Translations under genes and position numbers: made by a program
Origin: Diaphorobacter sp. HDW4A
GTDB taxonomy: Bacteria; Pseudomonadota; Gammaproteobacteria; Burkholderiales; Burkholderiaceae_C
Length of the DNA: 64,000 nucleotides
Assembly (NCBI RefSeq): GCF_011305995.1
Contig: NZ_CP049910.1
Location: forward strand, 3,348,001-3,412,000
Reading direction: 5' to 3'
Notes under the pieces: generated by a model
Told to the model about the DNA's origin: nothing
What the model saw: only the letters and a program-made list of their open reading frames with translations
Databases searched by the model: none
Shown here: positions 1 through 64,000 of the stretch, in pieces
How positions within the stretch are numbered: the first letter of the stretch is position 1
How the letters are laid out: each line of letters starts with the position of its first letter

Positions 1-1314
1 GATCTCGTCGTTCGTGCGGTCCTTGTAGGTGATACCGGTGACCTTGTTGCCGTCACCATTCACCTCGGTTGTCTGGGCGTTGAGGATCACGGTCACGTTC
101 GGCAGGCTGGCGAGCTTCTTCTGCAGCACGCCGTCGGCCTTGAGTTCAGACGCGAACTCGAGCACCGTCACGTGGGACACAATACCGGCCAGATCGATCG
201 CAGCCTCGATACCCGAGTTGCCGCCGCCGATCACCGCGACGCGCTTGCCCTTGAACAGCGGGCCGTCGCAATGCGGGCAGTAGGTCACGCCCTTGGTGCG
301 GTATTGCTCTTCGCCGGGCACATTCATGTTTCTCCAGCGTGCACCGGTCGAGAGGATCACGGTCTTGCTCTTGAGCGTGGCACCGTTCTCGAGTTCAATT
401 TCGACCTGTCCACCTTCGGTGGCGGCAGGCTTCAGGGCCTTGGCACGTTGCAGGTTCATCACTTCAACGTCGTAGTCCGCCACGTGTTGCTCCAGCGCAA
501 TAGCAAACTTGGGGCCTTCGGTCTTGCTGACCGAGATGTAGTTCTCGATGTCCACGGTGTCCAGCACCTGGCCACCGAAACGCTCGGCCGCCACACCGGT
601 GCGAATGCCCTTGCGCGCCGCATACACGGCAGCGGCTGCTCCAGCAGGGCCCCCGCCGACGACGAGCACGTCGAACGGGTCCATGGCGTTGAGCTTGGCT
701 GCTACGCGGGCATGGGCGCCGCTGTCGACCTTGGCGACAATCTCGGCCAGCTCCATGCGGCCCTGACCGAAGTTCTTGCCGTTCAGAAACACCGTGGGAA
801 CACCCATGATCTGGCGGTCCTTGATCTCTTCCTGGAACACCGAACCATCAATGGCGGTGTGCGTGATGCGTGGGTTCAGCACGCTCATCAGGTTGAGCGC
901 CTGCACCACGTCCGGGCAGTTGTGGCAGGAGAGCGAGTAGTAGGTCTCGAAGTGGAATTCGCCTTTGAGGTTCTTCACTTGTTCCAGCAGATCGGCCGCT
1001 TCCTTGGATGGATGGCCACCCACTTGCAGCAACGCCAGAACCAGCGATGTGAATTCATGACCCAGCGGCACACCGGCGAAACGCACGCCAGTATCGATGC
1101 CGGGGTTGGTGATCAGGAAAGACGGCTTGCGCGTGTTGGCCAAGTCATTCTTTTCGACCACAGTGATCTTGTCTGAAAGCGCTTTGATCTCGTTGAGAAG
1201 TTCGCGCACTTCCTTGGCGGTGGCGCTATCGTCCAGCGTAGCCACCAGCTCCACCGGACGCTGCAGGCGTTCCAGATACGCTTTCAATTGGGTTTGGAGA
1301 GTGGTGTCGAGCAT
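1..1314 (-). CDS. ahpF: Alkyl hydroperoxide reductase subunit F (C-terminus cut off by window edge)
   Basis: AhpF passes electrons from NADH through FAD and two disulfide centres to AhpC in the cytoplasm. The sequence reads from an ATG at 1314 and is still open at base 1, giving 438 codons of the usual ~520. Visible are the N-terminal thioredoxin-like CxxC (Cys130/Cys133), the FAD Rossmann motif [12 protein letters not shown] near residue 215, the thioredoxin-reductase-like CPHC centre (Cys346/Cys349) and the NADH motif GGGNSG just after it. It lies downstream of ahpC on the same strand, separated by an intrinsic terminator, so its expression is probably partial read-through from the ahpC promoter. 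Family assignment is secure; only the missing C-terminus is unseen. Confidence 0.96.
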
Positions 1315-1344
1315 GGAGATTCCTCTTGATTGTCTAATTTTTGG

Positions 1345-1377
1345 AAAAAAAAAAGCCCGGGCGCCAGGCACCCGGGC
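1345..1377 (-). terminator. Intrinsic terminator between ahpC and ahpF
   Basis: On the minus strand a perfect 7-bp GCCCGGG/CCCGGGC stem with a short GC-rich loop (1355-1377) is followed by ten T residues (1354-1345). It lies after ahpC and before ahpF, so it would let abundant ahpC mRNA be made with less ahpF. Confidence 0.85.
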
Positions 1378-1424
1378 GTCTTCAACAACAATTCAACTGT
1401 GTTGATTCAAGCAGCGAGCGCTGC

Positions 1425-1988
1425 TTAGATCTTGCCAACCAGGTCGAGCGATGGAGCCAGAGTCTTGGCGCCTTCTTCCCACTTGGCTGGGCAGACTTCA
1501 CCTGGGTGCGAAGCCACGTACTGAGCAGCCTTGATCTTGCGCATCATTTCTTCTGCGTTACGGCCAATGCCTTCGGCAGTGATTTCAACGGACTGGATCA
1601 CGCCTTGTGGGTCGATGATGTAAGTGCCGCGATTGGCCAGACCTTGGTCAGCGCGCAGAACTTCGAAATTGTTGGAGATTTCCCAAGTTGGGTCGCCAAC
1701 CATCGTGTACTGGATCTTGCGGATGGTGTCCGAAGCATCGTGCCAAGCCTTGTGCACGAAGTGGGTGTCGGTGGACACGGAGAACACTTCAACGCCCAGC
1801 TTCTGCAGTTCAGCGTAGTGGTCAGCCACATCGCCCAGTTCGGTAGGGCACACGAAGGTGAAGTCGGCAGGGTAGAAGAAGAACACAGCCCACTTGCCCA
1901 GCACGTCCTTTTCAGTGATGTCGATGAACTTACCGTTCTTGTAAGCGCTAGCCTTGAATGGCTTGATGGTGGTGTTGATCACGGACAT
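1425..1988 (-). CDS. ahpC: Alkyl hydroperoxide reductase subunit C (typical 2-Cys peroxiredoxin)
   Basis: This 187-residue peroxiredoxin reduces H2O2, organic peroxides and peroxynitrite in the cytoplasm and is recycled by AhpF. The peroxidatic cysteine is Cys47 in FVCPTE and the resolving cysteine is Cys166 in EVCPAKW, with the usual 2-Cys AhpC length. The ATG at 1988 is preceded by an AAAGGA-type ribosome-binding site. ahpF follows on the same strand after a terminator, the standard arrangement. The 370-bp upstream region contains a possible OxyR-like tetra-block. Confidence 0.98.
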
Positions 1989-2360
1989 TTGTCGTTTCCT
2001 TTGGTTGATTGATTGGCTAAGAACAGACTGAAGTTTAGGCCCATGCAGCGGATTAATCCAATTAATTGACTCGATGACTTCGATTTATGAAATCTATCAA
2101 TTTTCACCCTTCGATGGTCAAAACCCAATGATGCAAAGTCTGCCTCATCGAAGCACTTGCAGTCGGCTGAAGGGATTTTCAAGCATCCACGAAGAAAACC
2201 TTGGGGCTGTCTTCGGAAAGTCAAGAAAATCGAACAGTTCGTCCACGCTTGCGAACGCAACTCAACATCACACGCAGCCATACCGCATGTGAGTGGGCAT
2301 TGTCTTGCATCAGCAAGATAGCTTGGTGACAATGCGCCCATTGAACAGAAGGAGAAAGCC
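1989..2360. promoter_or_regulatory. Divergent ahpC/bfr intergenic region with candidate OxyR-like site
   Basis: No convincing gene lies here. On the minus strand, four tetranucleotide blocks are spaced by exactly seven bases between 2097 and 2061: ATAG, AAAT, ATCG and TAAT. They match the OxyR pattern ATAG/CTAT/ATAG/CTAT at 11 of 16 positions. A weak promoter (TTGGAT, 18 bp, TAAACT) follows toward ahpC. OxyR control of ahpC is well known in proteobacteria, but the match here is imperfect and this call is tentative. On the other side, an AAGGAG ribosome-binding site precedes bfr. Confidence 0.35.
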
Positions 2361-2837
2361 ATGCAAGGCGACCCACAAGTGATTGCGCATCTGCAAGCGC
2401 AACTGAAGAACGAACTCACCGCTATCAACCAGTACTTCTTGCACTACCGCATGCTCAAGCACTGGGGCTTCGACAAGCTGGCGAAGAAGGAATACGAAGA
2501 GTCCATCGGCGAAATGAAGCATGCCGACAAGATCATGGACCGCATCTTCATGCTCGACGGCCTGCCCAATCTGCAGGATTTGGCCAAGCTGCAGGTCGGC
2601 GAAGACGTGCCGGAAATTCTGGAATGCGACCTGCGCAGCGAACGCGGCGCACAGGCCACGATCAAGGATGGCATCGCCCACTGCGAAACCGTGCGCGACT
2701 ATGTTTCGCGTGATCTGCTTCAGGAGATTCTGGAAGATACCGAAGAGCACATTGATTTTCTCGAAACGCAGATCGAGCTGGTCAACAAGGTAGGTGTCCA
2801 AAACTACCTGCAGTCCCAAATGAGCGAATCGGACTGA
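2361..2837 (+). CDS. bfr: Bacterioferritin
   Basis: This 158-residue protein is the subunit of the haem-containing 24-mer iron store. The family haem ligand Met52 is present, as are ferroxidase residues Glu18, Glu51, His54, Glu94 and His130. The position equivalent to ferroxidase ligand Glu127 of E. coli Bfr reads Thr127 in an EDTEEH stretch, so one di-iron ligand looks altered or shifted to a neighbouring Glu128. The start is an ATG with AAGGAG upstream. It is divergent from ahpC, so iron storage and peroxide defence share an intergenic region. Confidence 0.95.
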   Translation: MQGDPQVIAHLQAQLKNELTAINQYFLHYRMLKHWGFDKLAKKEYEESIGEMKHADKIMDRIFMLDGLPNLQDLAKLQVGEDVPEILECDLRSERGAQATIKDGIAHCETVRDYVSRDLLQEILEDTEEHIDFLETQIELVNKVGVQNYLQSQMSESD

Positions 2838-2855
2838 TACTGTTTTTTTCCTTCG

Positions 2856-2883
2856 AAACGCCGACTTTTTGGTCGGCGTTTTT
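2856..2883 (+). terminator. Intrinsic terminator of bfr
   Basis: A 10-bp AAACGCCGAC/GTCGGCGTTT stem with a six-base loop is followed by T residues, 18 bases after the bfr stop codon. Confidence 0.88.
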
Positions 2884-2893
2884 GTTTTTTGTT

Positions 2894-3030
2894 TTGTTTT
2901 TTGCGAAGCCTTTGGCTTCGATTAGTTGGTCGGTTGGAGACGGCAATACAGCCCTTGATCCTTCGTTGCGCCTCCTTGCCGTACGAGAGTACTGTCTGCG
3001 TCGGCGACGCCTCGTCTCAAGGGCTGTCTT
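2894..3030 (-). repeat. Dispersed structured repeat, copy C
   Basis: One of three copies in the window (others at 18315-18453 and 52988-53127). In element orientation it runs from AAGACAGCCC, through an inner GTAC hairpin, to GGGCTGTATTG. It ends with a CGAAGCC/GGCTTCG hairpin and an A-rich tail. This copy lies between convergent bfr and the GNAT gene. Its CCCTTGA/TCAAGGG pairing differs from the other copies in both arms together. Confidence 0.8.
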
Positions 3031-3111
3031 GCCGTTTGGGTGGGAGTTCCAACGCCCTGCGCGCTTCGTCGGCCCGCTGCTGGAAGTCCGCTGAACTCCA
3101 ATCCTGCTGGT

Positions 3112-3597
3112 TCAGTTGGGTTCGATGTCCTTGCTGTAGACGATGAACCCCAGATGCGATGCAACCTTGTCGTACAAGGTGCGGCCTGCGGTGTTGGCGG
3201 TGTGCGTCTGCCAGTACACGCGGCTTGCGCCGGCGAGTTGGGCTTGTTCGTAGACGTGGTGGATCAGCGCCCTGCCCACGCCCTTGCCGCGCAGCTTGGG
3301 TTCGGTGAACAGGTCCTGCAGGTAGCAGACCGGCTCGATGCGAGTGGTGCTGCGGTGGTAGAGGTAGTGCACGAGACCGACCACGCGACCATCGATTTCC
3401 GCGACTGCGGCGAAGACGGGTTCGATGGGGTTGAACAGGCGTGACCAGAGCACGCGGGTGACCTCATCCGGCAGGGCGGTCGCGCCTTCGCGGCCGTAGA
3501 AGGCGTTGTAGCCCTTCCAGAGCGGGAGCCAGGCGTCGTGGTCCTGCTGGGTCATGGCGCGGACGTTGACGAGGGAATGTGTCGCAGAGGTGGTCAT
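3112..3597 (-). CDS. GNAT-family N-acetyltransferase
   Basis: The protein has the GNAT fold signatures: a central strand with VVGLVHYLYH, then the acetyl-CoA-binding LRGKGVGRAL loop and a following helix. The substrate is unknown. The ATG at 3597 gives 161 residues and fits the family; an in-frame GTG at 3642 would add 15 residues, and neither has a strong ribosome-binding site. It runs in the same direction as the YccS-like gene, which ends 17 bases upstream of that alternative GTG. Confidence 0.85.
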   Translation of the reverse strand: MTTSATHSLVNVRAMTQQDHDAWLPLWKGYNAFYGREGATALPDEVTRVLWSRLFNPIEPVFAAVAEIDGRVVGLVHYLYHRSTTRIEPVCYLQDLFTEPKLRGKGVGRALIHHVYEQAQLAGASRVYWQTHTANTAGRTLYDKVASHLGFIVYSKDIEPN

Positions 3598-3659
3598 GTG
3601 TGGATCGCGTTGGTCGATGGAACGAAGCGACACTTTACGCACAAACCACCGCGTGCCAG

Positions 3660-5864
3660 CTACTTTTTCGCAACCCTTGCCAACTCTCCCGCCACATGGC
3701 GTAGCGGTGCGATCTGGCGGCAGATGAGGGCCAGTTGGTTGAGCAGCGCGCGCAGCGATTCCGGGGTCGATTCAGCGTGTTCTTCCAGGGCGTTGGCCGC
3801 CGCGTCGCAAGTGGCTGAATCCGGCAGGCCGGGCTCGAACTGGCCTTGTGCGCGCAGGGCCGTGGCGATGGCGTGGAACTCCTTCACGGCCATCTCGCCC
3901 GAGGACATCAGCAAGCCGTCCTGCGCCGCGCCTTCGAGCTTGCCGCGATGCGCGCCGAGAGCCGAGATGTAGTTGAGCAGCGTGTGCGAGAGCACCAGTA
4001 TGCGCTGGCCCCAGAGCACGTTGCGGCGCGCCCAGTGCGGCTCCTGCATGAGCTGATGCAGCGCGCGCGAGAGTGCTGCATCGGCGTCGTGCGCATTGCG
4101 GCGGGCGACGCGGTAGTCGAGGTCGTCGTCCTTGCCATCGGTGTACTGCGAGAGGATTTCGCGCAGATAGGCGGCGCTTGCGGCCACTGCATTGGCGGCG
4201 ACGGCGTTCATGCGGCGGCCCTGCCAGTCGGGCAGCACCAGCAGCATGGCGATGGCCGAGATCACGCCGCCGATCAGCGTGTCGATCAGGCGTGGCGCGA
4301 TCAGCTCGTAGGCCGCGCCGGTGGTCTGGTTGAAGCACATCAGCACCATCAGCGTGATGGCCGCCGTACCGATCACATAGCGCTGGGTGCGCGTGATGAA
4401 GAACACCACGCCCGCGCACACTGCGATCAGCGCCTGCATGGCAAGACCCGGAAACAGCTTGAGCAACGCCCAACCGACGAGCAGCCCCAGCGCCGTGCCC
4501 GCGATGCGCTCGACCACGCGGGTGATGGTCGCGCCGTACGTCGCCTGACAGACGAACAGCGTGGTCAGCAAAATCCAGTGGCCGTGCTTCGGATCAGTGA
4601 GCTGCATGGCCACGCAACCGGCGGCGAGCGCGGCCGACAGGCGCACCGCATGGCGCAGCAGCGGCGAGTTCAGATGCAGCTGTTTGGCGATGCGCGCCCA
4701 TGCATCGGCAAAGCTGCGCGCCGAGGCATCGAACAACGTCACGTCGCCGAGCAGCGCGGTGTTGAGCGGGCCGGTGGCGAGCGTGAGCTGCGCATCCAGC
4801 GTGGTGAGATTGCGCGACAGCGCGCGCAGTGAGCGCAGCGGCCTGATCCACTGCGTGCGGCCCTGCTGCTCGAGATACGCAATCGCGTCCTCAAGATCGA
4901 CAATGGCATGCGCCACCTCAACGCCGCGCCGGAACGGCTTGCGCGCACGCAACGCCTCGGCCAGGCGCGCGCAGGTCACGCCCTGCAGACCCAGCACGCG
5001 CTGGCAGCGGAACAACACGTCGCTGTGGAACAGTTCGTCGGCCCAGTCGTTGTAGTGATAGTGCGAGGAACTCACGCGCTCGTGGATGTCCTGCGCAATA
5101 AAGTACAGGTTCAGGAAATGCAGCAGCTCGCCATGCGGTATCTTGCCTACCTGCATGCGGCTGAGCAGGCGCTCCTTCATCACGTTGAGCACCGCCACCA
5201 CGCGACCATTCGCCTGCGCAAGGCCGATGCGCCGCTGCTGCACATCGAGGCCGCGCACCGGCTCGAACAGGCTGGCCTTGAGCTGCATGTAGTCGCTGAG
5301 TTCCGCATAGAGCTGCGCCAGCCCCATGCGCAGTGGCCGCAGCGCAAACGCCATCTTCCAGAGCACCGAGAGCAGGCCATACCAGGCCGCACCGATCAGC
5401 AGAAGCACAGGCACAAGATGCGGAATCGTCTGCTGCGACGCGCCCACGCTCATCGCCGTGTAGAGCGCAAGAATCACCGACGCGGTGGAGACCGCGCGAT
5501 ACCGCTCGCCCACCGCGCCGAGCATGGTGAATGCGAACGCGACGCCGCACAGCGCGAGTGCAAACAGCGTGGGCGAATGGACGACCGTCTCGATGCTGAA
5601 CGACACCAGCGCAAAGCCCGCCAGCGTGATCAGCAGCGTGCGCAGTCGGCCGCGCCAGTTGTCGTCTGTCTCGGCAAGTGCGCTGGCGATCACGCCAAGG
5701 AACAGCGGCACCAGCCACGGCATGTGGCCCGTACTCCAGCACCACCCCATCGCGCCGCCAAGCGCCACCAGCACACGCAGTGCGTAGAGCGACGCTTCCT
5801 GTCCGCGCAGCCGATACAGCCAGCCACGCTGCGCAAAATCTCGTCCCGACAACTGCATGATCAC
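3660..5864 (-). CDS. yccS: FUSC/YccS-family inner membrane protein
   Basis: A 734-residue membrane protein with two hydrophobic blocks of several transmembrane helices each (about residues 25-180 and 400-540). Each is followed by a long soluble helical region, which is the duplicated architecture of the YccS/FUSC family (fusaric-acid-resistance-like). Relatives are thought to be aromatic-acid or inhibitor exporters, but YccS itself has no firm substrate. It lies 45 bp downstream of ppc on the same strand. The yccS symbol is by architecture rather than proven orthology. Confidence 0.8.
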   Translation of the reverse strand: MIMQLSGRDFAQRGWLYRLRGQEASLYALRVLVALGGAMGWCWSTGHMPWLVPLFLGVIASALAETDDNWRGRLRTLLITLAGFALVSFSIETVVHSPTLFALALCGVAFAFTMLGAVGERYRAVSTASVILALYTAMSVGASQQTIPHLVPVLLLIGAAWYGLLSVLWKMAFALRPLRMGLAQLYAELSDYMQLKASLFEPVRGLDVQQRRIGLAQANGRVVAVLNVMKERLLSRMQVGKIPHGELLHFLNLYFIAQDIHERVSSSHYHYNDWADELFHSDVLFRCQRVLGLQGVTCARLAEALRARKPFRRGVEVAHAIVDLEDAIAYLEQQGRTQWIRPLRSLRALSRNLTTLDAQLTLATGPLNTALLGDVTLFDASARSFADAWARIAKQLHLNSPLLRHAVRLSAALAAGCVAMQLTDPKHGHWILLTTLFVCQATYGATITRVVERIAGTALGLLVGWALLKLFPGLAMQALIAVCAGVVFFITRTQRYVIGTAAITLMVLMCFNQTTGAAYELIAPRLIDTLIGGVISAIAMLLVLPDWQGRRMNAVAANAVAASAAYLREILSQYTDGKDDDLDYRVARRNAHDADAALSRALHQLMQEPHWARRNVLWGQRILVLSHTLLNYISALGAHRGKLEGAAQDGLLMSSGEMAVKEFHAIATALRAQGQFEPGLPDSATCDAAANALEEHAESTPESLRALLNQLALICRQIAPLRHVAGELARVAKK

Positions 5865-5909
5865 CCTACTGAACTCACTCCAACAAACAGCTGCGGACGA
5901 TGCTGTGGA

Positions 5910-8759
5910 TCAGCCGGTATTGCGCAGCGCCGCTGCGATGCCGTTGATGGAAATCTGGATACCCGTTTTCACGCGATCATCGACCTGACCCAGACGCCAG
6001 CGGCGAATCAACTCGACCTGCAAGTGATGCAGCGGATCGATGTACGGGAAGCGGTGGCGAATCGAACGCGCAAGGGCTGAATTGTGCGCCAATCGCTGCT
6101 TGTCGCCGGTGATGCGCACCAGCGCGTCGGACGTGCGATGCCACTCGGCCTCAATCGATCCGAACACCTTCTTGCGCAGACGCGCGTCGGCCACCAGTTC
6201 GCTATAGCGCGAGGCCAGCTGCATGTCGCTCTTGGCCAGCACCATGTCCATGTTGGAGAGCAGCGTGCGAAAGAACGGCCATTGGCGGTACATCTTCTGC
6301 AGCAGCGCGAGCTGGGCCTTGGGATCTTTACCCGGTGCCTTGATGAAGTCTTCCACGGCCGAGCCGAAACCGAACCAGCCCGGCAGCGTCAGGCGGCACT
6401 GCCCCCAGCTGAAGCCCCAGGGAATCGCGCGCAGATCCTCGATCTTCTGATTGGCCTTGCGCGATGCGGGGCGCGAGCCGATGTTGAGCTCGGCGATCTC
6501 GCGGATCGGCGTGGCGCTGAAAAAATAGTCGGTGAACCCCGGCGTCTCGTAGACCAGCGCGCGGTAGGCGCCCATGCTGGCCTTGGAAAGCTCTTCGGCG
6601 GTCTCGAGAAACGCCTTGGTCGCGGGCTTGGTCGGCTGCAGCAGCGTGGCTTCAAGCGTCGCAGCGACCAGAGTTTCCAGATTGCGTCGGCCGATTTCCG
6701 GATTCGCATATTTGGAGGCGATCACCTCCCCCTGCTCCGTCAGGCGGATCTGTCCGCGCACGGTGCCCGGTGGCTGCGCCAGAATGGCCTGGTAGCTCGG
6801 GCCACCGCCGCGCCCCACCGTGCCGCCACGGCCGTGGAACATGCGCAGCTGGATCGGCGCACCGGCCTGCTTGGCGTTGAGTTCATCAAACAGCGTCACC
6901 AGCGCGTTCTCGGCGCGGTACAGTTCCCAGTTGCTGGTGAAGATGCCGCCGTCCTTGTTGCTGTCGCTGTAGCCGAGCATGATGTCCTGCTCCGCGCCGC
7001 TCGCGCGCACCAGCGCCGCATAGCCCGGCAGCTCGTAGAGCTCGCGCATGATGGGCGCGGCATTGCGCAGGTCCTCGATGGTCTCGAACAGCGGCACGAC
7101 GATGAGATCGGCGCGGCCGTTCTGGTCGAGCGTGCCGTGCATCAGCCCGACTTCCTTTTGCAACAGCAGCACCTCGAGCATGTCGCTCACGGTCTCGGTG
7201 TGGCTGATGATGTAGTGGCGGATCGCCTCGGTGCCGTAGAGCTCGCGCATCTTGAGCGCGGCCTCGAAGATCGCGATCTCGCCGGCCGTGTGCTCGGAAT
7301 ACTCCGCGCCCATCACGCGCAGCGGGCGCGCATCGGCCAGCAGCAGCATTAGCAGCTTGCGGCGTTCGCTCTCGGGCAGCGACGAATACTCCGGTGTGAT
7401 GCGGGCCTTGGCGAGCAGCTCGGCAACCACGCGCTCGTGCTGGTCGGAACTCTGGCGCAAATCGACCGTCGCCAGATGAAAGCCGAACACCTCCACCGCG
7501 CGGATCAGCGGACGCAGACGCTGCTGCGCCATCGCCGAGGCCTTGTGCGACAACAGCGACGACTCGATCACACGCAGGTCGGCCAAGAATTCCTGTGCGC
7601 TCACATAAGCGTTCTGCGGCGCGACGGCGTGGCGGGCCGCATCGCCGCCGGTCAGGTCCTTGAGCGTGGCGGCCAAGCGCGCGTAGATGCCGGTGAGCGC
7701 GCGGCGATACGGCTCGTCCGCGCGGTGCTCGCTGGTGTCGGGCGAGCGGTCGGCCAGCGCCAGCATCTCGGGCGAGACCTGCACCAGATTGGCCGACAGC
7801 GACAGCTCGCGGCCGAGGTTGTGCACCTCGGTCAGGTGGTGGCGCAGGGCAACTTCGGACTGGCGCTTCAGGGCCAGCTCTAGCGTGGCAGCGCTCACGT
7901 TCGGATTGCCGTCGCGGTCGCCGCCGATCCACTGGCCCATGCGCAGAAAGCTCGCCACATGCTGGTTGCCCAGCTCGCGCTCGAGCTCCGCATACAGGCG
8001 CGGGATCTCATGCAGGAAGGTGTATTCGTAGTACGAGAGCGCGTTCTCGATCTCGTCGGCCACGGTGAGCTTGGAGTAGCGCAACAAACGCGTTTGCCAG
8101 AGCTGGGCGACGCGCGCACGCAGGTGCGATTCGTTCTCGGCCAGCTCGCGCGGGGTGATCGGGTCCTTGGCGCTGTTGTAGAGCTGTGCGCGCATGAGGA
8201 TGTCGTCACGCTCGGTCAGCAGATCGGCAATCTCGCGCTCGGAATCCAGAATGCTCTTGCGCTGCACCTCGGTCGGGTGGGCGGTGAGCACCGGTGCCAC
8301 ATAGCTTTTGGCAAGCGACTGCGCCACGGCGCGCGGCGCAATGCCGGCCCAGCGCAGGCGCGCGAGCGCCACTTCGATGCTTCCCTCCTGCGCACTGCCC
8401 GCGCGCTCGTGTACGGCGCGACGGCGAATGTGGTGGCGGTCTTCGGCCAGATTGGCCAGATGGCTGAAATAGGTGAACGCGCGGATCACGCTCACCGTCT
8501 GGTCGCCAGTCAGGCCCTTGAGCAGCTTCTTGAGCGCCTTGTCCGCCTCCTGATCGGCATCGCGGCGAAACGCCACGGAGAGCTTGCGGATCTGCTCGAC
8601 CAGGTCGTAGGCGGCAACGCCTTCCTGCTCGCGGATCGCGTCGCCCAGAATGCGGCCGAGCAGACGGATATCCTGAATAAGCGGAAGATCCTTGTCGGTC
8701 TTGCGGGCCGTAGGAGCGTTGGTGGGGGCGTCGGATTTGCGGGCGGCGGTCGCGGACAT
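5910..8759 (-). CDS. ppc: Phosphoenolpyruvate carboxylase
   Basis: Converts phosphoenolpyruvate and bicarbonate to oxaloacetate, refilling the TCA cycle. Both family signatures are present: LTAHPTEVQ with its catalytic histidine near residue 160, and [14 protein letters not shown] near residue 640. The protein ends in the typical C-terminal RNTG. The ATG at 8759 (949 residues, AGGAG 11 bases upstream) is preferred over an upstream GTG at 8807. It is divergent from hemC across about 160 bp. Confidence 0.97.
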
Positions 8760-8922
8760 GCGGAAAGTCACTCCTGAACTTTGGGACAATGAAGGCGGCA
8801 TAGACACAGATCAAACCGCCTTCGCCCGAATGGGTACGGAGCGGCTGTAACCTGCTGCAACGCAACATGCTAGCATCCTGCAGCAGTGTTGAAGGACGCA
8901 GAAGCGCCAATAACATAAAGTC

Positions 8923-9864
8923 ATGAAAATAAATTCATCGCAGCCCACTCCGTTCGTCATCGCAACCCGCGAAAGCCGCCTCGCCCTCTGGCAGGCCGAG
9001 CATGTCAAGGCCCTGCTCGAATCGGGCGGCCATGCCACAAATCTGCTGGGCATGACCACCAAGGGCGACCAGATCCTCGACCGCACGCTCTCCAAGGTTG
9101 GCGGCAAGGGCTTGTTCGTGAAAGAACTGGAACTCGCGCTGGAAGAAGGCCGCGCCGATCTGGCCGTGCATTCGCTCAAGGACGTGCCGATGGAGCTGCC
9201 CGCAGGCTTTGAACTCGCCTGCGTGATGGAGCGCGAAGATCCGCGCGACGCCTTCGTCTCCCCCCAATATGCAACGCTCGCCGATCTGCCCCAGGGCGCG
9301 GTGGTCGGCACCTCCAGCCTGCGCCGCCAAGCCCTACTGCAAGCGCTGCGCCCCGATCTCCAAATCGAGCCTCTGCGTGGCAACCTCGACACCCGCCTGC
9401 GCAAGCTCGACGAAGGTCAGTACGCGGCCATCGTTCTCGCTGCGGCTGGGCTCAAGCGGCTCGGCATGGAATCGCGCATCCGCCAAATCTTCGAGCCCGA
9501 AGAAATGCTGCCATCCGCCGGCCAAGGCGCGCTCGGCATCGAAATCCGCAATGGCCGCGACGACCTCAAGCAGGCCCTTGCCCCCCTCGCCCATCAGCAG
9601 ACCTGGTTGACCGTGACCGCCGAGCGCGCCGTGAGCCGCGCCATGGGCGGCAGTTGCTCGGTGCCTCTGGCCGCGCATGGCCGCTGGACGGGCAATACCC
9701 TGCGCCTCGATGCCGCCTGGGGCGATGTGGACAGCAAGCAGGCACTGATCCGCGCCAGCACCGAGTCGAGCCAGATCACCGACCTCGCATCCGCCGACGC
9801 GCTCGGCGTGGCCGTGGCCGACAAGCTCAAGGCAGCGGGCGCCAAGGTCAGCACGGCTTCCTGA
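8923..9864 (+). CDS. hemC: Porphobilinogen deaminase (hydroxymethylbilane synthase)
   Basis: Joins four porphobilinogen units into hydroxymethylbilane on a dipyrromethane cofactor. The cofactor cysteine is Cys245 in [12 protein letters not shown]. The N-terminal [14 protein letters not shown] and [11 protein letters not shown] motifs are standard. 313 residues is the usual length. It begins the hemC-hemD-hemX-hemY operon; hemD follows after 7 bp. Confidence 0.97.
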
Positions 9865-9871
9865 AGCAGCC

Positions 9872-10657
9872 ATGACACGCGTTCTGATCACCCGCCCATC
9901 GCCCGAAGCCGAGCGGTGGGTGGAGCAGTTGCGGGCGCAGCACATTGATGCCGAGGCCCTGCCACTGCTGTCCATCACCGCCGTGCGCGATCCGCAATTG
10001 CAGGCCGAACTCTCCACGGCCCGTGCCCGGCTGAAAAACTTTCATGCGCTGATGTTCGTCAGCGGCAACGCGGCAGCCGAGTTCCTGGCCGATGGCGTGC
10101 AACTCGCAAACGCTACAAACTTGCCCCGCTTCTGGTCCCCCGGCCCCGGCACGGCGCGCGCGCTGGTGCAGGCGGGTGTGGCCGCATCGCTGATCGACGG
10201 CCCGGCGGCGGAATCGAGCCAGTTCGATTCGGAGAGCCTGTGGCTCGCCGTCGCCCCGCAGATCGGCCCCGGCAAGCGGGTGCTGATCGTGCGCGGAGCC
10301 AACTCCCCGCTGACCAAGGGCGGCAACGGCCGCGACTGGCTAGCCGCGCAGATTGCGGCTGCCGGAGGCGAGACGGAATTCGTCGCGGCCTACGAAAGAA
10401 CGGGCTCGCGGCTCGACTCCAGCGCCAAAGACCTTGCTCGGCGTGCGGCGTCGGACGGTACAGTGTGGTTTTTCAGCAGTTCCGAAGCCATCCAGAATCT
10501 GATGCGGGAAATGCCACAAACCAGCTGGGACAAGGCTTGCGCGCTGGTCACGCACCCGCGCATCGCCGAAGCAGCGCGCGCCGTAGGGTTTGGCCACGTA
10601 AGTGAGTGCCGCCCTACACTGCAGGACGTGACGGCCTCTATAAAATCAACGGTATGA
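9872..10657 (+). CDS. hemD: Uroporphyrinogen-III synthase
   Basis: Cyclises hydroxymethylbilane with inversion of ring D to give uroporphyrinogen III. The family is poorly conserved, but the N-terminal VLITRPSPEAERW, the GPGTARAL segment and the position directly after hemC support the call. 261 residues. Its stop overlaps the hemX start (ATGA), implying translational coupling. Confidence 0.93.
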   Translation: MTRVLITRPSPEAERWVEQLRAQHIDAEALPLLSITAVRDPQLQAELSTARARLKNFHALMFVSGNAAAEFLADGVQLANATNLPRFWSPGPGTARALVQAGVAASLIDGPAAESSQFDSESLWLAVAPQIGPGKRVLIVRGANSPLTKGGNGRDWLAAQIAAAGGETEFVAAYERTGSRLDSSAKDLARRAASDGTVWFFSSSEAIQNLMREMPQTSWDKACALVTHPRIAEAARAVGFGHVSECRPTLQDVTASIKSTV

Positions 10658-11832
10658 GCCTCGAGCCCCAACACACCATCCACGAAGACACACCGGACGC
10701 GCCGGGCGCGGTGCCCCGGGCGTCGGTCCCTGCGCCAGCCCCGGCTCCAGCTCCCGCCGCCGCGTATGCAGCGCCGGCTCCCCCAGTTGCTGCCGTCCAC
10801 GCAGCTGCTGCGGGCGGGTCGCGCCTGCTGGTCACCATCGTGGGCGCGGTCGCCATCGCCGGTCTCGCGAGCAGCTTCATGCTGTGGCAGAAGCTCTCCA
10901 ACATCCAGGAACAGCTCGCCCGCCAGACCGCCGACTCCGGCGCGCAGGCCATCGAGGCCCGCACCATGGCCCGCGAGGCCTCAGACGTGGCGCGCGACAC
11001 CTCGGCCCGCCTCACCGTGGCCGAATCCCGAGTAAGCGAGGTCGCCCTGCAGCGCACCCAGCTCGAGGAGCTGATGCAAAGCCTCTCGCGTTCGCGCGAC
11101 GAGAATCTGGTGGTCGACATCGAATCCGGCCTGCGCCTGGCGCTGCAGCAGTCGCAGCTCACAGGTAGCCTCGAGCCCGTGGTCGCCGCGCTCAAGAGCG
11201 CCGACCAGCGCATCGAACGCGCCGCGCAGCCGCGCCTCGCCCCGGTGCAACGCGCCATCGCGCATGACATCGACCGCATCGGCAAGTCCGCCGTGACCGA
11301 CACCTCGGGCCTGCTCGGCCGCGTGGACGATCTCACGCGCCAGGTCGACGAGATCCCGCTGCTCAACGCCGTGGTGCAGGCCTCGACCATGCGCCAGCGC
11401 AACGCCAATTCGCGCAACGCCGCCGAAGCAGCCGCCCCCCCGCCCGACGCCGACGAGCCGCGCTGGAAAACCGTGCTCAACACCACCTGGGAAGCCATTG
11501 CCGCCGAAGCCCGTGGCCTTGTGCGCGTGAGCCGCATCGATCAGCCTGATGCCGTGCTGATCGCGCCCCAGCAAGCGTATTTCCTGCGCGAGAACCTCAA
11601 GCTCTCGCTGATGAACGCGCGCTTGGGCATCCTCTCGCGCCGCCTTGACTCCGCACGTTTGGACCTCGCCAACGCCAAGACCGCGCTGGTCAAGTATTTC
11701 GAACCCGATTCGCGCTACACGCGCCGCGCCATCGAAACCATCTCGGAGCTGCAGAACAACATGCAGGGCATGGAGCTGCCGCGCCTAGACGAAACCTTTG
11801 CGGCGCTGACCACCGCTGCGGCGGGCCGATGA
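10654..11832 (+). CDS. hemX: HemX-like inner membrane protein, uroporphyrinogen-III C-methyltransferase-like
   Basis: A 392-residue single-pass membrane protein. It has a Pro/Ala-rich cytoplasmic N-terminus, a transmembrane helix at about residues 57-76, then a long helical periplasmic domain. The name comes from the E. coli hemCDXY operon; HemX has no demonstrated methyltransferase activity and is thought to help organise haem synthesis at the membrane. The start was chosen at the ATG overlapping the hemD stop rather than an upstream in-frame ATG at 10606 inside hemD. Confidence 0.9.
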   Translation: MSLEPQHTIHEDTPDAPGAVPRASVPAPAPAPAPAAAYAAPAPPVAAVHAAAAGGSRLLVTIVGAVAIAGLASSFMLWQKLSNIQEQLARQTADSGAQAIEARTMAREASDVARDTSARLTVAESRVSEVALQRTQLEELMQSLSRSRDENLVVDIESGLRLALQQSQLTGSLEPVVAALKSADQRIERAAQPRLAPVQRAIAHDIDRIGKSAVTDTSGLLGRVDDLTRQVDEIPLLNAVVQASTMRQRNANSRNAAEAAAPPPDADEPRWKTVLNTTWEAIAAEARGLVRVSRIDQPDAVLIAPQQAYFLRENLKLSLMNARLGILSRRLDSARLDLANAKTALVKYFEPDSRYTRRAIETISELQNNMQGMELPRLDETFAALTTAAAGR

Positions 11833-11873
11833 TGACGACGACGAAGATGACGATGAACGGAAGGCCCTGATCG

Positions 11874-13151
11874 ATGCGCGCAGCTCTCTGGCTACTGGCC
11901 CTGTTTGGCGTCGCCGTGGCGGTTGCCCTGTTCGCAGGCAACAACCAGGGCACGGTGACCCTGTTCTGGCCCCCCTACCGTGTGGATCTGTCCCTCAACG
12001 CGGTGCTGCTGATTTTGTTCAGCGCTTTTGCGATTGTGTACGGCGCTCTGCGCGGCACCGCCGCCCTGCTGCGCCTGCCGCGCCGCGCACGCCGCTGGCG
12101 TCTGCAGCAAAAGGAACGTGCAATGCACGCCTCGCTGCTCGACGCCATGTCGCAACTGCTAGCCGGTCGATTCCTGCGTGCGCGCAAGGCGGCAGAGACC
12201 TCCATCGCTCAGGAAAACGATCTGTCGCAATCCCTTCCGATCCCGCACGGCAAGCAACTGCGCACGCTAGCCCACATCGTCGCCGCCGAAAGCTCGCACG
12301 CGCTGCAGGACCGCACCACGCGCGAGACGCATCTGCAGCAGGCGCTTGACGCCATTCCGCCCAATGCCTCCACCTCCGAGCAGGAACTGCGTGAAGGCGC
12401 ACAGCTGCGCGCAGCCCGCTGGTCGCTCGACGAGCGTGACGCCAACGCCGCACTTGATCGCATGTCCACCCTGTCCGCCGGTGCCGCACGTCGCACACTG
12501 GCCCTGCGCGCCAAGCTCAAAGCCTCGCGCATGGCACATCTCACCGGTGAAGCACTCGACACTGCACGCCTGCTCGGCAAGCACCGCGCTTTTTCACCCG
12601 CCGCCGCCGAGAGCATCGTGCGCAGCCTCGCCATCGAACTGATCAACGACGCCCACGATCCCACCCAGTTGCAGAGCGCCTGGATGTCGCTGGACCCGAG
12701 CGAACGCGCCATGCCCGAGCTGTCGATCCACGCCGCCCAGCGCTTGTCCCAGCTCGACGGCGACCCGGCGCAGGTGCGCCACTGGCTGCTGCCGGTATGG
12801 GAACGCATGGTCGACCCGAACCAGTCGCTCTCGCAACATCAGGCATTCAAACTGATCGAAGTGCTCGAAGCCAACCTGAGCGGCATCGACGCCACCTGGC
12901 TCGCCCGCATAGAAAGCGCGCAACAGGCCGACCCGCGTGATGCACGTCTGCAGTATCTGTCAGCGGTGGCTTGTCTGCATCGAGAGTTGTGGGGGAAGGC
13001 GCAGCAGCTGTTCACTCAGGCTGCGCCTAAGTTGGCTGACAAGAAATTGCGGGGGAGTGCCTGGCGATTCTTGGCTGAACTCGCCGAGCATCGTAATGAT
13101 GAGGAGGCGGCTGCTCAGGCTTGGAAGCAGGCGGCTATTGCTGTCCTGTGA
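11874..13151 (+). CDS. hemY: HemY-like tetratricopeptide inner membrane protein
   Basis: A 425-residue protein with two N-terminal transmembrane helices (residues about 3-20 and 40-58) followed by a TPR-like helical domain. This is the HemY layout of proteobacterial haem operons and is unrelated to protoporphyrinogen oxidase HemY of Bacillus. The function is not settled, but it follows hemX by 41 bp and ends the operon. It is followed by tandem hairpins and a long gene-poor strip. Confidence 0.9.
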   Translation: MRAALWLLALFGVAVAVALFAGNNQGTVTLFWPPYRVDLSLNAVLLILFSAFAIVYGALRGTAALLRLPRRARRWRLQQKERAMHASLLDAMSQLLAGRFLRARKAAETSIAQENDLSQSLPIPHGKQLRTLAHIVAAESSHALQDRTTRETHLQQALDAIPPNASTSEQELREGAQLRAARWSLDERDANAALDRMSTLSAGAARRTLALRAKLKASRMAHLTGEALDTARLLGKHRAFSPAAAESIVRSLAIELINDAHDPTQLQSAWMSLDPSERAMPELSIHAAQRLSQLDGDPAQVRHWLLPVWERMVDPNQSLSQHQAFKLIEVLEANLSGIDATWLARIESAQQADPRDARLQYLSAVACLHRELWGKAQQLFTQAAPKLADKKLRGSAWRFLAELAEHRNDEEAAAQAWKQAAIAVL

Positions 13152-13189
13152 TTTTTGCTTCTGCTGAGCGGTTGACGACAGAGGCCGGG

Positions 13190-13233
13190 ACTGCCCCCGG
13201 CGGGCAGTAACTTTTTGGTCTTGCCCAAAAAGT
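13190..13233. terminator. Tandem hairpins after hemY (possible bidirectional terminator)
   Basis: Two adjacent stems: ACTGCCC/GGGCAGT at 13190-13208, and ACTTTTTGG/CCAAAAAGT at 13210-13233. The second places a T-run in both orientations. They lie 38 bases after the hemY stop and may end the hem operon; there is no classical U-tract after the second stem. Confidence 0.45.
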
Positions 13234-13510
13234 CACCAAAAATGCGCTTTGAAGTCATGCGGCAAAACTCTCTTCGCGACTGCGTCGCTCCGTTCAAACA
13301 GCTTGCCGCAGAAGTGGCCTGAAGAGGTATTTTCGGCACTTCGCTGCGCTCGTGCTTGTTGCTCCCTCTACTTCGTGAGGGAGTGGGGGTCTCGTGCCGT
13401 TTCACCACACACTGAGCGGCAGACCGATTTCAGCAAAGACGCACGCCGTCCCTTGAGTCAGCGCTGGATTTTTACATTAGCATCAATCACGAGGAACGAC
13501 GGTTCACGAC

Positions 13511-13652
13511 CGAGGCTGTGTGAAAACACCATCGTGTGCGGTCAAGCTGAAAACTCGACCTCTCAGATCGATCTAGGATCGACGATCACGCTGTCGGGAA
13601 TGGTTTTGCCACTCCCGAAAATGTGACCTTTTCGCGTTTTCACACAGCCTCG
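13511..13652. mobile_element. 142-bp element bounded by 17-bp perfect inverted repeats
   Basis: The ends are CGAGGCTGTGTGAAAAC at 13511-13527 and its exact reverse complement at 13636-13652. The interior encodes nothing recognisable. The size and ends resemble a MITE or a deleted insertion sequence. No target duplication is obvious in the flanks. The end sequence resembles termini I associate with bacterial IS elements, but I cannot name the family. Confidence 0.5.
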
Positions 13653-13964
13653 ACCCATTGCGGTCATAAGCTTCGATACAGCGTAGATGCTCGCACGTAT
13701 ACCGGGCGACGTTGACCGCGAGCGCATCGACAGCCCTGGACAACATCAAGAGCGAGCATGGGCTGCTCATGATGCCGGGCGCGCTGAACTCGGCGCCAGA
13801 CAACCTAGTTTTTAGCTGTTTGCCCGTAAGCGCCCAGCACTCCCCCAGGGGGACGCTGTACTACGAGACCCGTGGGATGAGGCACCGGATGGAGGTCACG
13901 CCCTGGGTAGGACACGGGGCTGTCATGGGACTGCGTTGTGTGCGCGATTTTCAATTCCTATTCG

Positions 13965-13992
13965 TGCTAGTAAGCATATATGCTTACTAGCA
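13965..13992. promoter_or_regulatory. 28-bp perfect palindrome, site 1
   Basis: Perfect 28-bp dyad with core AGCATATATGCT flanked by CTAGTA arms. It is the first of three equal-length palindromes sharing GCATATATGC upstream of the AbiEi-like gene, and a likely binding site for that regulator. Confidence 0.7.
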
Positions 13993-14063
13993 TATCATAC
14001 ATATTGCAGCTTCGCAGAAGGCACGAAGAATCAACAACTTGCAGAGCATTAGCGTGATTAATG

Positions 14064-14091
14064 AATTAATGGGCATATATGCCCATTAATT
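14064..14091. promoter_or_regulatory. 28-bp perfect palindrome, site 2
   Basis: Perfect 28-bp dyad with the same GCATATATGC core and AATTAATG arms, 71 bp after site 1. The arms differ from sites 1 and 3, but symmetry is fully kept. Confidence 0.7.
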
Positions 14092-14161
14092 ATAAATCTT
14101 TTTTTAGGTATGTCAAGTGCAGGAATGGGGTTAAGTGAATGATTTATCGAAGCTTATTTTC

Positions 14162-14190
14162 TTGACAGCGTATGATAATAAATTTATGCT
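14162..14190 (+). promoter_or_regulatory. Sigma-70 promoter of the AbiEi-like gene
   Basis: TTGACA at 14162-14167 and TATGCT at 14185-14190 are separated by 17 bp, a near-consensus promoter. The -10 overlaps palindrome site 3, so binding there should block transcription. A GGAGG ribosome-binding site at 14216-14220 precedes the ATG at 14228. Confidence 0.75.
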
Positions 14191-14214
14191 ACTAGGCATA
14201 TATGCCTAGTAGCA
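14187..14214. promoter_or_regulatory. 28-bp perfect palindrome, site 3 (promoter-overlapping operator)
   Basis: Perfect 28-bp dyad with core GGCATATATGCC and arms TGCTACTA/TAGTAGCA. It covers the -10 and probable transcription start of the downstream gene, the expected position of an autorepressor site. Confidence 0.75.
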
Positions 14215-14227
14215 CGGAGGTTGATCG

Positions 14228-15124
14228 ATGATTTCACGGATCCAGATCGCGAAACCAGACATCCTTAAGGAGTTCTCGCAGGGGTCGTCCATCTTGCGGT
14301 TGCGTGATGTCGCAGAGGTCTTCAACCAGAAGCGCGAGTTTTGGCGCCTGGCCAAGAGCATGTCGCTCACCGCGTTCGTGCGCTTCATGACCGAGAAGAC
14401 CGACCTTCGATCAGTCAGCTATCGCTTCCCGCAGCGGCATGTTTCTGGGTACACGTGGGGTGAAGTGCCGATTCTGGAGACGCTTCTTGGACTGGTCGAG
14501 GGCAGTTACCTCAGCCACTACACCGCGCTACGGGTTCACGGCCTTACCGAACAAGTGCCCAAGACGATCTACTTCACCAAGGAGAAGTCGAGCGGTTCGG
14601 CATTCGGCCGAGAGGCAAACGAGCTGTATGATCAGTCGGCCATTGACACTGCGTTCAGTCATCCTCCGAGGGCATCCAAGAACGAGCTTGAACTGACCAA
14701 AGAGCAGGTTCGAGTGGTGATGCTGGAGAGCGCCTATCAGGGCAACCTCGGCGTGACCGCTGGCGAGGTGAACTGGGGCGGCTCCCGGCCGCTGAATCTT
14801 CGCTATACCTCACTGGAACGGACGATGATTGACGTCGTCGTTCGCCCCTTCTATGCAGGGGGAGTCTTCGAGGTTGCCAAGGCCTTCGAGAACGCGAAGA
14901 CAAAGCTCTCAGTAAACGCCATGCAAGCCATGTTGAAGCGGATGGCCTTTGGCTACCCGTACCACCAGGCGATTGGCTACTACTTGGAACGCGCCGCCTA
15001 CAAGCCGACCGTAGTCGAGCTATTCCGACGGCTTCCAATGGAGCGGGACTTCTACCTCACCCACAACATGGGCAAGACCGCCTATAGCAGTCGCTGGCGC
15101 TTATTCGTTCCAGAAGGCTTCTAG
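14228..15124 (+). CDS. AbiEi-like antitoxin / transcriptional regulator
   Basis: A 298-residue protein of the AbiEi antitoxin type. An N-terminal winged-helix-like region (residues ~10-70) precedes the characteristic SYLSHYTALRVHGL and PKTIYF segment (residues 93-116) and a later RYTSLERTMIDVV motif. In AbiE systems AbiEi binds inverted repeats in its own promoter and counters the AbiEii nucleotidyltransferase; the three palindromes just upstream fit that role. Unusually, the partner toxin-like gene is on the opposite strand, and the two coding ends overlap by 24 bp. The GGAGG-preceded ATG is a confident start. Confidence 0.82.
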   Translation: MISRIQIAKPDILKEFSQGSSILRLRDVAEVFNQKREFWRLAKSMSLTAFVRFMTEKTDLRSVSYRFPQRHVSGYTWGEVPILETLLGLVEGSYLSHYTALRVHGLTEQVPKTIYFTKEKSSGSAFGREANELYDQSAIDTAFSHPPRASKNELELTKEQVRVVMLESAYQGNLGVTAGEVNWGGSRPLNLRYTSLERTMIDVVVRPFYAGGVFEVAKAFENAKTKLSVNAMQAMLKRMAFGYPYHQAIGYYLERAAYKPTVVELFRRLPMERDFYLTHNMGKTAYSSRWRLFVPEGF

Positions 15125-15997
15125 CTTCTTGACCTCCCTCACCACAAAGTCGAAATAGTGGTCGAAGGGTCCGACCTGTACACCAGGCTTCATCGCCGCT
15201 CGAACCTCCTCGTACCCTAGGGCGTGGAAGTCTCTTGTCTCCGGGATGTTCGCCAAGAACAAGAGCGGAACACGCTTGGCGGCAAACATCTGCATGACCA
15301 TCTGTTGCGACTCCTCTGCCGACAAGTCGATGCCGAACTTCCTGACCAGGGCCTCAATGTCGATGAAGTCGCGAGCGCGCTGATTCCCCAGGTTTGAGCG
15401 TTGAATAATTTGTCCGTACTCCGGCATCTGTTGGCAGATGGCACGCAGCTTCTCGCACACGATCATTGCAGGGGAATAGACGTAGATCGTGTAGCCATCG
15501 AGTTCGTGGGCTTCCTTGTGCTCCACATACTCGTGCCGGCTGATGTCAATGGTGAACTTCGGGCCTTCGCCTAGTCGGATGGCCTCGCGGCGCATCTGTG
15601 CAAGATCCCGTCCCACCTCGCTGGCCCGCCTATTCGAGATCAGTTTGAACTCGACGAGATACCCACCCCAAAACGACGCTAGCTCGTCAGGCATTCGCCC
15701 TGGCCGAACCGACAGTTTGATGTCGAACGCAAGGTAGCTCTGCAGATCGAAGGTGGCTTCCAGCGCCCGCTGGAGGTTTGGAAGGACAGCCTCGTGATCC
15801 AGGTCGTCCTTCATAGAGAAGTCCAAGTCCACCGAAGCTCTGGAATTGACTTGGTGAACGATGTCCATCGCGTTGCCACCCTTGAGCACCAAGACGTCCA
15901 TCAGTTCATCGTCGGCAAACATGGCCACGATGGCGGCCCGCTTTATAGCCTCCAATTGCTCGCCGGTCGGAACCTCCGCGGCTGCCCCCTTCTTCAT
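15101..15997 (-). CDS. AbiEii/AbiGii-family nucleotidyltransferase (putative toxin)
   Basis: A 298-residue nucleotidyltransferase-fold protein. The hallmark motif LKGGNAMD (residues 38-45) is followed by RASVDLDFS with the DxD pair Asp57/Asp59, as in AbiEii toxins, which modify RNA, probably tRNA 3' ends. The ATG at 15997 has a GGGAG ribosome-binding site; a longer frame back to 16213 lacks support. It is convergent with the AbiEi-like gene instead of following it in one operon, so it needs its own promoter in the 200 bp upstream, where I see no clear consensus. It could also be a solo nucleotidyltransferase. Confidence 0.82.
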   Translation of the reverse strand: MKKGAAAEVPTGEQLEAIKRAAIVAMFADDELMDVLVLKGGNAMDIVHQVNSRASVDLDFSMKDDLDHEAVLPNLQRALEATFDLQSYLAFDIKLSVRPGRMPDELASFWGGYLVEFKLISNRRASEVGRDLAQMRREAIRLGEGPKFTIDISRHEYVEHKEAHELDGYTIYVYSPAMIVCEKLRAICQQMPEYGQIIQRSNLGNQRARDFIDIEALVRKFGIDLSAEESQQMVMQMFAAKRVPLLFLANIPETRDFHALGYEEVRAAMKPGVQVGPFDHYFDFVVREVKKLEAFWNE

Positions 15998-16199
15998 AGC
16001 ATCTCCCGTTGTCGCTTCTGCATGTTGTCTGAATCCGGTCGTGAGCATACCTGTCAGCCAATTGATCTGCAGCAAAGACCGTTGCCGCTGCAGACCTTCC
16101 CTGCAGCCAGCAACGACGGCTTCTGGCCGACTGCTGCCATCCATGGATACGGGCCTGAAGTCTGCATGAGCTCTGCCTCCCTCATGCAATTCCCGCCCC

Positions 16200-18221
16200 T
16201 CACCCCACCCCACGCACCAGATACCCCAACAGCGTAGCCACCACCAGAATCCCCATGAACACGTCCCAGCGTTGCTTGCGCATGTAGTACAGCGCGATGA
16301 CGGCGACCATGGCGAAGATAGTGATCAGGCGGTTGTGCAGGATCGATCCCAGGAAGAAGGTGATGGCGATCTGGGCCCAGTAGACCATCATGTTGCGGGT
16401 GCCGCGTTCCTTTGGCGGGTCGGACTGCGGCGCGGTCTGTGATGCGTTCTGCTGACGATTTCCTGATTGCGACGTGCGCGCGGTCCCGTTGGCGTTGCCG
16501 CCGGTTTGCGGTTGCAGTTGCAGTTGCGGTTGCGGTTGCGCGGATTGGCGGGCGGCCTTGCGGTCTTCGCGGCGTTGTTGGTCGGTTTTTTCGAGCACAG
16601 GGGCGCTGGGCTCGGCGGGTTGCCACCAGGTTTTTCCGTCGGCGCGCACGGGCGGGTGTCCGGCGGCGGAGAGACGGCGGAAGTCTCCTGCGTTGGTGGT
16701 CGTTGCACGATCTGCGCGACTGGCAGCGAGTAGCGCGTCATTGGCTCGGTCGATGGGGTTGCGCATGAGTTGCTGTGCGCTCGCCAGCAAGGGCTTGCCT
16801 TGCCTGGCGTCGATCTGGTGCACGAAGGTGGCGAGGCCCAGTAGTTGCGATGGCTGCGCTGCATGGCCTTCCCAGTGTGCGGGTTTGGCTGCGGCGCCCG
16901 GTTGAGATGCGCGGTGCAGTGCGGCGCGCAGGCGTCTGCGGGTTTCGCGGGAGACGCTGGGGGTGTCACCGTTGACGACCAAACCGGTCACCTCCTGCCT
17001 GCGGCCCTTGCGCATCACGCGTTCCTTGTCGGGGTGCGGCGTGAAGCCTTCGTCGCGCAGAATCCAGCGCACGCGGCCAAGCAGGCGGCCGACGTTGTCG
17101 TGTGCGGCTTCACCGGATGCGGAGAACGTGAGGTCGTCGGCATAACGCGTGTAGACAAAACCGAGCTGAGCGGCGAGGCCCTGCAGACGGCGGTCCATGC
17201 GGCGGCACAGCAGGTTGGTGAGCATGGGACTGGTCGGCGCGCCCTGCGGCAATACGCGCTCCCGCGCCTTGCCGCCGACGAACAATTTCTCGCCATCCAC
17301 CTGCCAGACCTGCGCGCGGTTTTCGCTGCACAGCAGCGCGAACACGGTGGCGATCTTCTCGCCGTAGCCAAGCTGGCGGAATACTCCCTTGATGCGGCCA
17401 AAGGCGATGCTCGGGAAAAAATCCTTCACATCGAGATTGATCACCACGTCCTGCCCCGCATGCGGTTTGGCGTTGCTGATGATCGAGCGGCCGGCGAGAA
17501 AACCGTGCGCCGCATCATGCGCGGGCATCTTCGCGAGCACGTTGTCGAGCACCCAATACTGCGCACGCTTCAAACGCGGCATGGGCGCGGAGATCAGGCG
17601 CTCGCCACCCGTTTTCTTGGGCAGAGTGAACGAGTGGTAATGGTGCGAGCGCGCCACCTCGCGGTGAAAGCTCAGGAACCGCAGTTCCGCCACGCTCACG
17701 CCCATAGACTGCGCGAGCTGCGCGGCGCTCGTCAACGCGGGCAGGCCGTTGACCGCAAGCCGCGTGAGATCTGGCACCGCGCGATCACGGGCGCGCTTTG
17801 GTTTCTTGTCGCTCTGCGCTATGGGCTCATCGGCATCCTGCAGCGAAGCCGAAACACCCGGACCCAGATAACCCACATGCGTGGCACGCTTGTCATGCCA
17901 CGCCAGCGCCTTCTCATAACGCTGCTGCGCCTGCGCGCGCTTGGTCACCTCGCGCTTGTCGCGCGCGTCCTTCATGCGCTGCTTGCGCATCTCGCGCAGC
18001 GCCCGCTCGGGATCGCGGCGCACCGCCAGTTGCTTGTGCAGCTCGGACAACTCGCGCTGCAACTCACCCTCGCGCCGGATCAGCTCCTCGGCCAACTGCG
18101 GCTGGCCCGAGTCCTTGGCCCAGAACCCCAGCCGCTGCATTTCCTCAAGAATGACTTCCTGCTTGCTCGACTGCGAAATGCGCTCGTAGATTTCCGCACG
18201 GGTAGGTTGAGGATTGCTCAT
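16200..18221 (-). CDS. Retron reverse transcriptase with N-terminal extension and membrane-spanning tail
   Basis: 673 residues. Residues 1-120 are charged and helical, probably coiled coil. The RT domain (~165-430) carries the retron marks: NAKPH at 250-254 (NAxxH), Asp264/Asp267 in LDVKDFF, QGAPTSP at 326-332, catalytic YADD at 360-363 and VTG at 411-413. A Gln/Pro-rich linker (561-573) leads to about three hydrophobic helices at 612-670, an unusual membrane anchor. The enzyme should copy the adjacent msr-msd RNA into branched ssDNA. Start is ATG with GGAGG at normal spacing. It lies downstream of the HEAT and SWIM genes and the ncRNA on one strand. An internal ATG at 16391 could give a separate small membrane protein. 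Confidence 0.93.
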   Translation of the reverse strand: MSNPQPTRAEIYERISQSSKQEVILEEMQRLGFWAKDSGQPQLAEELIRREGELQRELSELHKQLAVRRDPERALREMRKQRMKDARDKREVTKRAQAQQRYEKALAWHDKRATHVGYLGPGVSASLQDADEPIAQSDKKPKRARDRAVPDLTRLAVNGLPALTSAAQLAQSMGVSVAELRFLSFHREVARSHHYHSFTLPKKTGGERLISAPMPRLKRAQYWVLDNVLAKMPAHDAAHGFLAGRSIISNAKPHAGQDVVINLDVKDFFPSIAFGRIKGVFRQLGYGEKIATVFALLCSENRAQVWQVDGEKLFVGGKARERVLPQGAPTSPMLTNLLCRRMDRRLQGLAAQLGFVYTRYADDLTFSASGEAAHDNVGRLLGRVRWILRDEGFTPHPDKERVMRKGRRQEVTGLVVNGDTPSVSRETRRRLRAALHRASQPGAAAKPAHWEGHAAQPSQLLGLATFVHQIDARQGKPLLASAQQLMRNPIDRANDALLAASRADRATTTNAGDFRRLSAAGHPPVRADGKTWWQPAEPSAPVLEKTDQQRREDRKAARQSAQPQPQLQLQPQTGGNANGTARTSQSGNRQQNASQTAPQSDPPKERGTRNMMVYWAQIAITFFLGSILHNRLITIFAMVAVIALYYMRKQRWDVFMGILVVATLLGYLVRGVG

Positions 18222-18485
18222 GCAATACCTCCAACCAAAGAACGTGAATGAATCCGGATTTCAACGGCTGAACCACGAAGCGCAGCGAGCGTACGAATCA
18301 ACAGCCACAACGACAAGACAGCCCCTGAGACGCGGCGTCGCGGGCGCAGACAGTACTCCGGTACGGCAAGTCCGCGCAACAAAGTATCACGGGCTGTATT
18401 GTCGCCCCCGCACGACCGACCAACCGAAGCCGCAAGGCTTCGTGAAGAACAAACAGACAAAAAAGAGGAAGGGGGAAAAGAAAAA
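18222..18485. other. Spacer between retron RNA and RT gene
   Basis: This 264-bp stretch on the transcribed side between msd and the RT start holds no gene. More than half is the dispersed structured repeat (18315-18453). In many retrons the RT follows the msd closely, so the repeat probably inserted here. Confidence 0.6.
18315..18453 (+). repeat. Dispersed structured repeat, copy A (inside the retron operon)
   Basis: Same element as at 2894-3030 and 52988-53127. It lies between the msr-msd locus and the RT gene, in the orientation opposite to retron transcription. The inner stem is GTAC/GTAC, and the terminal CGAAGCC/GGCTTCG hairpin is intact. Confidence 0.8.
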
Positions 18486-18718
18486 TCCGGAGCAACGTGC
18501 ATCTCGTCGAAGAGCCTGTAAGGCTCACGGGACGGGAGCTGTTCGCTCGACGCCACCCCGCGACGGTAGTGCAGTTTCGCTTGTGGCAAGCCACTCAGGA
18601 AATGCACTACCGTCGCTGGGGTGGCACAGTGAAAACGGCGCCCGTGGTGCATGAAACGGCAGTTCACAAGGGCGGCGATACACCGCCCGGATTGCAAGAG
18701 CCTGCGCGTTGCTCCGGA
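18486..18718 (-). ncRNA. Retron msr-msd RNA
   Basis: Read on the minus strand. The ends form the a1/a2 duplex: TCCGGAGCAACG (18718-18707) pairs perfectly over 12 bases with 18497-18486, and 16 bases pair with one mismatch. The msr part has a GGGCGG/CCGCCC hairpin (18688-18670). The msd part (18625-18552) is a 22-bp stem with a single bulge, then an inner TTTC/GAAA stem and a GTGG-CTTG-CCAC tip. A TAAACT -10-like box lies at 18731-18726, about 7 bases before a1; no good -35 is seen. It sits 53 bp after the SWIM stop codon and upstream of the RT. The branching guanosine cannot be placed from sequence alone. Confidence 0.88.
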
Positions 18719-18771
18719 AGAAAAGAGTTTAGTGGAAACCAAAGAACAATGGGTGAAAAAAACGTTCATCC

Positions 18772-20520
18772 TCACGCGATTTCTCCCGGGCTCGTGGTTG
18801 TCTTGTCGTTGGTCGCTTCGCCAACGCGCTTGGCGTGCGTGCGCGTCGCGTCGAGTTCGGGCTGGGCCATCAGGCGCAGCGCCACGATGTGCTGGCACGG
18901 GCCTTGGTAGAGCTTGTGCTGCTGGAAATGATTGCAGGTGCAGGTCGCATCAGTCATCTGCTCGTCGGCGTTCAATTCCAACTGGGTTTCAAAATAACGC
19001 TTCGCGTCATTACCACGAGCGATCTTTCCGCGGATGCGGGTGTGGCCCTCAGCATAGTCAAGCGACGGCATCGGCACCTTGTGCTCACGGATCAATGTGA
19101 GCGCGGCCTCTTCCTCGGGCGATGCGGGCACCAGCACCTGATCGGCGGTGAGCGGCTCACGCAGCAGCTCGCGCCATGCATAGCGCTCGGCCGACAAGTC
19201 GTAGACCGCGCGGCCCGCGTGCATCCAGTTGGTCATCGCCGCATGCACCTGCGCGGCTGACAGGCCTGTCGCTGCAGCCAGTTCCTGCGCCGTGGCCTGC
19301 CAGCGTGACTGCAGGTGGTTGCCCACCGCCTTGATGTCCGCATCCTTCACATCGGCCTGCGGTGCGAGCAGATGAAAGCGCGCGCTGGCGGCCCAGTCGT
19401 TCGCGCTCCAGCCTGACAGGCCAAGCGTCACGGTGACCAGCCCCATATCGATCACCCAGAAGCTCGGCATGCCCGTGCCAAGCAGATGCACGCGCACACG
19501 CGTGGCCTGCGAGATCAAACGCTCCAGCGTAAGCAGCCTGCGGCGTCCCCACATGCGTATCGTCTTGCCATAGGTGAGCGGCTCGCCCACCACCTGCGAG
19601 CGCTTGGTGACCAAGCGCTTTTCCCATGGCTCGAACACGATGACCGGCGCGGTGTTCGGGCGCAGCTCGAAGCGCATGGAACGCGGGCCGTGCTTCTCGC
19701 GCTGGCCGCGCAGTTGCGCGCAGATGTTGAACAGATCCATCGCATGCAGATCGATCACGGTTGCGGGCAGCGCCATCGCGCTCGATACCTGCAGAAAGCC
19801 GCGCAGCCAGCTGTCGGGCAGATCGATCTTTTCCTCGCGCAGGCCGGGGTCGTCGCCGGTCTGCACGTCAAAGCCCGAGGGATCGAGCTGCAGCCGCGTG
19901 TCCTTGTAGTTGCGGATCTTCTGGAACTCTTCGTAGAGGCTTGCTGAGTAGTCGATGTTGGTCGTACCGCACTGCATCTCGCCCGCATGCTCGAACGCGG
20001 CATGTTGGATGCTGACCGAGCAGTAGCTCGATTCATCCTGGCTGAACGCCTCAAACAGCAGCCGGTCCGGGTGCACAGTGATCACCGGATCGAGTACATA
20101 CCAGAGGTCGCGGTTGTTCTGGTACAGCCAGTCGAAGTATTTGCGCTGCGCCTTGTAGAACGGACTCAGCGCCTTGGATTTGCTCGCGTAGATGGTCTTG
20201 AGCTCGGTGCGGATTTCCTTGGCGCGCTCCTCGGCGCTGCCGGTATCAGCCATGAAGCCCGCAAGCAACTGTGACTCGTGCTCGGCCAGCCATTGGCAGT
20301 AGGCGGACTTGTCGCGGCCGCGCGTGCGCATGTCGCTCACTACCACGTCGTGCAGCGCGGAGAGACCCTCGCGCACCTGCAGATAGGCGAGGCCATCGCG
20401 CTTCAAGGTGCCGTCAAAACGCGTGGGCTGTCTGAGCAGATCGGGGGCAAATGAAAACGATTGGGAGGCTGCCGTGTCACTGACGTTGGTCGTGCCGTAG
20501 TACTGGTATCTAAATTCCAT
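18772..20520 (-). CDS. SWIM zinc-finger protein of the retron operon
   Basis: 582 residues. A SWIM motif CxC-x12-CxH lies near the C-terminus (Cys527, Cys529, Cys542, His544). It is preceded by a region that could be winged helix (around residues 425-470). SWIM domains bind zinc and nucleic acid or protein. The start is the ATG at 20520, 8 bp after the HEAT gene stop; the open frame extends further upstream only inside that gene. As I recall, predicted type XIII retrons pair a winged-helix-SWIM protein with an ARM-repeat protein. The biochemical role (effector, or sensor of msDNA) is unknown. Confidence 0.82.
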   Translation of the reverse strand: MEFRYQYYGTTNVSDTAASQSFSFAPDLLRQPTRFDGTLKRDGLAYLQVREGLSALHDVVVSDMRTRGRDKSAYCQWLAEHESQLLAGFMADTGSAEERAKEIRTELKTIYASKSKALSPFYKAQRKYFDWLYQNNRDLWYVLDPVITVHPDRLLFEAFSQDESSYCSVSIQHAAFEHAGEMQCGTTNIDYSASLYEEFQKIRNYKDTRLQLDPSGFDVQTGDDPGLREEKIDLPDSWLRGFLQVSSAMALPATVIDLHAMDLFNICAQLRGQREKHGPRSMRFELRPNTAPVIVFEPWEKRLVTKRSQVVGEPLTYGKTIRMWGRRRLLTLERLISQATRVRVHLLGTGMPSFWVIDMGLVTVTLGLSGWSANDWAASARFHLLAPQADVKDADIKAVGNHLQSRWQATAQELAAATGLSAAQVHAAMTNWMHAGRAVYDLSAERYAWRELLREPLTADQVLVPASPEEEAALTLIREHKVPMPSLDYAEGHTRIRGKIARGNDAKRYFETQLELNADEQMTDATCTCNHFQQHKLYQGPCQHIVALRLMAQPELDATRTHAKRVGEATNDKTTTSPGEIA

Positions 20521-20528
20521 TGCAGACC

Positions 20529-23500
20529 TCAGTGGACGACGGGGATTGCGGCGGGGGTGGCGACGGGAGTTGCGCCGCTGCGCGCACGCGGCTCGGCAGC
20601 AACGGGCTGCATGAAGCTCTGCGCCAGTTCGGGATGGCGGGCCGCGATGTCGCGCAACCCGGCCACGTAGTCGGGCTGATCGGCAAGACTCGCGCTCACC
20701 ACCTGGCGCGCGAAGATGCCAGCGACGACCGCCGCCGTCTGCGGCGAATCGAGCTGCGAGCGCAGAAAGCCCAGCACCCGCGTTTTGCTGGCGCGCGCGC
20801 GATACACCTGGCTGAGCACCGCCAGAAAATACGGTTGCAGCTCCACAAGACGCGCGGCGCGATCCGTGGGCGATTCGTCGGGCAGGCTCAGCAGCCACTG
20901 CGTCACGAACAGCTGCCCGCTGGTGCTCGGATGCTGCGAGAGTCGCGTGAGGCACATGCTGGCCTCGGGCGCGCTCATGCGCTGAGTGAGCCGCTGTCGG
21001 CCCAACGCCTGCACCCAGACCTGCGGATGATCGACCCACGCGATCAGCAGCTCGGGCGACAACGCCGATGCAGGCAAGCGCTCGCCAAACATGGTGCGCG
21101 CGTATTCCTGCGTGTCCGCAAAGCGCGCATCGGCGAGCGGCAGCAACTGCTCGGCCTGCTCCGGCGTGGTCGCATCCATCGGCGTGAGCCGCGCATCGAG
21201 ACTGCGGCGGCCACGCGCGCGCACATCCGTGTCGGCATGCCGCGCAATCGTGGACCACTGGCGCAGCGTGTAGGCATCGTCCCCCAGCGATTCAAGCGCC
21301 CATGCGCCATAGCGCTGCGCGCCCGTCGCACGCGCCTGTAATGCGCGCCATGTGCCCGATGCATCGCGCGCGGGCGCCACGTCTTTGAGCGGGCCGGTCA
21401 GCAGCGCGAGCACATCGTCGTATACGCCCTCGCCTTCTTCGGCGCGGAACAGCACATCGTGCAGGCGCTCGGCAATGCGCGCGTTGCAGCGCGAATCCCC
21501 AGCAAGCCGCGTGATGATGGGCGCCACCGCCCGGCGCAGCTCGCGGTGCGGCGACACGGCGAACTCGGCCAGCACATCGGCCTGTTCGTAGAGCACATCG
21601 TCGGGCAGACTGCCGAGCAATTGGATACCGCAGGCCACGCGCGCGGGCTCGTCGGAGCCCAGCAAATTGCGCAACGAACTCGCGGGCAGCGTCTGCAACG
21701 CGGCGGGATGCACCAGCACCCAGGCCGTTGCGATCTGCACCAACGGCGTGAGCGAATGCTCCAGCAGGCGCAGCAGCGGTAGTGGCGGCACGCCCGACGC
21801 ATGCCTTGCAAGCGGCGTATTCTCGGCAAACAGCGAGACGATGGTGTCACGGATGTCGGCGAGCGCGGGATTCGATTCATCGACCGTCGGCAGCGCCGCC
21901 AGCAGCGCTAGCGCCACTGCGGCCCCATCGGCAAACGACAGCAGCGCCACGCCCTGCGTGCGCAGCACGGCGGCCGGAGAAATCAGCAGCGCCGCGATCA
22001 GTTCGGCGTCCGCCGCCGCGCCCACGCGGTCACGTGAAAGCCAGGCGCTCAAGTAGTCTGCCGCTGGCCCATCGCCGCATTGCGCGAGCACCAAAAGCCA
22101 CGGACGCAGCGCCTCGTTATCGCGCAAATCGGCCATGTGCTTTTGCGCGACAGCAAGACCGAGCGCGGCAGCAGGTGCATAACTCTGATGCAGCAGCGCC
22201 GCAATCTGCGCGGGCTCTCGCTGCAACAGAAAATCCATCTGATCGGAGAGCGCGCGCGTGAACGCCCAGAGCAGCAGCCGCGACTGGCTCTGGCCGACGA
22301 GCGCGAGCAATTGCGGCGCGTGCGCGTTCCACATCTCCGAGAGGCCCTCGACGCGATTGGGCGCAAGACGCTCCACGTCGATCGGCATGCTCACACCCCA
22401 GCTCCAAGCACGATGCGAGGCATGCAGATCGGCCCAATGCGGCAGCACCAGCCGCGCGGCGAGCAGCCACTGCATCTCGGGCAGCGTGCGTCCGCGCGAC
22501 GCGGGCGCGGACGCGCAGAGCTCGTCCATGCGCCGCAGCAGCACCACGGCCAGCGTCGGTGCCTGGCTGTGCTCAGCAGCGGCCAGACGCCGCAGATGCC
22601 GCCAGCCGCGCAGACGCATGTAGAGCGCCGTCTCGCGATGGTATTGGGCGAGCGTGGACTTGCGGCCATCAAAGCGGCCATGCAGCACGGCCAGCGTCGC
22701 ATGGTCGTGCCGCCACTCCGCGCGCTTGTAGATGCGCTTGACGGCGGGCCAGAGATCGCTGGTCAGGTCGACACGCTCCAGCTCGTCGTGCGAGGCACGC
22801 GCCATGGCCTCATCGAAGCAGCCGAGTTCGTCGAGCTGCAACAGCCGCTTGGCATCGTCAGACAACGTGCGTGACTTGCGCCGCGTGCGGCCGTCGAACG
22901 AATCCACAGCGTCGCGCTCGGCAAACAGCTGGCGCACGGGCTCAAGCGCCGCATCGCGCTCCGCAGCGCCAAGCAGCGCCAGCCAAGCCTGCCGTGCGAT
23001 GTCGCGCGTGGCGTCGCTGCGCCCGCGCTCGGACAGCGCCTGCATGGCCGCCGCCGCACCGCCATCACCGAGGCGGCCGATCAGATACGCAAGGCAGTAG
23101 TCGAGCAGATCGTCGCCCGACTCGAGCAGCGCGATCAGGCGCGGCACCTGAGCGTAAAGCAACTGCTGCGCCTGCCCTCCGCGCACCGGATCGGCATATT
23201 CCGCAAGCCGCCAGACAAGCCTGCCCTGCTGCTTGGCCGCCAGCCGACGCCACGCGCCGCCGTCGAGCTTGGCGCACAGCGCAGCGATGGCACCGGCTTG
23301 CGCGGGCGACTGCGCCGCGCGAGCCGTTTCAGATGCCTTCGCATCAATCGCCGCGACCTGCGCCACCACCTCATCAAAGCCCTGTTGCGAGGTCAGCACC
23401 TCGCCCGCCGCAAGCCGCTGCTGCAAATAACCCAGCGCCCGTTGCCGCGCGAGCACTAGCGTCACGGGCATGGGCGTCAGCGTGCTCTCGTCGACCTTCA

Positions 23501-23693
23501 CGACCAGCCCCGCCTTGAGATGCGTGGTCTGCAGCGTGACCACATGGCGCGCGGAGGCGGCATCCCCCGGCTGGTCCAACGCCACCACGCGCAACGTGCT
23601 GATGCGTTCGTTGGGACCTTGGGTTCTGGACAGTACGGCTTGAGCGACGAGGTTCATGCGGTGGGCATCATTCAAATGAGTGAGCTGCGGCAC
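20529..23693 (-). CDS. Large HEAT/ARM-like helical repeat protein of the retron operon
   Basis: About 1054 residues, almost entirely Leu/Ala-rich amphipathic helices with HEAT/ARM-like periodicity, and no catalytic motif that I recognise. A large repeat scaffold next to a SWIM protein and a retron RT is the gene set I recall for predicted type XIII retrons, where it would be the ARM component. The GTG at 23693 or the ATG at 23657 (12 residues later) may be the true start; neither has a clear ribosome-binding site. It is the first gene of the four-part retron operon, 113 bp downstream of a co-directional LysR gene. Confidence 0.75.
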   Translation of the reverse strand: MPQLTHLNDAHRMNLVAQAVLSRTQGPNERISTLRVVALDQPGDAASARHVVTLQTTHLKAGLVVKVDESTLTPMPVTLVLARQRALGYLQQRLAAGEVLTSQQGFDEVVAQVAAIDAKASETARAAQSPAQAGAIAALCAKLDGGAWRRLAAKQQGRLVWRLAEYADPVRGGQAQQLLYAQVPRLIALLESGDDLLDYCLAYLIGRLGDGGAAAAMQALSERGRSDATRDIARQAWLALLGAAERDAALEPVRQLFAERDAVDSFDGRTRRKSRTLSDDAKRLLQLDELGCFDEAMARASHDELERVDLTSDLWPAVKRIYKRAEWRHDHATLAVLHGRFDGRKSTLAQYHRETALYMRLRGWRHLRRLAAAEHSQAPTLAVVLLRRMDELCASAPASRGRTLPEMQWLLAARLVLPHWADLHASHRAWSWGVSMPIDVERLAPNRVEGLSEMWNAHAPQLLALVGQSQSRLLLWAFTRALSDQMDFLLQREPAQIAALLHQSYAPAAALGLAVAQKHMADLRDNEALRPWLLVLAQCGDGPAADYLSAWLSRDRVGAAADAELIAALLISPAAVLRTQGVALLSFADGAAVALALLAALPTVDESNPALADIRDTIVSLFAENTPLARHASGVPPLPLLRLLEHSLTPLVQIATAWVLVHPAALQTLPASSLRNLLGSDEPARVACGIQLLGSLPDDVLYEQADVLAEFAVSPHRELRRAVAPIITRLAGDSRCNARIAERLHDVLFRAEEGEGVYDDVLALLTGPLKDVAPARDASGTWRALQARATGAQRYGAWALESLGDDAYTLRQWSTIARHADTDVRARGRRSLDARLTPMDATTPEQAEQLLPLADARFADTQEYARTMFGERLPASALSPELLIAWVDHPQVWVQALGRQRLTQRMSAPEASMCLTRLSQHPSTSGQLFVTQWLLSLPDESPTDRAARLVELQPYFLAVLSQVYRARASKTRVLGFLRSQLDSPQTAAVVAGIFARQVVSASLADQPDYVAGLRDIAARHPELAQSFMQPVAAEPRARSGATPVATPAAIPVVH

Positions 23694-23806
23694 GTCAAAC
23701 GCGCCGCATAGCGCCCACGATGTCAGTCAAGAAAATATCGGATGGAGTGTAGAACACCTTTCGCGAGTGCTCACTTTTTTCGATCTCTCGCGCACCCCAT
23801 CACGCG

Positions 23807-24694
23807 CTACATCTGCCCGTCAAACGCTGCGCCCTGCGCCAACAGCCAGTCGCAGAAAGTCTTCACCACAGGGTCATGCTGGCGCTCCGCGCGGGTGATG
23901 AGAAAGTAGCCGGGCGTGGGCAGCACCTCGGTGCCGAACGGTGCGACCAGCCGCCCGGCAGCAAGGTCGGTGGTGACCAGTGTCGAATAGCCCATCGCCA
24001 CGCCGATGCCGTCGATGGCGGCCTGCAGGCAGAAGTACAGATGTTCGAGCTCCAGCGACTGCGCGGGCACCACGCGGCTGTGGTGGACAGTGGTCAGCCA
24101 CTCATCCCACGCCGAGAGCCGCGCCGGGCAATGCAGGATGGTGTGGTGCTGCAGATCGGCGATCTGCGCGAGCGGCAGGTGCTCCAGCAGGCTTGGGGAG
24201 CAGACCGGAAACGCCGTCTCCGACACCACATGCGCCTTGTGCAGGCCGGTCACGTCCTGTGGCTCGCGGCGGATCACCACGTCGATGTTGGCGGGCAGGC
24301 GGCTCATGGGTTCGAGGCCGGTGCTGATCTGCACCTCGATGTGTGGGTGCAGCGCACGGAACTGCGCGAGGCGCGGGAACAGCCAGCGCATGGTGAACGT
24401 GGGCAGCGCGTTCACCCGCAGCACCTCATGCGCGCTGATGCTGCGCGAGGCCGAGGCGATGGCCGCCAGCGCCGGGCTGATCGAGTCGAGATACAGCCGC
24501 CCCTGATCGGTGAGCGCGACCGACTTGCCAAGGCGACGGAACAGCGGCACGCCCACCCATTCCTCCAGCGCCTTGATCTGATGGCTGACCGCGCCATGCG
24601 TCACCGACAGTTCGTCCGCCGCGCGCGAAAAGCTCAAAAGACGCCCTGCGGCCTCGAAGGCCCGGATCGATGTGAGCGGGGGAAGCTTGTGCAT
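23807..24694 (-). CDS. LysR-family regulator (GcvA-like)
   Basis: 295 residues with an N-terminal winged helix-turn-helix (LTSIRAFEAAGRLLSFSRAA onward) and a periplasmic-binding-like effector domain, of the GcvA-type subgroup. It is divergent from the CoA-transferase at 24818 across 123 bp, so it probably controls the acyl-CoA module 1 genes. The effector is unknown but is plausibly an acid or acyl-CoA from that pathway. Confidence 0.9.
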   Translation of the reverse strand: MHKLPPLTSIRAFEAAGRLLSFSRAADELSVTHGAVSHQIKALEEWVGVPLFRRLGKSVALTDQGRLYLDSISPALAAIASASRSISAHEVLRVNALPTFTMRWLFPRLAQFRALHPHIEVQISTGLEPMSRLPANIDVVIRREPQDVTGLHKAHVVSETAFPVCSPSLLEHLPLAQIADLQHHTILHCPARLSAWDEWLTTVHHSRVVPAQSLELEHLYFCLQAAIDGIGVAMGYSTLVTTDLAAGRLVAPFGTEVLPTPGYFLITRAERQHDPVVKTFCDWLLAQGAAFDGQM

Positions 24695-24817
24695 GCAGTG
24701 TGAATTTTACTAACAAGACACCCCAGTTTATATCGTTTGATTTGCACGGTGACTGCAGATTAAATTTCCATCCAGTGCAGCGATGTGAATAAATTTTTCC
24801 CTCGGAGACAGTCCCCC

Positions 24818-26032
24818 ATGCTTTCAGGCAAACGCATTCTCGATCTCAGTTGGGTCCTCGGCGGCCCGTTCGCGGGCCAGTTGCTCGCGCAATTGGGCGC
24901 GGAGGTCATCAAGGTCGAGGCGCTCGATGGCGACTACGCGCGGCGCGTGCCGCCAGTGCTCGACTCGGGCGATACGCCGTTCTTTCTTTCAGTCAACCGG
25001 GGCAAGCAGAGCATTGCGCTCGACCTGAAATCTGCCGCAGGCAAGCAGGCGCTCGACGATATGGTGCGCGAATCCGATGCGGTGATCTACGGCTTTGCGC
25101 CATCGGTGCCCAAGCGTCTCGGACTCGATTTCGAGACGCTCAGCGCGATCAACCCGCGCATCGTTGTGGGCCAGCTCATCGGCCTGCACGACCAAGGCGA
25201 ATGGGCCGACGCACCCGCGTTCGACCTGATGCTGCAGGCCATGAGCGGCGTGATGAGCATCACCGGCGAAGAAGGCGGCAAGCCGGTGCGCTTCGGCTAT
25301 CAGGCGGCGGACTTGGTGGGAGGCCTCTACCTCGCGCTCGGCACCGCCGCCGCGCTTGCGAAGGTGCAAACCACGGGCCGGGGCGAGCAGGTGCAGGTCT
25401 CGCTGTTCGACGCGCAAATCGCCATGCTGACCTGGCAGGCGCAGGGCTGGCTCACCGGCGGCCCGCTGCCGCGCGCCACGGGCGCGCGCCACGCGATGAT
25501 CGCGCCGAGCGACATCTACCTTGCCAAGGACGGCAAGTGGCTCGCGCTCGCGCCCACCGGCGAGCCGTTCTGGCGCAAGCTCTGCGAGACCATAGGCCGC
25601 GCTGATCTGCCCGAGGATGCACGCTTCTCGACCGGCGCGGGCCGCATCGCGAACATCGAGGCGCTGACGCAGGCGCTCGGCGACGCCATCGCTACGCGCG
25701 ACTCAAACGAATGGCTGGAGATATTCAAGCAGGCGCGTGTTCCGGCGGCGCTGGTGAACAACGTCGAAGAAGCCCTCAGCCATCCGCTGACTGCTGCACG
25801 CCAAATGGTGGAAGACGTGCCACGCCCCGGCTCTACCGATGCGGTGAAACTGCTTGGCAACCCGTTCAAATTTGCGGGCATGCCCGATCTGCCCTACCCA
25901 CCCGCCTTCGCCCATGACACAGCCGACGTGCTGCAGCGCGTGGCCGGGTATTCGCGCGAAAAGGTCGAGGAACTGGCGCGCAGCGGCGCGATCCGCATCG
26001 CCGAACCCGTCGCTGAAGCTGCAACAGCCTGA
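24818..26032 (+). CDS. CaiB/BaiF family III CoA-transferase (module 1)
   Basis: 404 residues. Family III enzymes move CoA between carboxylic acids through an aspartyl-CoA thioester. Here the catalytic aspartate is present in PAFDLMLQAMSG. The start is the ATG at 24818 behind GGAG; an in-frame GTG at 24785 is less likely. It heads an operon with the dehydrogenase-reductase fusion and a Bug receptor, so it probably activates the acid imported via that receptor. The substrate is unknown. Confidence 0.9.
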   Translation: MLSGKRILDLSWVLGGPFAGQLLAQLGAEVIKVEALDGDYARRVPPVLDSGDTPFFLSVNRGKQSIALDLKSAAGKQALDDMVRESDAVIYGFAPSVPKRLGLDFETLSAINPRIVVGQLIGLHDQGEWADAPAFDLMLQAMSGVMSITGEEGGKPVRFGYQAADLVGGLYLALGTAAALAKVQTTGRGEQVQVSLFDAQIAMLTWQAQGWLTGGPLPRATGARHAMIAPSDIYLAKDGKWLALAPTGEPFWRKLCETIGRADLPEDARFSTGAGRIANIEALTQALGDAIATRDSNEWLEIFKQARVPAALVNNVEEALSHPLTAARQMVEDVPRPGSTDAVKLLGNPFKFAGMPDLPYPPAFAHDTADVLQRVAGYSREKVEELARSGAIRIAEPVAEAATA

Positions 26033-26060
26033 CGAGATCCATACGCAAGGAATCACACTG

Positions 26061-28262
26061 ATGGAACAACAGAACTACCACATCGCCAACACCACCGAGC
26101 TCGTCAGCGCCCTGCAGTCCTTTGGCGAGCGCGTCGTCACCCCGCTCGCAGCACGCCCCGCGCAGGACCAGCAATGGGCCGGGGATGCCATCCGCCAGGC
26201 CTGCCGAGAGGGCCTCTGCGGCATCGAAGTGCCCGCCGATCTGGGCGGCCTCGGTCTGCCGCTTCAAGCGCGCATCGATGCCGCGCAGACGCTCGCAGCC
26301 GTGGACTTCGGCTTCGCGTTCGGCTTCATCAACCACCACAACGCCATCTTGCGCATCGCCGAAAGCGGCTCGCGCGAGGCGCGTGACCAATACGTACCCG
26401 CAATGCTGCGCGGCGAGCTGATCGGCTGCACCGCGATGACCGAAGACGGCGCGGGCAGCGACTTCGCGGCCATAGGCATGGCGGCGACCAAGGTGGACGG
26501 CGGCTGGCGGCTCAGCGGCGCCAAGCAGTGGATCGCCAACGTGCAGGGCTGCGAACTGGCACTGGTCTTCGCGCAGACAGACACAAGCCAGGGCGCGGCG
26601 GGCATCGCCTGCTTCATCGTGCGCATCGATTCCGCGCAATGCCGCCGCATGGCCGACAAGCCCATGGACGGCATCGCCATGGGCGGCATTGGCGGCTTTG
26701 CGCTCGACGGCTATTTCGCGGCCGACAGCGATGTGCTCTACCCACCGGGCGCGGGGTTCAAGCAAGCGATGGCAGGCGTGAACAAGGCGCGGGTGCATGT
26801 GGCGGCGATGGCCGCTGGCATGCTGCGCGGCGCGCTCGCGCAAGCCACGGCGCATGCGGCCTCGCGCATGGTGTTCGGCCAGCCGGTGCTCAACCAGCAG
26901 GGACTGCGCTGGTCGCTGACAGAAGTGTCGATGACCGAGAACATCCTGCAGATGCTGATTCAACGCGCGGCGGACCTGATCGCCAGCGGAAGCGAGGATG
27001 CCGTCGAGGCCGCCGCCATGGCCAAGCTCTATGCGGGCAACGAGACGCTGGATGCCATCGCCGCCTGCATTCAGGCACTGGGCGCACGCGGCATGGCCTA
27101 CGGCGAAGGCCTCACCCGCAAGCTGCTCGCGGCCAAGGCACTGTGCCTGGCCGATGGCTCCAACGAAATCATGCGTGACCGGCTCGGCGCCACGCTGGCG
27201 CAGCGCCATGCACGCAGCATGCGCTCGCAGCAGTCGTCGTCTTCAAACACGGGCGGTGTGCCAACACCGCTCGCGCAGTTCAACGCCATCCGCATCACCA
27301 AGCCGGACGGCGGCCAATACGGCGCGGTGCTCGACTCGCTGACGCAGGCCGATCTGCCCGATGGCGAGGTGCTGGTGCGCGTGAGCCACTCGACCATGAA
27401 CTACAAGGACGCGCTCGCCATCACCGGCAAGTCGCCCGTGGTGCGCAAGTTCCCGATGGTGCCGGGCATCGACTTCGCGGGCGTTGTGGAAGAAAGCGCC
27501 GACCCGCGCTTTCAGCCCGGCGACGCGGTGCTGCTCAACGGCTGGGGCACGGGCGAGGTGAGCTGGGGCGGCCTCTCGCAATACGCGACCACGCGCGCCG
27601 ACTGGCTGATCCGCCTGCCTGCGGGCATGAGCGCCGAGCAGGCCATGTCCATCGGCACGGCGGGCTATACCGCGATGCTCTGCGTGATGGCGCTGCAGTC
27701 GCACGGCCTCGCGCCCGAATCCGGACCGGTGCTGGTGACGGGCGCGAACGGCGGCGTGGGCAGCATCGCCATCGCTCTGCTCTCGCGCCTTGGCTTTCTG
27801 GTCACCGCATCAACCGGGCGCATGGAGGAAGCGCCGCACCTGCAGGCCCTCGGCGCAAGCGCAGTGATGGACCGTCACTCGCTTAGCGCGCAGGGCAAGC
27901 CACTGCAGAAGGAAAACTGGGCAGGTGCGGTCGACGCCGTGGGTAGCCACACGCTCGCCAATGTGCTCGCCACCATGCGCTACGGCGGCGTGGTCGCGGC
28001 CTGCGGGCTGGCGCAGGGCATGGACCTGCCCGCCTCGGTCGCGCCGTTCATTCTGCGCGGCGTCTCGCTCATCGGGGTGGACAGCGTCTACGCGCCCATG
28101 TCCCGTCGCCAGACCGCCTGGGATCGCTTGGCCGTAGAGCTGCCCGCGAGCGTGCTCGGCAGCAACACGCGCCTGATTGGCCTTTCCGAGGTCATCCCGC
28201 TAGCAAACGACCTGCTGGCCGGACGCGTGCGTGGCCGCATCGTCGTCGACGTGAACCGTTGA
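26061..28262 (+). CDS. Fusion of acyl-CoA dehydrogenase and AcuI/YhdH-type enoyl-CoA reductase
   Basis: 733 residues in one frame. Residues ~1-385 are an acyl-CoA dehydrogenase with the FAD-binding TAMTEDGAGSDFAA segment. At the catalytic position it reads ADGSNEIMR, with Asp where most relatives have Glu. After a Ser-rich linker (~386-400), residues ~400-733 form a zinc-free medium-chain reductase with STMNYKDALA, a GIDFAG strand and the NADPH motif GANGGVGS, as in acrylyl-CoA reductase AcuI. Module 2 in this window encodes the same two activities as separate genes. Start is ATG at 26061 with AAGG upstream. Confidence 0.88.
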   Translation: MEQQNYHIANTTELVSALQSFGERVVTPLAARPAQDQQWAGDAIRQACREGLCGIEVPADLGGLGLPLQARIDAAQTLAAVDFGFAFGFINHHNAILRIAESGSREARDQYVPAMLRGELIGCTAMTEDGAGSDFAAIGMAATKVDGGWRLSGAKQWIANVQGCELALVFAQTDTSQGAAGIACFIVRIDSAQCRRMADKPMDGIAMGGIGGFALDGYFAADSDVLYPPGAGFKQAMAGVNKARVHVAAMAAGMLRGALAQATAHAASRMVFGQPVLNQQGLRWSLTEVSMTENILQMLIQRAADLIASGSEDAVEAAAMAKLYAGNETLDAIAACIQALGARGMAYGEGLTRKLLAAKALCLADGSNEIMRDRLGATLAQRHARSMRSQQSSSSNTGGVPTPLAQFNAIRITKPDGGQYGAVLDSLTQADLPDGEVLVRVSHSTMNYKDALAITGKSPVVRKFPMVPGIDFAGVVEESADPRFQPGDAVLLNGWGTGEVSWGGLSQYATTRADWLIRLPAGMSAEQAMSIGTAGYTAMLCVMALQSHGLAPESGPVLVTGANGGVGSIAIALLSRLGFLVTASTGRMEEAPHLQALGASAVMDRHSLSAQGKPLQKENWAGAVDAVGSHTLANVLATMRYGGVVAACGLAQGMDLPASVAPFILRGVSLIGVDSVYAPMSRRQTAWDRLAVELPASVLGSNTRLIGLSEVIPLANDLLAGRVRGRIVVDVNR

Positions 28263-28313
28263 GCAGCCAAGCCAATCGAACACGCATTCATCACAACATC
28301 AAGGAGACAATAA

Positions 28314-29282
28314 ATGCAACGCCACCGCTTCATCCGCAGCGCCCTCGCGCTCGCCGCCACCTGCCTTGCGCTCGGGGCCATGGCCCAGAGCAACTATCCG
28401 AGCAAGCCGATCAGGCTCATCGTGCCCTTCCCGCCGGGCGGCTCGGTGGACTATGTCGCGCGCACCATCTCGCAGAAGCTCGCCGAGAACATCGGCCAGA
28501 GCGTGGTGGTGGACAACAAGGGCGGCGCGTCCGGCACCATCGGCACCTACGAGGCCTCGCGCGCCGCGCCCGATGGCTACACGCTGCTGCTGGTGTTCGA
28601 TTCGCACGCGGTCAACAGCAGTCTCTACGACATCAAGTACGACACCTTCAAGTCCTTCGACTACGTGAGCCTGATCGGCACCATGCCGATGGCGCTGGTC
28701 ACCTCCAAGAAGTCGGGCTTCGCCACGGCCGACGCGCTGATCAAGGCGGCCAAGGCCAATCCCGGCCAGATCAACTACGGGTCGTCTGGCGTGGGCGGTT
28801 CCAACCATCTGCAGCCGGTGGCGTTTGCGCGCACCGCCAACGTGAAGCTCACCCATGTGCCTTATCGCGGCGGCGGCCCGATGCTGTCGGCGCTGCTCGG
28901 CGGCGAGGTGGACATGGTGATCGGCAGCCTACCCACCGTCATCAACTACGCCAAATCCGGTCAGGCCAATGTGGTGGCCATCGGCACCAAGGAGCGCATC
29001 AAGCAGTTGCCTGATCTGCCGACCATCGACTCCGCCGTGCCCGGCTATACCGCGCAGTCCTGGGTCGGGATGATGGCCCCGGCCGGCCTGCCCAAGCCGG
29101 TACTGCAGCATGTGCAGGCGGCCCTGCAGAAGACGCTGGCCGACCCCGCCGTCAAGACCAAGATGGAGAACGACGGCTTCAACATCGTCGGCAGCAGCCC
29201 TGCGGAATTCGAGAGCATGGTGCGCACCGAGTCCAAGCGCTGGGCCGAGATCATCAAGGCAGAGAACATCAAGGTGGAGTGA
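28314..29282 (+). CDS. Bug/TctC-family periplasmic solute receptor (module 1)
   Basis: 322 residues with a cleavable signal peptide ending near AMAQS, then the family opening YPSKPIRLIVPFPPGG and the GYTLL loop. Such receptors usually bind carboxylates for tripartite tricarboxylate transporters, but no TctA/TctB membrane gene is nearby. It is the last gene of module 1 and probably supplies its acid substrate. Confidence 0.92.
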   Translation: MQRHRFIRSALALAATCLALGAMAQSNYPSKPIRLIVPFPPGGSVDYVARTISQKLAENIGQSVVVDNKGGASGTIGTYEASRAAPDGYTLLLVFDSHAVNSSLYDIKYDTFKSFDYVSLIGTMPMALVTSKKSGFATADALIKAAKANPGQINYGSSGVGGSNHLQPVAFARTANVKLTHVPYRGGGPMLSALLGGEVDMVIGSLPTVINYAKSGQANVVAIGTKERIKQLPDLPTIDSAVPGYTAQSWVGMMAPAGLPKPVLQHVQAALQKTLADPAVKTKMENDGFNIVGSSPAEFESMVRTESKRWAEIIKAENIKVE

Positions 29283-29327
29283 TTGGCGGCGGTCTTTCGC
29301 CACCCCGTCTCCTGCACTCATCCTCGC

Positions 29328-29361
29328 GGCGCCCCGGCGGAACACCCTCCGGCGGGGCGCC
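29328..29361 (+). terminator. GC-rich hairpin after the Bug receptor of module 1
   Basis: A long stem (GGCGCCCC/GGGGCGCC extended to about 14 pairs with one mismatch) begins 45 bases after the stop codon. A T6 run lies about 20 bases downstream rather than directly after the stem, so terminator function is likely but not certain. Confidence 0.5.
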
Positions 29362-29541
29362 GCCTTGCTTTGGAGCGGGCTTTTTTCAAAATTCCCACCC
29401 CGGTTTGCGCGCGTCCTGTGATCTGAAACAAATCCCCAAATAGCCATGCCCTCACGATCAGGGCATCAGCAATTGATGATTTCATTTCCGTAAATCAATT
29501 TCGATTAGTAGAATTTCGATTTTCGCTCCCGGAGACACACC

Positions 29542-30174
29542 ATGAACGCCGTCCCATCCCCCGCCCTGCTCAAGAAGCTGCCCGCCCCGGCCGCCATCCA
29601 GCAACTGCACCACTACGCCTACAAGGCCCGCGACGCCGAGGAAACGCGGCATTTCTACGAGGACATCCTCGGCCTGCCGCTCTATCACATCATCCAGAGC
29701 GACTACGTGCCGTCCACGGGCGAGTACTGCCCGTACACCCACTTCTTCTTCCGCCTGCAAGACGGCTCATTCATCGCGTTCTTCGACATCGGTGACGACG
29801 AGAAGCCCCTGCCCTCGCCCAACACGCCCCTGTGGGTGAACCACATCGCCTTCCGCGTGGACACGGTGCAGGACCTCGAAACGACCAAGGCACGCCTGCA
29901 GGCCCATGGCGTCGAGGTGCTGGGCATCACCGACCACCACATCTTCAAGAGCATCTATTTCTTCGACCCGAACGGCATCCGCCTTGAACTGTCCGCACAG
30001 CTCGCGGGCGAGGCGTTGATGGCGCGCGAAAGCCGCTCGGCCCACGCGCGCCTGGCAGAGTGGACCGAGCGCAAGCAGCAATGGCGCAAGGAGCGCGCGG
30101 CGGGCTCGAACGTCGTGCCGCTCAAGCCGCAGGCCAATGACAGGCCCGAGTTCGTACCGCCGCCAAAGCCCTGA
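29542..30174 (+). CDS. VOC-superfamily (glyoxalase/dioxygenase-like) protein
   Basis: 210 residues with two vicinal-oxygen-chelate beta-alpha-beta units. Putative metal ligands lie at QLHHYAYKARD (His ~23-24), WVNHIAFRV and GIRLELS. A charged C-terminal tail (residues ~160-210) extends past the VOC core. The substrate is not evident. It has its own upstream region and stands alone between module 1 and valS. Confidence 0.8.
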   Translation: MNAVPSPALLKKLPAPAAIQQLHHYAYKARDAEETRHFYEDILGLPLYHIIQSDYVPSTGEYCPYTHFFFRLQDGSFIAFFDIGDDEKPLPSPNTPLWVNHIAFRVDTVQDLETTKARLQAHGVEVLGITDHHIFKSIYFFDPNGIRLELSAQLAGEALMARESRSAHARLAEWTERKQQWRKERAAGSNVVPLKPQANDRPEFVPPPKP

Positions 30175-30275
30175 TCAGCGGTACATTCACCTGCGGCAAG
30201 GGCCGCAATCCCTGCAGAACCGGAGGAGGCGCACGAAAAGAATAAAATGGCGTGAACCCCTCCGACCATTGCCAC

Positions 30276-30299
30276 AACGGCATCCCACGGGATGCCGTT
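30276..30299 (+). promoter_or_regulatory. Perfect 11-bp hairpin in the valS leader
   Basis: AACGGCATCCC and its exact complement GGGATGCCGTT are separated by two bases and followed by TTTCTATTT, 16 bases before the valS ATG. A TAAAAT -10-like box at 30242-30247 would place it inside the 5' leader. It may be an attenuator or a terminator for the upstream gene. Confidence 0.4.
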
Positions 30300-30314
30300 T
30301 CTATTTGCATTGCC

Positions 30315-33221
30315 ATGAGCGACAACAAGATTGCACAACCCGGCCTCGACAGCCTCTCCAAATCCTTCGAACCCGCCGCCATCGAGGCCCATTGGGGACC
30401 CGAGTGGGAAAAACGCGGCTACGGCAACGCGGGCTACCGCGGCACCGGCGCGCCGAATGCAGAGTCCGTCGAAGAACACAAGAACTTCGCCATCCAGCTA
30501 CCACCACCGAACGTGACCGGCACGCTGCACATGGGCCATGCGTTCAACCAGACGATCATGGATTCCCTCACGCGCTACTACCGCATGAAGGGCTTCAACA
30601 CCGCCTGGGTGCCGGGCACTGACCATGCGGGCATCGCCACGCAGATCGTGGTGGAGCGCCAATTGCAGGAGCAAGGCGTGAGCCGCCATGACCTCGGCCG
30701 TCCGCAGTTCGTAGAAAAGGTCTGGGAGTGGAAGGAGCACAGCGGCAACACCATCACCACACAGATGCGCCGCATGGGCGACACCGTGGACTGGACGCGT
30801 GAATACTTCACCATGGACGACAAGCTCTCCAAGGTGGTGACCGACACCTTTGTGCGCCTGTACGAACAGGGCCTGATCTACCGTGGCAAGCGCCTGGTGA
30901 ACTGGGACCCGAAGCTGCAATCCGCCGTGTCCGATCTGGAAGTGGAAAACGAGCAGAAGGATGGCTCGCTGTGGCACATCGCCTATCCGCTGTCCGACAA
31001 ATCCGGCCAGCTGGTGGTCGCGACGACGCGCCCTGAAACCATGCTCGGCGACGTGGCCGTGATGGTTCACCCCGAAGACGAGCGCTACAAGCACCTCATC
31101 GGCCAGACCGTGACGCTGCCACTGGTGGGCCGTGAAATCCCGATCATTGCGGACGACTACGTGGATCGCGAATTCGGCACCGGCGTGGTGAAGGTCACGC
31201 CTGCGCACGACAACAACGACTATGCCGTGGGCCAGCGCCACAAGCTGCCGATGATCGGCGTGCTCACGCTCGAAGCCACCATCAACGACAACGCGCCCAA
31301 GAAGTACCGTGGCCTGAACCGCTTCGTGGCCCGCAAGGCCATCGTGGCCGATCTGGAAGCGCTCGGCCTGATGGTCGAGATCAAGAAGCACAAGCTGATG
31401 GTGCCGATCTGCACGCGCACCGGCGAAGTGATCGAGCCCATGCTGACCGACCAGTGGTTCGTCGCCATGACCAAGGTGGGCGAAGGCGATGCGACCGGCA
31501 AGTCCATCGCCGAAAAAGCCATCGACGCCGTGGCCAGCGGTGAGGTAAAGTTTGTGCCCGAAAACTGGGTGAACACCTACAACCAGTGGATGAACAACAT
31601 CCAGGACTGGTGCATCTCGCGCCAGCTCTGGTGGGGCCATCAGATTCCGGCGTGGTACGACGAAGATGGCAACTGCATCGTCGCCCGCAACGAAGCCGAG
31701 GCACAGGCCAAGGCCCCAGGCAAGAAGCTCACGCGCGATGCGGACGTGCTCGACACCTGGTACTCCTCCGCCCTCGTGCCCTTCAGCACCATGGGCTGGC
31801 CTGAACAAGGCGAAGCCGCCGATTCCGACTACAACCTCTACCTGCCCTCCTCGGTGCTGGTGACGGGCTACGACATCATCTTCTTCTGGGTCGCCCGGAT
31901 GATCATGATGACCACCCACTTCACGGGCCGCGTGCCGTTCAAGCATGTGTACATCCACGGTCTGGTACTGGATGCGCAGGGCAAGAAGATGTCGAAGTCT
32001 GAAGGCAATGTGCTCGACCCGGTCGATCTGATCGATGGCATTTCGCTGGAACCATTGCTCGACAAACGCGTGCAAGGCCTGCGCCGCCCTGAGACCGCGC
32101 CCAAGGTGCGCACCAATACGCAAAAAGAATTCCCCGAAGGCATTCCAGCGTATGGCGCAGACGCGCTGCGTTTCACCTTCGCCGCGCTCGCCACGCTGGG
32201 CCGTTCGATCAACTTCGACAGCAAGCGCTGCGAGGGCTACCGCAACTTCTGCAACAAGCTCTGGAACGCCAGCAAGTTCGTGCTGATGAACTGCGAAGGC
32301 TATGACTGCGGCCTACAGGAACACACCAAAGAACAATGTCAGCCCGGCGGCGAATTCGCGGGCTATATGCACTTCAGCCAGGCAGATCGCTGGATTTCGT
32401 CGGTGCTGCAGAAGACCGAAGCCGAAGTCACCAAGGGCTTCACCGAGTATCGCCTCGACAACGTGGCCAACACGATCTACGACTTCGTGTGGAACGAGTT
32501 CTGCGACTGGTATCTGGAAATCGCCAAGGTGCAGATCCAGACCGGCAACGAAGCACAGCAACGCGCCACGCGCCGCACGCTGATTCGCACGCTCGAAGCC
32601 ATCCTGCGCTTGGCGCACCCGATCATTCCGTTCGTGACGGAAGAGCTGTGGCAGAAGGTTGCTCCGGTGGCCGGCCTGCCAGGCGAATCGGTGGCGATTG
32701 CGCGCTACCCGGAAGCCCAGCTCGCCAAGATCGATGAGACATCGATCGCCTACGTCGGCCGCATCAAGCAGATGGTGGACTCCTGCCGCACGCTGCGCGG
32801 CGAGATGGGCGTATCGCCCGCGCTGCGCCTGCCGCTGTTGGCCGTTGCAAGCTCTACGGCGGATGCCCAGTTCCTGCGCGACAATGCCGCCGTGCTGCAA
32901 AACCTGGCCAAGCTCAGTGAAGTGAAGGTGTTCGACGACGAAGCCGCCTGGGCCGCCGAAGCGCAGAACGCACCGGTTGCCATCGTTGGCGATGCGCGTC
33001 TGGCGATGTTCGTTGAAGTGGATGTGGCAGCTGAGAAGATTCGCCTCGGCAAGGAAGCCACGCGCCTTGAAGCCGAAATTGCCAGCTCCGAAAAGAAGCT
33101 CGGCAACGAGGCCTTCGTCGCCAAGGCCCCGGCCGCCGTGCTCGAACAGGAGCGCACCCGCGTGTCCGAAAAGACCGCCACGCTTGCCCGCATCAAGGAG
33201 CAGTTGGCCCGCCTGGGCTGA
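30315..33221 (+). CDS. valS: Valyl-tRNA synthetase
   Basis: 968 residues. Class I synthetase motifs are clear: the HIGH-like HMGH within [11 protein letters not shown] near residue 75, and KMSKS within [10 protein letters not shown] near residue 560. There is a C-terminal coiled-coil arm with regularly spaced Lys/Glu. It attaches valine to tRNA-Val and edits mischarged threonine. The ATG at 30315 (MSDNKIAQ) is preferred over an upstream in-frame ATG at 30252. Confidence 0.97.
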
Positions 33222-33260
33222 TATGCTCGGGTTGATTCCGCTACCGTGAAGCAACAAAAA

Positions 33261-33286
33261 GGCGCAGCAACCACTGCGCCTTTTTT
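33261..33286 (+). terminator. Intrinsic terminator of valS
   Basis: GGCGCAG/CTGCGCC stem with a six-base loop followed by six T residues, and preceded by AAAAA, 39 bases after the valS stop. Confidence 0.92.
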
Positions 33287-33313
33287 CCAGATTTCGATTG
33301 AAGGTTCTCTCGC

Positions 33314-34201
33314 ATGACCAACAACACCCGCGTTCGCAAAGCCGTTTTCCCTGTGGCCGGTCTCGGCACCCGTTTTCTGCCCGCCACCAAGGCATCGCCC
33401 AAGGAAATGCTGCCGGTGGTCGACAAGCCGCTGATTCAATATGCCGTGGAAGAGGCCTACGAAGCCGGCATCCGCGACATGATCTTCGTGACCGGCCGTA
33501 GCAAGCGCGCCATCGAAGACCATTTCGACACCGCGTACGAACTTGAGAACGAGCTCGAAAACGCGGGCAAGAACGCCATGCTCGATCTGGTTCGCAGCAT
33601 CAGCCCGGCGGACATGAACTGCTTGTTCGTGCGCCAGCCGCGCTCGCTCGGCCTCGGCCACGCGGTGCTCTGCGCCGAGCCGCTGGTGGGCAACGAGCCC
33701 TTCGCTGTGCTGCTGGCCGATGACCTGATGCGCGGCGAGCCCGGCGGCCCCGGTGTGATGAAGCAGATGACCACCGCCTTCCAGAAACAGGGCCGCTCGC
33801 TGCTGGCCGTGCAGGAAGTACCGCTCGAGCAGACCAAACGCTACGGCATCGTCAAGGGCGAGGCCGCTGGCGGCCCGCTGATGCGCATCGATGAAATCGT
33901 CGAGAAGCCCGCTCCTGAAAAGGCTCCTTCGCGCATGGGCGTAGCTGGCCGCTATGTGCTCACGCCCGCCATCTTTGAAGAAATCCGCAACCAGCCCAAG
34001 GGCGCTGGCGGCGAAATCCAGCTCACCGACGCGATTGGCCGCCTGATGTCCAACGAGACCGTCTACGCATTCCAATACACCGGTCGCCGCTACGACTGCG
34101 GCAGCAAAGAAGGCTTTTTGGAAGCAACTGTCGATCTGGCACTTCAGCACCCGGATGTCGGCTCAAGCTTTCGCGAATATCTGAAAACACTGGACCTCTG
34201 A
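33314..34201 (+). CDS. galU: UTP-glucose-1-phosphate uridylyltransferase
   Basis: 295 residues. Makes UDP-glucose for envelope polysaccharides. The N-terminal nucleotide-binding motif [18 protein letters not shown] and the [12 protein letters not shown] segment are typical of bacterial GalU. It stands as a single gene between the valS terminator and a convergent EamA transporter. Confidence 0.96.
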
Positions 34202-34222
34202 TCATCAGCGCGTTCACCCTGT

Positions 34223-34257
34223 TTCGCCTCATGATGCACCCCGCGTCATGAGGCGAA
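34223..34257. terminator. Bidirectional hairpin between galU and the EamA gene
   Basis: A 12-bp stem TTCGCCTCATGA/TCATGAGGCGAA with an 11-base loop. It lies between convergent genes and overlaps the last codons of the minus-strand gene. T-rich ends in both directions are short, so efficiency is uncertain. Confidence 0.55.
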
Positions 34258-35139
34258 TTTCTTGGCCCCCGCCACGCACAGCACCACGGCCAGCGTCACG
34301 AACAGCATGGCCGCGCTCACTTGCTCGTGCAGCAAGGCGGCAGCGAGCGCAAGGCCCAGAAACGGCTGCAGCAATTGCAACTGCCCCACCGCCGCAATGC
34401 CGCCCTGCGCCAGTCCGCGATACCAGAACACAAAGCCGAGAAACATGCTGAACAGCGCCACGTAAGCGAGGCTCAGCCAGCCCGGCACACTCACCGCATC
34501 CAGCCGCGCGGGCCACCACCAGAGTGCCGCCAAAGCCATCACCGGCAGCGACAGCACCAACGCCCACGCGATCACCTGCCAGCCGCCGAGCGTGCGCGCC
34601 AGCCGCCCGCCCTCGGCATAGCCGAGCCCGCAGAGCACGATGGCCAGCAGCATCAGCGCATCACCGATGGGTGCAGCCGTCACGCCCTCGCGCAACGCAA
34701 AACCTGCTACCAGTGCGCTGCCGATCAGCGAAAACACCCAGAACACGGGCCGTGGCCGCTCGTCGCCGCGCAACACGCCGAACACCGCCGTCGCCAGCGG
34801 CAACAGACCGATGAACACGACGGAATGCGCCGAGGTCACATGCTGCAGCGCGAGCGCCGTGAGCAACGGAAAGCCCACCACCACGCCCGCCGCCACCACG
34901 GCCAGCGAGCACCATTGCGCGCCCTGCGGCCAACGTTCGCGGCGCAGCAGCACGATGGCGAGCGCCAGCAAACCCGCGATGCTCGCACGCGCCACGGTCA
35001 GAAACAGCGGATCGAAATCCTGCAGCGCCAGCCGCGTCGCGGGCAGCGAGCCGCTGAAGATCACCATGCCGATCATGCCGTTCCACCACCCGCTGGAAGC
35101 TGCGCCGTTGCGCCTCGAGTCGTCCATCATCAGCCCCAT
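34246..35139 (-). CDS. EamA-family (drug/metabolite transporter) exporter
   Basis: About 297 residues with ten predicted transmembrane helices in two EamA halves. The family exports amino acids or metabolites. It is divergent from a MocR regulator, a pairing often seen when the regulator controls its exporter. The exact start is uncertain: ATG at 35139, with further ATGs at 35130 and 35127, and a TTG at 35151. Confidence 0.88.
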   Translation of the reverse strand: MGLMMDDSRRNGAASSGWWNGMIGMVIFSGSLPATRLALQDFDPLFLTVARASIAGLLALAIVLLRRERWPQGAQWCSLAVVAAGVVVGFPLLTALALQHVTSAHSVVFIGLLPLATAVFGVLRGDERPRPVFWVFSLIGSALVAGFALREGVTAAPIGDALMLLAIVLCGLGYAEGGRLARTLGGWQVIAWALVLSLPVMALAALWWWPARLDAVSVPGWLSLAYVALFSMFLGFVFWYRGLAQGGIAAVGQLQLLQPFLGLALAAALLHEQVSAAMLFVTLAVVLCVAGAKKFAS

Positions 35140-35223
35140 TGAATCCCGCAAAAGCTGCGTATGCGACGCATGCTAAATCCGTAATTCAATACAATCAAAA
35201 AATTGTCATGGATACATTGCACA

Positions 35224-36564
35224 ATGACCGATCTCCGCACCCACACCCGCTACAAGTCGCTCGTGGACCAGTTCGCGCAGGACATCCGTTCGGGTCTATT
35301 GCCCGCAGGCACGCGCCTGCCCACGCACCGCAAGCTCGCGGCAAAGCACGGGCTCGCCTTGGTCACCGCCACGCGCATCTATGCCGAGTTGCAGGCCATG
35401 GGGCTCGTGAGCGGCGAAGCGGGGCGCGGCACCTTCGTGAAGGATTTGTCGCTGCCGCTGGGCCTCGGCGTGGACTATCCGGCGCAGGCCCCGGATCATG
35501 CCGACCTCACCTTCAACAGCCCGTTGATCGCAGGCCAGACCGAGCTGCTGCGCACCACCCTGCGCCAGCTCGCGAACTCGGGCGATCTCGAATCGCTGCT
35601 GCACTACCAACCGCATGCGGGCAAGCCCCAGCACCGCGCCATCCTCGCCGCGCACCTGCGCACGCGCGGCCTGCAGGTCGATGCGTCGCGGCTGCTGTTC
35701 GTCGATGGCGCGCAGCATGGACTCACGGTCACCGCCATGGCGCTGCTCAAGCCCGGCGACGTGGTTGCGGTCGATGCCCTCACCTATCCCGGCTTCAAGC
35801 TGCTGGCCGAATCACTGCGATTGGAACTGCTGCCGATTCCCCCGTCAGGCAACGGCCCCGACATGAAGGCGCTGGAAGCGCTCTGCGCACGTCGCAAGGT
35901 GCGTGCGATCTACGCCATGCCCACGATGCACAATCCGCTTGGCTGGGTGATCAGCCTCACGCGCAGGCAAAAGCTCATCGCCATCGCCCGCATACATGGT
36001 CTCGTGATCATCGAGGACGCCGCCTATGCGTTTCTGGCGGATGCGCCGCCACCGCCGCTAGCCGCGCTCGCGCCCGACATCACGGTCTATGTGAGCGCGC
36101 TCTCCAAAAGCATCGCCACAGGCCTGCGCGTGGGCTTCATCGCAGCGCCCGAGCCGCTACTGCCGAAGCTTGAGCGCGGCATCCGTGCGACCACCTGGAA
36201 CACTGCAGCCGTCATGACCGCTATCGGCTGCCGCTGGCTGGAAGATGGCACGATTGAACAATTGGAAGCAGGAAAGCGCGAGGATGCAGCCGCGCGCCAG
36301 GCCATCGTGACCGAGGTATTCGACAGCATGCGCCTGCAGCGCCATCCGCACTCGTACTTTGTCTGGATTCCACTCTCCGAGGACCTGCGCCCCGATCAGG
36401 TGGCAAGCGCCCTGCTGCGCCAGCGCATCGCGGTATCGACCGCCGAGCCCTATGCGACCACCCCATCCACGCCGCGCGCACTGCGGCTGGCGCTGGGCTC
36501 GATTCCGCTTGCCCAACTGCGCGCCGCCTTGATCACGGTGCGCGAAGCCATCGCGTATGGATGA
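35224..36564 (+). CDS. MocR-type regulator: GntR winged helix fused to PLP aminotransferase-like domain
   Basis: 446 residues. Residues 1-75 form a GntR-type winged helix (LPTHRKLAAKHGLALVTATR). The rest is a fold-type I aminotransferase domain with the PLP lysine in SALSKSIATGLR near residue 295. MocR proteins sense PLP or amino-acid-related ligands and often control a divergent transporter, here the EamA gene 84 bp away. The short intergenic region contains an ACAAT-N6-ATTGT dyad that may be its operator. The start is the ATG at 35224. Confidence 0.92.
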   Translation: MTDLRTHTRYKSLVDQFAQDIRSGLLPAGTRLPTHRKLAAKHGLALVTATRIYAELQAMGLVSGEAGRGTFVKDLSLPLGLGVDYPAQAPDHADLTFNSPLIAGQTELLRTTLRQLANSGDLESLLHYQPHAGKPQHRAILAAHLRTRGLQVDASRLLFVDGAQHGLTVTAMALLKPGDVVAVDALTYPGFKLLAESLRLELLPIPPSGNGPDMKALEALCARRKVRAIYAMPTMHNPLGWVISLTRRQKLIAIARIHGLVIIEDAAYAFLADAPPPPLAALAPDITVYVSALSKSIATGLRVGFIAAPEPLLPKLERGIRATTWNTAAVMTAIGCRWLEDGTIEQLEAGKREDAAARQAIVTEVFDSMRLQRHPHSYFVWIPLSEDLRPDQVASALLRQRIAVSTAEPYATTPSTPRALRLALGSIPLAQLRAALITVREAIAYG

Positions 36565-36635
36565 TGGCCGTCGCACAAAAAAGAAGCACACAACCCGCGT
36601 GAGTCAGCTATTCATGGTTCCTCGCACAGCGCACA

Positions 36636-36747
36636 AAACTGGCGCGCCCCATGCGAGAGTAGCCGCGCAAGGGCCGCCCCGCAGCGCTGGCTGCGGCCCC
36701 CTCCCGCGAAGCGAGAGAGGGGGAAGGCGCGAAGCGACTCAGGGGGT
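36636..36747. repeat. Dispersed repeat R2, copy 1
   Basis: A GC-rich repeat running from ACTGGCGCGCCCCATGCGAG through AGCCGCGCAAGGGCCGCCCC to GGCGCGAAGCGACTCAGGGGGT. A second copy is at 50089-50212. This copy stops three bases before the stop codon of the TusA-like gene, so it forms that gene's 3' end. Confidence 0.75.
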
Positions 36748-36749
36748 GA

Positions 36750-36983
36750 TCACCTACGCTTGAGAATATGAACGAACTCGTCACCCACCGCCTGCTGCTC
36801 GACCAGCTCGTTGCCAGTCTGCTTGGCGAATGCCTGAAAGTCGCGCATCGAGCCGGTGTCGGTCGACACCACCTTGAGCAACTGACCGCTCGCCAATTCA
36901 GCCAGTGCCTTCTTGGCTCGCAGAATGGGCAGCGGACAGTTCAGGCCACGCGCGTCCACTTCCTTGTCTACTTGAATATCCAT
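36750..36983 (-). CDS. TusA-like sulfur carrier protein
   Basis: 77 residues with the family motif GLNCPLPILRAKKAL, where Cys16 carries persulfide sulfur. The family relays sulfur for tRNA thiolation, molybdopterin or sulfur metabolism. Which pathway applies here is unclear, although cysM (cysteine synthase) lies nearby on the same strand. It is 12 bp downstream of the NUDIX gene and probably cotranscribed. Confidence 0.9.
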   Translation of the reverse strand: MDIQVDKEVDARGLNCPLPILRAKKALAELASGQLLKVVSTDTGSMRDFQAFAKQTGNELVEQQAVGDEFVHILKRR

Positions 36984-36995
36984 GTTTCAATTCAC

Positions 36996-37568
36996 TCAAT
37001 TTTTGGGAGCATCAGGCTCACCCAGCCCACGACGACGCTCCGCGTTTTCCTCATCGGTGAAAAACACCGGCTCGTAGCCGCGTGATTTCAACCAGTCCGC
37101 GAGCGCGTAGCCCGTGCCCGCAGGCCAGCACTTGAGCTCGCCCAGATTCACGAACTGGTAGTCCACCAGCTCGGGCGAGAGCTTCACCTCGCCCTCAGCC
37201 ACCACGTGATACGCGATGATCACCTGATTCATCCGCAGGAACTCGTAGGCCCCCACGATGGAGCAGCTGCGCACGTCGAGATTGGTCTCTTCCTTCACCT
37301 CGCGCGCGATACCTTCCTTGGGCGACTCTCCAGCCTCCATGAAGCCAGTGATCAGCGCGAACATCTTCGGCGGCCACATCGCGTTGCGCGCGAGAAGGAC
37401 CTGCCCATTCACCTCGACGATGGCGGCGAGCACCGGCGTCGGATTGTTCCAGTGCGTGAAGCCGCAGGCTGCGCAACGCAGGCGCTCCTTGATGCCCCCG
37501 TCTTCCATCATCGGCATGAGCTCGAGTTCGTTCGCGCAGTTGGGACAGAAGCGGGTTTCGTGAGGCAT
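36996..37568 (-). CDS. NUDIX hydrolase with N-terminal zinc ribbon
   Basis: 190 residues. A zinc ribbon with Cys8-x2-Cys11 and Cys32-x2-Cys35 precedes a Nudix box (GFMEAGES..REVKEETNL). The layout resembles NudC-type enzymes that hydrolyse NAD(H) or decap NAD-RNA, but the protein is shorter than NudC. It lies between cysM and the TusA-like gene on one strand. Confidence 0.87.
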   Translation of the reverse strand: MPHETRFCPNCANELELMPMMEDGGIKERLRCAACGFTHWNNPTPVLAAIVEVNGQVLLARNAMWPPKMFALITGFMEAGESPKEGIAREVKEETNLDVRSCSIVGAYEFLRMNQVIIAYHVVAEGEVKLSPELVDYQFVNLGELKCWPAGTGYALADWLKSRGYEPVFFTDEENAERRRGLGEPDAPKN

Positions 37569-37610
37569 GTGGAATCTCGTGGTGAAGGTCGGTCGTTCAG
37601 TGCGTCAACG

Positions 37611-38516
37611 TCAGGCCGGGAATACGCCCGTCGACAGATAACGGTCGCCGCGATCGCACACCACAAAGACAATGGTCGCGTTCTCTTCACGCTCGCTGAT
37701 CTGCTGCGCCACATGGCATGCACCTGCTGCAGAGATGCCCGCAAAAATGCCTTCCTCGCGCGCCAGACGGCGCGCCATGTCCTCGGCATCATCCTGCGTC
37801 ACGTAGACCAGCTCATCGACCAGTGACGCATCGTAGATCTTGGGCAGATATTCCTCGGGCCACTTGCGGATGCCCGGAATGCGCGAGCCCTCGGTCGGCT
37901 GCGCTCCGATGATCTTCACGTTCGGGTTCTTTTCCTTGAGGAACTTCGCCACGCCGGTGATCGTGCCGGTCGTGCCCATCGCGCTCACGAAGTGCGTGAT
38001 GCGGCCACCCGTCTGTTCCCACAGCTCGGGCCCGGTCGTCTCATAGTGCGCACGCGGATTGTCCTGATTGGCGAACTGATCGAGCACCACGCCCTTGCCT
38101 TGCTTGACCATGGTGTCCGCCAAATCACGCGCGTACTCCATGCCACCGCTCTTGGGTGTGAGGATCAGCTCGGCGCCGTATGCCTTCATGGTCTGAGCGC
38201 GCTCGATGGACAGGTCCTCGGGCATGATCAGCACCATGCGGTAGCCCTTGATCGCCGCCGCCATCGCCAGCGCGATGCCGGTGTTGCCGGAGGTCGCCTC
38301 GATCAGCGTGTCACCGGGCTTGATCTCTCCGCGCTCCTCCGCGCGGCGGATCATCGACACCGCAGGCCGGTCCTTCACCGATCCCGCAGGGTTGTTGCCC
38401 TCGAGCTTGCCAAGAATCACATTGCCGCGTGCGGCATTGTTTTGCGCTCCAATACGTTGCAGCGCAACCAGCGGAGTGTGGCCGATTGCGTCCTCGATGG
38501 TCGGGTAGGAATTCAT
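37611..38516 (-). CDS. cysM: Cysteine synthase B (O-acetylserine/sulfocysteine synthase)
   Basis: 301 residues from the ATG at 38516. The PLP lysine is Lys48 in NNPAGSVKDR, and the phosphate-binding SGNTG loop is present. The IEDAIGHTPLVALQRI opening is typical of CysM rather than CysK. It makes cysteine from O-acetylserine with sulfide or thiosulfate. Upstream in-frame starts exist at 38534 and 38564. A tRNA-Leu gene lies just upstream on the other strand. Confidence 0.93.
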   Translation of the reverse strand: MNSYPTIEDAIGHTPLVALQRIGAQNNAARGNVILGKLEGNNPAGSVKDRPAVSMIRRAEERGEIKPGDTLIEATSGNTGIALAMAAAIKGYRMVLIMPEDLSIERAQTMKAYGAELILTPKSGGMEYARDLADTMVKQGKGVVLDQFANQDNPRAHYETTGPELWEQTGGRITHFVSAMGTTGTITGVAKFLKEKNPNVKIIGAQPTEGSRIPGIRKWPEEYLPKIYDASLVDELVYVTQDDAEDMARRLAREEGIFAGISAAGACHVAQQISEREENATIVFVVCDRGDRYLSTGVFPA

Positions 38517-38569
38517 ACCCCAATACTGTGCCATAATTCGAGCTTCCAAGAATTTCCGTAGCACTCATA

Positions 38570-38654
38570 GCCCGAGTGGTGGAATTGGTAGACGCAGCGG
38601 ACTCAAAATCCGCCGCCGCAAGGCGTGCCGGTTCGATTCCGGCCTCGGGCACCA
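38570..38654 (+). tRNA. tRNA-Leu (anticodon CAA)
   Basis: 85 nt with a 7-bp acceptor stem GCCCGAG/CTCGGGC, encoded ACCA 3' end, a GCGGA/TCCGC anticodon stem around loop CTCAAAA (anticodon CAA), a long variable arm typical of class II tRNA-Leu, and a GGTTCGATTCC T-loop region. Confidence 0.96.
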
Positions 38655-38816
38655 CAGCGTTAACGCTGGACTCATGAACATGCTGCCACCCGGCCTGCCC
38701 TTCGATTCCGAGGCGCAGGCTTTTTTGTTGGTTTCGGGCCTGTCGGCATCCCCTTGCTGGTGAGCTTTTCGCACCACCACCGATCTCGGACGCCAAAGGA
38801 AAAAGGACCACTTCGC

Positions 38817-39542
38817 ATGCAAGCGCACACCTGTCCCGACATCCCCACCGAATCCACCACACCCCAGACCTTCAGCGACGCCGAACGTGCCGCCGTCTAC
38901 CGCGCCATCCACGAGCGCCGCGACATGCGCCACTTCAGCGGTGGCAGTGTGTCCGACGAAACGCTACTGCGTTTGCTGCGTGCAGCCCACCACGGACCCA
39001 GCGTGGGCTTCATGCAGCCCTGGCGCTTCATCCGCGTAAAGAACAAAGCGTTGCGCGAGGGCATCCACACGCTCGTCGAGCAGGAGCGCAAGCACACTGC
39101 AGAGGCTCTGGGCGAGCGCAAGGACGATTTCATGAAACTCAAGGTCCAGGGCGTACTCGATGCAGCCGAGGTACTGGTCGTGGCGATGCCGCCCGGCCGC
39201 GAGGCCCATGTGTTCGGTCGTCGTACCCTGCCCGAAATGGATATCGCCAGCACCGCCTGCGCCATCCAGAACCTCTGGCTCGCCGCGCGTGCAGAGAATT
39301 TGGGCATGGGCTGGGTATCGCTGTTCGATCCCGCTGCACTGGCGCAACTGCTGCAGATGCCCGACGGCGCACATCCGCTGGGTGTGCTATGCCTTGGGCC
39401 GGTCTCGGAGTTCTACACGCGGCCCATGCTCGAACAGGAAAAATGGGCCGCCCGCGCACCGCTACAGCAGATGCTGATGGACGACGTCTGGGCGCAGGAG
39501 AGCAGTCTGGATGCGGGCGGCAGCAACGCAAGCGCTCGCTGA
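38817..39542 (+). CDS. bluB: 5,6-dimethylbenzimidazole synthase
   Basis: 241 residues of the nitroreductase-like BluB type. ERRDMRHFSGG near the N-terminus and the GPSVGFMQPWRFI segment match BluB, which converts reduced FMN and oxygen to DMB, the lower ligand of cobalamin. The ATG at 38817 has AAGGA upstream. No other cobalamin gene and no clear B12 riboswitch is visible nearby, so it acts alone here. Confidence 0.92.
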   Translation: MQAHTCPDIPTESTTPQTFSDAERAAVYRAIHERRDMRHFSGGSVSDETLLRLLRAAHHGPSVGFMQPWRFIRVKNKALREGIHTLVEQERKHTAEALGERKDDFMKLKVQGVLDAAEVLVVAMPPGREAHVFGRRTLPEMDIASTACAIQNLWLAARAENLGMGWVSLFDPAALAQLLQMPDGAHPLGVLCLGPVSEFYTRPMLEQEKWAARAPLQQMLMDDVWAQESSLDAGGSNASAR

Positions 39543-39729
39543 CATCAACACAACGCCGAAGTTGAACAAAATCCGTCGATTTGCGACACCTTGAACGCAG
39601 CGCATCAAGGGAGCTGGAGATACTGCGTTGGCAGATGCACACCCCGCAAAATCTCGTCATTCAGACTCCATCAATCCCGCCCTGCACGGCGCACATGACT
39701 CCAGTCAAGACATCGTGTATGATCGATTC

Positions 39730-39850
39730 AGTCAGAACTGATCACAATTCGTCATTTATCACAAATCACTGAGTTCAGTTCCTCAAGAATGCTAGCCAGA
39801 GAGCCCAAAGCTCTCAGGTCTCAAAGCCGCCTTAGTGCGGCTTCTTTTTT
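39730..39850 (+). ncRNA. Candidate small RNA with its own promoter and terminator
   Basis: Starting about 7 bases after the TATGAT box, the predicted ~120-nt transcript has no coding frame. It contains two related dyads (TCAGT..ACTGA and ACTGA..TCAGT), a GAGAGC/GCTCTC hairpin, and a final AAGCCGC/GCGGCTT stem followed by T6. It is not similar to a family I can name. Confidence 0.45.
39824..39850 (+). terminator. Intrinsic terminator
   Basis: AAGCCGC/GCGGCTT stem, six-base loop, then C and six T residues. It serves the candidate small RNA or read-through from bluB; the next gene is on the opposite strand. Confidence 0.85.
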
Positions 39851-39859
39851 GACTGTGCA

Positions 39860-40129
39860 CTACACCGGCAGATGCCCGTCCAGCCAACGGTCGACCCGGT
39901 CCACCCCAAGACCAGCGAATGGTTTTTGCACCGCAACGATGTACACCCGATCATAGAAATCCAGCACCGGGCTGAGCTGGCAATAGATCTGGTCGGCTTC
40001 GAGCGACGTCGCCACCGCATATACGTTGTGGGAGAGCCGAGACCAGCTAGGGAACTCGTGCAGGATTTTCACGATCGCGGTGCGATTCACTTCCGATACC
40101 AGTTCGTAAGTAACAAGAAAAACAGTCAT
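39860..40129 (-). CDS. Small SinR/Cas2-like protein of unknown function
   Basis: 89 residues from an ATG preceded by GGGAGAGG. The pattern TVFLVTYEL, then LHEFPSWSRLSHNVYAVAT, SLEADQIYCQLSPVLDFYDRVYIVAV resembles small ferredoxin-fold proteins related to Cas2 (SinR-like annotations) that stand outside CRISPR loci. No CRISPR array or other cas gene is present in the window. Function unknown. Confidence 0.55.
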   Translation of the reverse strand: MTVFLVTYELVSEVNRTAIVKILHEFPSWSRLSHNVYAVATSLEADQIYCQLSPVLDFYDRVYIVAVQKPFAGLGVDRVDRWLDGHLPV

Positions 40130-40357
40130 ACCCTCTCCCAACGTCTCAACTGGGTAGGGATATGCTAACTAATTGTTACCAGCGCCGATAGTAAAGATTT
40201 AAAACCCTTGCCATCTCATGGCGTATGCACATCTACTCGCAGTAGTCACTATCGCACTCATTTTTCATGAAATGCCACCGGCGAGTGCCAGCCCGCTGGA
40301 TCACATAGGAAAACATTGATTGCCCGCTACAAATCGCATGTCGACACTTGCAGCCCT

Positions 40358-41575
40358 ATGAACACCTCTTCCAACCACTCCAGCGCAGGCCCGCTTCGCG
40401 GGGTTCGCATTCTCGATCTGGCCACGGTGCTGGCGGCTCCGTTTTCGTCCACACTGTGCGCCGATCTGGGGGCCGAGGTCATCAAGATCGAGCTGCCCGA
40501 CGGCAATGATTCGTTGCGCGGTCTGGCACCGGTGACGCCCAAGCATGCGTTGTTCTGGAAGGTCACGAATCGCGGAAAAAAAGCCATCTCGCTCGACATC
40601 CGCAAGCCCGAGGGCAAGGCACTGCTCCTCAAGCTGCTGGCGCAAAGCGACGTGCTGGTCGAAAACTTCCGCTCCGGCACGCTCGCGCGTTGGGGGCTGG
40701 ATTTCGAGACGCTCCAGCGCGCCAATCCGAAGATCATCGTGCTGCGCCTCACGGGCTTCGGGCAGACCGGGCCCTATGCCGCACGGCCCGGCTTTGCGCG
40801 CATCTTCGAGGCCATGAGCGGCTTCGCGCATCTGACCGGCGAAGCCGACGGCCCGCCCCAGCACATGAACTATCCGCTCGGCGATGTGGTCAGCGGCGTG
40901 TTCGGCGCGTTCGCGATTGCGGCAGCGATTGCCGAGCAACGCGGAAGCGACACGCCAGAAGCGCGCGAGATCGATCTGTCGGCCACCGAGGCCATGCTGC
41001 GCCTGCTCGACCCGCTGCCAGTGGAGTACGAGCATCAGGGCATCACCCGCGAGCGTGCGGGTTCACGCGCCACCTACACGGCGCCGTCCAACATGTACCG
41101 CAGCGCCGATGGCGTGTGGATGACGCTGGTGGGATCGTCCGACGCGATCTTCAAACGCCTCGCGCAGGCCATGGACATGCCGGGGCTTGCGAGCGATCCG
41201 CGCTTCGCGAACAACCCGCTGCGCGTGCAGCATCTTGAGGCGCTCGACGGCACCATCGCCGACTGGTTCGCAGCCCGCGACTTCGACACGATCAGCGCCG
41301 CGCTCACCCAATGCGAGGTGCCGTTCAGCAAGGTCTACAGCATCAAGGACGTGATGGAAGACCCACACTTTCAGGCGCGCAAGGCCATCATCCGCATCCC
41401 CGACACTGAACTCGGCAGCGTGCCCGCGCCCTGCGTCGTTCCACGGTTCAGCGGCCATGAGGTAAATATTGAAGCCACCGGCCCGCACACAGGTCAGCAC
41501 AACGGTGACGTCTACGCGCGCCTTGGTCTGGCGGCCGCAGATCTGGATCGTCTCAAGGCCGATGGAGTGATCTGA
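40358..41575 (+). CDS. CaiB/BaiF family III CoA-transferase-like protein lacking the catalytic Asp (module 2)
   Basis: 405 residues from the ATG at 40358. The N-terminal GVRILDLATVLAAPFSS and LGAEVIKIE motifs place it in family III. At the catalytic position, where modules 1 and 3 read FDLMLQAMSG and YDLMVQAMSG, this protein reads FARIFEAMSG, so the aspartate is alanine. It may use other chemistry or be a diverged homologue. It is separated from the rest of module 2 by two IclR genes on the opposite strand. Confidence 0.85.
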   Translation: MNTSSNHSSAGPLRGVRILDLATVLAAPFSSTLCADLGAEVIKIELPDGNDSLRGLAPVTPKHALFWKVTNRGKKAISLDIRKPEGKALLLKLLAQSDVLVENFRSGTLARWGLDFETLQRANPKIIVLRLTGFGQTGPYAARPGFARIFEAMSGFAHLTGEADGPPQHMNYPLGDVVSGVFGAFAIAAAIAEQRGSDTPEAREIDLSATEAMLRLLDPLPVEYEHQGITRERAGSRATYTAPSNMYRSADGVWMTLVGSSDAIFKRLAQAMDMPGLASDPRFANNPLRVQHLEALDGTIADWFAARDFDTISAALTQCEVPFSKVYSIKDVMEDPHFQARKAIIRIPDTELGSVPAPCVVPRFSGHEVNIEATGPHTGQHNGDVYARLGLAAADLDRLKADGVI

Positions 41576-41587
41576 TTTCAGCGCACA

Positions 41588-42397
41588 TCAGCTATCTTGC
41601 CCAGCCGGGGGCAACCTCATGCCAATAGCGCTTTCAACCATGCGGACCATCGCGCGCAACTCGTAGCCCACCTCGCGCGCCCGCGCCATGCGCTGGCTTT
41701 CCTCGGTCAGCAGCGAGCAACTGAACACAATCAGCTCGCCGTTGAGCGGCTTGGACATGGGGACGGCCACCGCGACACGGCGCGGATCATACGCGCCGCG
41801 ATTGACGCAGAAGCCGTGGCGCTGCACATGGGCTGTGGCTTTCTCGATCTCCGTCATGTTGGCATCGACGAAGTCCGGGTTCTGCAGCCGCAGCTTGTTG
41901 AGTACCGCCTTGCGCTGGTTTGCATCCACCGCAGCAAGCCACGCCCTGCCGCCCGCCGATGCGACGAGCGGCAGGGTCGAGCCAATGTCGACCAGCGGCG
42001 TTCCCGCATCGATCTCGCGCGCCGAATCCAGATAGGCGATGCAGTCGCGGTCGCGCACGCAGATCGACACCGTGCCGCGCACTCGCTCGCCGAGTTCCCG
42101 CATGAACGAGCGCGCCACCTGCCGGATATGCAGGCTCGCAAGCAACGGATAGCCCAGCGCGAGCACTGCCGTGTCGAGCGAATAGCCATTGCGCGCGCCC
42201 TCGCGGCGCAGATACCCGAGCTCGATCAGCGTGAACGCGAGGCGCGATACCGTGGCCTTGTTGAGGCCCGTGATCGCCACCAGTCCCGCGTTCGTGAGCA
42301 CCGGCTGTGATGTGGAAAACGCGAGCAGGATCTGCATGCCGCGCGCCAGCGTCACGGTGAACTGATCATCTACCTCACTCAAGGTCAGTTCGTTCAT
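41588..42397 (-). CDS. IclR-family regulator 1
   Basis: 269 residues from the ATG at 42397, with an N-terminal winged helix (TNAGLVAITGLNKATVSRL) and a C-terminal IclR effector domain. The ATG lies one base after the stop of IclR 2, so the two are translationally coupled. Together they sit between the CoA-transferase-like gene and the Bug-AcuI-ACAD genes of module 2 and probably regulate them. Confidence 0.92.
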   Translation of the reverse strand: MNELTLSEVDDQFTVTLARGMQILLAFSTSQPVLTNAGLVAITGLNKATVSRLAFTLIELGYLRREGARNGYSLDTAVLALGYPLLASLHIRQVARSFMRELGERVRGTVSICVRDRDCIAYLDSAREIDAGTPLVDIGSTLPLVASAGGRAWLAAVDANQRKAVLNKLRLQNPDFVDANMTEIEKATAHVQRHGFCVNRGAYDPRRVAVAVPMSKPLNGELIVFSCSLLTEESQRMARAREVGYELRAMVRMVESAIGMRLPPAGQDS

Positions 42398-42398
42398 G

Positions 42399-43190
42399 TC
42401 AGACACCACTTTTCTCGCTCTGCCGCTGCAGGCGCTCGATGCCGACAGCCGTTTTCTTGAGCATCGGTCCCACGCTTCGCGCCACCTGCGCCGCGCTCAT
42501 GCGACTGCTCAGCACGCCGCAGTTGAGCATGATCAGCTCGCCCCGAAAACGCTCCTTGAGCGGCACGGCCACGGCATTCACATCGGGTCGGAAATTACCA
42601 AGCGACACGCAGTAGCCCTTGTTCGCGAGATCGTCGATGGCGGTGTTGATGGTCACGCGCACGGCCCTCGCCGTCACCTTGTGCTCGCGCGCTAGCCACT
42701 CCATGGCGTTGTCCCGTTCCTCATCATCGCACGCCGCAAGCCAGGCCCGGCCCACGGCGGTATCGAGCAACGGCAGCGTCGCGCCGATGTCGGGCCTGAA
42801 ATCCCCTGCGTCGTGCGCGCGTGTGGTCTCCACATAGATGATGGATGCACGGTGGCGCAGGCCCAGCGACACCGTGCCGCCGGTCTGGTCGGCCAGGCTC
42901 TGCATCAGCGGCCGCGCAATCTGCCGCACGGTGAGGTGCGCCATCAGCGGATGGCCGATGGACAGCGATGCCGCACCCAACCGGTAGCGCCGCGCCTCCT
43001 GATCAAAACGCAGCAGGCCGATGAGCTCCAGCGTGTAGCTCAGGCGCGAGACCGTGGCCTTGGACAGACCCGATTTGCGCGCCAATTCGCCATTGGACAA
43101 CGAGGGTTCGAACGGCGTGAAGCAGCGCAGCAGCGCAAGCCCATGGGCTAGCGTAGTGGCGAAGCGTTGATCCTGCGAACGTGCATCCAA
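42399..43190 (-). CDS. IclR-family regulator 2
   Basis: 263 residues. The apparent start is TTG at 43190, preceded by GGAG at good spacing; no nearby ATG fits. The winged helix is at SNGELARKSGLSKATVSRL, followed by the IclR effector domain. It is divergent from the Bug receptor of module 2 across about 95 bp, the expected site for its operator. IclR 1 follows immediately. Confidence 0.92.
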   Translation of the reverse strand: MDARSQDQRFATTLAHGLALLRCFTPFEPSLSNGELARKSGLSKATVSRLSYTLELIGLLRFDQEARRYRLGAASLSIGHPLMAHLTVRQIARPLMQSLADQTGGTVSLGLRHRASIIYVETTRAHDAGDFRPDIGATLPLLDTAVGRAWLAACDDEERDNAMEWLAREHKVTARAVRVTINTAIDDLANKGYCVSLGNFRPDVNAVAVPLKERFRGELIMLNCGVLSSRMSAAQVARSVGPMLKKTAVGIERLQRQSEKSGV

Positions 43191-43286
43191 GGGATTCTCC
43201 GGAGTTCAGTTTGAGTAATATATCAAAACCACCAGCCGCACCCAGTGCGGCTTGGCGGATCATTCCACGCTATTAGGAGACATCTC

Positions 43287-44252
43287 ATGAAAGCATTGAT
43301 CCGCAACGTCACCCTCGCCTGCCTGGCCGCTGTCAGCTGCCTTCCAGCGCTGGCCGACAGCTATCCAAGCAAGCCCGTCAAGGTGATCGTTCCGTACGCC
43401 GCTGGCGGCGGCACGGACATCGTCGCGCGCCTGATCGCACAGAAGCTCGGCGAGCGCCTTGGCCAGTCCTTCATCGTGGAGAACAAGTCAGGCGCGGCGA
43501 CGCAGGCCGGCACGGTCGTGGTCGCCAAGTCGCCGAATGACGGCTACACCCTGCTCATGGGCACAGCCAACCTCGCCACCAACGTGCCGCTGTTCAAGAA
43601 GCTGCCCTACGACGCGAACAAGGACCTGGCTCCAATCTCGCTGATCACCAAGGTGCCGGTCTATCTGTTCGTGGCCAGCAACTCGCCGATCAAGAGCGCC
43701 AAGGACGTGGTCACCCAGTCCAAGGCCAACGCCGACGGGCTCTCGTGGGCCTCGGCGGGCGTGGGCAGCATTCCGAATCTGGCCGGTGAGCTGTTCCGCA
43801 TGAAGACACAGGCGAACATGACGCACATCCCCTACAAGGGCAGCTCGGAATCGGTCGTGTCGGTCGCCGGTGGGCAGACCGCCTTCGCCTTCGACAACCT
43901 GCCGCCGTTTGCGGGACAGGTCAAAGCGGGCAAGGTCAAGCCGATTGCCGTGTCCCTGCCCCAGCGCAGCAAGCTCACGCCCGACGTGCCCACGCTGATG
44001 GAGCTGGGCATTCCGGTAGAGGCCTATTCGTGGTGGGGCATGCTTGCGCCCGCGGGCACACCGACTGCCATCATCGACAAGCTGAACAAGGAAATCGTCG
44101 CCATCGTCAAGGAGCCCGATGTGCAAGCGCGCTTCGAGCAACTGGGCATTGAAGGCGTGGGCGGCACACCGGCCGAGTTCAGCGCACACATCAAGGCGGA
44201 AACCACCAAGTGGTCCGAAGTGGTCAAGGCCGTCGGCATCCAGCCGGAATGA
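43287..44252 (+). CDS. Bug/TctC-family periplasmic solute receptor (module 2)
   Basis: 321 residues. A signal peptide ends near PALADS, followed by YPSKPVKVIVPYAAGGG and NDGYTLLMG. The ATG at 43287 has an AGGAGA ribosome-binding site. Its stop overlaps the start of the AcuI-like gene (ATGA), so import and metabolism are translationally coupled. Confidence 0.92.
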   Translation: MKALIRNVTLACLAAVSCLPALADSYPSKPVKVIVPYAAGGGTDIVARLIAQKLGERLGQSFIVENKSGAATQAGTVVVAKSPNDGYTLLMGTANLATNVPLFKKLPYDANKDLAPISLITKVPVYLFVASNSPIKSAKDVVTQSKANADGLSWASAGVGSIPNLAGELFRMKTQANMTHIPYKGSSESVVSVAGGQTAFAFDNLPPFAGQVKAGKVKPIAVSLPQRSKLTPDVPTLMELGIPVEAYSWWGMLAPAGTPTAIIDKLNKEIVAIVKEPDVQARFEQLGIEGVGGTPAEFSAHIKAETTKWSEVVKAVGIQPE

Positions 44253-45256
44253 GCGCCATGCAGTCACTCCCCGAGCAGACTTATCAAGCGTTTCGGCTGC
44301 ATGCCGAAGGCGAACGTGCGGCAGGCCGATTCGAGCGCCTGCCGATCACCGCGCCGCAGGCAGGACAGGTGCTCATCCGCGTGCGCTACTCCAGCATCAA
44401 CTACAAGGATGCGCTCGCATCGCACGGGCTCAACGCCATCATCCGCGACTTCCCGCGCGTGGGCGGCATCGATCTCACGGGCGTGGTGGAGCAGTCCGCA
44501 GATGCGCGCTGGAAGTCCGGCGACGAGGTCATCGTCCACGGCTTCGGCATTGGCGTGCAGACCGATGGTGGGCATGCGCAATACGCACTCGTGCAAGCCG
44601 ATCATGTGATGGCCTTGCCGCACGGCCTCAGCCTGCTCGACGCCGCAACCGTCGGCGTCGCGGGCTACACCGCAGGTCTCTCGCAATACTGCATGGAGCT
44701 CAACGGCCTGCATCCTGCCATGGGCTCGGTGCTCGTGACCGGAGCGACCGGCGGTGTGGGCAGCATGGCGATCCATCTGCTCGCGGCCAGTGGCTACGAG
44801 GTCACCGCGATGAGCGGCAAGCCCAGCGAAGCCGTGTATCTCGAGGGGCTCGGCGCACGCCAGATCATCGGCCGCATCGCCGCAGATGCCGACCCCAAGC
44901 CGCTGCTCAAAGGCCAGTGGGCCGGAGCCATCGACTCCGTCGGCGGCGACACGCTGGCCTGGCTCACCCGCACCATGCTGCCCGAGGGCGTGATCGCCTC
45001 GTTCGGCAACGCTGCGGGGGCGCAGCTCAACACGACGGTGCTGCCCTTCATTCTTCGCGGCATCAAGCTGCTGGGCATCAACGCCAACAGCCCCATGGCC
45101 ACGCGCGAGCGGGTCTGGCAGCGCATTGCAGAGACGGCAAACAGCGAACAACTCGGCGCCCTGCGCCACGAAATCGCGCTCGCCGATCTGCCCACGTGGC
45201 TGGACAAAACCCTCAACGGACAGGTTCGCGGGCGCACCGTGATCCGCATGGATTGA
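44249..45256 (+). CDS. AcuI/YhdH-type enoyl-CoA reductase (module 2)
   Basis: 335 residues of the zinc-free medium-chain reductase family. SSINYKDALASHGL, GGIDLTGVVE and the NADPH motif GATGGVGS match acrylyl-CoA reductase AcuI/YhdH. It is homologous to the C-terminal half of the module 1 fusion. The start ATG overlaps the Bug receptor stop; an alternative ATG is at 44258. Confidence 0.9.
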   Translation: MSAMQSLPEQTYQAFRLHAEGERAAGRFERLPITAPQAGQVLIRVRYSSINYKDALASHGLNAIIRDFPRVGGIDLTGVVEQSADARWKSGDEVIVHGFGIGVQTDGGHAQYALVQADHVMALPHGLSLLDAATVGVAGYTAGLSQYCMELNGLHPAMGSVLVTGATGGVGSMAIHLLAASGYEVTAMSGKPSEAVYLEGLGARQIIGRIAADADPKPLLKGQWAGAIDSVGGDTLAWLTRTMLPEGVIASFGNAAGAQLNTTVLPFILRGIKLLGINANSPMATRERVWQRIAETANSEQLGALRHEIALADLPTWLDKTLNGQVRGRTVIRMD

Positions 45257-45267
45257 AAGCACACATC

Positions 45268-46419
45268 ATGATTCGCGATTCAAAGCAAATCGAGCAACTG
45301 CTCGCCCAGACCCGCAGCTTCGTGCGCGAGGTCGCCATTCCGCATGAGGAACAGGTCGAGCGCGAGGACTGCATTCCCGAACCCGTGGTCGATCAGATGC
45401 GCGCAGCGGGCTTTTTCGGCTGGTCCATCCCCGAGGCGTATGGCGGCCTCGGTCTCACCTCGGAAGAACTGTGCCTCGCCAACATGGAACTTTCGCAATG
45501 CGCCGTGGCTTACCGAGCGCGCTGCGGCACCAACACCGGCATCGGCACCGAAGGCCTGATCCAGGACGGCACAGAAGCACAGAAGCGCGAGCTGCTGCCG
45601 CGACTTGCGACGGGTGAACTGACCTCGTGCCTCGCGGTGACCGAGCCCGATGCGGGCTCCGACCTGCTCGGCCGCCTCGCCAGCACCGCCACGCGTACTG
45701 CCAATGGCTATGTGCTCAACGGCACCAAGCGCTTCATCACCAACGCGCCGATTGCCGATCTGTTCACCGTGCTCGCGCGCACCGGCGACGCGAGTGAAGG
45801 CTCGCGCAGCACCACGAGCTTTCTGGTGATGAGGGGCACGAAGGGCCTGTCCACCGGCATACCGCATCGCAAGATGGGCCAGGAAGGCTCGCCGGTTTCC
45901 GAGGTCTATCTGAATGATTGCGAAGTGCCCGAAAGCGCCATCCTCGGCGGCGAGCCGGGGCGCGGTTTTGCATCGGTGATGAAGGCACTGAACAAGCAAC
46001 GCATCAACCTCGCGTCGCTGTGCATCGGCCCCGCGATCCGCCTGCTCGACGAGGCGCTCGCGCACTCACGCAAGCGCCAACAGTTCGGCAAGGCCATCGG
46101 CGAGTTCCAACTGGTGCAGGCCATGCTGGCCGACTGCAAGGTCGAGATCGAGGCCGCCAAGGCCCTGATTCTCGACACCGCACGCAAGCGCGACGCGGGC
46201 GAGGACGTGACCATGGAGGCCTCCATGTGCAAGTACTACGCCTCCGAAGTCGCGGGCCGTGTGGCCGACCGCGTGGTGCAGATCTTCGGTGGCGGTGGCT
46301 ACTGCGACGACATCGGCGGCTCCGTGCCGCGTCTGTATCGCGACGTGCGGCTGTTCCGGCTCTACGAGGGCACAAGCCAGATCCATCAACTGAACATCGC
46401 CAAGCATCTGCTCAAGTGA
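45268..46419 (+). CDS. Acyl-CoA dehydrogenase (module 2)
   Basis: 383 residues. It has the AVTEPDAGSD FAD-binding segment, NGTKRFITNA, and the catalytic glutamate in LYEGTSQIHQ. It removes hydrogen from an acyl-CoA to give the 2-enoyl-CoA; the chain preference is unknown. It lies 11 bp after the AcuI-like gene and ends the plus-strand part of module 2, 20 bp from a convergent Bug gene. Confidence 0.92.
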   Translation: MIRDSKQIEQLLAQTRSFVREVAIPHEEQVEREDCIPEPVVDQMRAAGFFGWSIPEAYGGLGLTSEELCLANMELSQCAVAYRARCGTNTGIGTEGLIQDGTEAQKRELLPRLATGELTSCLAVTEPDAGSDLLGRLASTATRTANGYVLNGTKRFITNAPIADLFTVLARTGDASEGSRSTTSFLVMRGTKGLSTGIPHRKMGQEGSPVSEVYLNDCEVPESAILGGEPGRGFASVMKALNKQRINLASLCIGPAIRLLDEALAHSRKRQQFGKAIGEFQLVQAMLADCKVEIEAAKALILDTARKRDAGEDVTMEASMCKYYASEVAGRVADRVVQIFGGGGYCDDIGGSVPRLYRDVRLFRLYEGTSQIHQLNIAKHLLK

Positions 46420-46439
46420 TGTGAACTGGCTGCACGGCT

Positions 46440-47429
46440 TCAATCGCTCTTGTAGCCAGTCGCTTTGACGATGGGTGCCCAGTGGGCATTCAATCGTTGA
46501 CGCAGCTGAGTCACCTCTTCGGGACTCGTGCCAGCAACCGGCACATAGCCAATGGTCTCGATCTTCTGGCGCACTTCAGGACGCGCAAGCACCTTGCGAA
46601 TGGCAGCATTCCAGCGGTTGACATGGTTGGCGGGCGTGTTCGCTGGTGCGTAGATCGAGTAGCCGGATTCGACCACGAGCGACGGATAACCGCTCTCCGT
46701 GAACGTGGGCACATCGGGCAACTGGCTCACGCGCTGCTTGCTCGACACCGCCAGAATGCGCAGCTTCTTGTTGCGATGGTGTTCAAGAAACACACCGATG
46801 CCGTCGACGGCCGAGCCGATCTGGTTACCCATGAGATTGGTGACCATCACCGGGCCGCCCTGGAACGGAATGATCGACATGTCCGCACCCGACTGGCGCG
46901 TGAAGTCGTAGGCCACGAAGTGGAGCACCGATCCAAGTCCCGACACACCCAACGCCGCCACCTGACGATCCGCCTTGGCCGCTTTCACATAGTCGGCCAA
47001 TGTCTTGTATGGCGAGTTGGCGTTGACCGCGATGCCGTAGGTAAGTTCAGCCACCGAGGTGATGGGTGTGAAATCCTTCTCCGGGTTGTAGCGCAGATTG
47101 TTGTAGACCAGCGGCGCGATGACCATGGTGTCCATCAGCGTCATCAGCACCGTGTTGCCATCGGGCGCAGCGTTCTTCAGTGTTTCAGCCGCCACGCGGG
47201 TGCTTGCGCCGGGGCGGTTGTCCACGATCACCGGCTGCGTAAATTCATCCTTGAGCGCATCGACGATCACGCGTCCCATGACGTCGGCCGCGCCGCCTGC
47301 GGGAAACGGCACGATGAATCGCACCGGCACATTGGACGCCTGCGCAAGCGGTGCCTGCGTGGCTGCCAGAGCCGCTGCACCAAATGTGATGGCCTGACGA
47401 CGATTCAGATGAAAGAGCTGATGGGACAT
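46440..47429 (-). CDS. Bug/TctC-family periplasmic solute receptor with Tat-like signal
   Basis: 329 residues from the ATG at 47429 (GGAG upstream). The N-terminus LNRRQAITFGAAALAA has a twin-arginine pair before a hydrophobic stretch, suggesting Tat export rather than Sec. The mature part opens with VPVRFIVPFPAGGAADVMGR. It is convergent with module 2 and next to the DadA-like gene. No transporter membrane subunits are nearby. Confidence 0.9.
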   Translation of the reverse strand: MSHQLFHLNRRQAITFGAAALAATQAPLAQASNVPVRFIVPFPAGGAADVMGRVIVDALKDEFTQPVIVDNRPGASTRVAAETLKNAAPDGNTVLMTLMDTMVIAPLVYNNLRYNPEKDFTPITSVAELTYGIAVNANSPYKTLADYVKAAKADRQVAALGVSGLGSVLHFVAYDFTRQSGADMSIIPFQGGPVMVTNLMGNQIGSAVDGIGVFLEHHRNKKLRILAVSSKQRVSQLPDVPTFTESGYPSLVVESGYSIYAPANTPANHVNRWNAAIRKVLARPEVRQKIETIGYVPVAGTSPEEVTQLRQRLNAHWAPIVKATGYKSD

Positions 47430-47649
47430 TGATGACTCCATGACTTGGGCTTGTGGTCCGGTGCGCGCAGCAAACGCCCGAACTTTCAAATGGGAAATGA
47501 ATGCATGTGTCCGCATTGACTCTGCGATGACACTGACGCTGAAGAAAACTGCAAGTCGATCATCTGCAATGGGTTCAGGAATGTCGAATCATGTTTGGAA
47601 ATAGCCTATCAGCAAATCGAATTGGCGCTGACCGCAGGCACTGGGCAAG

Positions 47650-48981
47650 ATGGACCGAAGATTTTCTGATTCTTCTCTGCACATGCTTCGCTCTTCCACG
47701 CACCTCGAATCGATTTCAACCGCACCCGCCAAGGCCACAACCGCCGCCGACGTCACCGTGATCGGCGCGGGCATCGTCGGCCTGTGCACAGCGCTGTCGC
47801 TGCAGCGCGCGGGGCTCAAGGTGGCGCTGTTCGACGCGACCGGCGCGGGCAGCGGCGCATCGTTCGGCAACGCCGGACTGATCAGCACCGGTAGCTGTAT
47901 TCCGATCTCACTGCCCGGCATGGTCTGGCAGGTGCCGCGCTGGCTGCTCGACCCGGATGGCCCGCTCGCGCTGCGCCCCACCTATGCGCTGAAGGCGCTG
48001 CCATGGGTGTTGAAATGGCTGCGCGCCTCTTCCACTGCGAGTGTGACGCGCGCAAGCTCCGCGCTTCATGCGCTGCACTCGCCCGCACTGTCACGCTACC
48101 GCGAGCTGCTGGGCGACGAGCGCTTCGACGAGCTGATAAAGCAGTGCGGTCAATTGCATATCTGGTCGCAACCGGGCCAACCTGGCCGGGCGGACCGCCT
48201 GGTCGCCGAGCTGCGCAGGCAGCATCAGGTGCCCATCACTCCGCTCGACCAACATACGTTGCGCGCCCGAATGCCGGAACTGACCAATCGTATTCAGGCG
48301 GGCATCTGCTTCACGGAGCACGCCAACACGGTCAGCCCGCAGGCGTTGACACGCGCGTTGCTGGGTTGCTTTGTGGAGCGCGGCGGAGAGCTGCTGATCC
48401 GCAGCGTGCAGAAGATCGAACAATTGAATGAAGGCTTTCGCCTCTGGACGAATGCGGGCGATGTGAAGACACCGAAAATCGTCGTGGCGGCAGGTGCCCA
48501 TACGGCGGAACTGGTGCGGCCGCTCGGCATCCGCATTCCGCTCGAATTCGAACGCGGCTATCACGTCGAACTACCCAACCCCGGCGTCACCGTGCCCCAG
48601 CCCTTCATCTACAAGGACAAAGCCGTCGCAGTTACACCCATGCAGAAGGGCCTGCGTTTTGCGGGCACCGTGGAGATCGCGGGACTGCGCCATGCACCGC
48701 AACCGCGCCGCGTTGAATCGATTCTGAACACCGCACGCGAGCTGTTCCCCACAATCAACACCGAGGGCGCGCGCAGCTGGTTCGGGCTGCGCCCCTCCAC
48801 GCCCGACAGCGTGCCGGTGATCGATGCGCCATCAACGCACCCAGGCCTGTATCTCGCCTGCGGTCATGGACATACCGGCATGACGGGCGCACCGATGACT
48901 GGCGAGCTGGTCGCGCAGTTGGTGACAGGCATATCACCCGGTTTGAATGTGGCGGAATATGGTTTGAGCCGATTCGGCTGA
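47650..48981 (+). CDS. FAD-dependent D-amino acid dehydrogenase-like oxidoreductase
   Basis: 443 residues. The dinucleotide-binding motif DVTVIGAGIVGLCTALSLQ lies after a ~30-residue N-terminal extension, and the C-terminal PVIDAPSTHPGLYLACGHG segment is typical of DadA-type amino acid dehydrogenases. The substrate cannot be told from sequence. ATG at 47650 or 47683 may be used. It lies between a divergent Bug receptor and a convergent LysR gene. Confidence 0.88.
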   Translation: MDRRFSDSSLHMLRSSTHLESISTAPAKATTAADVTVIGAGIVGLCTALSLQRAGLKVALFDATGAGSGASFGNAGLISTGSCIPISLPGMVWQVPRWLLDPDGPLALRPTYALKALPWVLKWLRASSTASVTRASSALHALHSPALSRYRELLGDERFDELIKQCGQLHIWSQPGQPGRADRLVAELRRQHQVPITPLDQHTLRARMPELTNRIQAGICFTEHANTVSPQALTRALLGCFVERGGELLIRSVQKIEQLNEGFRLWTNAGDVKTPKIVVAAGAHTAELVRPLGIRIPLEFERGYHVELPNPGVTVPQPFIYKDKAVAVTPMQKGLRFAGTVEIAGLRHAPQPRRVESILNTARELFPTINTEGARSWFGLRPSTPDSVPVIDAPSTHPGLYLACGHGHTGMTGAPMTGELVAQLVTGISPGLNVAEYGLSRFG

Positions 48982-49012
48982 ACGCGCGATCATTCCAACT
49001 TTTGCGTGCCGC

Positions 49013-49921
49013 TTATTTCGTCCCAATCACACGTGCCAACGCTGCCCGAGCCAGCTCGGTGAGCTGGTCGATCTCCGGATTCGCGCTCTTGCTCTTGAGT
49101 CGGTAGGCGCAGTAACGCAGGCGGCTGTCCGAGCGGAAGGGCCGCACCACCAGACGCGCCGGATCGCAGATCAGCGAAGGCAGTGCATCAAAGAGCACAA
49201 AGCCCAGACCGGCGGCGACCATGGAGCAAGCCAGAATCGCAGCCGGGCATTCGATCACCGATTCGGGCATGCGCTCGCAGCTCTCAAACGCGGCCTTGGC
49301 CAGCACGTCCACACCCTCGATGCTGCTGAGTGAAATCATCGGCTCGTCGAGCAGATGTTCGGGCTGAATCCATTTCTTGCTCACGAGCTTATGGCCTTTT
49401 GGCAAATAGCACATGATCGGCAACTCGCCGATGACTTCGCATTCCACACCCGGAACCGGAGGCACCTCAAGCCCGAATCCCAGATCGCATTTGCCCGAGC
49501 TGACCTGCGCCGCCACATGGTGCGCCACGCGCGAATGCACAAAGAACATGGTCTTGTGCGAACGCTTGGAATACTCAGCGGTGACCTGCGGAAGAATCGA
49601 CGCGCCGAACGCGGGCGTGCAGGCCACGGACAGCGCACGGTGCTGATCGTTGTTCAAGCGCGCGGCGAACGAGTTGATCGACTCCAGCCCCACGAACGAG
49701 CGCTCGATTTCGGCGAACAACGCCTCCGCATGGGCCGTGGGAATCAGGCGTCCACCCCGGCGCTCGAACAGCGAGAGCCCGAGGCGTTCCTCCGCATCGC
49801 GCAGCACGTTGCTGATCGCCGGTTGGGTGACATGTAGCCGCGTGGCCGCACCGGTGACCGAGCCGGTCAGCACGATGGCGTGAATGGTTTCAATGTGGCG
49901 AAAGCCGAGTTGTCGTGCCAT
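49013..49921 (-). CDS. LysR-family regulator
   Basis: 302 residues from the ATG at 49921. The winged helix is FRHIETIHAIVLTGSVTGAA, and a LysR substrate domain follows. An open frame extends upstream to 50152 but has no family similarity there. It is convergent with the DadA-like gene; its target is not evident. Confidence 0.9.
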   Translation of the reverse strand: MARQLGFRHIETIHAIVLTGSVTGAATRLHVTQPAISNVLRDAEERLGLSLFERRGGRLIPTAHAEALFAEIERSFVGLESINSFAARLNNDQHRALSVACTPAFGASILPQVTAEYSKRSHKTMFFVHSRVAHHVAAQVSSGKCDLGFGLEVPPVPGVECEVIGELPIMCYLPKGHKLVSKKWIQPEHLLDEPMISLSSIEGVDVLAKAAFESCERMPESVIECPAAILACSMVAAGLGFVLFDALPSLICDPARLVVRPFRSDSRLRYCAYRLKSKSANPEIDQLTELARAALARVIGTK

Positions 49922-50088
49922 GGCATGAGTGATGTCACCCCGCACATGACGATGAAGCACCGTGGTGAGGGATGGTGAAGCGAGGTCTGCGTTTGTACCG
50001 CAATTTTCACTCCACGCCCAAGTCCGCGGACACGCCACCGGGCCCCGACACAGTTTCAAATGGCGCGTCGCGCCTCCCATGGCGCATG

Positions 50089-50212
50089 AAACTGGCGCGC
50101 CCCATGCGAGGACAGCCGCGCAAGGGCCGCCCCGCCGCGCTGGCTGCGTCACTCCGCCCGAAACGCAACGCGTTTCGAGAGCGGGGGGAAGGCGCGAAGC
50201 GACTCAGGGGGT
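50089..50212. repeat. Dispersed repeat R2, copy 2
   Basis: Same element as 36636-36747, with the ACTGGCGCGCCCCATGCGAG start and the GGCGCGAAGCGACTCAGGGGGT end. It stops eight bases before the stop codon of the minus-strand gene at 50221, the same position relative to a gene end as copy 1. Confidence 0.75.
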
Positions 50213-50220
50213 ATTTCTTC

Positions 50221-50445
50221 TCAAGGCGTGCTGCGTTTGACCTGCTGCCTGCCGAGATCGGTGATCATGAAGTTGCCTTCATAGGTCTTGCCGACCATGC
50301 CCCATTCCAGCAATCGGCCCGAGAGGTGCTTCTTGATGGCGTCCGTGAGGCTGACCAGCTCGCCCATTTCAAGGCGCTTGAGCATGGTGAGCTCGTCCAC
50401 GGTGGGCTCGAAGACGGTGGCGTGATAGACAACTTCCGATGCCAT
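50221..50445 (-). CDS. Small conserved-looking hypothetical protein
   Basis: 74 residues from an ATG preceded by CGGAGT. A mixed hydrophilic sequence (ASEVVYHATVFEPTVDELTM...) with no motif that I recognise. The ribosome-binding site and sensible codon use support it as real. It lies between the R2 repeat and a LysR gene. Function unknown. Confidence 0.55.
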   Translation of the reverse strand: MASEVVYHATVFEPTVDELTMLKRLEMGELVSLTDAIKKHLSGRLLEWGMVGKTYEGNFMITDLGRQQVKRSTP

Positions 50446-50601
50446 GGCAGTACTCCGTTGTGTTGTATGTGTCGTTTCGACCGGAGCGCTTGGAGGCGGT
50501 TCCAGAGGATATACAACAAGGGAAGTTCTCCTACAAATGACGGTCCGGAGCTTCCAAGGTGGCCGTCGCTGCCAGCTTATTCCTTTGGCCCGAGGCAACC
50601 A

Positions 50602-51537
50602 TCAGGGTAAATCCTGATCCCCCGCCATGCGGCCCAGCCAGTTGCTGAAGGCTGTGAGCACGGGCGCTGCGGGCTTCGCGGGCGTCACGAGGTAGTATGC
50701 GCGCTCGCCGCGCAACGGACGCGGGCAGGCGATGACGAGATCGCCGCGCTCCATCTCGGCCTCGATCAGCATCTGCGGCATCAGCGCCACGCCCAGCCCC
50801 ATGGTGGCCGCCACGGCGATCATCGAGAACAGCTCATAGCGCGGCCCGTCAAGCGCGCGTGGCGCGTCCACCTCCATCGCATGAAACCACTGCTGCCAGC
50901 CGTAGGGTCGCGTGCTCTGCTGCAACAGCGGCATCTGTGCAAGCACCGAGGGCGTCACCGTTTGGTGCGCACGCCCGCGCCCACGCGGCGCTGCCTGCTC
51001 AAGCAGGCGCGGGCTGCAGACCGGCACCACGTCTTCCTGCATGAGCATCTGCACCTGCACGCCCGGCCAGTTGGCGACCTGGTCCTGCGTACCCGCATAG
51101 AGCGCAGCATCAAATCCAGTATCCGAAAACAAAAATGGCCGCGTGCGCGTCTCGATGTGCACGACGATGTCGGGCTGCTCCTTGACGAGAAGCGGCAGGC
51201 GCGGAATCAACCAGCGCGTGGCAAACGTCGGTACCGCCGCAAGCGACAGCGAACCGCCATGCCCCTGATGCGCCATCACATCGAGCGTGTCGCGCTCCAG
51301 CCCCAGCAGCCAGCGCGCCACCTGCTTGCTGTAGTGCCGACCCGCCTCGGTCAGCGTGACGCCGTGGCGCGTGCGGCGAAAAAGCTGCACCCGCAACTGG
51401 TCCTCCAGCGTGAGAATCTGGCGCGAGACGGCGCTCTGCGTGAGTGCCAGTTCCTGCGCCGCGCGGGTATAGCTTTCATGCCGGGCCGCTGCTTCGAAGC
51501 AGGCCAGCGCCTGGGTGGAGGGGAGATGTCTGCGCAT
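50602..51537 (-). CDS. LysR-family regulator, probable GcdR (glutarate)
   Basis: 311 residues, GcvA-type LysR with winged helix STQALACFEAAARHESYTRAA. It is divergent from the glutaryl-CoA dehydrogenase gene across ~170 bp. In Pseudomonas, a LysR regulator (GcdR) sits beside gcdH and gcdG and responds to glutarate; the same role is inferred here from context. Confidence 0.88.
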   Translation of the reverse strand: MRRHLPSTQALACFEAAARHESYTRAAQELALTQSAVSRQILTLEDQLRVQLFRRTRHGVTLTEAGRHYSKQVARWLLGLERDTLDVMAHQGHGGSLSLAAVPTFATRWLIPRLPLLVKEQPDIVVHIETRTRPFLFSDTGFDAALYAGTQDQVANWPGVQVQMLMQEDVVPVCSPRLLEQAAPRGRGRAHQTVTPSVLAQMPLLQQSTRPYGWQQWFHAMEVDAPRALDGPRYELFSMIAVAATMGLGVALMPQMLIEAEMERGDLVIACPRPLRGERAYYLVTPAKPAAPVLTAFSNWLGRMAGDQDLP

Positions 51538-51706
51538 CGAATCATTCTAGCCAAGTATGCGAAAACCGCATTTCTGGATGAAAACAACTCGCTTGCAAGG
51601 CCTGCATTGATGGGAATAACATTCGCCCATTCCCCGAGTCATGCGATGCACGCATTCATGACTAGGACTAACCCTTACCCCACCTTCTCGTACAGGAGAC
51701 TGCACC

Positions 51707-52903
51707 ATGGCCAACGCACGCTTTCAATGGGACGACCCCTTTCTGATCGAACAGCAGCTCACCGATGACGAACGCGCCATCCGTGACGCGGCCGCCGCCT
51801 ACTGCCAGGACAAGCTGGCACCGCGCGTGCTCGAGCAGTTCCGCCATGAAAAGACCGACGTGGCCATCTTCCGCGAGATGGGCGAACTCGGCCTGCTCGG
51901 CCCCACCATCCCCGAACAATACGGCGGCCCCGGCCTGAACTACGTGGCCTATGGCCTGATCGCCCGTGAAGTCGAGCGCGTCGATTCGGGCTACCGCTCG
52001 ATGGCCAGCGTGCAGAGCTCGCTGGTGATGGTGCCCATCTACGAATTCGGCAGCGAAGCGCAAAAGCAAAAATACCTGCCCAAGCTCGCGAGCGGCGAAT
52101 ACATCGGCTGCTTCGGCCTGACCGAACCCGATCACGGCTCCGACCCCGGCAGCATGGCCACCCGCGCCTACAAGACCGCCGGCGGCTACAAGCTCAAGGG
52201 CAGCAAGATGTGGATCACCAACAGCCCCATCGCCGACGTGTTCGTCGTCTGGGCCAAGGAAGTGAGCGAAGGCGGTGCCGTCGGCCCGATCCGCGGCTTC
52301 ATTCTGGACAAGGGCATGAAGGGCCTCTCCGCTCCTGCCATCCATGGCAAGGTGGGCCTGCGCGCATCGATCACCGGCGAAATCGTGATGGACGATGTGT
52401 TCGTGCCCGAAGAAAATGCCTTCCCCGAAGTGCAAGGTCTGAAGGGCCCATTCACCTGCCTGAACAGCGCCCGCTACGGCATCGCCTGGGGCGCGATGGG
52501 CGCAGCGGAATTCTGCTGGCACACCGCCCGCCAGTACACCATGGACCGCAAGCAGTTCGGCCGCCCCCTCGCCGCCAACCAGCTCATCCAGAAGAAGCTG
52601 GCCGACATGCAGACCGAAATCGCCCTCGGCCTGCAAGCCGCCCTGCGCTTCGGTCGCATGAAGGATGAAGGCATCGCATCGGTCGAAGGCACCTCCCTAA
52701 TCAAGCGCAACAACTGCGGCAAGGCCCTCGACATCGCCCGCCTCGCCCGCGACATGATGGGCGGCAACGGCATCAGCGACGAATTCGGCGTCGCCCGCCA
52801 TCTGGTGAACCTCGAAGTGGTCAACACCTACGAAGGCACGCACGACGTCCACGCCCTGATTCTCGGCCGCGCACAGACAGGCCTCGCAGCCTTCGCGAAC
52901 TGA
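51707..52903 (+). CDS. gcdH: Glutaryl-CoA dehydrogenase
   Basis: 398 residues. [20 protein letters not shown] at the N-terminus, [15 protein letters not shown] and the catalytic-glutamate motif [16 protein letters not shown] are hallmarks of glutaryl-CoA dehydrogenase, which oxidises and decarboxylates glutaryl-CoA to crotonyl-CoA. A divergent LysR and a downstream CoA-transferase complete a glutarate-use cluster. Confidence 0.95.
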
Positions 52904-52987
52904 AAAAAGAAAACGGCCCCCGCCCCGCACGAAGTGCCACCAGCCTTCGCAGCGGACGCGGCATCAGGATCTCACCACCCCAACGCC

Positions 52988-53127
52988 AAGACAGCCCCTC
53001 AGGCTAGGCGTCGAAGCTGCAGACAGTATGCCGATACGGCAAGGCTTCGCAACGACGCATGAGGGGCTGTATTGGCGCCCCCAAACGACCAATCAATCGA
53101 AGCCGAACAGGCTTCGTGAAAAACAAA
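52988..53127 (+). repeat. Dispersed structured repeat, copy B
   Basis: Third copy of the ~140-bp element, here between gcdH and the CoA-transferase. The outer stem is CCCCTCA/TGAGGGG and the inner stem GTAT/ATAC; both differ from copies A and C by paired changes. It ends six bases before the CoA-transferase start codon. Confidence 0.8.
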
Positions 53128-53133
53128 AAACCA

Positions 53134-54390
53134 ATGACCCTCAGCGCCCTCTCAGGAATCAAAGTGTTAGACCTTTCCAGGGTTCTGGCGGGTCCCTGGT
53201 GCACCCAGATGCTGGCTGACCTGGGAGCCGACGTCATCAAGGTAGAACGCCCCATCGCAGGCGACGACACCCGCCACTGGGGCCCTCCATTTCTACGCGA
53301 CGACGACGGTGAAGCCACCCAGCAGGCCAGCTACTACACCTCCTGCAACCGCAACAAACGCTCCATTACCATCGACATGGCAACGCCCGAGGGCCAGCGC
53401 CTGATTCGAAAAATGGCGGCAGAAGCCGATGTGCTGGTCGAGAACTTCAAGGTCGGCGGCCTCAAACAATATAGCCTCGACTACGACAGCCTCAACACCG
53501 TCAACCCGCGCCTGATCTACTGCTCGGTCACCGGCTTCGGCCAGACCGGCCCGTATGCCGAGCGCGCAGGCTACGACCTGATGGTGCAGGCCATGAGTGG
53601 CCTCATGAGCATCACCGGCCATGCTGACGGCGAGCCTGGCGGCGGCCCGCTGAAAGTGGGCGTGGCGGTGATCGACGTGTTCACCGGCCTCTATGCGGCA
53701 AATGCGGTACAGGCTGCGCTGCACGCGCGCAATGCGAGCGGCAAAGGCCAGCACATCGACATGGCGCTGCTTGACGTGGCGATGGCGATCCAGTGCAACC
53801 AGGCCTCGGGCTATCTCGCAAGCGGCAAGGCGCCCACGCGTGCGGGCAATCTGCACCCCAGCCTCGCTCCGTACCAGGACTTCCCTTCCGCCGACGGCAA
53901 CGTGCTGCTCGCCATCGGCAACGACGGCCAATTCGCGCGCTTCTGCGCGACGGTGAACCACCCCGAATGGTCGGCCGATGAACGCTTTGCGACCAACTCG
54001 AATCGCGTCAAGCACCGCGCTGCGTTGCTCGCTCTGATGATGCCCGTGATGAAGACCCGAACCACTGGCGAATGGGTCACGCTGTTCGAGGACAAGGCCG
54101 TACCCTGCGGACCGATCAACACGCTGGCGGAGGCCTTCGACGACCCACAGGTAAAGGCACGCGGCCTGCGCATCGACCTGCCGCGCTGGGGCAACGAGGC
54201 CGATGTTGCACCAGCCCCCGATGGCGTGAGCACCGTGCCCGGCGTGGTCAACCCCATCCGCATGTCTGGCACGCCGATCACCTACCGCAATGCCGCTCCC
54301 TCACTCGGTCAGCACACCGACGAAGTGCTGCGGGAAATAGGTCTGGCCGACGCGGACATCGCACGCTTGAAGACCGAAAAAATCGTTTGA
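53134..54390 (+). CDS. CaiB/BaiF family III CoA-transferase, probable glutarate CoA-transferase (module 3)
   Basis: 418 residues from the ATG at 53134. An earlier in-frame start at 53059 lies inside the dispersed repeat and is unlikely. The catalytic aspartate is present in GYDLMVQAMSG. Next to gcdH it probably activates glutarate with succinyl-CoA, as Pseudomonas GcdG does. There is no clear ribosome-binding site, as the A-rich end of the repeat occupies that position. Confidence 0.9.
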   Translation: MTLSALSGIKVLDLSRVLAGPWCTQMLADLGADVIKVERPIAGDDTRHWGPPFLRDDDGEATQQASYYTSCNRNKRSITIDMATPEGQRLIRKMAAEADVLVENFKVGGLKQYSLDYDSLNTVNPRLIYCSVTGFGQTGPYAERAGYDLMVQAMSGLMSITGHADGEPGGGPLKVGVAVIDVFTGLYAANAVQAALHARNASGKGQHIDMALLDVAMAIQCNQASGYLASGKAPTRAGNLHPSLAPYQDFPSADGNVLLAIGNDGQFARFCATVNHPEWSADERFATNSNRVKHRAALLALMMPVMKTRTTGEWVTLFEDKAVPCGPINTLAEAFDDPQVKARGLRIDLPRWGNEADVAPAPDGVSTVPGVVNPIRMSGTPITYRNAAPSLGQHTDEVLREIGLADADIARLKTEKIV

Positions 54391-54525
54391 ACCACCGCAG
54401 TGCTGCGCCATATCAATAGCGGGGAATACACCTGCAGCGCTGCGCTTATCCAACCCGGAGAATGGCCAACCACACGCCATCCCTCCACAACCCAGGCTAT
54501 CCACACAATGGAGACAAAACCCACC

Positions 54526-55515
54526 ATGACGATCCGTCGCAGCCTTCTGGCTCTTGGCGCCCTTGCCACTCTAGGTGCATTCAGCAGCACCGCCGTGCAA
54601 GCACAAGACAACTATCCCAACAAACCCATCAAACTGCTTGTGCCTTTTGCGGCCGGCGGCACAACGGACCTGATCGCGCGCATCGTCGCCGAGCCGCTTG
54701 GACGTGAACTCGGCCACCCCGTCATTGTGGACAACAAGGGCGGCGGCGGCGGCAGCATTGGCGCGGCCGAAACCGCACGCGCAACGCCAGATGGCTACAG
54801 CCTCGGCATCGCCACGGTCTCCACTACCGCAACCAATCCGGCAATCAACCCCAAGATTCCATACAACGTCGCGACCGACTTCACGCCCATCATCAACATC
54901 GCCGCCACGCCGAACGTAATCGCGGCCAACCCCAAGCAGCCCTTTCACGATTACAAGGGCTTTGTCGATGAGCTGAAGAAGAACCCCGGCAAGTACTCGT
55001 ACGCATCGCCCGGCAACGGCAGCATCACCCATCTGATGATGGAGATGTACAAGCTCTCCACGGGCCTCGACATCGCCCATGTGCCATATCGCGGCAGCGG
55101 GCCGGCGCTTAACGACACTGTTGCCGGACAGGTGCCGGTGATCTTCGACAACCTGCCCTCCGCCTTCCCGTTCATCAAGGAAAAGCGCCTGACAGCCATC
55201 GTCGTCGCTGCGCCCCAACGCGTGCCCGCCATGCCCGACGTGCCCACATTCAAGGAACTGGGTCTGGAGCCTGTGAACCGCATGGCCTACTACGGCATCG
55301 TCGGCCCCAAGAACCTGCCGCGCCCCATCGTCGACAAGATCAACGCCGCCACGCGCAAGGTCATGCAGGACCCCGCCATCCGCAAGCGCATCGAGGAAAC
55401 CGGCTCCATCGTCATGGCAGGTACTCCCGAGGAGTTCGCCAAGCAGATGAAGGAGGAATACGCGGTCTACAAAGATGTGGTCGTCAAGCAGAAGCTGACG
55501 ATGGACAGCCAGTGA
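54526..55515 (+). CDS. Bug/TctC-family periplasmic solute receptor (module 3)
   Basis: 329 residues with a Sec signal peptide ending near VQAQDN, then YPNKPIKLLVPFAAGGTTD and the GYSLG loop. The ATG at 54526 is chosen for a GGAG site upstream; 54508 is an alternative. Behind the glutarate genes it may bind glutarate or a related dicarboxylate, an inference from position only. Confidence 0.9.
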   Translation: MTIRRSLLALGALATLGAFSSTAVQAQDNYPNKPIKLLVPFAAGGTTDLIARIVAEPLGRELGHPVIVDNKGGGGGSIGAAETARATPDGYSLGIATVSTTATNPAINPKIPYNVATDFTPIINIAATPNVIAANPKQPFHDYKGFVDELKKNPGKYSYASPGNGSITHLMMEMYKLSTGLDIAHVPYRGSGPALNDTVAGQVPVIFDNLPSAFPFIKEKRLTAIVVAAPQRVPAMPDVPTFKELGLEPVNRMAYYGIVGPKNLPRPIVDKINAATRKVMQDPAIRKRIEETGSIVMAGTPEEFAKQMKEEYAVYKDVVVKQKLTMDSQ

Positions 55516-55696
55516 TCCATGGGTGCCTCTGCGTGGGTTAAGGACGCAGTCGACATCATCGACTGCACCCGCCATCCGCGCTATGTGCTCACCCCGAAGA
55601 GCTGCACAGTGCATATGGTTGCTTTTTGTGTGATGACGAATTTCTTACGGCCTGCAGTCGCTTCATAGACCGCCTGCAGGCCGGAGACAGGATCAC

Positions 55697-56944
55697 TTAC
55701 TTCTGGGGTGCTGGAGAGAAAGTCCCGGCCCACTTCCAAGTGGCGAACGCACACCAGACCAGCCCGATGACTGCGAGACAGCCACCCACCATACCCAGTT
55801 GCTGCAACCCGACATATGTGCCCACCTGGCTGCCCAGCAACGCGCCCGCACCGATGCCGACGTTGAACAACCCTGAGAACAGCGACATGCCGACGTCAGT
55901 GGCGTCGGATGCCAGACGCAGCACCTTGGCCTGCAGCGGCAGCACCATGCAGAGCATGGCCACGCCCCACACGGAGCAGACCATATAAAGCGCCATGGGC
56001 GACTGCGTACTCGGCAGCAGCAGCCATAGGCAGGCTGTCACCAAGGCAATCGCCAGCAGCAGAAAAGCACGCGGCCAGCGCATGCCAAAGGCGCTGAAGC
56101 ACACGCTGCCCACAATGCCCATACCACCGTACAGCAGCAGCACCCAAGTCGTGACCTGACTGCTCAAGCCAGCCACTTGCTGGACCAATGGCTCGATATA
56201 GCTGTAGACCGTGAACTGCGCGGTCACCATCACAATCAGCAGCGCATAGGTAGCGACCAGCGCGGGTCGCTTGAACAGCATTGGAATGCTGCTGGCGGAG
56301 CCCGCGTTTTCGCTCGGCAACGTCGGCAGCAGACGCCACAGCGTGAGCATCACGACAAAGGCGACAAAGCCGATGATGCCGAACGTGGTGCGCCATCCCA
56401 GCGCCTCACCGACAATGCGGCCGAGTGGAATGCCGAGCACCATCGCCAGCGTAGTGCCGGTTGCCAGCAGGCCAAGCGCCTGCGCCTTCTTGCCCGCAGG
56501 TGCAACACGCACCGCAAGTGCCGCCGTGATCGACCAGAACACCGCATGCGCGAGCGCGATACCGATGCGGCTGACCAGCAGCGTCGCATAGCTCCACGCA
56601 AACGCCGAAAGCACGTGGCTCACGATGAAGAGCACAAACACGCCCATGAGCAGACGCCTGCGCTCAAACTGACTGGTCGCCAGCATCGCAGGCAGCGACG
56701 CCAACGCCACGACCCACGCGTAAATCGTGAGCATCAGCCCTATCTGCTCGGTGCGCATGTCAAAGCTGCCGCCGATGTCGCTGAGCAGACCGACTGGCGC
56801 AAACTCTGTCGTATTGAAGACGAACGCGCCCAAAGCGAGTGCGATCACGCTCATCCAAGCCTGGCTGGGCGAGCGCGTGTCCCGCTCAGCCGGCGCAGCG
56901 GGGGAGAAAGATTTGGGAGAAGAAGTGGAATCGAAAGCTGACAT
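55697..56944 (-). CDS. MFS exporter, SotB (sugar efflux) type
   Basis: 415 residues, twelve predicted transmembrane helices. The opening [22 protein letters not shown] and the [17 protein letters not shown] loop are typical of the SotB/arabinose-exporter subgroup of the major facilitator superfamily. The start is the ATG at 56944. The 181 bp between it and the module 3 Bug gene hold no gene. Confidence 0.88.
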
Positions 56945-57109
56945 GTAGAAATAGCAAACTTGCGCGCAGAGAATGCTGCAGCGCAACAAAGCGAAATTGT
57001 CCCCGCATTCCGCCCGTAGTTCAGGTCCGTGTTCAGATGGCCCCGAGCCTCGATGGGGTCACACGGCTGTCACCTTGGCAAGAGCCTCCAACTGTGCACA
57101 AAGGCCAAA

Positions 57110-57499
57110 TCAGCCTTGTGGCTCGTGGCAGACCGCCTCGATGTTGTGACCATCCGGGTCAAGCACGAAGGCACCGTAATAGTTCGGGTGATAGTGCGGC
57201 CGCACGCCCGGCGCACCGTTATCACGCCCACCAGCAGCCATGGCAGCCTTGTGGAAGGCGTCAACCACCGCGCGGGAACGGGCCCGAAACGCGACATGGA
57301 CGATGGGCTGGTTGGGCGTCCCCCGGCTGATCCAGAAATCGGGCTTGGGCGGCTCGCCGAAACCTGCCGTGTCGGTATGCCCGGTGATCGCCGCCGAGAC
57401 CTCCATCAGCTTGGCATAGCCGAGCGGCGCAAGTGCCTGTGCATAAAACGCCATGGATTTGGCGAAGTCCGAAACCATGACGCCGGTGTGATCGATCAT
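57110..57499 (-). CDS. Small VOC-family (glyoxalase-like) protein
   Basis: 129 residues, one VOC domain: IDHTGVMVSDFAKSMAFY opening, a central VHVAFRARSR strand and GHNIEAVCHEP end, the last with a putative metal-ligand glutamate. The substrate is unknown. It is the single gene between the MFS exporter and the NAD(P)-binding protein, all on the minus strand. Confidence 0.85.
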   Translation of the reverse strand: MIDHTGVMVSDFAKSMAFYAQALAPLGYAKLMEVSAAITGHTDTAGFGEPPKPDFWISRGTPNQPIVHVAFRARSRAVVDAFHKAAMAAGGRDNGAPGVRPHYHPNYYGAFVLDPDGHNIEAVCHEPQG

Positions 57500-57590
57500 G
57501 AATTACCCCTCTTGATTAACTGGATAAAAACCCAGTTATTTGAGTATGCTCGACATGATCGATTCTGTCCATGGAATTGATAGAGGGAGC

Positions 57591-58241
57591 TCAGTACCCG
57601 ACAGTGAAGCGCTCGCGTTGATGTGTGCCCTGCTCCAGCGCGTCCACCAGAGCCACGGCCAGATCGGCCACCGAGATCGTGCCAGGCGCGCCGTCTGGTT
57701 GCATCAGCAGCTCGTCCTTGCCGACGCGGTACTGGCCCGTGCGCTCGCCCCGCTCGCCCAGATGCAAGGCAATGGGTGGGCTCAGCAGCGTCCAGTCGAG
57801 TGTGGTTTCGCTCTGCAACTCCGTCAGCATGTCGCGTGCCGCCGTGGCGCCGGGCTTGATTGCGGCGGGAAAATCGGGCGAATCCACCAGTTGCTGGCCG
57901 TTGATGTAAAGGCTGCCCGCACCGCCGACGACCAGATAGCGCGCCACGCCCGCCGCCTTCGTGCCTTCAGCGATGGCTCGCGAACCTATCATGAAGTCGT
58001 TGTAGATGTTCGGGTTGGTCCAGCCCGCGTTGTAGGCGCTGAGCACCGCGTCCACGCCGCTCACGGCAGCCTTGACGTCTTCGGCCTTGAGCACATCGGC
58101 GCGCACCACCTTGAGGTGATCACGGACGGCGAGCTTTTCGGGGTGACGTGCAAGCGCCGTCACCTCGTGGCCCCGGCCGAGCAGTTCGTCCAGCAGCGCC
58201 GCGCCTACAAAACCGGTGGCTCCAATCAATGCGACTTTCAT
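57591..58241 (-). CDS. NAD(P)H-binding oxidoreductase (atypical SDR)
   Basis: 216 residues from the ATG at 58241 (AAAAGGA upstream). The N-terminal GATGFVGAALLDELL Rossmann loop and the later SAYNAG and DWTLLSPP segments match NAD(P)-binding epimerase/reductase-like proteins of the NmrA/YwnB kind. It is divergent from a LysR gene that probably controls it. Confidence 0.87.
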   Translation of the reverse strand: MKVALIGATGFVGAALLDELLGRGHEVTALARHPEKLAVRDHLKVVRADVLKAEDVKAAVSGVDAVLSAYNAGWTNPNIYNDFMIGSRAIAEGTKAAGVARYLVVGGAGSLYINGQQLVDSPDFPAAIKPGATAARDMLTELQSETTLDWTLLSPPIALHLGERGERTGQYRVGKDELLMQPDGAPGTISVADLAVALVDALEQGTHQRERFTVGY

Positions 58242-58363
58242 GTTCGTGTCCTTTTCGTTCAAAACGTTGTCTGATCCGGAGCTCAACTTTAGACACTAAC
58301 GAATGGGGTAAGAAGTCATCAAATTCCGCCATTACTTTGAAGCACCGCTTCATAATAAACCGT

Positions 58364-59302
58364 ATGGACGACTTCAAACGCATGGCGATCTTCGCGGCCG
58401 TGGTGCAACAGGGCTCGATGAGCGCAGCCGCGCGCACGCTGGCGATGACACCGTCGGCCGTGAGCCAGCAGGTGCGCCAGCTCGAACGCGACGGCGGCGT
58501 GACGCTGATGCACCGCACGACGCGCCAGTTGACGCTCACCGATGCCGGCCAGCGCTTCTACGCCGAGTGCGCACGCATGGTCGAGGCGGCGTCGAACGCC
58601 AGGGCCGAACTGCAGGCCGAGCTGCAGGAACCCAGCGGCGAGCTGCGCATTTCCTCGACTGTGGGCTTTGCACGCCACATCGCGCCCGCGCTCGGGCCAC
58701 TGCTCGCAAACTACCCACAGTTGCGCCTGCAACTGCTAGTGGACGACGCACAGATCGACCTGACCTCCTCACGCATCGACCTCGCCATCCGCTACGGTAA
58801 TCTGCCCGATTCGCAATGGGTGGCGCGCAGACTGGGCACCATGCACTGGTGGCCTTGCGCGTCGCCACAATGGCTTGCAGCACATGGCGAACCCGAGTCA
58901 TTGCAGGATTTACTCACCGCAAGCTGGATGGGGCTTCCGGCCGCCATCGAATTCCAGGGACTGCAGGTGCGGGTGCCTTCAGCCAAAACCAGCTCAGGTG
59001 CGTTCGAAGAACATGTGCTGCCCATCGAGCCTCGCATCGCCAGCAACAACCAGCTCGCGCTGCTGCAGATGTGCGAGGCGGGGCTGGGCATTGCGCTGCT
59101 TGGCAGCATGGACGTGCAGGATGCCATCTCCGCCGGTCGACTGGTCCCGCTGTGCCGTGGCTGGGATTTCGGCCGCGCGGGCGGGTTGCCGATTTGGGCC
59201 GTCACCCCACAGCGCAACATGCAGCCAGCCAAGGTACGCCTCGCACTCGAGCATCTGAGCCGGTATCTGAGCGCCACACCCGGTGTTTTTCACAATCGTT
59301 AA
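58364..59302 (+). CDS. LysR-family regulator
   Basis: 312 residues from the ATG at 58364, with a winged helix at FKRMAIFAAVVQQGSMSAAA and a LysR effector domain. It is divergent from the NAD(P)-binding oxidoreductase, 122 bp apart, the usual layout for a LysR target pair. The 195 bp downstream hold no gene. Confidence 0.92.
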   Translation: MDDFKRMAIFAAVVQQGSMSAAARTLAMTPSAVSQQVRQLERDGGVTLMHRTTRQLTLTDAGQRFYAECARMVEAASNARAELQAELQEPSGELRISSTVGFARHIAPALGPLLANYPQLRLQLLVDDAQIDLTSSRIDLAIRYGNLPDSQWVARRLGTMHWWPCASPQWLAAHGEPESLQDLLTASWMGLPAAIEFQGLQVRVPSAKTSSGAFEEHVLPIEPRIASNNQLALLQMCEAGLGIALLGSMDVQDAISAGRLVPLCRGWDFGRAGGLPIWAVTPQRNMQPAKVRLALEHLSRYLSATPGVFHNR

Positions 59303-59497
59303 TGGATTACTGGTAGCTACTTTCTGATTCAACCATGAAGAAATGGCAAAACCTGACAAAGAATTCCGCTGGGGTCAACGAAAATGCACCTACAAACGTC
59401 TTACACGCATCACGGCACCGTTGTCGAACATCGGGGCCACCACTCATCCGCAGTTGCCCGGCCCACCGAAGCAGCATTGAAACAAGGGGGACAGACA

Positions 59498-60178
59498 ATG
59501 TTCAGCACCACTCTCACCAAGCTATTCACCGTCGGCGCATTGACCGCCGCGTTGGCCGGTTGCGTCGCCATGGACGACCCCTACTATCAAGGTGGCGGCT
59601 ACCAGAGCGGCTACGGCGGTGGCTACTCCACCACGACGTACTCCAGCTACCCCGTCTGGCAAGGCCCCGGCTACTACTACGATGGCGGCTACTACCCCAA
59701 CAACCCCGGCGTGAGCGGCGCGATCTATATCCGCAGCCAAGACGACTGGCGCTCGCGTGACTCCGATCGCCGCCGCGACTGGGAGCGCCGTCGCGACAAT
59801 GACCGCCGTGATGCTGATCGTCGTCGTGACCAAGACCGCCGCGAGGCCGAGCGCCGACGCGATCAGGACCAGCGCGAAGCGGATCGCCGCCGCGATGAAC
59901 AGCGCCGCGAAGCCGAGCGCAACCGCGACTGGGGCCACAACAACAATCGCCCCAACCCCGGTGCAGGCTATCCGGCCAATAACAATCCAGAAGGCCAGCG
60001 CGACTTCAACCGCAGCGAGCGCATCCTGCGCCAACAGGAAAGCCGCCAGCTCAACAACCCCGATCCGCGCGTAAACCGCGAGCGCGCCGAAATCTTCGAG
60101 CGCCAGCGCCAACAACGCGAAGCCGCGCAACAAAAAAACAAGAACCCTTGGGGAACTGGCAATAGCCAAGGCAACTGA
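59498..60178 (+). CDS. Arg/Asp-rich lipoprotein of unknown function
   Basis: 226 residues. A lipoprotein signal with lipobox LAGC (Cys22) is preceded by an AGGGGG ribosome-binding site before the ATG at 59498. Mature regions: a Gly/Tyr-rich stretch (~30-80), then ~60 residues of alternating Arg-rich and acidic repeats (DRRRD, RREAERRRD), then an Asn/Pro/Gln-rich end. The charged repeat could form a single stable helix. No catalytic domain is visible. An envelope role is inferred from the signal. Confidence 0.75.
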   Translation: MFSTTLTKLFTVGALTAALAGCVAMDDPYYQGGGYQSGYGGGYSTTTYSSYPVWQGPGYYYDGGYYPNNPGVSGAIYIRSQDDWRSRDSDRRRDWERRRDNDRRDADRRRDQDRREAERRRDQDQREADRRRDEQRREAERNRDWGHNNNRPNPGAGYPANNNPEGQRDFNRSERILRQQESRQLNNPDPRVNRERAEIFERQRQQREAAQQKNKNPWGTGNSQGN

Positions 60179-60241
60179 TTGTGACGAGAATGGTGGCGAG
60201 ACCTGCGCGTCCCGCCCATCTCGACCCGCCGCTGAACCAGC

Positions 60242-60940
60242 ATGAGCACTGACCGCCACATGAACCGATCTTCCTCAAACCGACTTCTTGGTCGGTTGTG
60301 GATCTGCGCGTTGCCGCTGCTGTGCGCGACAGCGGTTCAGGCGCAGGTCATTCGCTGCACCGACCCCTTCACCGGCAAGGTCAGCTACACCGATGGCAAA
60401 TGCGCGAGCGGCACCAGCGCGCAGGAAATCGAGGCCCGCAAGTCCCCTGACGAAATCAAGGCCGAGCGCGAACAGGCGGCGCAAGCGCGCGAACGCATGC
60501 AGGAGCGCCTGCAGCAGGACGCCAAGCGCCGCCAGGACAACACCGAGCTGCAGCGCCGCGAGCAGGAAAGCCGCGACCGATCACAGTCCGCCGCGTCGAA
60601 CAACCCTGCCAATTCACAGGCCTGCGCGCAGGCCCGTCGCAATCTGGAAGAGGTGCAGTCCAGCATGGGCCAGGGCATGTATGACGAGTCCGCCCGCCTC
60701 TCCGAAGCCCAGCGCAATGCCGAGCGTGCCTGCCTCACGCCCGACGAATGGGTGCGCACGCAGCGAGATGCGCAGAACAACGCTGGCAACAACTACTATC
60801 AGACCTACCCGTATGTGGTGCGTCCACCGCATGTGGTACATCCCCCAGTGCGACCCCAGCCAGACCCCAAGCCCCCGGTGTTCACCAGTTGCAACGTGTT
60901 CCGCTGCACGGATGCCAAAGGCAACGTCTACCCTCGCTGA
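60242..60940 (+). CDS. DUF4124-type secreted protein
   Basis: 232 residues (or 226 from the ATG at 60260). The signal peptide ends near AVQAQV, followed by a Cys-containing DUF4124-like segment VIRCTDPFTGKVSYTDGKC. A long charged coiled-coil-like stretch (~75-120) and a Pro-rich tail with two cysteines follow. Probably periplasmic; function unknown. It lies 63 bp downstream of the Arg/Asp-rich lipoprotein and may be cotranscribed. Confidence 0.78.
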   Translation: MSTDRHMNRSSSNRLLGRLWICALPLLCATAVQAQVIRCTDPFTGKVSYTDGKCASGTSAQEIEARKSPDEIKAEREQAAQARERMQERLQQDAKRRQDNTELQRREQESRDRSQSAASNNPANSQACAQARRNLEEVQSSMGQGMYDESARLSEAQRNAERACLTPDEWVRTQRDAQNNAGNNYYQTYPYVVRPPHVVHPPVRPQPDPKPPVFTSCNVFRCTDAKGNVYPR

Positions 60941-60950
60941 CCAGCCCCGA

Positions 60951-61865
60951 TCAATCCCTGACCGGCTCGCCGCGCAGGCCCTGCATGACGGTGGGATAGC
61001 GCAGGCGCACGCGCAGTTCGTCCTGCATGCGTCGTGCCTCAAGACGCCGTGACTCGCTCATGAAGCTCAGAAGCGCGACCGGCAACTGGTCCTTTGCCGC
61101 ATCACGCGCCACACGCGGAGGACGCGGCAGGCCGAACAGATCGGCGGCCATGTCGAAGTAGTCCCCCATCTTCATGTCGGTCTCGTCCCGCACGTTGTAG
61201 ACCCGCTGCGCCTTGCCGCGCCACAGGGCCGCAAGGCAGGCACCCGCCAGATCATCCGCCTGAATGTGGTTGGTGTAGACATCGTCCCGCTCCTTGAGCA
61301 CCGGCGTGCCGCGCTGCAGCCTTTCCACCGGCGTGCCTCTCGGCCGGTCCAGCCCGTAGATGCCGGGCACGCGCAGAATGCTTACCCGCACGCCGGAGCG
61401 GCCCAGATGGCGCATCGCGCGCTCGGCATTCACCCGGCGATGCGCGCGCGGCGTAGACGGAGCCACAGAGCGGGTCTCGTTCACCCAAGCGCCCTCGCAG
61501 TCGCCATAAACGCCCGTCGTTGATGCATAGACCAGCGCATCGGGCAAGGCCCGCAGGCGCAGCGCGCGGCTCAAATTCTCGCTACGCACATCACGCCACC
61601 ACTGCAGCCCGGTCTCTCCCTCACCGGGCGGCGGCGCAAGATACAACACGCGTTGAAAAATGCCCGCCAAACGCGCCAACGTGGTCTTGTCGTCCAGATT
61701 GCCCACAAGCGGCCTGACTCCAGCCGCACGCAGCGCGGGCGAGCGATCCGCCGAGGTCGTCAACGCGGTAAGCGAAACCCGCGACGAGGCCACGCCTGAG
61801 CCCGCACGCAGTTGCCGCACGGCGCGCATTCCCACGTCGCCGCAGCCGACGACCAACACCCGCAT
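60951..61865 (-). CDS. NAD-dependent epimerase/dehydratase-like protein (SDR)
   Basis: 304 residues from the ATG at 61865 (MRVLVVGCGDVGMRAV), giving a clean Rossmann start. YASTTGVYGD with the active-site-like Tyr and NVRDE near the C-terminus fit extended SDR proteins of the YeeZ kind. The open frame continues upstream to 62051 through sequence that overlaps the divergent gene and is unlikely to be translated. Substrate unknown. Confidence 0.87.
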   Translation of the reverse strand: MRVLVVGCGDVGMRAVRQLRAGSGVASSRVSLTALTTSADRSPALRAAGVRPLVGNLDDKTTLARLAGIFQRVLYLAPPPGEGETGLQWWRDVRSENLSRALRLRALPDALVYASTTGVYGDCEGAWVNETRSVAPSTPRAHRRVNAERAMRHLGRSGVRVSILRVPGIYGLDRPRGTPVERLQRGTPVLKERDDVYTNHIQADDLAGACLAALWRGKAQRVYNVRDETDMKMGDYFDMAADLFGLPRPPRVARDAAKDQLPVALLSFMSESRRLEARRMQDELRVRLRYPTVMQGLRGEPVRD

Positions 61866-62010
61866 CCGGCGAAAGCGTGCCGGAAGCGCTCCTAGGGGAC
61901 TTTGGTTTGAGGGCAAAATCGATACCTTTGGGAGCCAGCCCGCGCCATCCCGCGATGTGCGCGCCAGCCCCGTGAAAAGCAGACAAAAGAACTCCAAGGA
62001 TACCCGCAAC

Positions 62011-63072
62011 ATGACGAGCGAGCAGACCACAGCTGCCACCTTCCAGATCAACGTTCAGCCCAGCGGCCGCACCTTCGCCGCGCAAGGCGACGAAACCATC
62101 CTCACCGCCGCCATCCGCAGCGGCGTGGGCCTGCCCTACAGCTGCAAGGATGGCTCGTGCGGCTCGTGCAAATGCAAGAAGCTCAGCGGCTCGGTGGTGC
62201 ACAAGGAACACGCCGAAAAGGCGCTTTCGCAAGCCGAGGAAGAAGCCGGTTTCGTGCTCACTTGCAGCGCCCGCGCGCTGACCGACGTGGTGCTCGAGTC
62301 GCGCAATGTCACCGACGAAAGCTCTTTCCCGGTGAAGAAGCTGCCGGTGCGTGTGGCGGCCCTGAACCGTCTGTCGCACGACGTGATGCAGGTGCGCCTG
62401 CAACTGCCCGCCGCCGACCAGTTCAAGTACCACGCGGGGCAGTACATCGAATTCATCCTGCGCGACGGCGCACGCCGCGCCTACTCCATGGCCACCGCGC
62501 CGCATTTCCAGGAAACCGCGCCGGGCGTGGAACTGCATATCCGCCACATGCAGGGCGGCAAGTTCACCGACCATGTATTCAGCGCGATGAAGGAAAAGGA
62601 AATCCTGCGCGTCGAAGGCCCGTTCGGCAGCTTCTTCCTGCGCGAAGACTCCGACAAGCCCATCATCTTGCTGGCCTCGGGCACCGGCTTCGCACCCGTG
62701 AAGGCGCTGATCGAGCACATGCTGCACAAGGGCACGAAGCGCGCCATCACCCTGTACTGGGGCGGTCGCCGCCCGGCTGACCTCTACATGGACGCCTGGG
62801 TGCGCGAGCGCATGGCCAACATGCCCACCCTGAGCTACGTACCAGTGGTCTCCAACGCCGAGCCTGATGACCACTGGATAGGCCGCACCGGCTTCGTGCA
62901 CAAGGCGGTCATGGAAGACTTCGCCGACCTCTCCGGCCACCAGGTCTATGCCTGCGGCGCCCCCATCGTGGTCGATTCGGCCCGCAGCCAATACTCCGCC
63001 GAACGCGGTCTGCCCGAAGAGGAATTCTTCGCCGACGCCTTTACGTCGGAAGCCGACAAGCACAAGGCATGA
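62011..63072 (+). CDS. 2Fe-2S ferredoxin-FAD-NAD(P)H reductase (CDP-6-deoxy-glucoseen reductase-like)
   Basis: 353 residues in three parts: a plant-type 2Fe-2S domain (Cys45, Cys50, Cys53, Cys85), a FAD domain with RAYSMA, and a NAD domain with LASGTGFAPVKA. It carries electrons from NAD(P)H through FAD to the 2Fe-2S centre, for an oxygenase or dehydratase partner not seen here. The ATG at 62011 has a CAAGGA site. Confidence 0.9.
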   Translation: MTSEQTTAATFQINVQPSGRTFAAQGDETILTAAIRSGVGLPYSCKDGSCGSCKCKKLSGSVVHKEHAEKALSQAEEEAGFVLTCSARALTDVVLESRNVTDESSFPVKKLPVRVAALNRLSHDVMQVRLQLPAADQFKYHAGQYIEFILRDGARRAYSMATAPHFQETAPGVELHIRHMQGGKFTDHVFSAMKEKEILRVEGPFGSFFLREDSDKPIILLASGTGFAPVKALIEHMLHKGTKRAITLYWGGRRPADLYMDAWVRERMANMPTLSYVPVVSNAEPDDHWIGRTGFVHKAVMEDFADLSGHQVYACGAPIVVDSARSQYSAERGLPEEEFFADAFTSEADKHKA

Positions 63073-63078
63073 CGGCCT

Positions 63079-63429
63079 TCAAGCGATAAGCTCGCGGCAG
63101 AGTTCTGCGCAGTGGCGGCAGCTCTCCGCGCAATCCTGGCAGTGATCGGCCTCGTGCTTCTCGCACTCGGTCGCGCAGGCCTCGCAGATGCGAGCGCACA
63201 GCTCGCAAATGGCCGACACATGTGCGCTGTCGCGTGCCATGGCGGCAGCGGCAAAACGGCAGATTTCCGCGCATTCGACATCCTGCGCCACGCAGTTGAG
63301 CATGTGTTCCACATGCGCATCGCGCAGACAAGCGGCTGCGCAGAAATCGCACAGCAAGGCGCAGCGTGAACAGGCTGCGATGCATTCCCAGTAACGGGAT
63401 TCGGACAGTGAGGTGGGCGCGTCAAGCAT
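63079..63429 (-). CDS. Cys-rich four-helix protein, Csp3/DUF326 copper-storage-like
   Basis: 116 residues containing 19 cysteines, mostly at three- to four-residue spacing along helices (from Cys16 to Cys111), the pattern of four-helix copper-storage proteins that bind many Cu(I) ions. There is no signal peptide, so it is cytosolic (Csp3-like). An AAAGGAG site precedes the ATG at 63429. It faces the ferredoxin reductase gene tail to tail, 6 bp apart. Confidence 0.88.
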   Translation of the reverse strand: MLDAPTSLSESRYWECIAACSRCALLCDFCAAACLRDAHVEHMLNCVAQDVECAEICRFAAAAMARDSAHVSAICELCARICEACATECEKHEADHCQDCAESCRHCAELCRELIA

Positions 63430-63605
63430 GTCACTCCTTTCCGTCAGGCGGATCGCTGGCGATGTGCACACCGCGCGCCAGCAGCGCAGTTCTCTTTATA
63501 GACACACAGGAATCCTTCATTCTGTAGGACTTGACTGCAATCTGCGCATGGAAGTTGCGAGCATTGCCAGCCATTTGTCAGATTTTTTTGCACAATAGAC
63601 AACCT

Positions 63606-64000
63606 ATGAACCGCAGAAACCTTCTTCTTACGACTGCAGCCGCCACCCTCATGGCCCTGACAGCCCCGCTGGCCGCACACGCAGAGGATGCGCCCATCCG
63701 CCTCGTCGTTCCTTACGCCCCCGGTGGCCCGCTGGATGCCACCTCGCGCATTCTGGCCGAGCGCGTCCGTGACTCGCTGGGTATCGTGGTCATCGACAAC
63801 AAGGCCGGCGCAGGCGGCAATATCGGCGCCGACATCGTCGCCAAGGCGGCGCATGACGGCCTGACCATTGGCCTCGCCGCCACCGCGACGCACGCCGTCA
63901 ATCCCTGGCTGTTCAGCAAGATGCCCTACAACGCGGACAAGGATTTCGCCGGCATCACCCAGATGGTCCGCGTGCCCAACGTGCTCGTGATCAATGCCGC
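63606..64000 (+). CDS. Bug/TctC-family periplasmic solute receptor (truncated by window end)
   Basis: 131 codons are visible. MNRRNLLLTTAAATLMAL with a twin-Arg-like start and a signal peptide ending near AHAED, then IRLVVPYAPGGPLDATSR and the GLTIGLA segment. It is the fifth Bug receptor in the window; the rest lies outside. Confidence 0.88.
   Translation, partial: MNRRNLLLTTAAATLMALTAPLAAHAEDAPIRLVVPYAPGGPLDATSRILAERVRDSLGIVVIDNKAGAGGNIGADIVAKAAHDGLTIGLAATATHAVNPWLFSKMPYNADKDFAGITQMVRVPNVLVINA

Follow-up and report, generated by a model that had tools for sequence, protein, structure and literature searches.

A conserved type XIII retron operon in Burkholderiales with a predicted clamp-like accessory protein

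Retrons are bacterial reverse transcriptase (RT) systems that probably provide antiviral protection, and their type XIII class, predicted and as yet little studied, was reportedly proposed by Mestre et al. in 2020. Among the described systems closest to the locus presented here, Ec86 shares the a1/a2 arms and the msd hairpin and differs in its effector. The type IV retron Ec48, with a 2TM effector, likewise places membrane helices within a retron, whereas in the present locus the hydrophobic segment is part of the RT itself. In the literature searched, type XIII retrons appear as a PADLOC call in Variovorax within a listing (PMC11953036), and the words XIII and SWIM are absent from three retron papers (PMC12548924, PMC12262390 and PMC13405049). 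The sources covered, in the portions available, contain no description of a type XIII mechanism, a clamp fold or an RNA family; the founding classification and the retron census lie outside this search and may hold one.

The operon and its msr-msd RNA

The stretch of DNA analysed (the window) comprises 64,000 nt, and all coordinates are positions in it, its first letter being 1. It carries a retron operon of four parts, all on the minus strand:

20529..23693, minus strand: WGR/HEAT ("ARM") accessory gene; PADLOC WGR_XIII, 707 bits, 1.3e-212
18772..20520, minus strand: SWIM accessory CDS, 582 aa; PADLOC SWIM_XIII, 688.5 bits, 1.2e-207; Pfam SWIM
18486..18718, minus strand: msr-msd non-coding RNA; fold z, covariation and covariance model
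16200..18221, minus strand: retron RT, 673 aa; PADLOC RT_XIII, 576.9 bits, 8.7e-174; Pfam RVT_1, 77.4 bits

The original prediction, made from the letters of this DNA, had described a complete four-part retron operon, and all four parts were located; the interval given for it, 18486-23693, holds three of them, with the RT falling just outside. The spacings predicted for the co-directional accessory genes were both reproduced: the ARM/HEAT and SWIM genes lie 8 nt apart, and the RNA starts 53 nt past the SWIM stop. The proposed type XIII label (ARM, WHSWIM and RT) agrees with PADLOC, whose type XIII set includes RT_XIII, SWIM_XIII, WGR_XIII and HEAT-ARM_XIII and whose profiles for this class match all three proteins, and assignment of the operon to type XIII is close to certain.

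For the region 18470-18771, the folding energy is -137.2 kcal/mol (z -8.65), a value that none of 100 shuffles equaled. Together with strong covariation, this fold substantiates the strong msr-msd RNA that had been predicted, which comprises the following elements, listed with a box lying 5' of them:

18703..18718, minus strand: a1 arm; pairs with 18486-18501, two-sided changes in 11 of 12 core pairs
18486..18501, minus strand: a2 arm; pairing partner of a1
18670..18688, minus strand: msr hairpin GGGCGGUG/UCGCCGCCC; helix 3, 100% of cells paired, two-sided change in 2 of 8 pairs
18548..18628, minus strand: msd stem-loop, presumed msDNA template; helix 6, two-sided changes in 18 of 23 pairs, 99.8% of cells paired
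18726..18731, minus strand: TAAACT, a -10-like box; ends 7 nt 5' of a1

In an alignment of 22 Burkholderiales sequences (21 distinct rows, the window included), pairing holds in 98.9% of cells and two-sided changes occur in 40 of 73 pairs, a result that none of 500 shuffles approaches; the covariation score of 0.385 falls to at most 0.091 when the pairing partners are shifted by 1-3 columns. Inverted a1/a2 repeats and an msd hairpin within an RNA upstream of the RT are thus present, as is characteristic of a retron. An Rfam scan at the RNA returned no model at threshold. The covariance model built here (R1) scores the window RNA, a member of its training set, at 264.5 bits, and it matches sense-strand RNA in 36 of 38 sources outside that set (E 1e-26 to 4e-9), which by record title are Bacteroidota, Cyanobacteria, Myxococcota and one Blastocatellia MAG; the two sources without an RNA match are L034 and L072. 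Directly 3' of a1, G17 and G18 are invariant in the alignment and are candidates for the branch G of the 2',5' link of msDNA. Because a TAnACT box begins 10-13 nt 5' of a1 in each of 21 related loci (L024, the 22nd, carries TAAAAT instead), the RNA may be transcribed from its own promoter. Approximately 260 nt separate a2 from the RT start (18222-18480), a gap that folds weakly (z -1.96), is of similar length in L010 and L062, and is short in the Delftia loci.

The accessory proteins

The SWIM protein can be divided into three parts:

residues 34-374: predicted PCNA-like clamp fold
residues ~393-450: winged-helix-like part, delimited by predicted secondary structure
residues 510-548: SWIM zinc finger

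The zinc finger is identified by its CxC...CxH motif, whose residues C527, C529, C542 and H544 are invariant in 45 sequences, and by a Pfam SWIM match of 28 bits over a cut-off of 19.6. Ahead of it, an AlphaFold 2 (AF2) model and fold searches give a two-domain clamp fold, so that the protein very probably adopts a sliding-clamp fold of the PCNA/9-1-1 type, a feature absent from the original prediction. The fold comes from a single model (pLDDT 77.6) in which domain 1 is interrupted by a coiled-coil insertion and contains stretches of low confidence; the Foldseek superpositions are loose, with TM-scores by target mostly of 0.5-0.6 and rmsd mostly of 7-11. At E up to 10, Pfam PCNA_N matches nothing in the genome, a search that gives matches in 6 of 14 control genomes, and no clamp family was found for eight SWIM proteins over the same E range, where filters remove most matches above 0.1. 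Since no clamp sequence profile matches, the protein is termed PCNA-like here and is not filed as PCNA. It further differs from PCNA and 9-1-1 clamps in the coiled-coil insertion of domain 1, in the C-terminal winged-helix-like part and SWIM finger, and in being a bacterial protein whose gene adjoins an RT.

The other accessory protein probably starts at ATG 23657 (1042 aa) instead of GTG 23693, because its PADLOC match opens at residue 13, residues 1-11 are disordered in the AF2 model, and the start of the L029 protein aligns there by eye. Its AF2 model (pLDDT 85.7, pTM 0.62) has an N-terminal beta domain (14-104) followed by helical repeats. Among 30 aligned members, 10 match Pfam WGR and 15 match HEAT_2, while the window copy matches neither; a WGR-like domain followed by HEAT repeats is predicted. 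In PARP proteins, the WGR domain binds DNA ends. The statement that neither accessory protein shows a known toxin domain holds in both Pfam and NCBIfam.

A relative of the SWIM protein at L074 (29% identity, hhalign probability 99.7) lies beside two DUF6493/HEAT-type proteins (L074:5299-11632). It thus shares with the window a homologous SWIM protein and HEAT-type neighbors, and differs in that no RT is present among the neighboring genes examined; SWIM and HEAT-type genes therefore also group outside retrons. This grouping is in line with a rather doubtful but serious alternative, in which the locus is an ordinary type XIII retron whose clamp fold is a mere scaffold. The borrowed SWIM/HEAT module would then be the effector, for example as a DNA binder that blocks transcription or replication, and RT-msDNA would keep it inactive in the manner of other tripartite retrons, while the RT tails described below would be unrelated tethers. 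PADLOC still calls the L074 protein SWIM_XIII (175.9 bits), and the SWIM_XIII model alone can therefore mislabel. A phage-type integrase is also found beside the SWIM and DUF6493/HEAT-type genes (L074:3549-11632).

Reverse transcriptase and its C-terminal tail

The RT is composed of four parts:

residues 1-150 (window 17772-18221, minus strand): N-terminal region shared by 36 aligned type XIII RTs
residues ~151-480: RT core
WWQP at residues 532-535: within a variable linker
residues ~611-673: hydrophobic tail

The predicted NAxxH (N250, A251, H254), YADD (360-363) and VTG (411-413) motifs were all recovered, and the alignment of 36 RTs shows N250, A251, H254, Y360, D362, D363, V411, T412 and G413 to be invariant. 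These residues, and the matches to retron RTs in both PADLOC and the PDB, identify the protein as a retron RT. A position outside retrons had been named as grounds for rejecting the prediction; judged by structure matches in place of an RT tree, the best solved relatives are retron RTs, with Ec86 and others (PDB 7v9x and 8qbk) sharing the RT core at E 6e-67. The Ec86 profile match begins at position 133, and the N-terminal region of the window RT has no counterpart there. A difference from other type XIII retrons lies at the opposite end, where the RT_XIII match stops at residue 561, beyond the WW pair and short of the hydrophobic tail.

Outside Burkholderiales, 26 of 33 complete RTs carry an aromatic pair within their last eight residues (L012, L023 and L054, whose ends are lost at contig edges, were excluded from the tail comparison). 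The pair is WW or WY in 18 of these 26 (e.g., DKPWWNVV and KKKWWKLF) and FF in eight RTs of Flavobacteriaceae (e.g., KVSSFFKK); cyanobacterial RTs have it in none of seven. In pattern, the FF form is similar to a PIP box and WWKLF to the bacterial clamp-binding motif; the WW form is a poor PIP-box fit. Because a clamp-like protein sits in the same operon, the simplest reading of the aromatic tail is a docking peptide for that partner, as we infer; the host's own clamp is a possible alternative partner. The SWIM/HEAT-effector alternative accommodates the missing tail of the seven cyanobacterial RTs and leaves unexplained why a C-terminal aromatic pair recurs in several lineages.

In the 12 complete Burkholderiales RTs, the WW pair lies 125-155 residues from the end, with a linker and then a hydrophobic tail behind it, an arrangement that inspection by eye also shows in the window, L061 and L062 RTs. 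By one and the same test, a C-terminal hydrophobic segment is present in 12 of 12 Burkholderiales RTs versus 0 of 33 others. Identity within the genus is 44-88% for the linker and 70-100% for the hydrophobic tail, and their omega ranges overlap (0.17-0.27 for the linker, with one value undefined, versus 0-0.29 for the tail). This tail, which the original prediction did not mention, may serve the Burkholderiales lineage as an anchor or as an effector.

Distribution, selection and a possible way of working

With one genome per species, 51 loci bearing the SWIM protein were retrieved. Co-occurrence of the three genes, whose failure had likewise been set down as a reason to reject the prediction, is seen in 46 of them, where the SWIM gene is preceded by the WGR/HEAT gene and followed by the RT; the HEAT gene is partial in two of the 46 (L023, at a contig end, and L027, in pieces). 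The five exceptions are L019 and L054, cut by contig ends; L032, where the HEAT gene was not detected; L029, with RNA and HEAT gene present and the RT absent; and L034, with SWIM alone. In six cyanobacterial loci (L033, L036, L037, L039, L041 and L044) and in L059, the RT lies 1.2-3.0 kb beyond the SWIM gene.

A LysR gene adjoins the retron in four of five genus relatives (L010, L012, L061 and L062), while the fifth, L011, retains genes from further out, and downstream genes are common to three of the four genus relatives with downstream sequence, L010 being the exception. Among eight other Burkholderiales loci compared, Delftia L013, L014 and L020 share both flanks and L017 the downstream side only, two Xenophilus loci share flanks with each other, and no pair shares flanks across those groups. 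Because flanks are shared within groups and not across them, the retron looks inherited within genera and moved between genera. Directly behind the window RT, the region 14228-16213 holds genes for an AbiEii-like nucleotidyltransferase (15101-16213, minus strand) and an AbiEi-like protein (14228-15124, plus strand), which are convergent with a 24-nt overlap and have no match near the retrons of L010, L011, L061 and L062; AbiE genes are usually co-directional.

The SWIM gene occurs in all six genomes of the window's genus, whose named relatives are Diaphorobacter caeni and D. aerolatus, with shared flanks. A search of 72,556 plasmid records (E 1e-20) gave one hit and that of 50,697 phage records (E 1e-5) none, the sole plasmid record being a 2.8-Mb Methylobacterium bullatum replicon (NZ_LR743510.1:342394-344073). 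Such a distribution would suit a role in DNA repair or replication control instead of phage defense, in which the RT would synthesize or position DNA together with a clamp-like partner of its own. This role is nevertheless improbable, as the gene is patchy elsewhere, with 16 of 399 genomes of the family (six being the window's genus), 6 of 51 of the genus holding the Delftia genome G246, and 4 of 299 in a phylum sample including the window. Moreover, in the four LysR-bearing relatives the RT is 72-93% identical versus 92-98% for LysR, and a divergent RT beside a conserved neighbor is a contrast typical of defense genes.

Omega computed against four relatives lies at 0.06-0.10 in the RT core, 0.04-0.17 in the clamp region and 0.14-0.24 in the HEAT protein, and by this measure selection on the operon proteins is purifying. 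Decay or inactivity is very improbable indeed: no sign of it was found in the window copy, whose frames are intact, and the catalytic motifs, the compensatory changes in the RNA and omega far below 1 likewise speak against it. At the sequence level, the operon is shown to be an intact, conserved unit under selection, comprising the RT, the msr-msd RNA and two accessory genes.

The best explanation overall, advanced at somewhat less than even confidence, is a selected type XIII retron in which a clamp-like SWIM protein holds the RT in a guarded complex. The RT would make a branched msDNA hairpin from 18486-18718, and the clamp-like protein would grip the RT by its aromatic tail peptide and contact DNA, be it the msDNA duplex or another. 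DNA-end capping or scaffolding would fall to the WGR/HEAT protein, and the assembled complex would represent the resting, guarded state. The clamp-RT link, which we infer, is itself tentative, and confidence is lower still for the trigger: the complex might be upset, and an abortive response elicited, when a phage targets or imitates replication factors or when it breaks down or modifies the msDNA. In Burkholderiales, the hydrophobic RT tail would be the membrane anchor of the complex and the best candidate for its killing part. Against this explanation stand the invisibility of the clamp to sequence profiles and its derivation from one loosely superposed model, the cyanobacterial RTs without the peptide, the poor PIP-box fit of WW, the overlap of tail and linker omega, and a window WGR unrecognized by Pfam. 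Rather doubtful, too, is the wider proposal that type XIII RTs carry their own clamp, with a SWIM ring docking the RT tail peptide and linking either msDNA or intermediates of phage replication to a DNA-end sensor of the WGR type, and that the Burkholderiales RT gained a membrane effector behind the peptide.

The predicted clamp shape of one helper protein provides a concrete, testable idea of how type XIII retrons may work. If a retron accessory protein does have a clamp fold, this would tie retrons to the replication machinery and hint at the phage activity that type XIII retrons sense, and an RT with a dedicated clamp would be a resource for DNA-writing tools. The covariance model also enables annotation of the type XIII retron RNA across phyla. 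Its matches include three cyanobacterial type XIII retrons with two msr-msd copies each, approximately 70% identical:

L033:11651-13605, two-RNA locus
L036:11659-14506, two-RNA locus
L037:11657-12861, two-RNA locus

At these loci, one RNA follows the SWIM gene and the other lies ahead of the RT, 0.8-2.4 kb apart.
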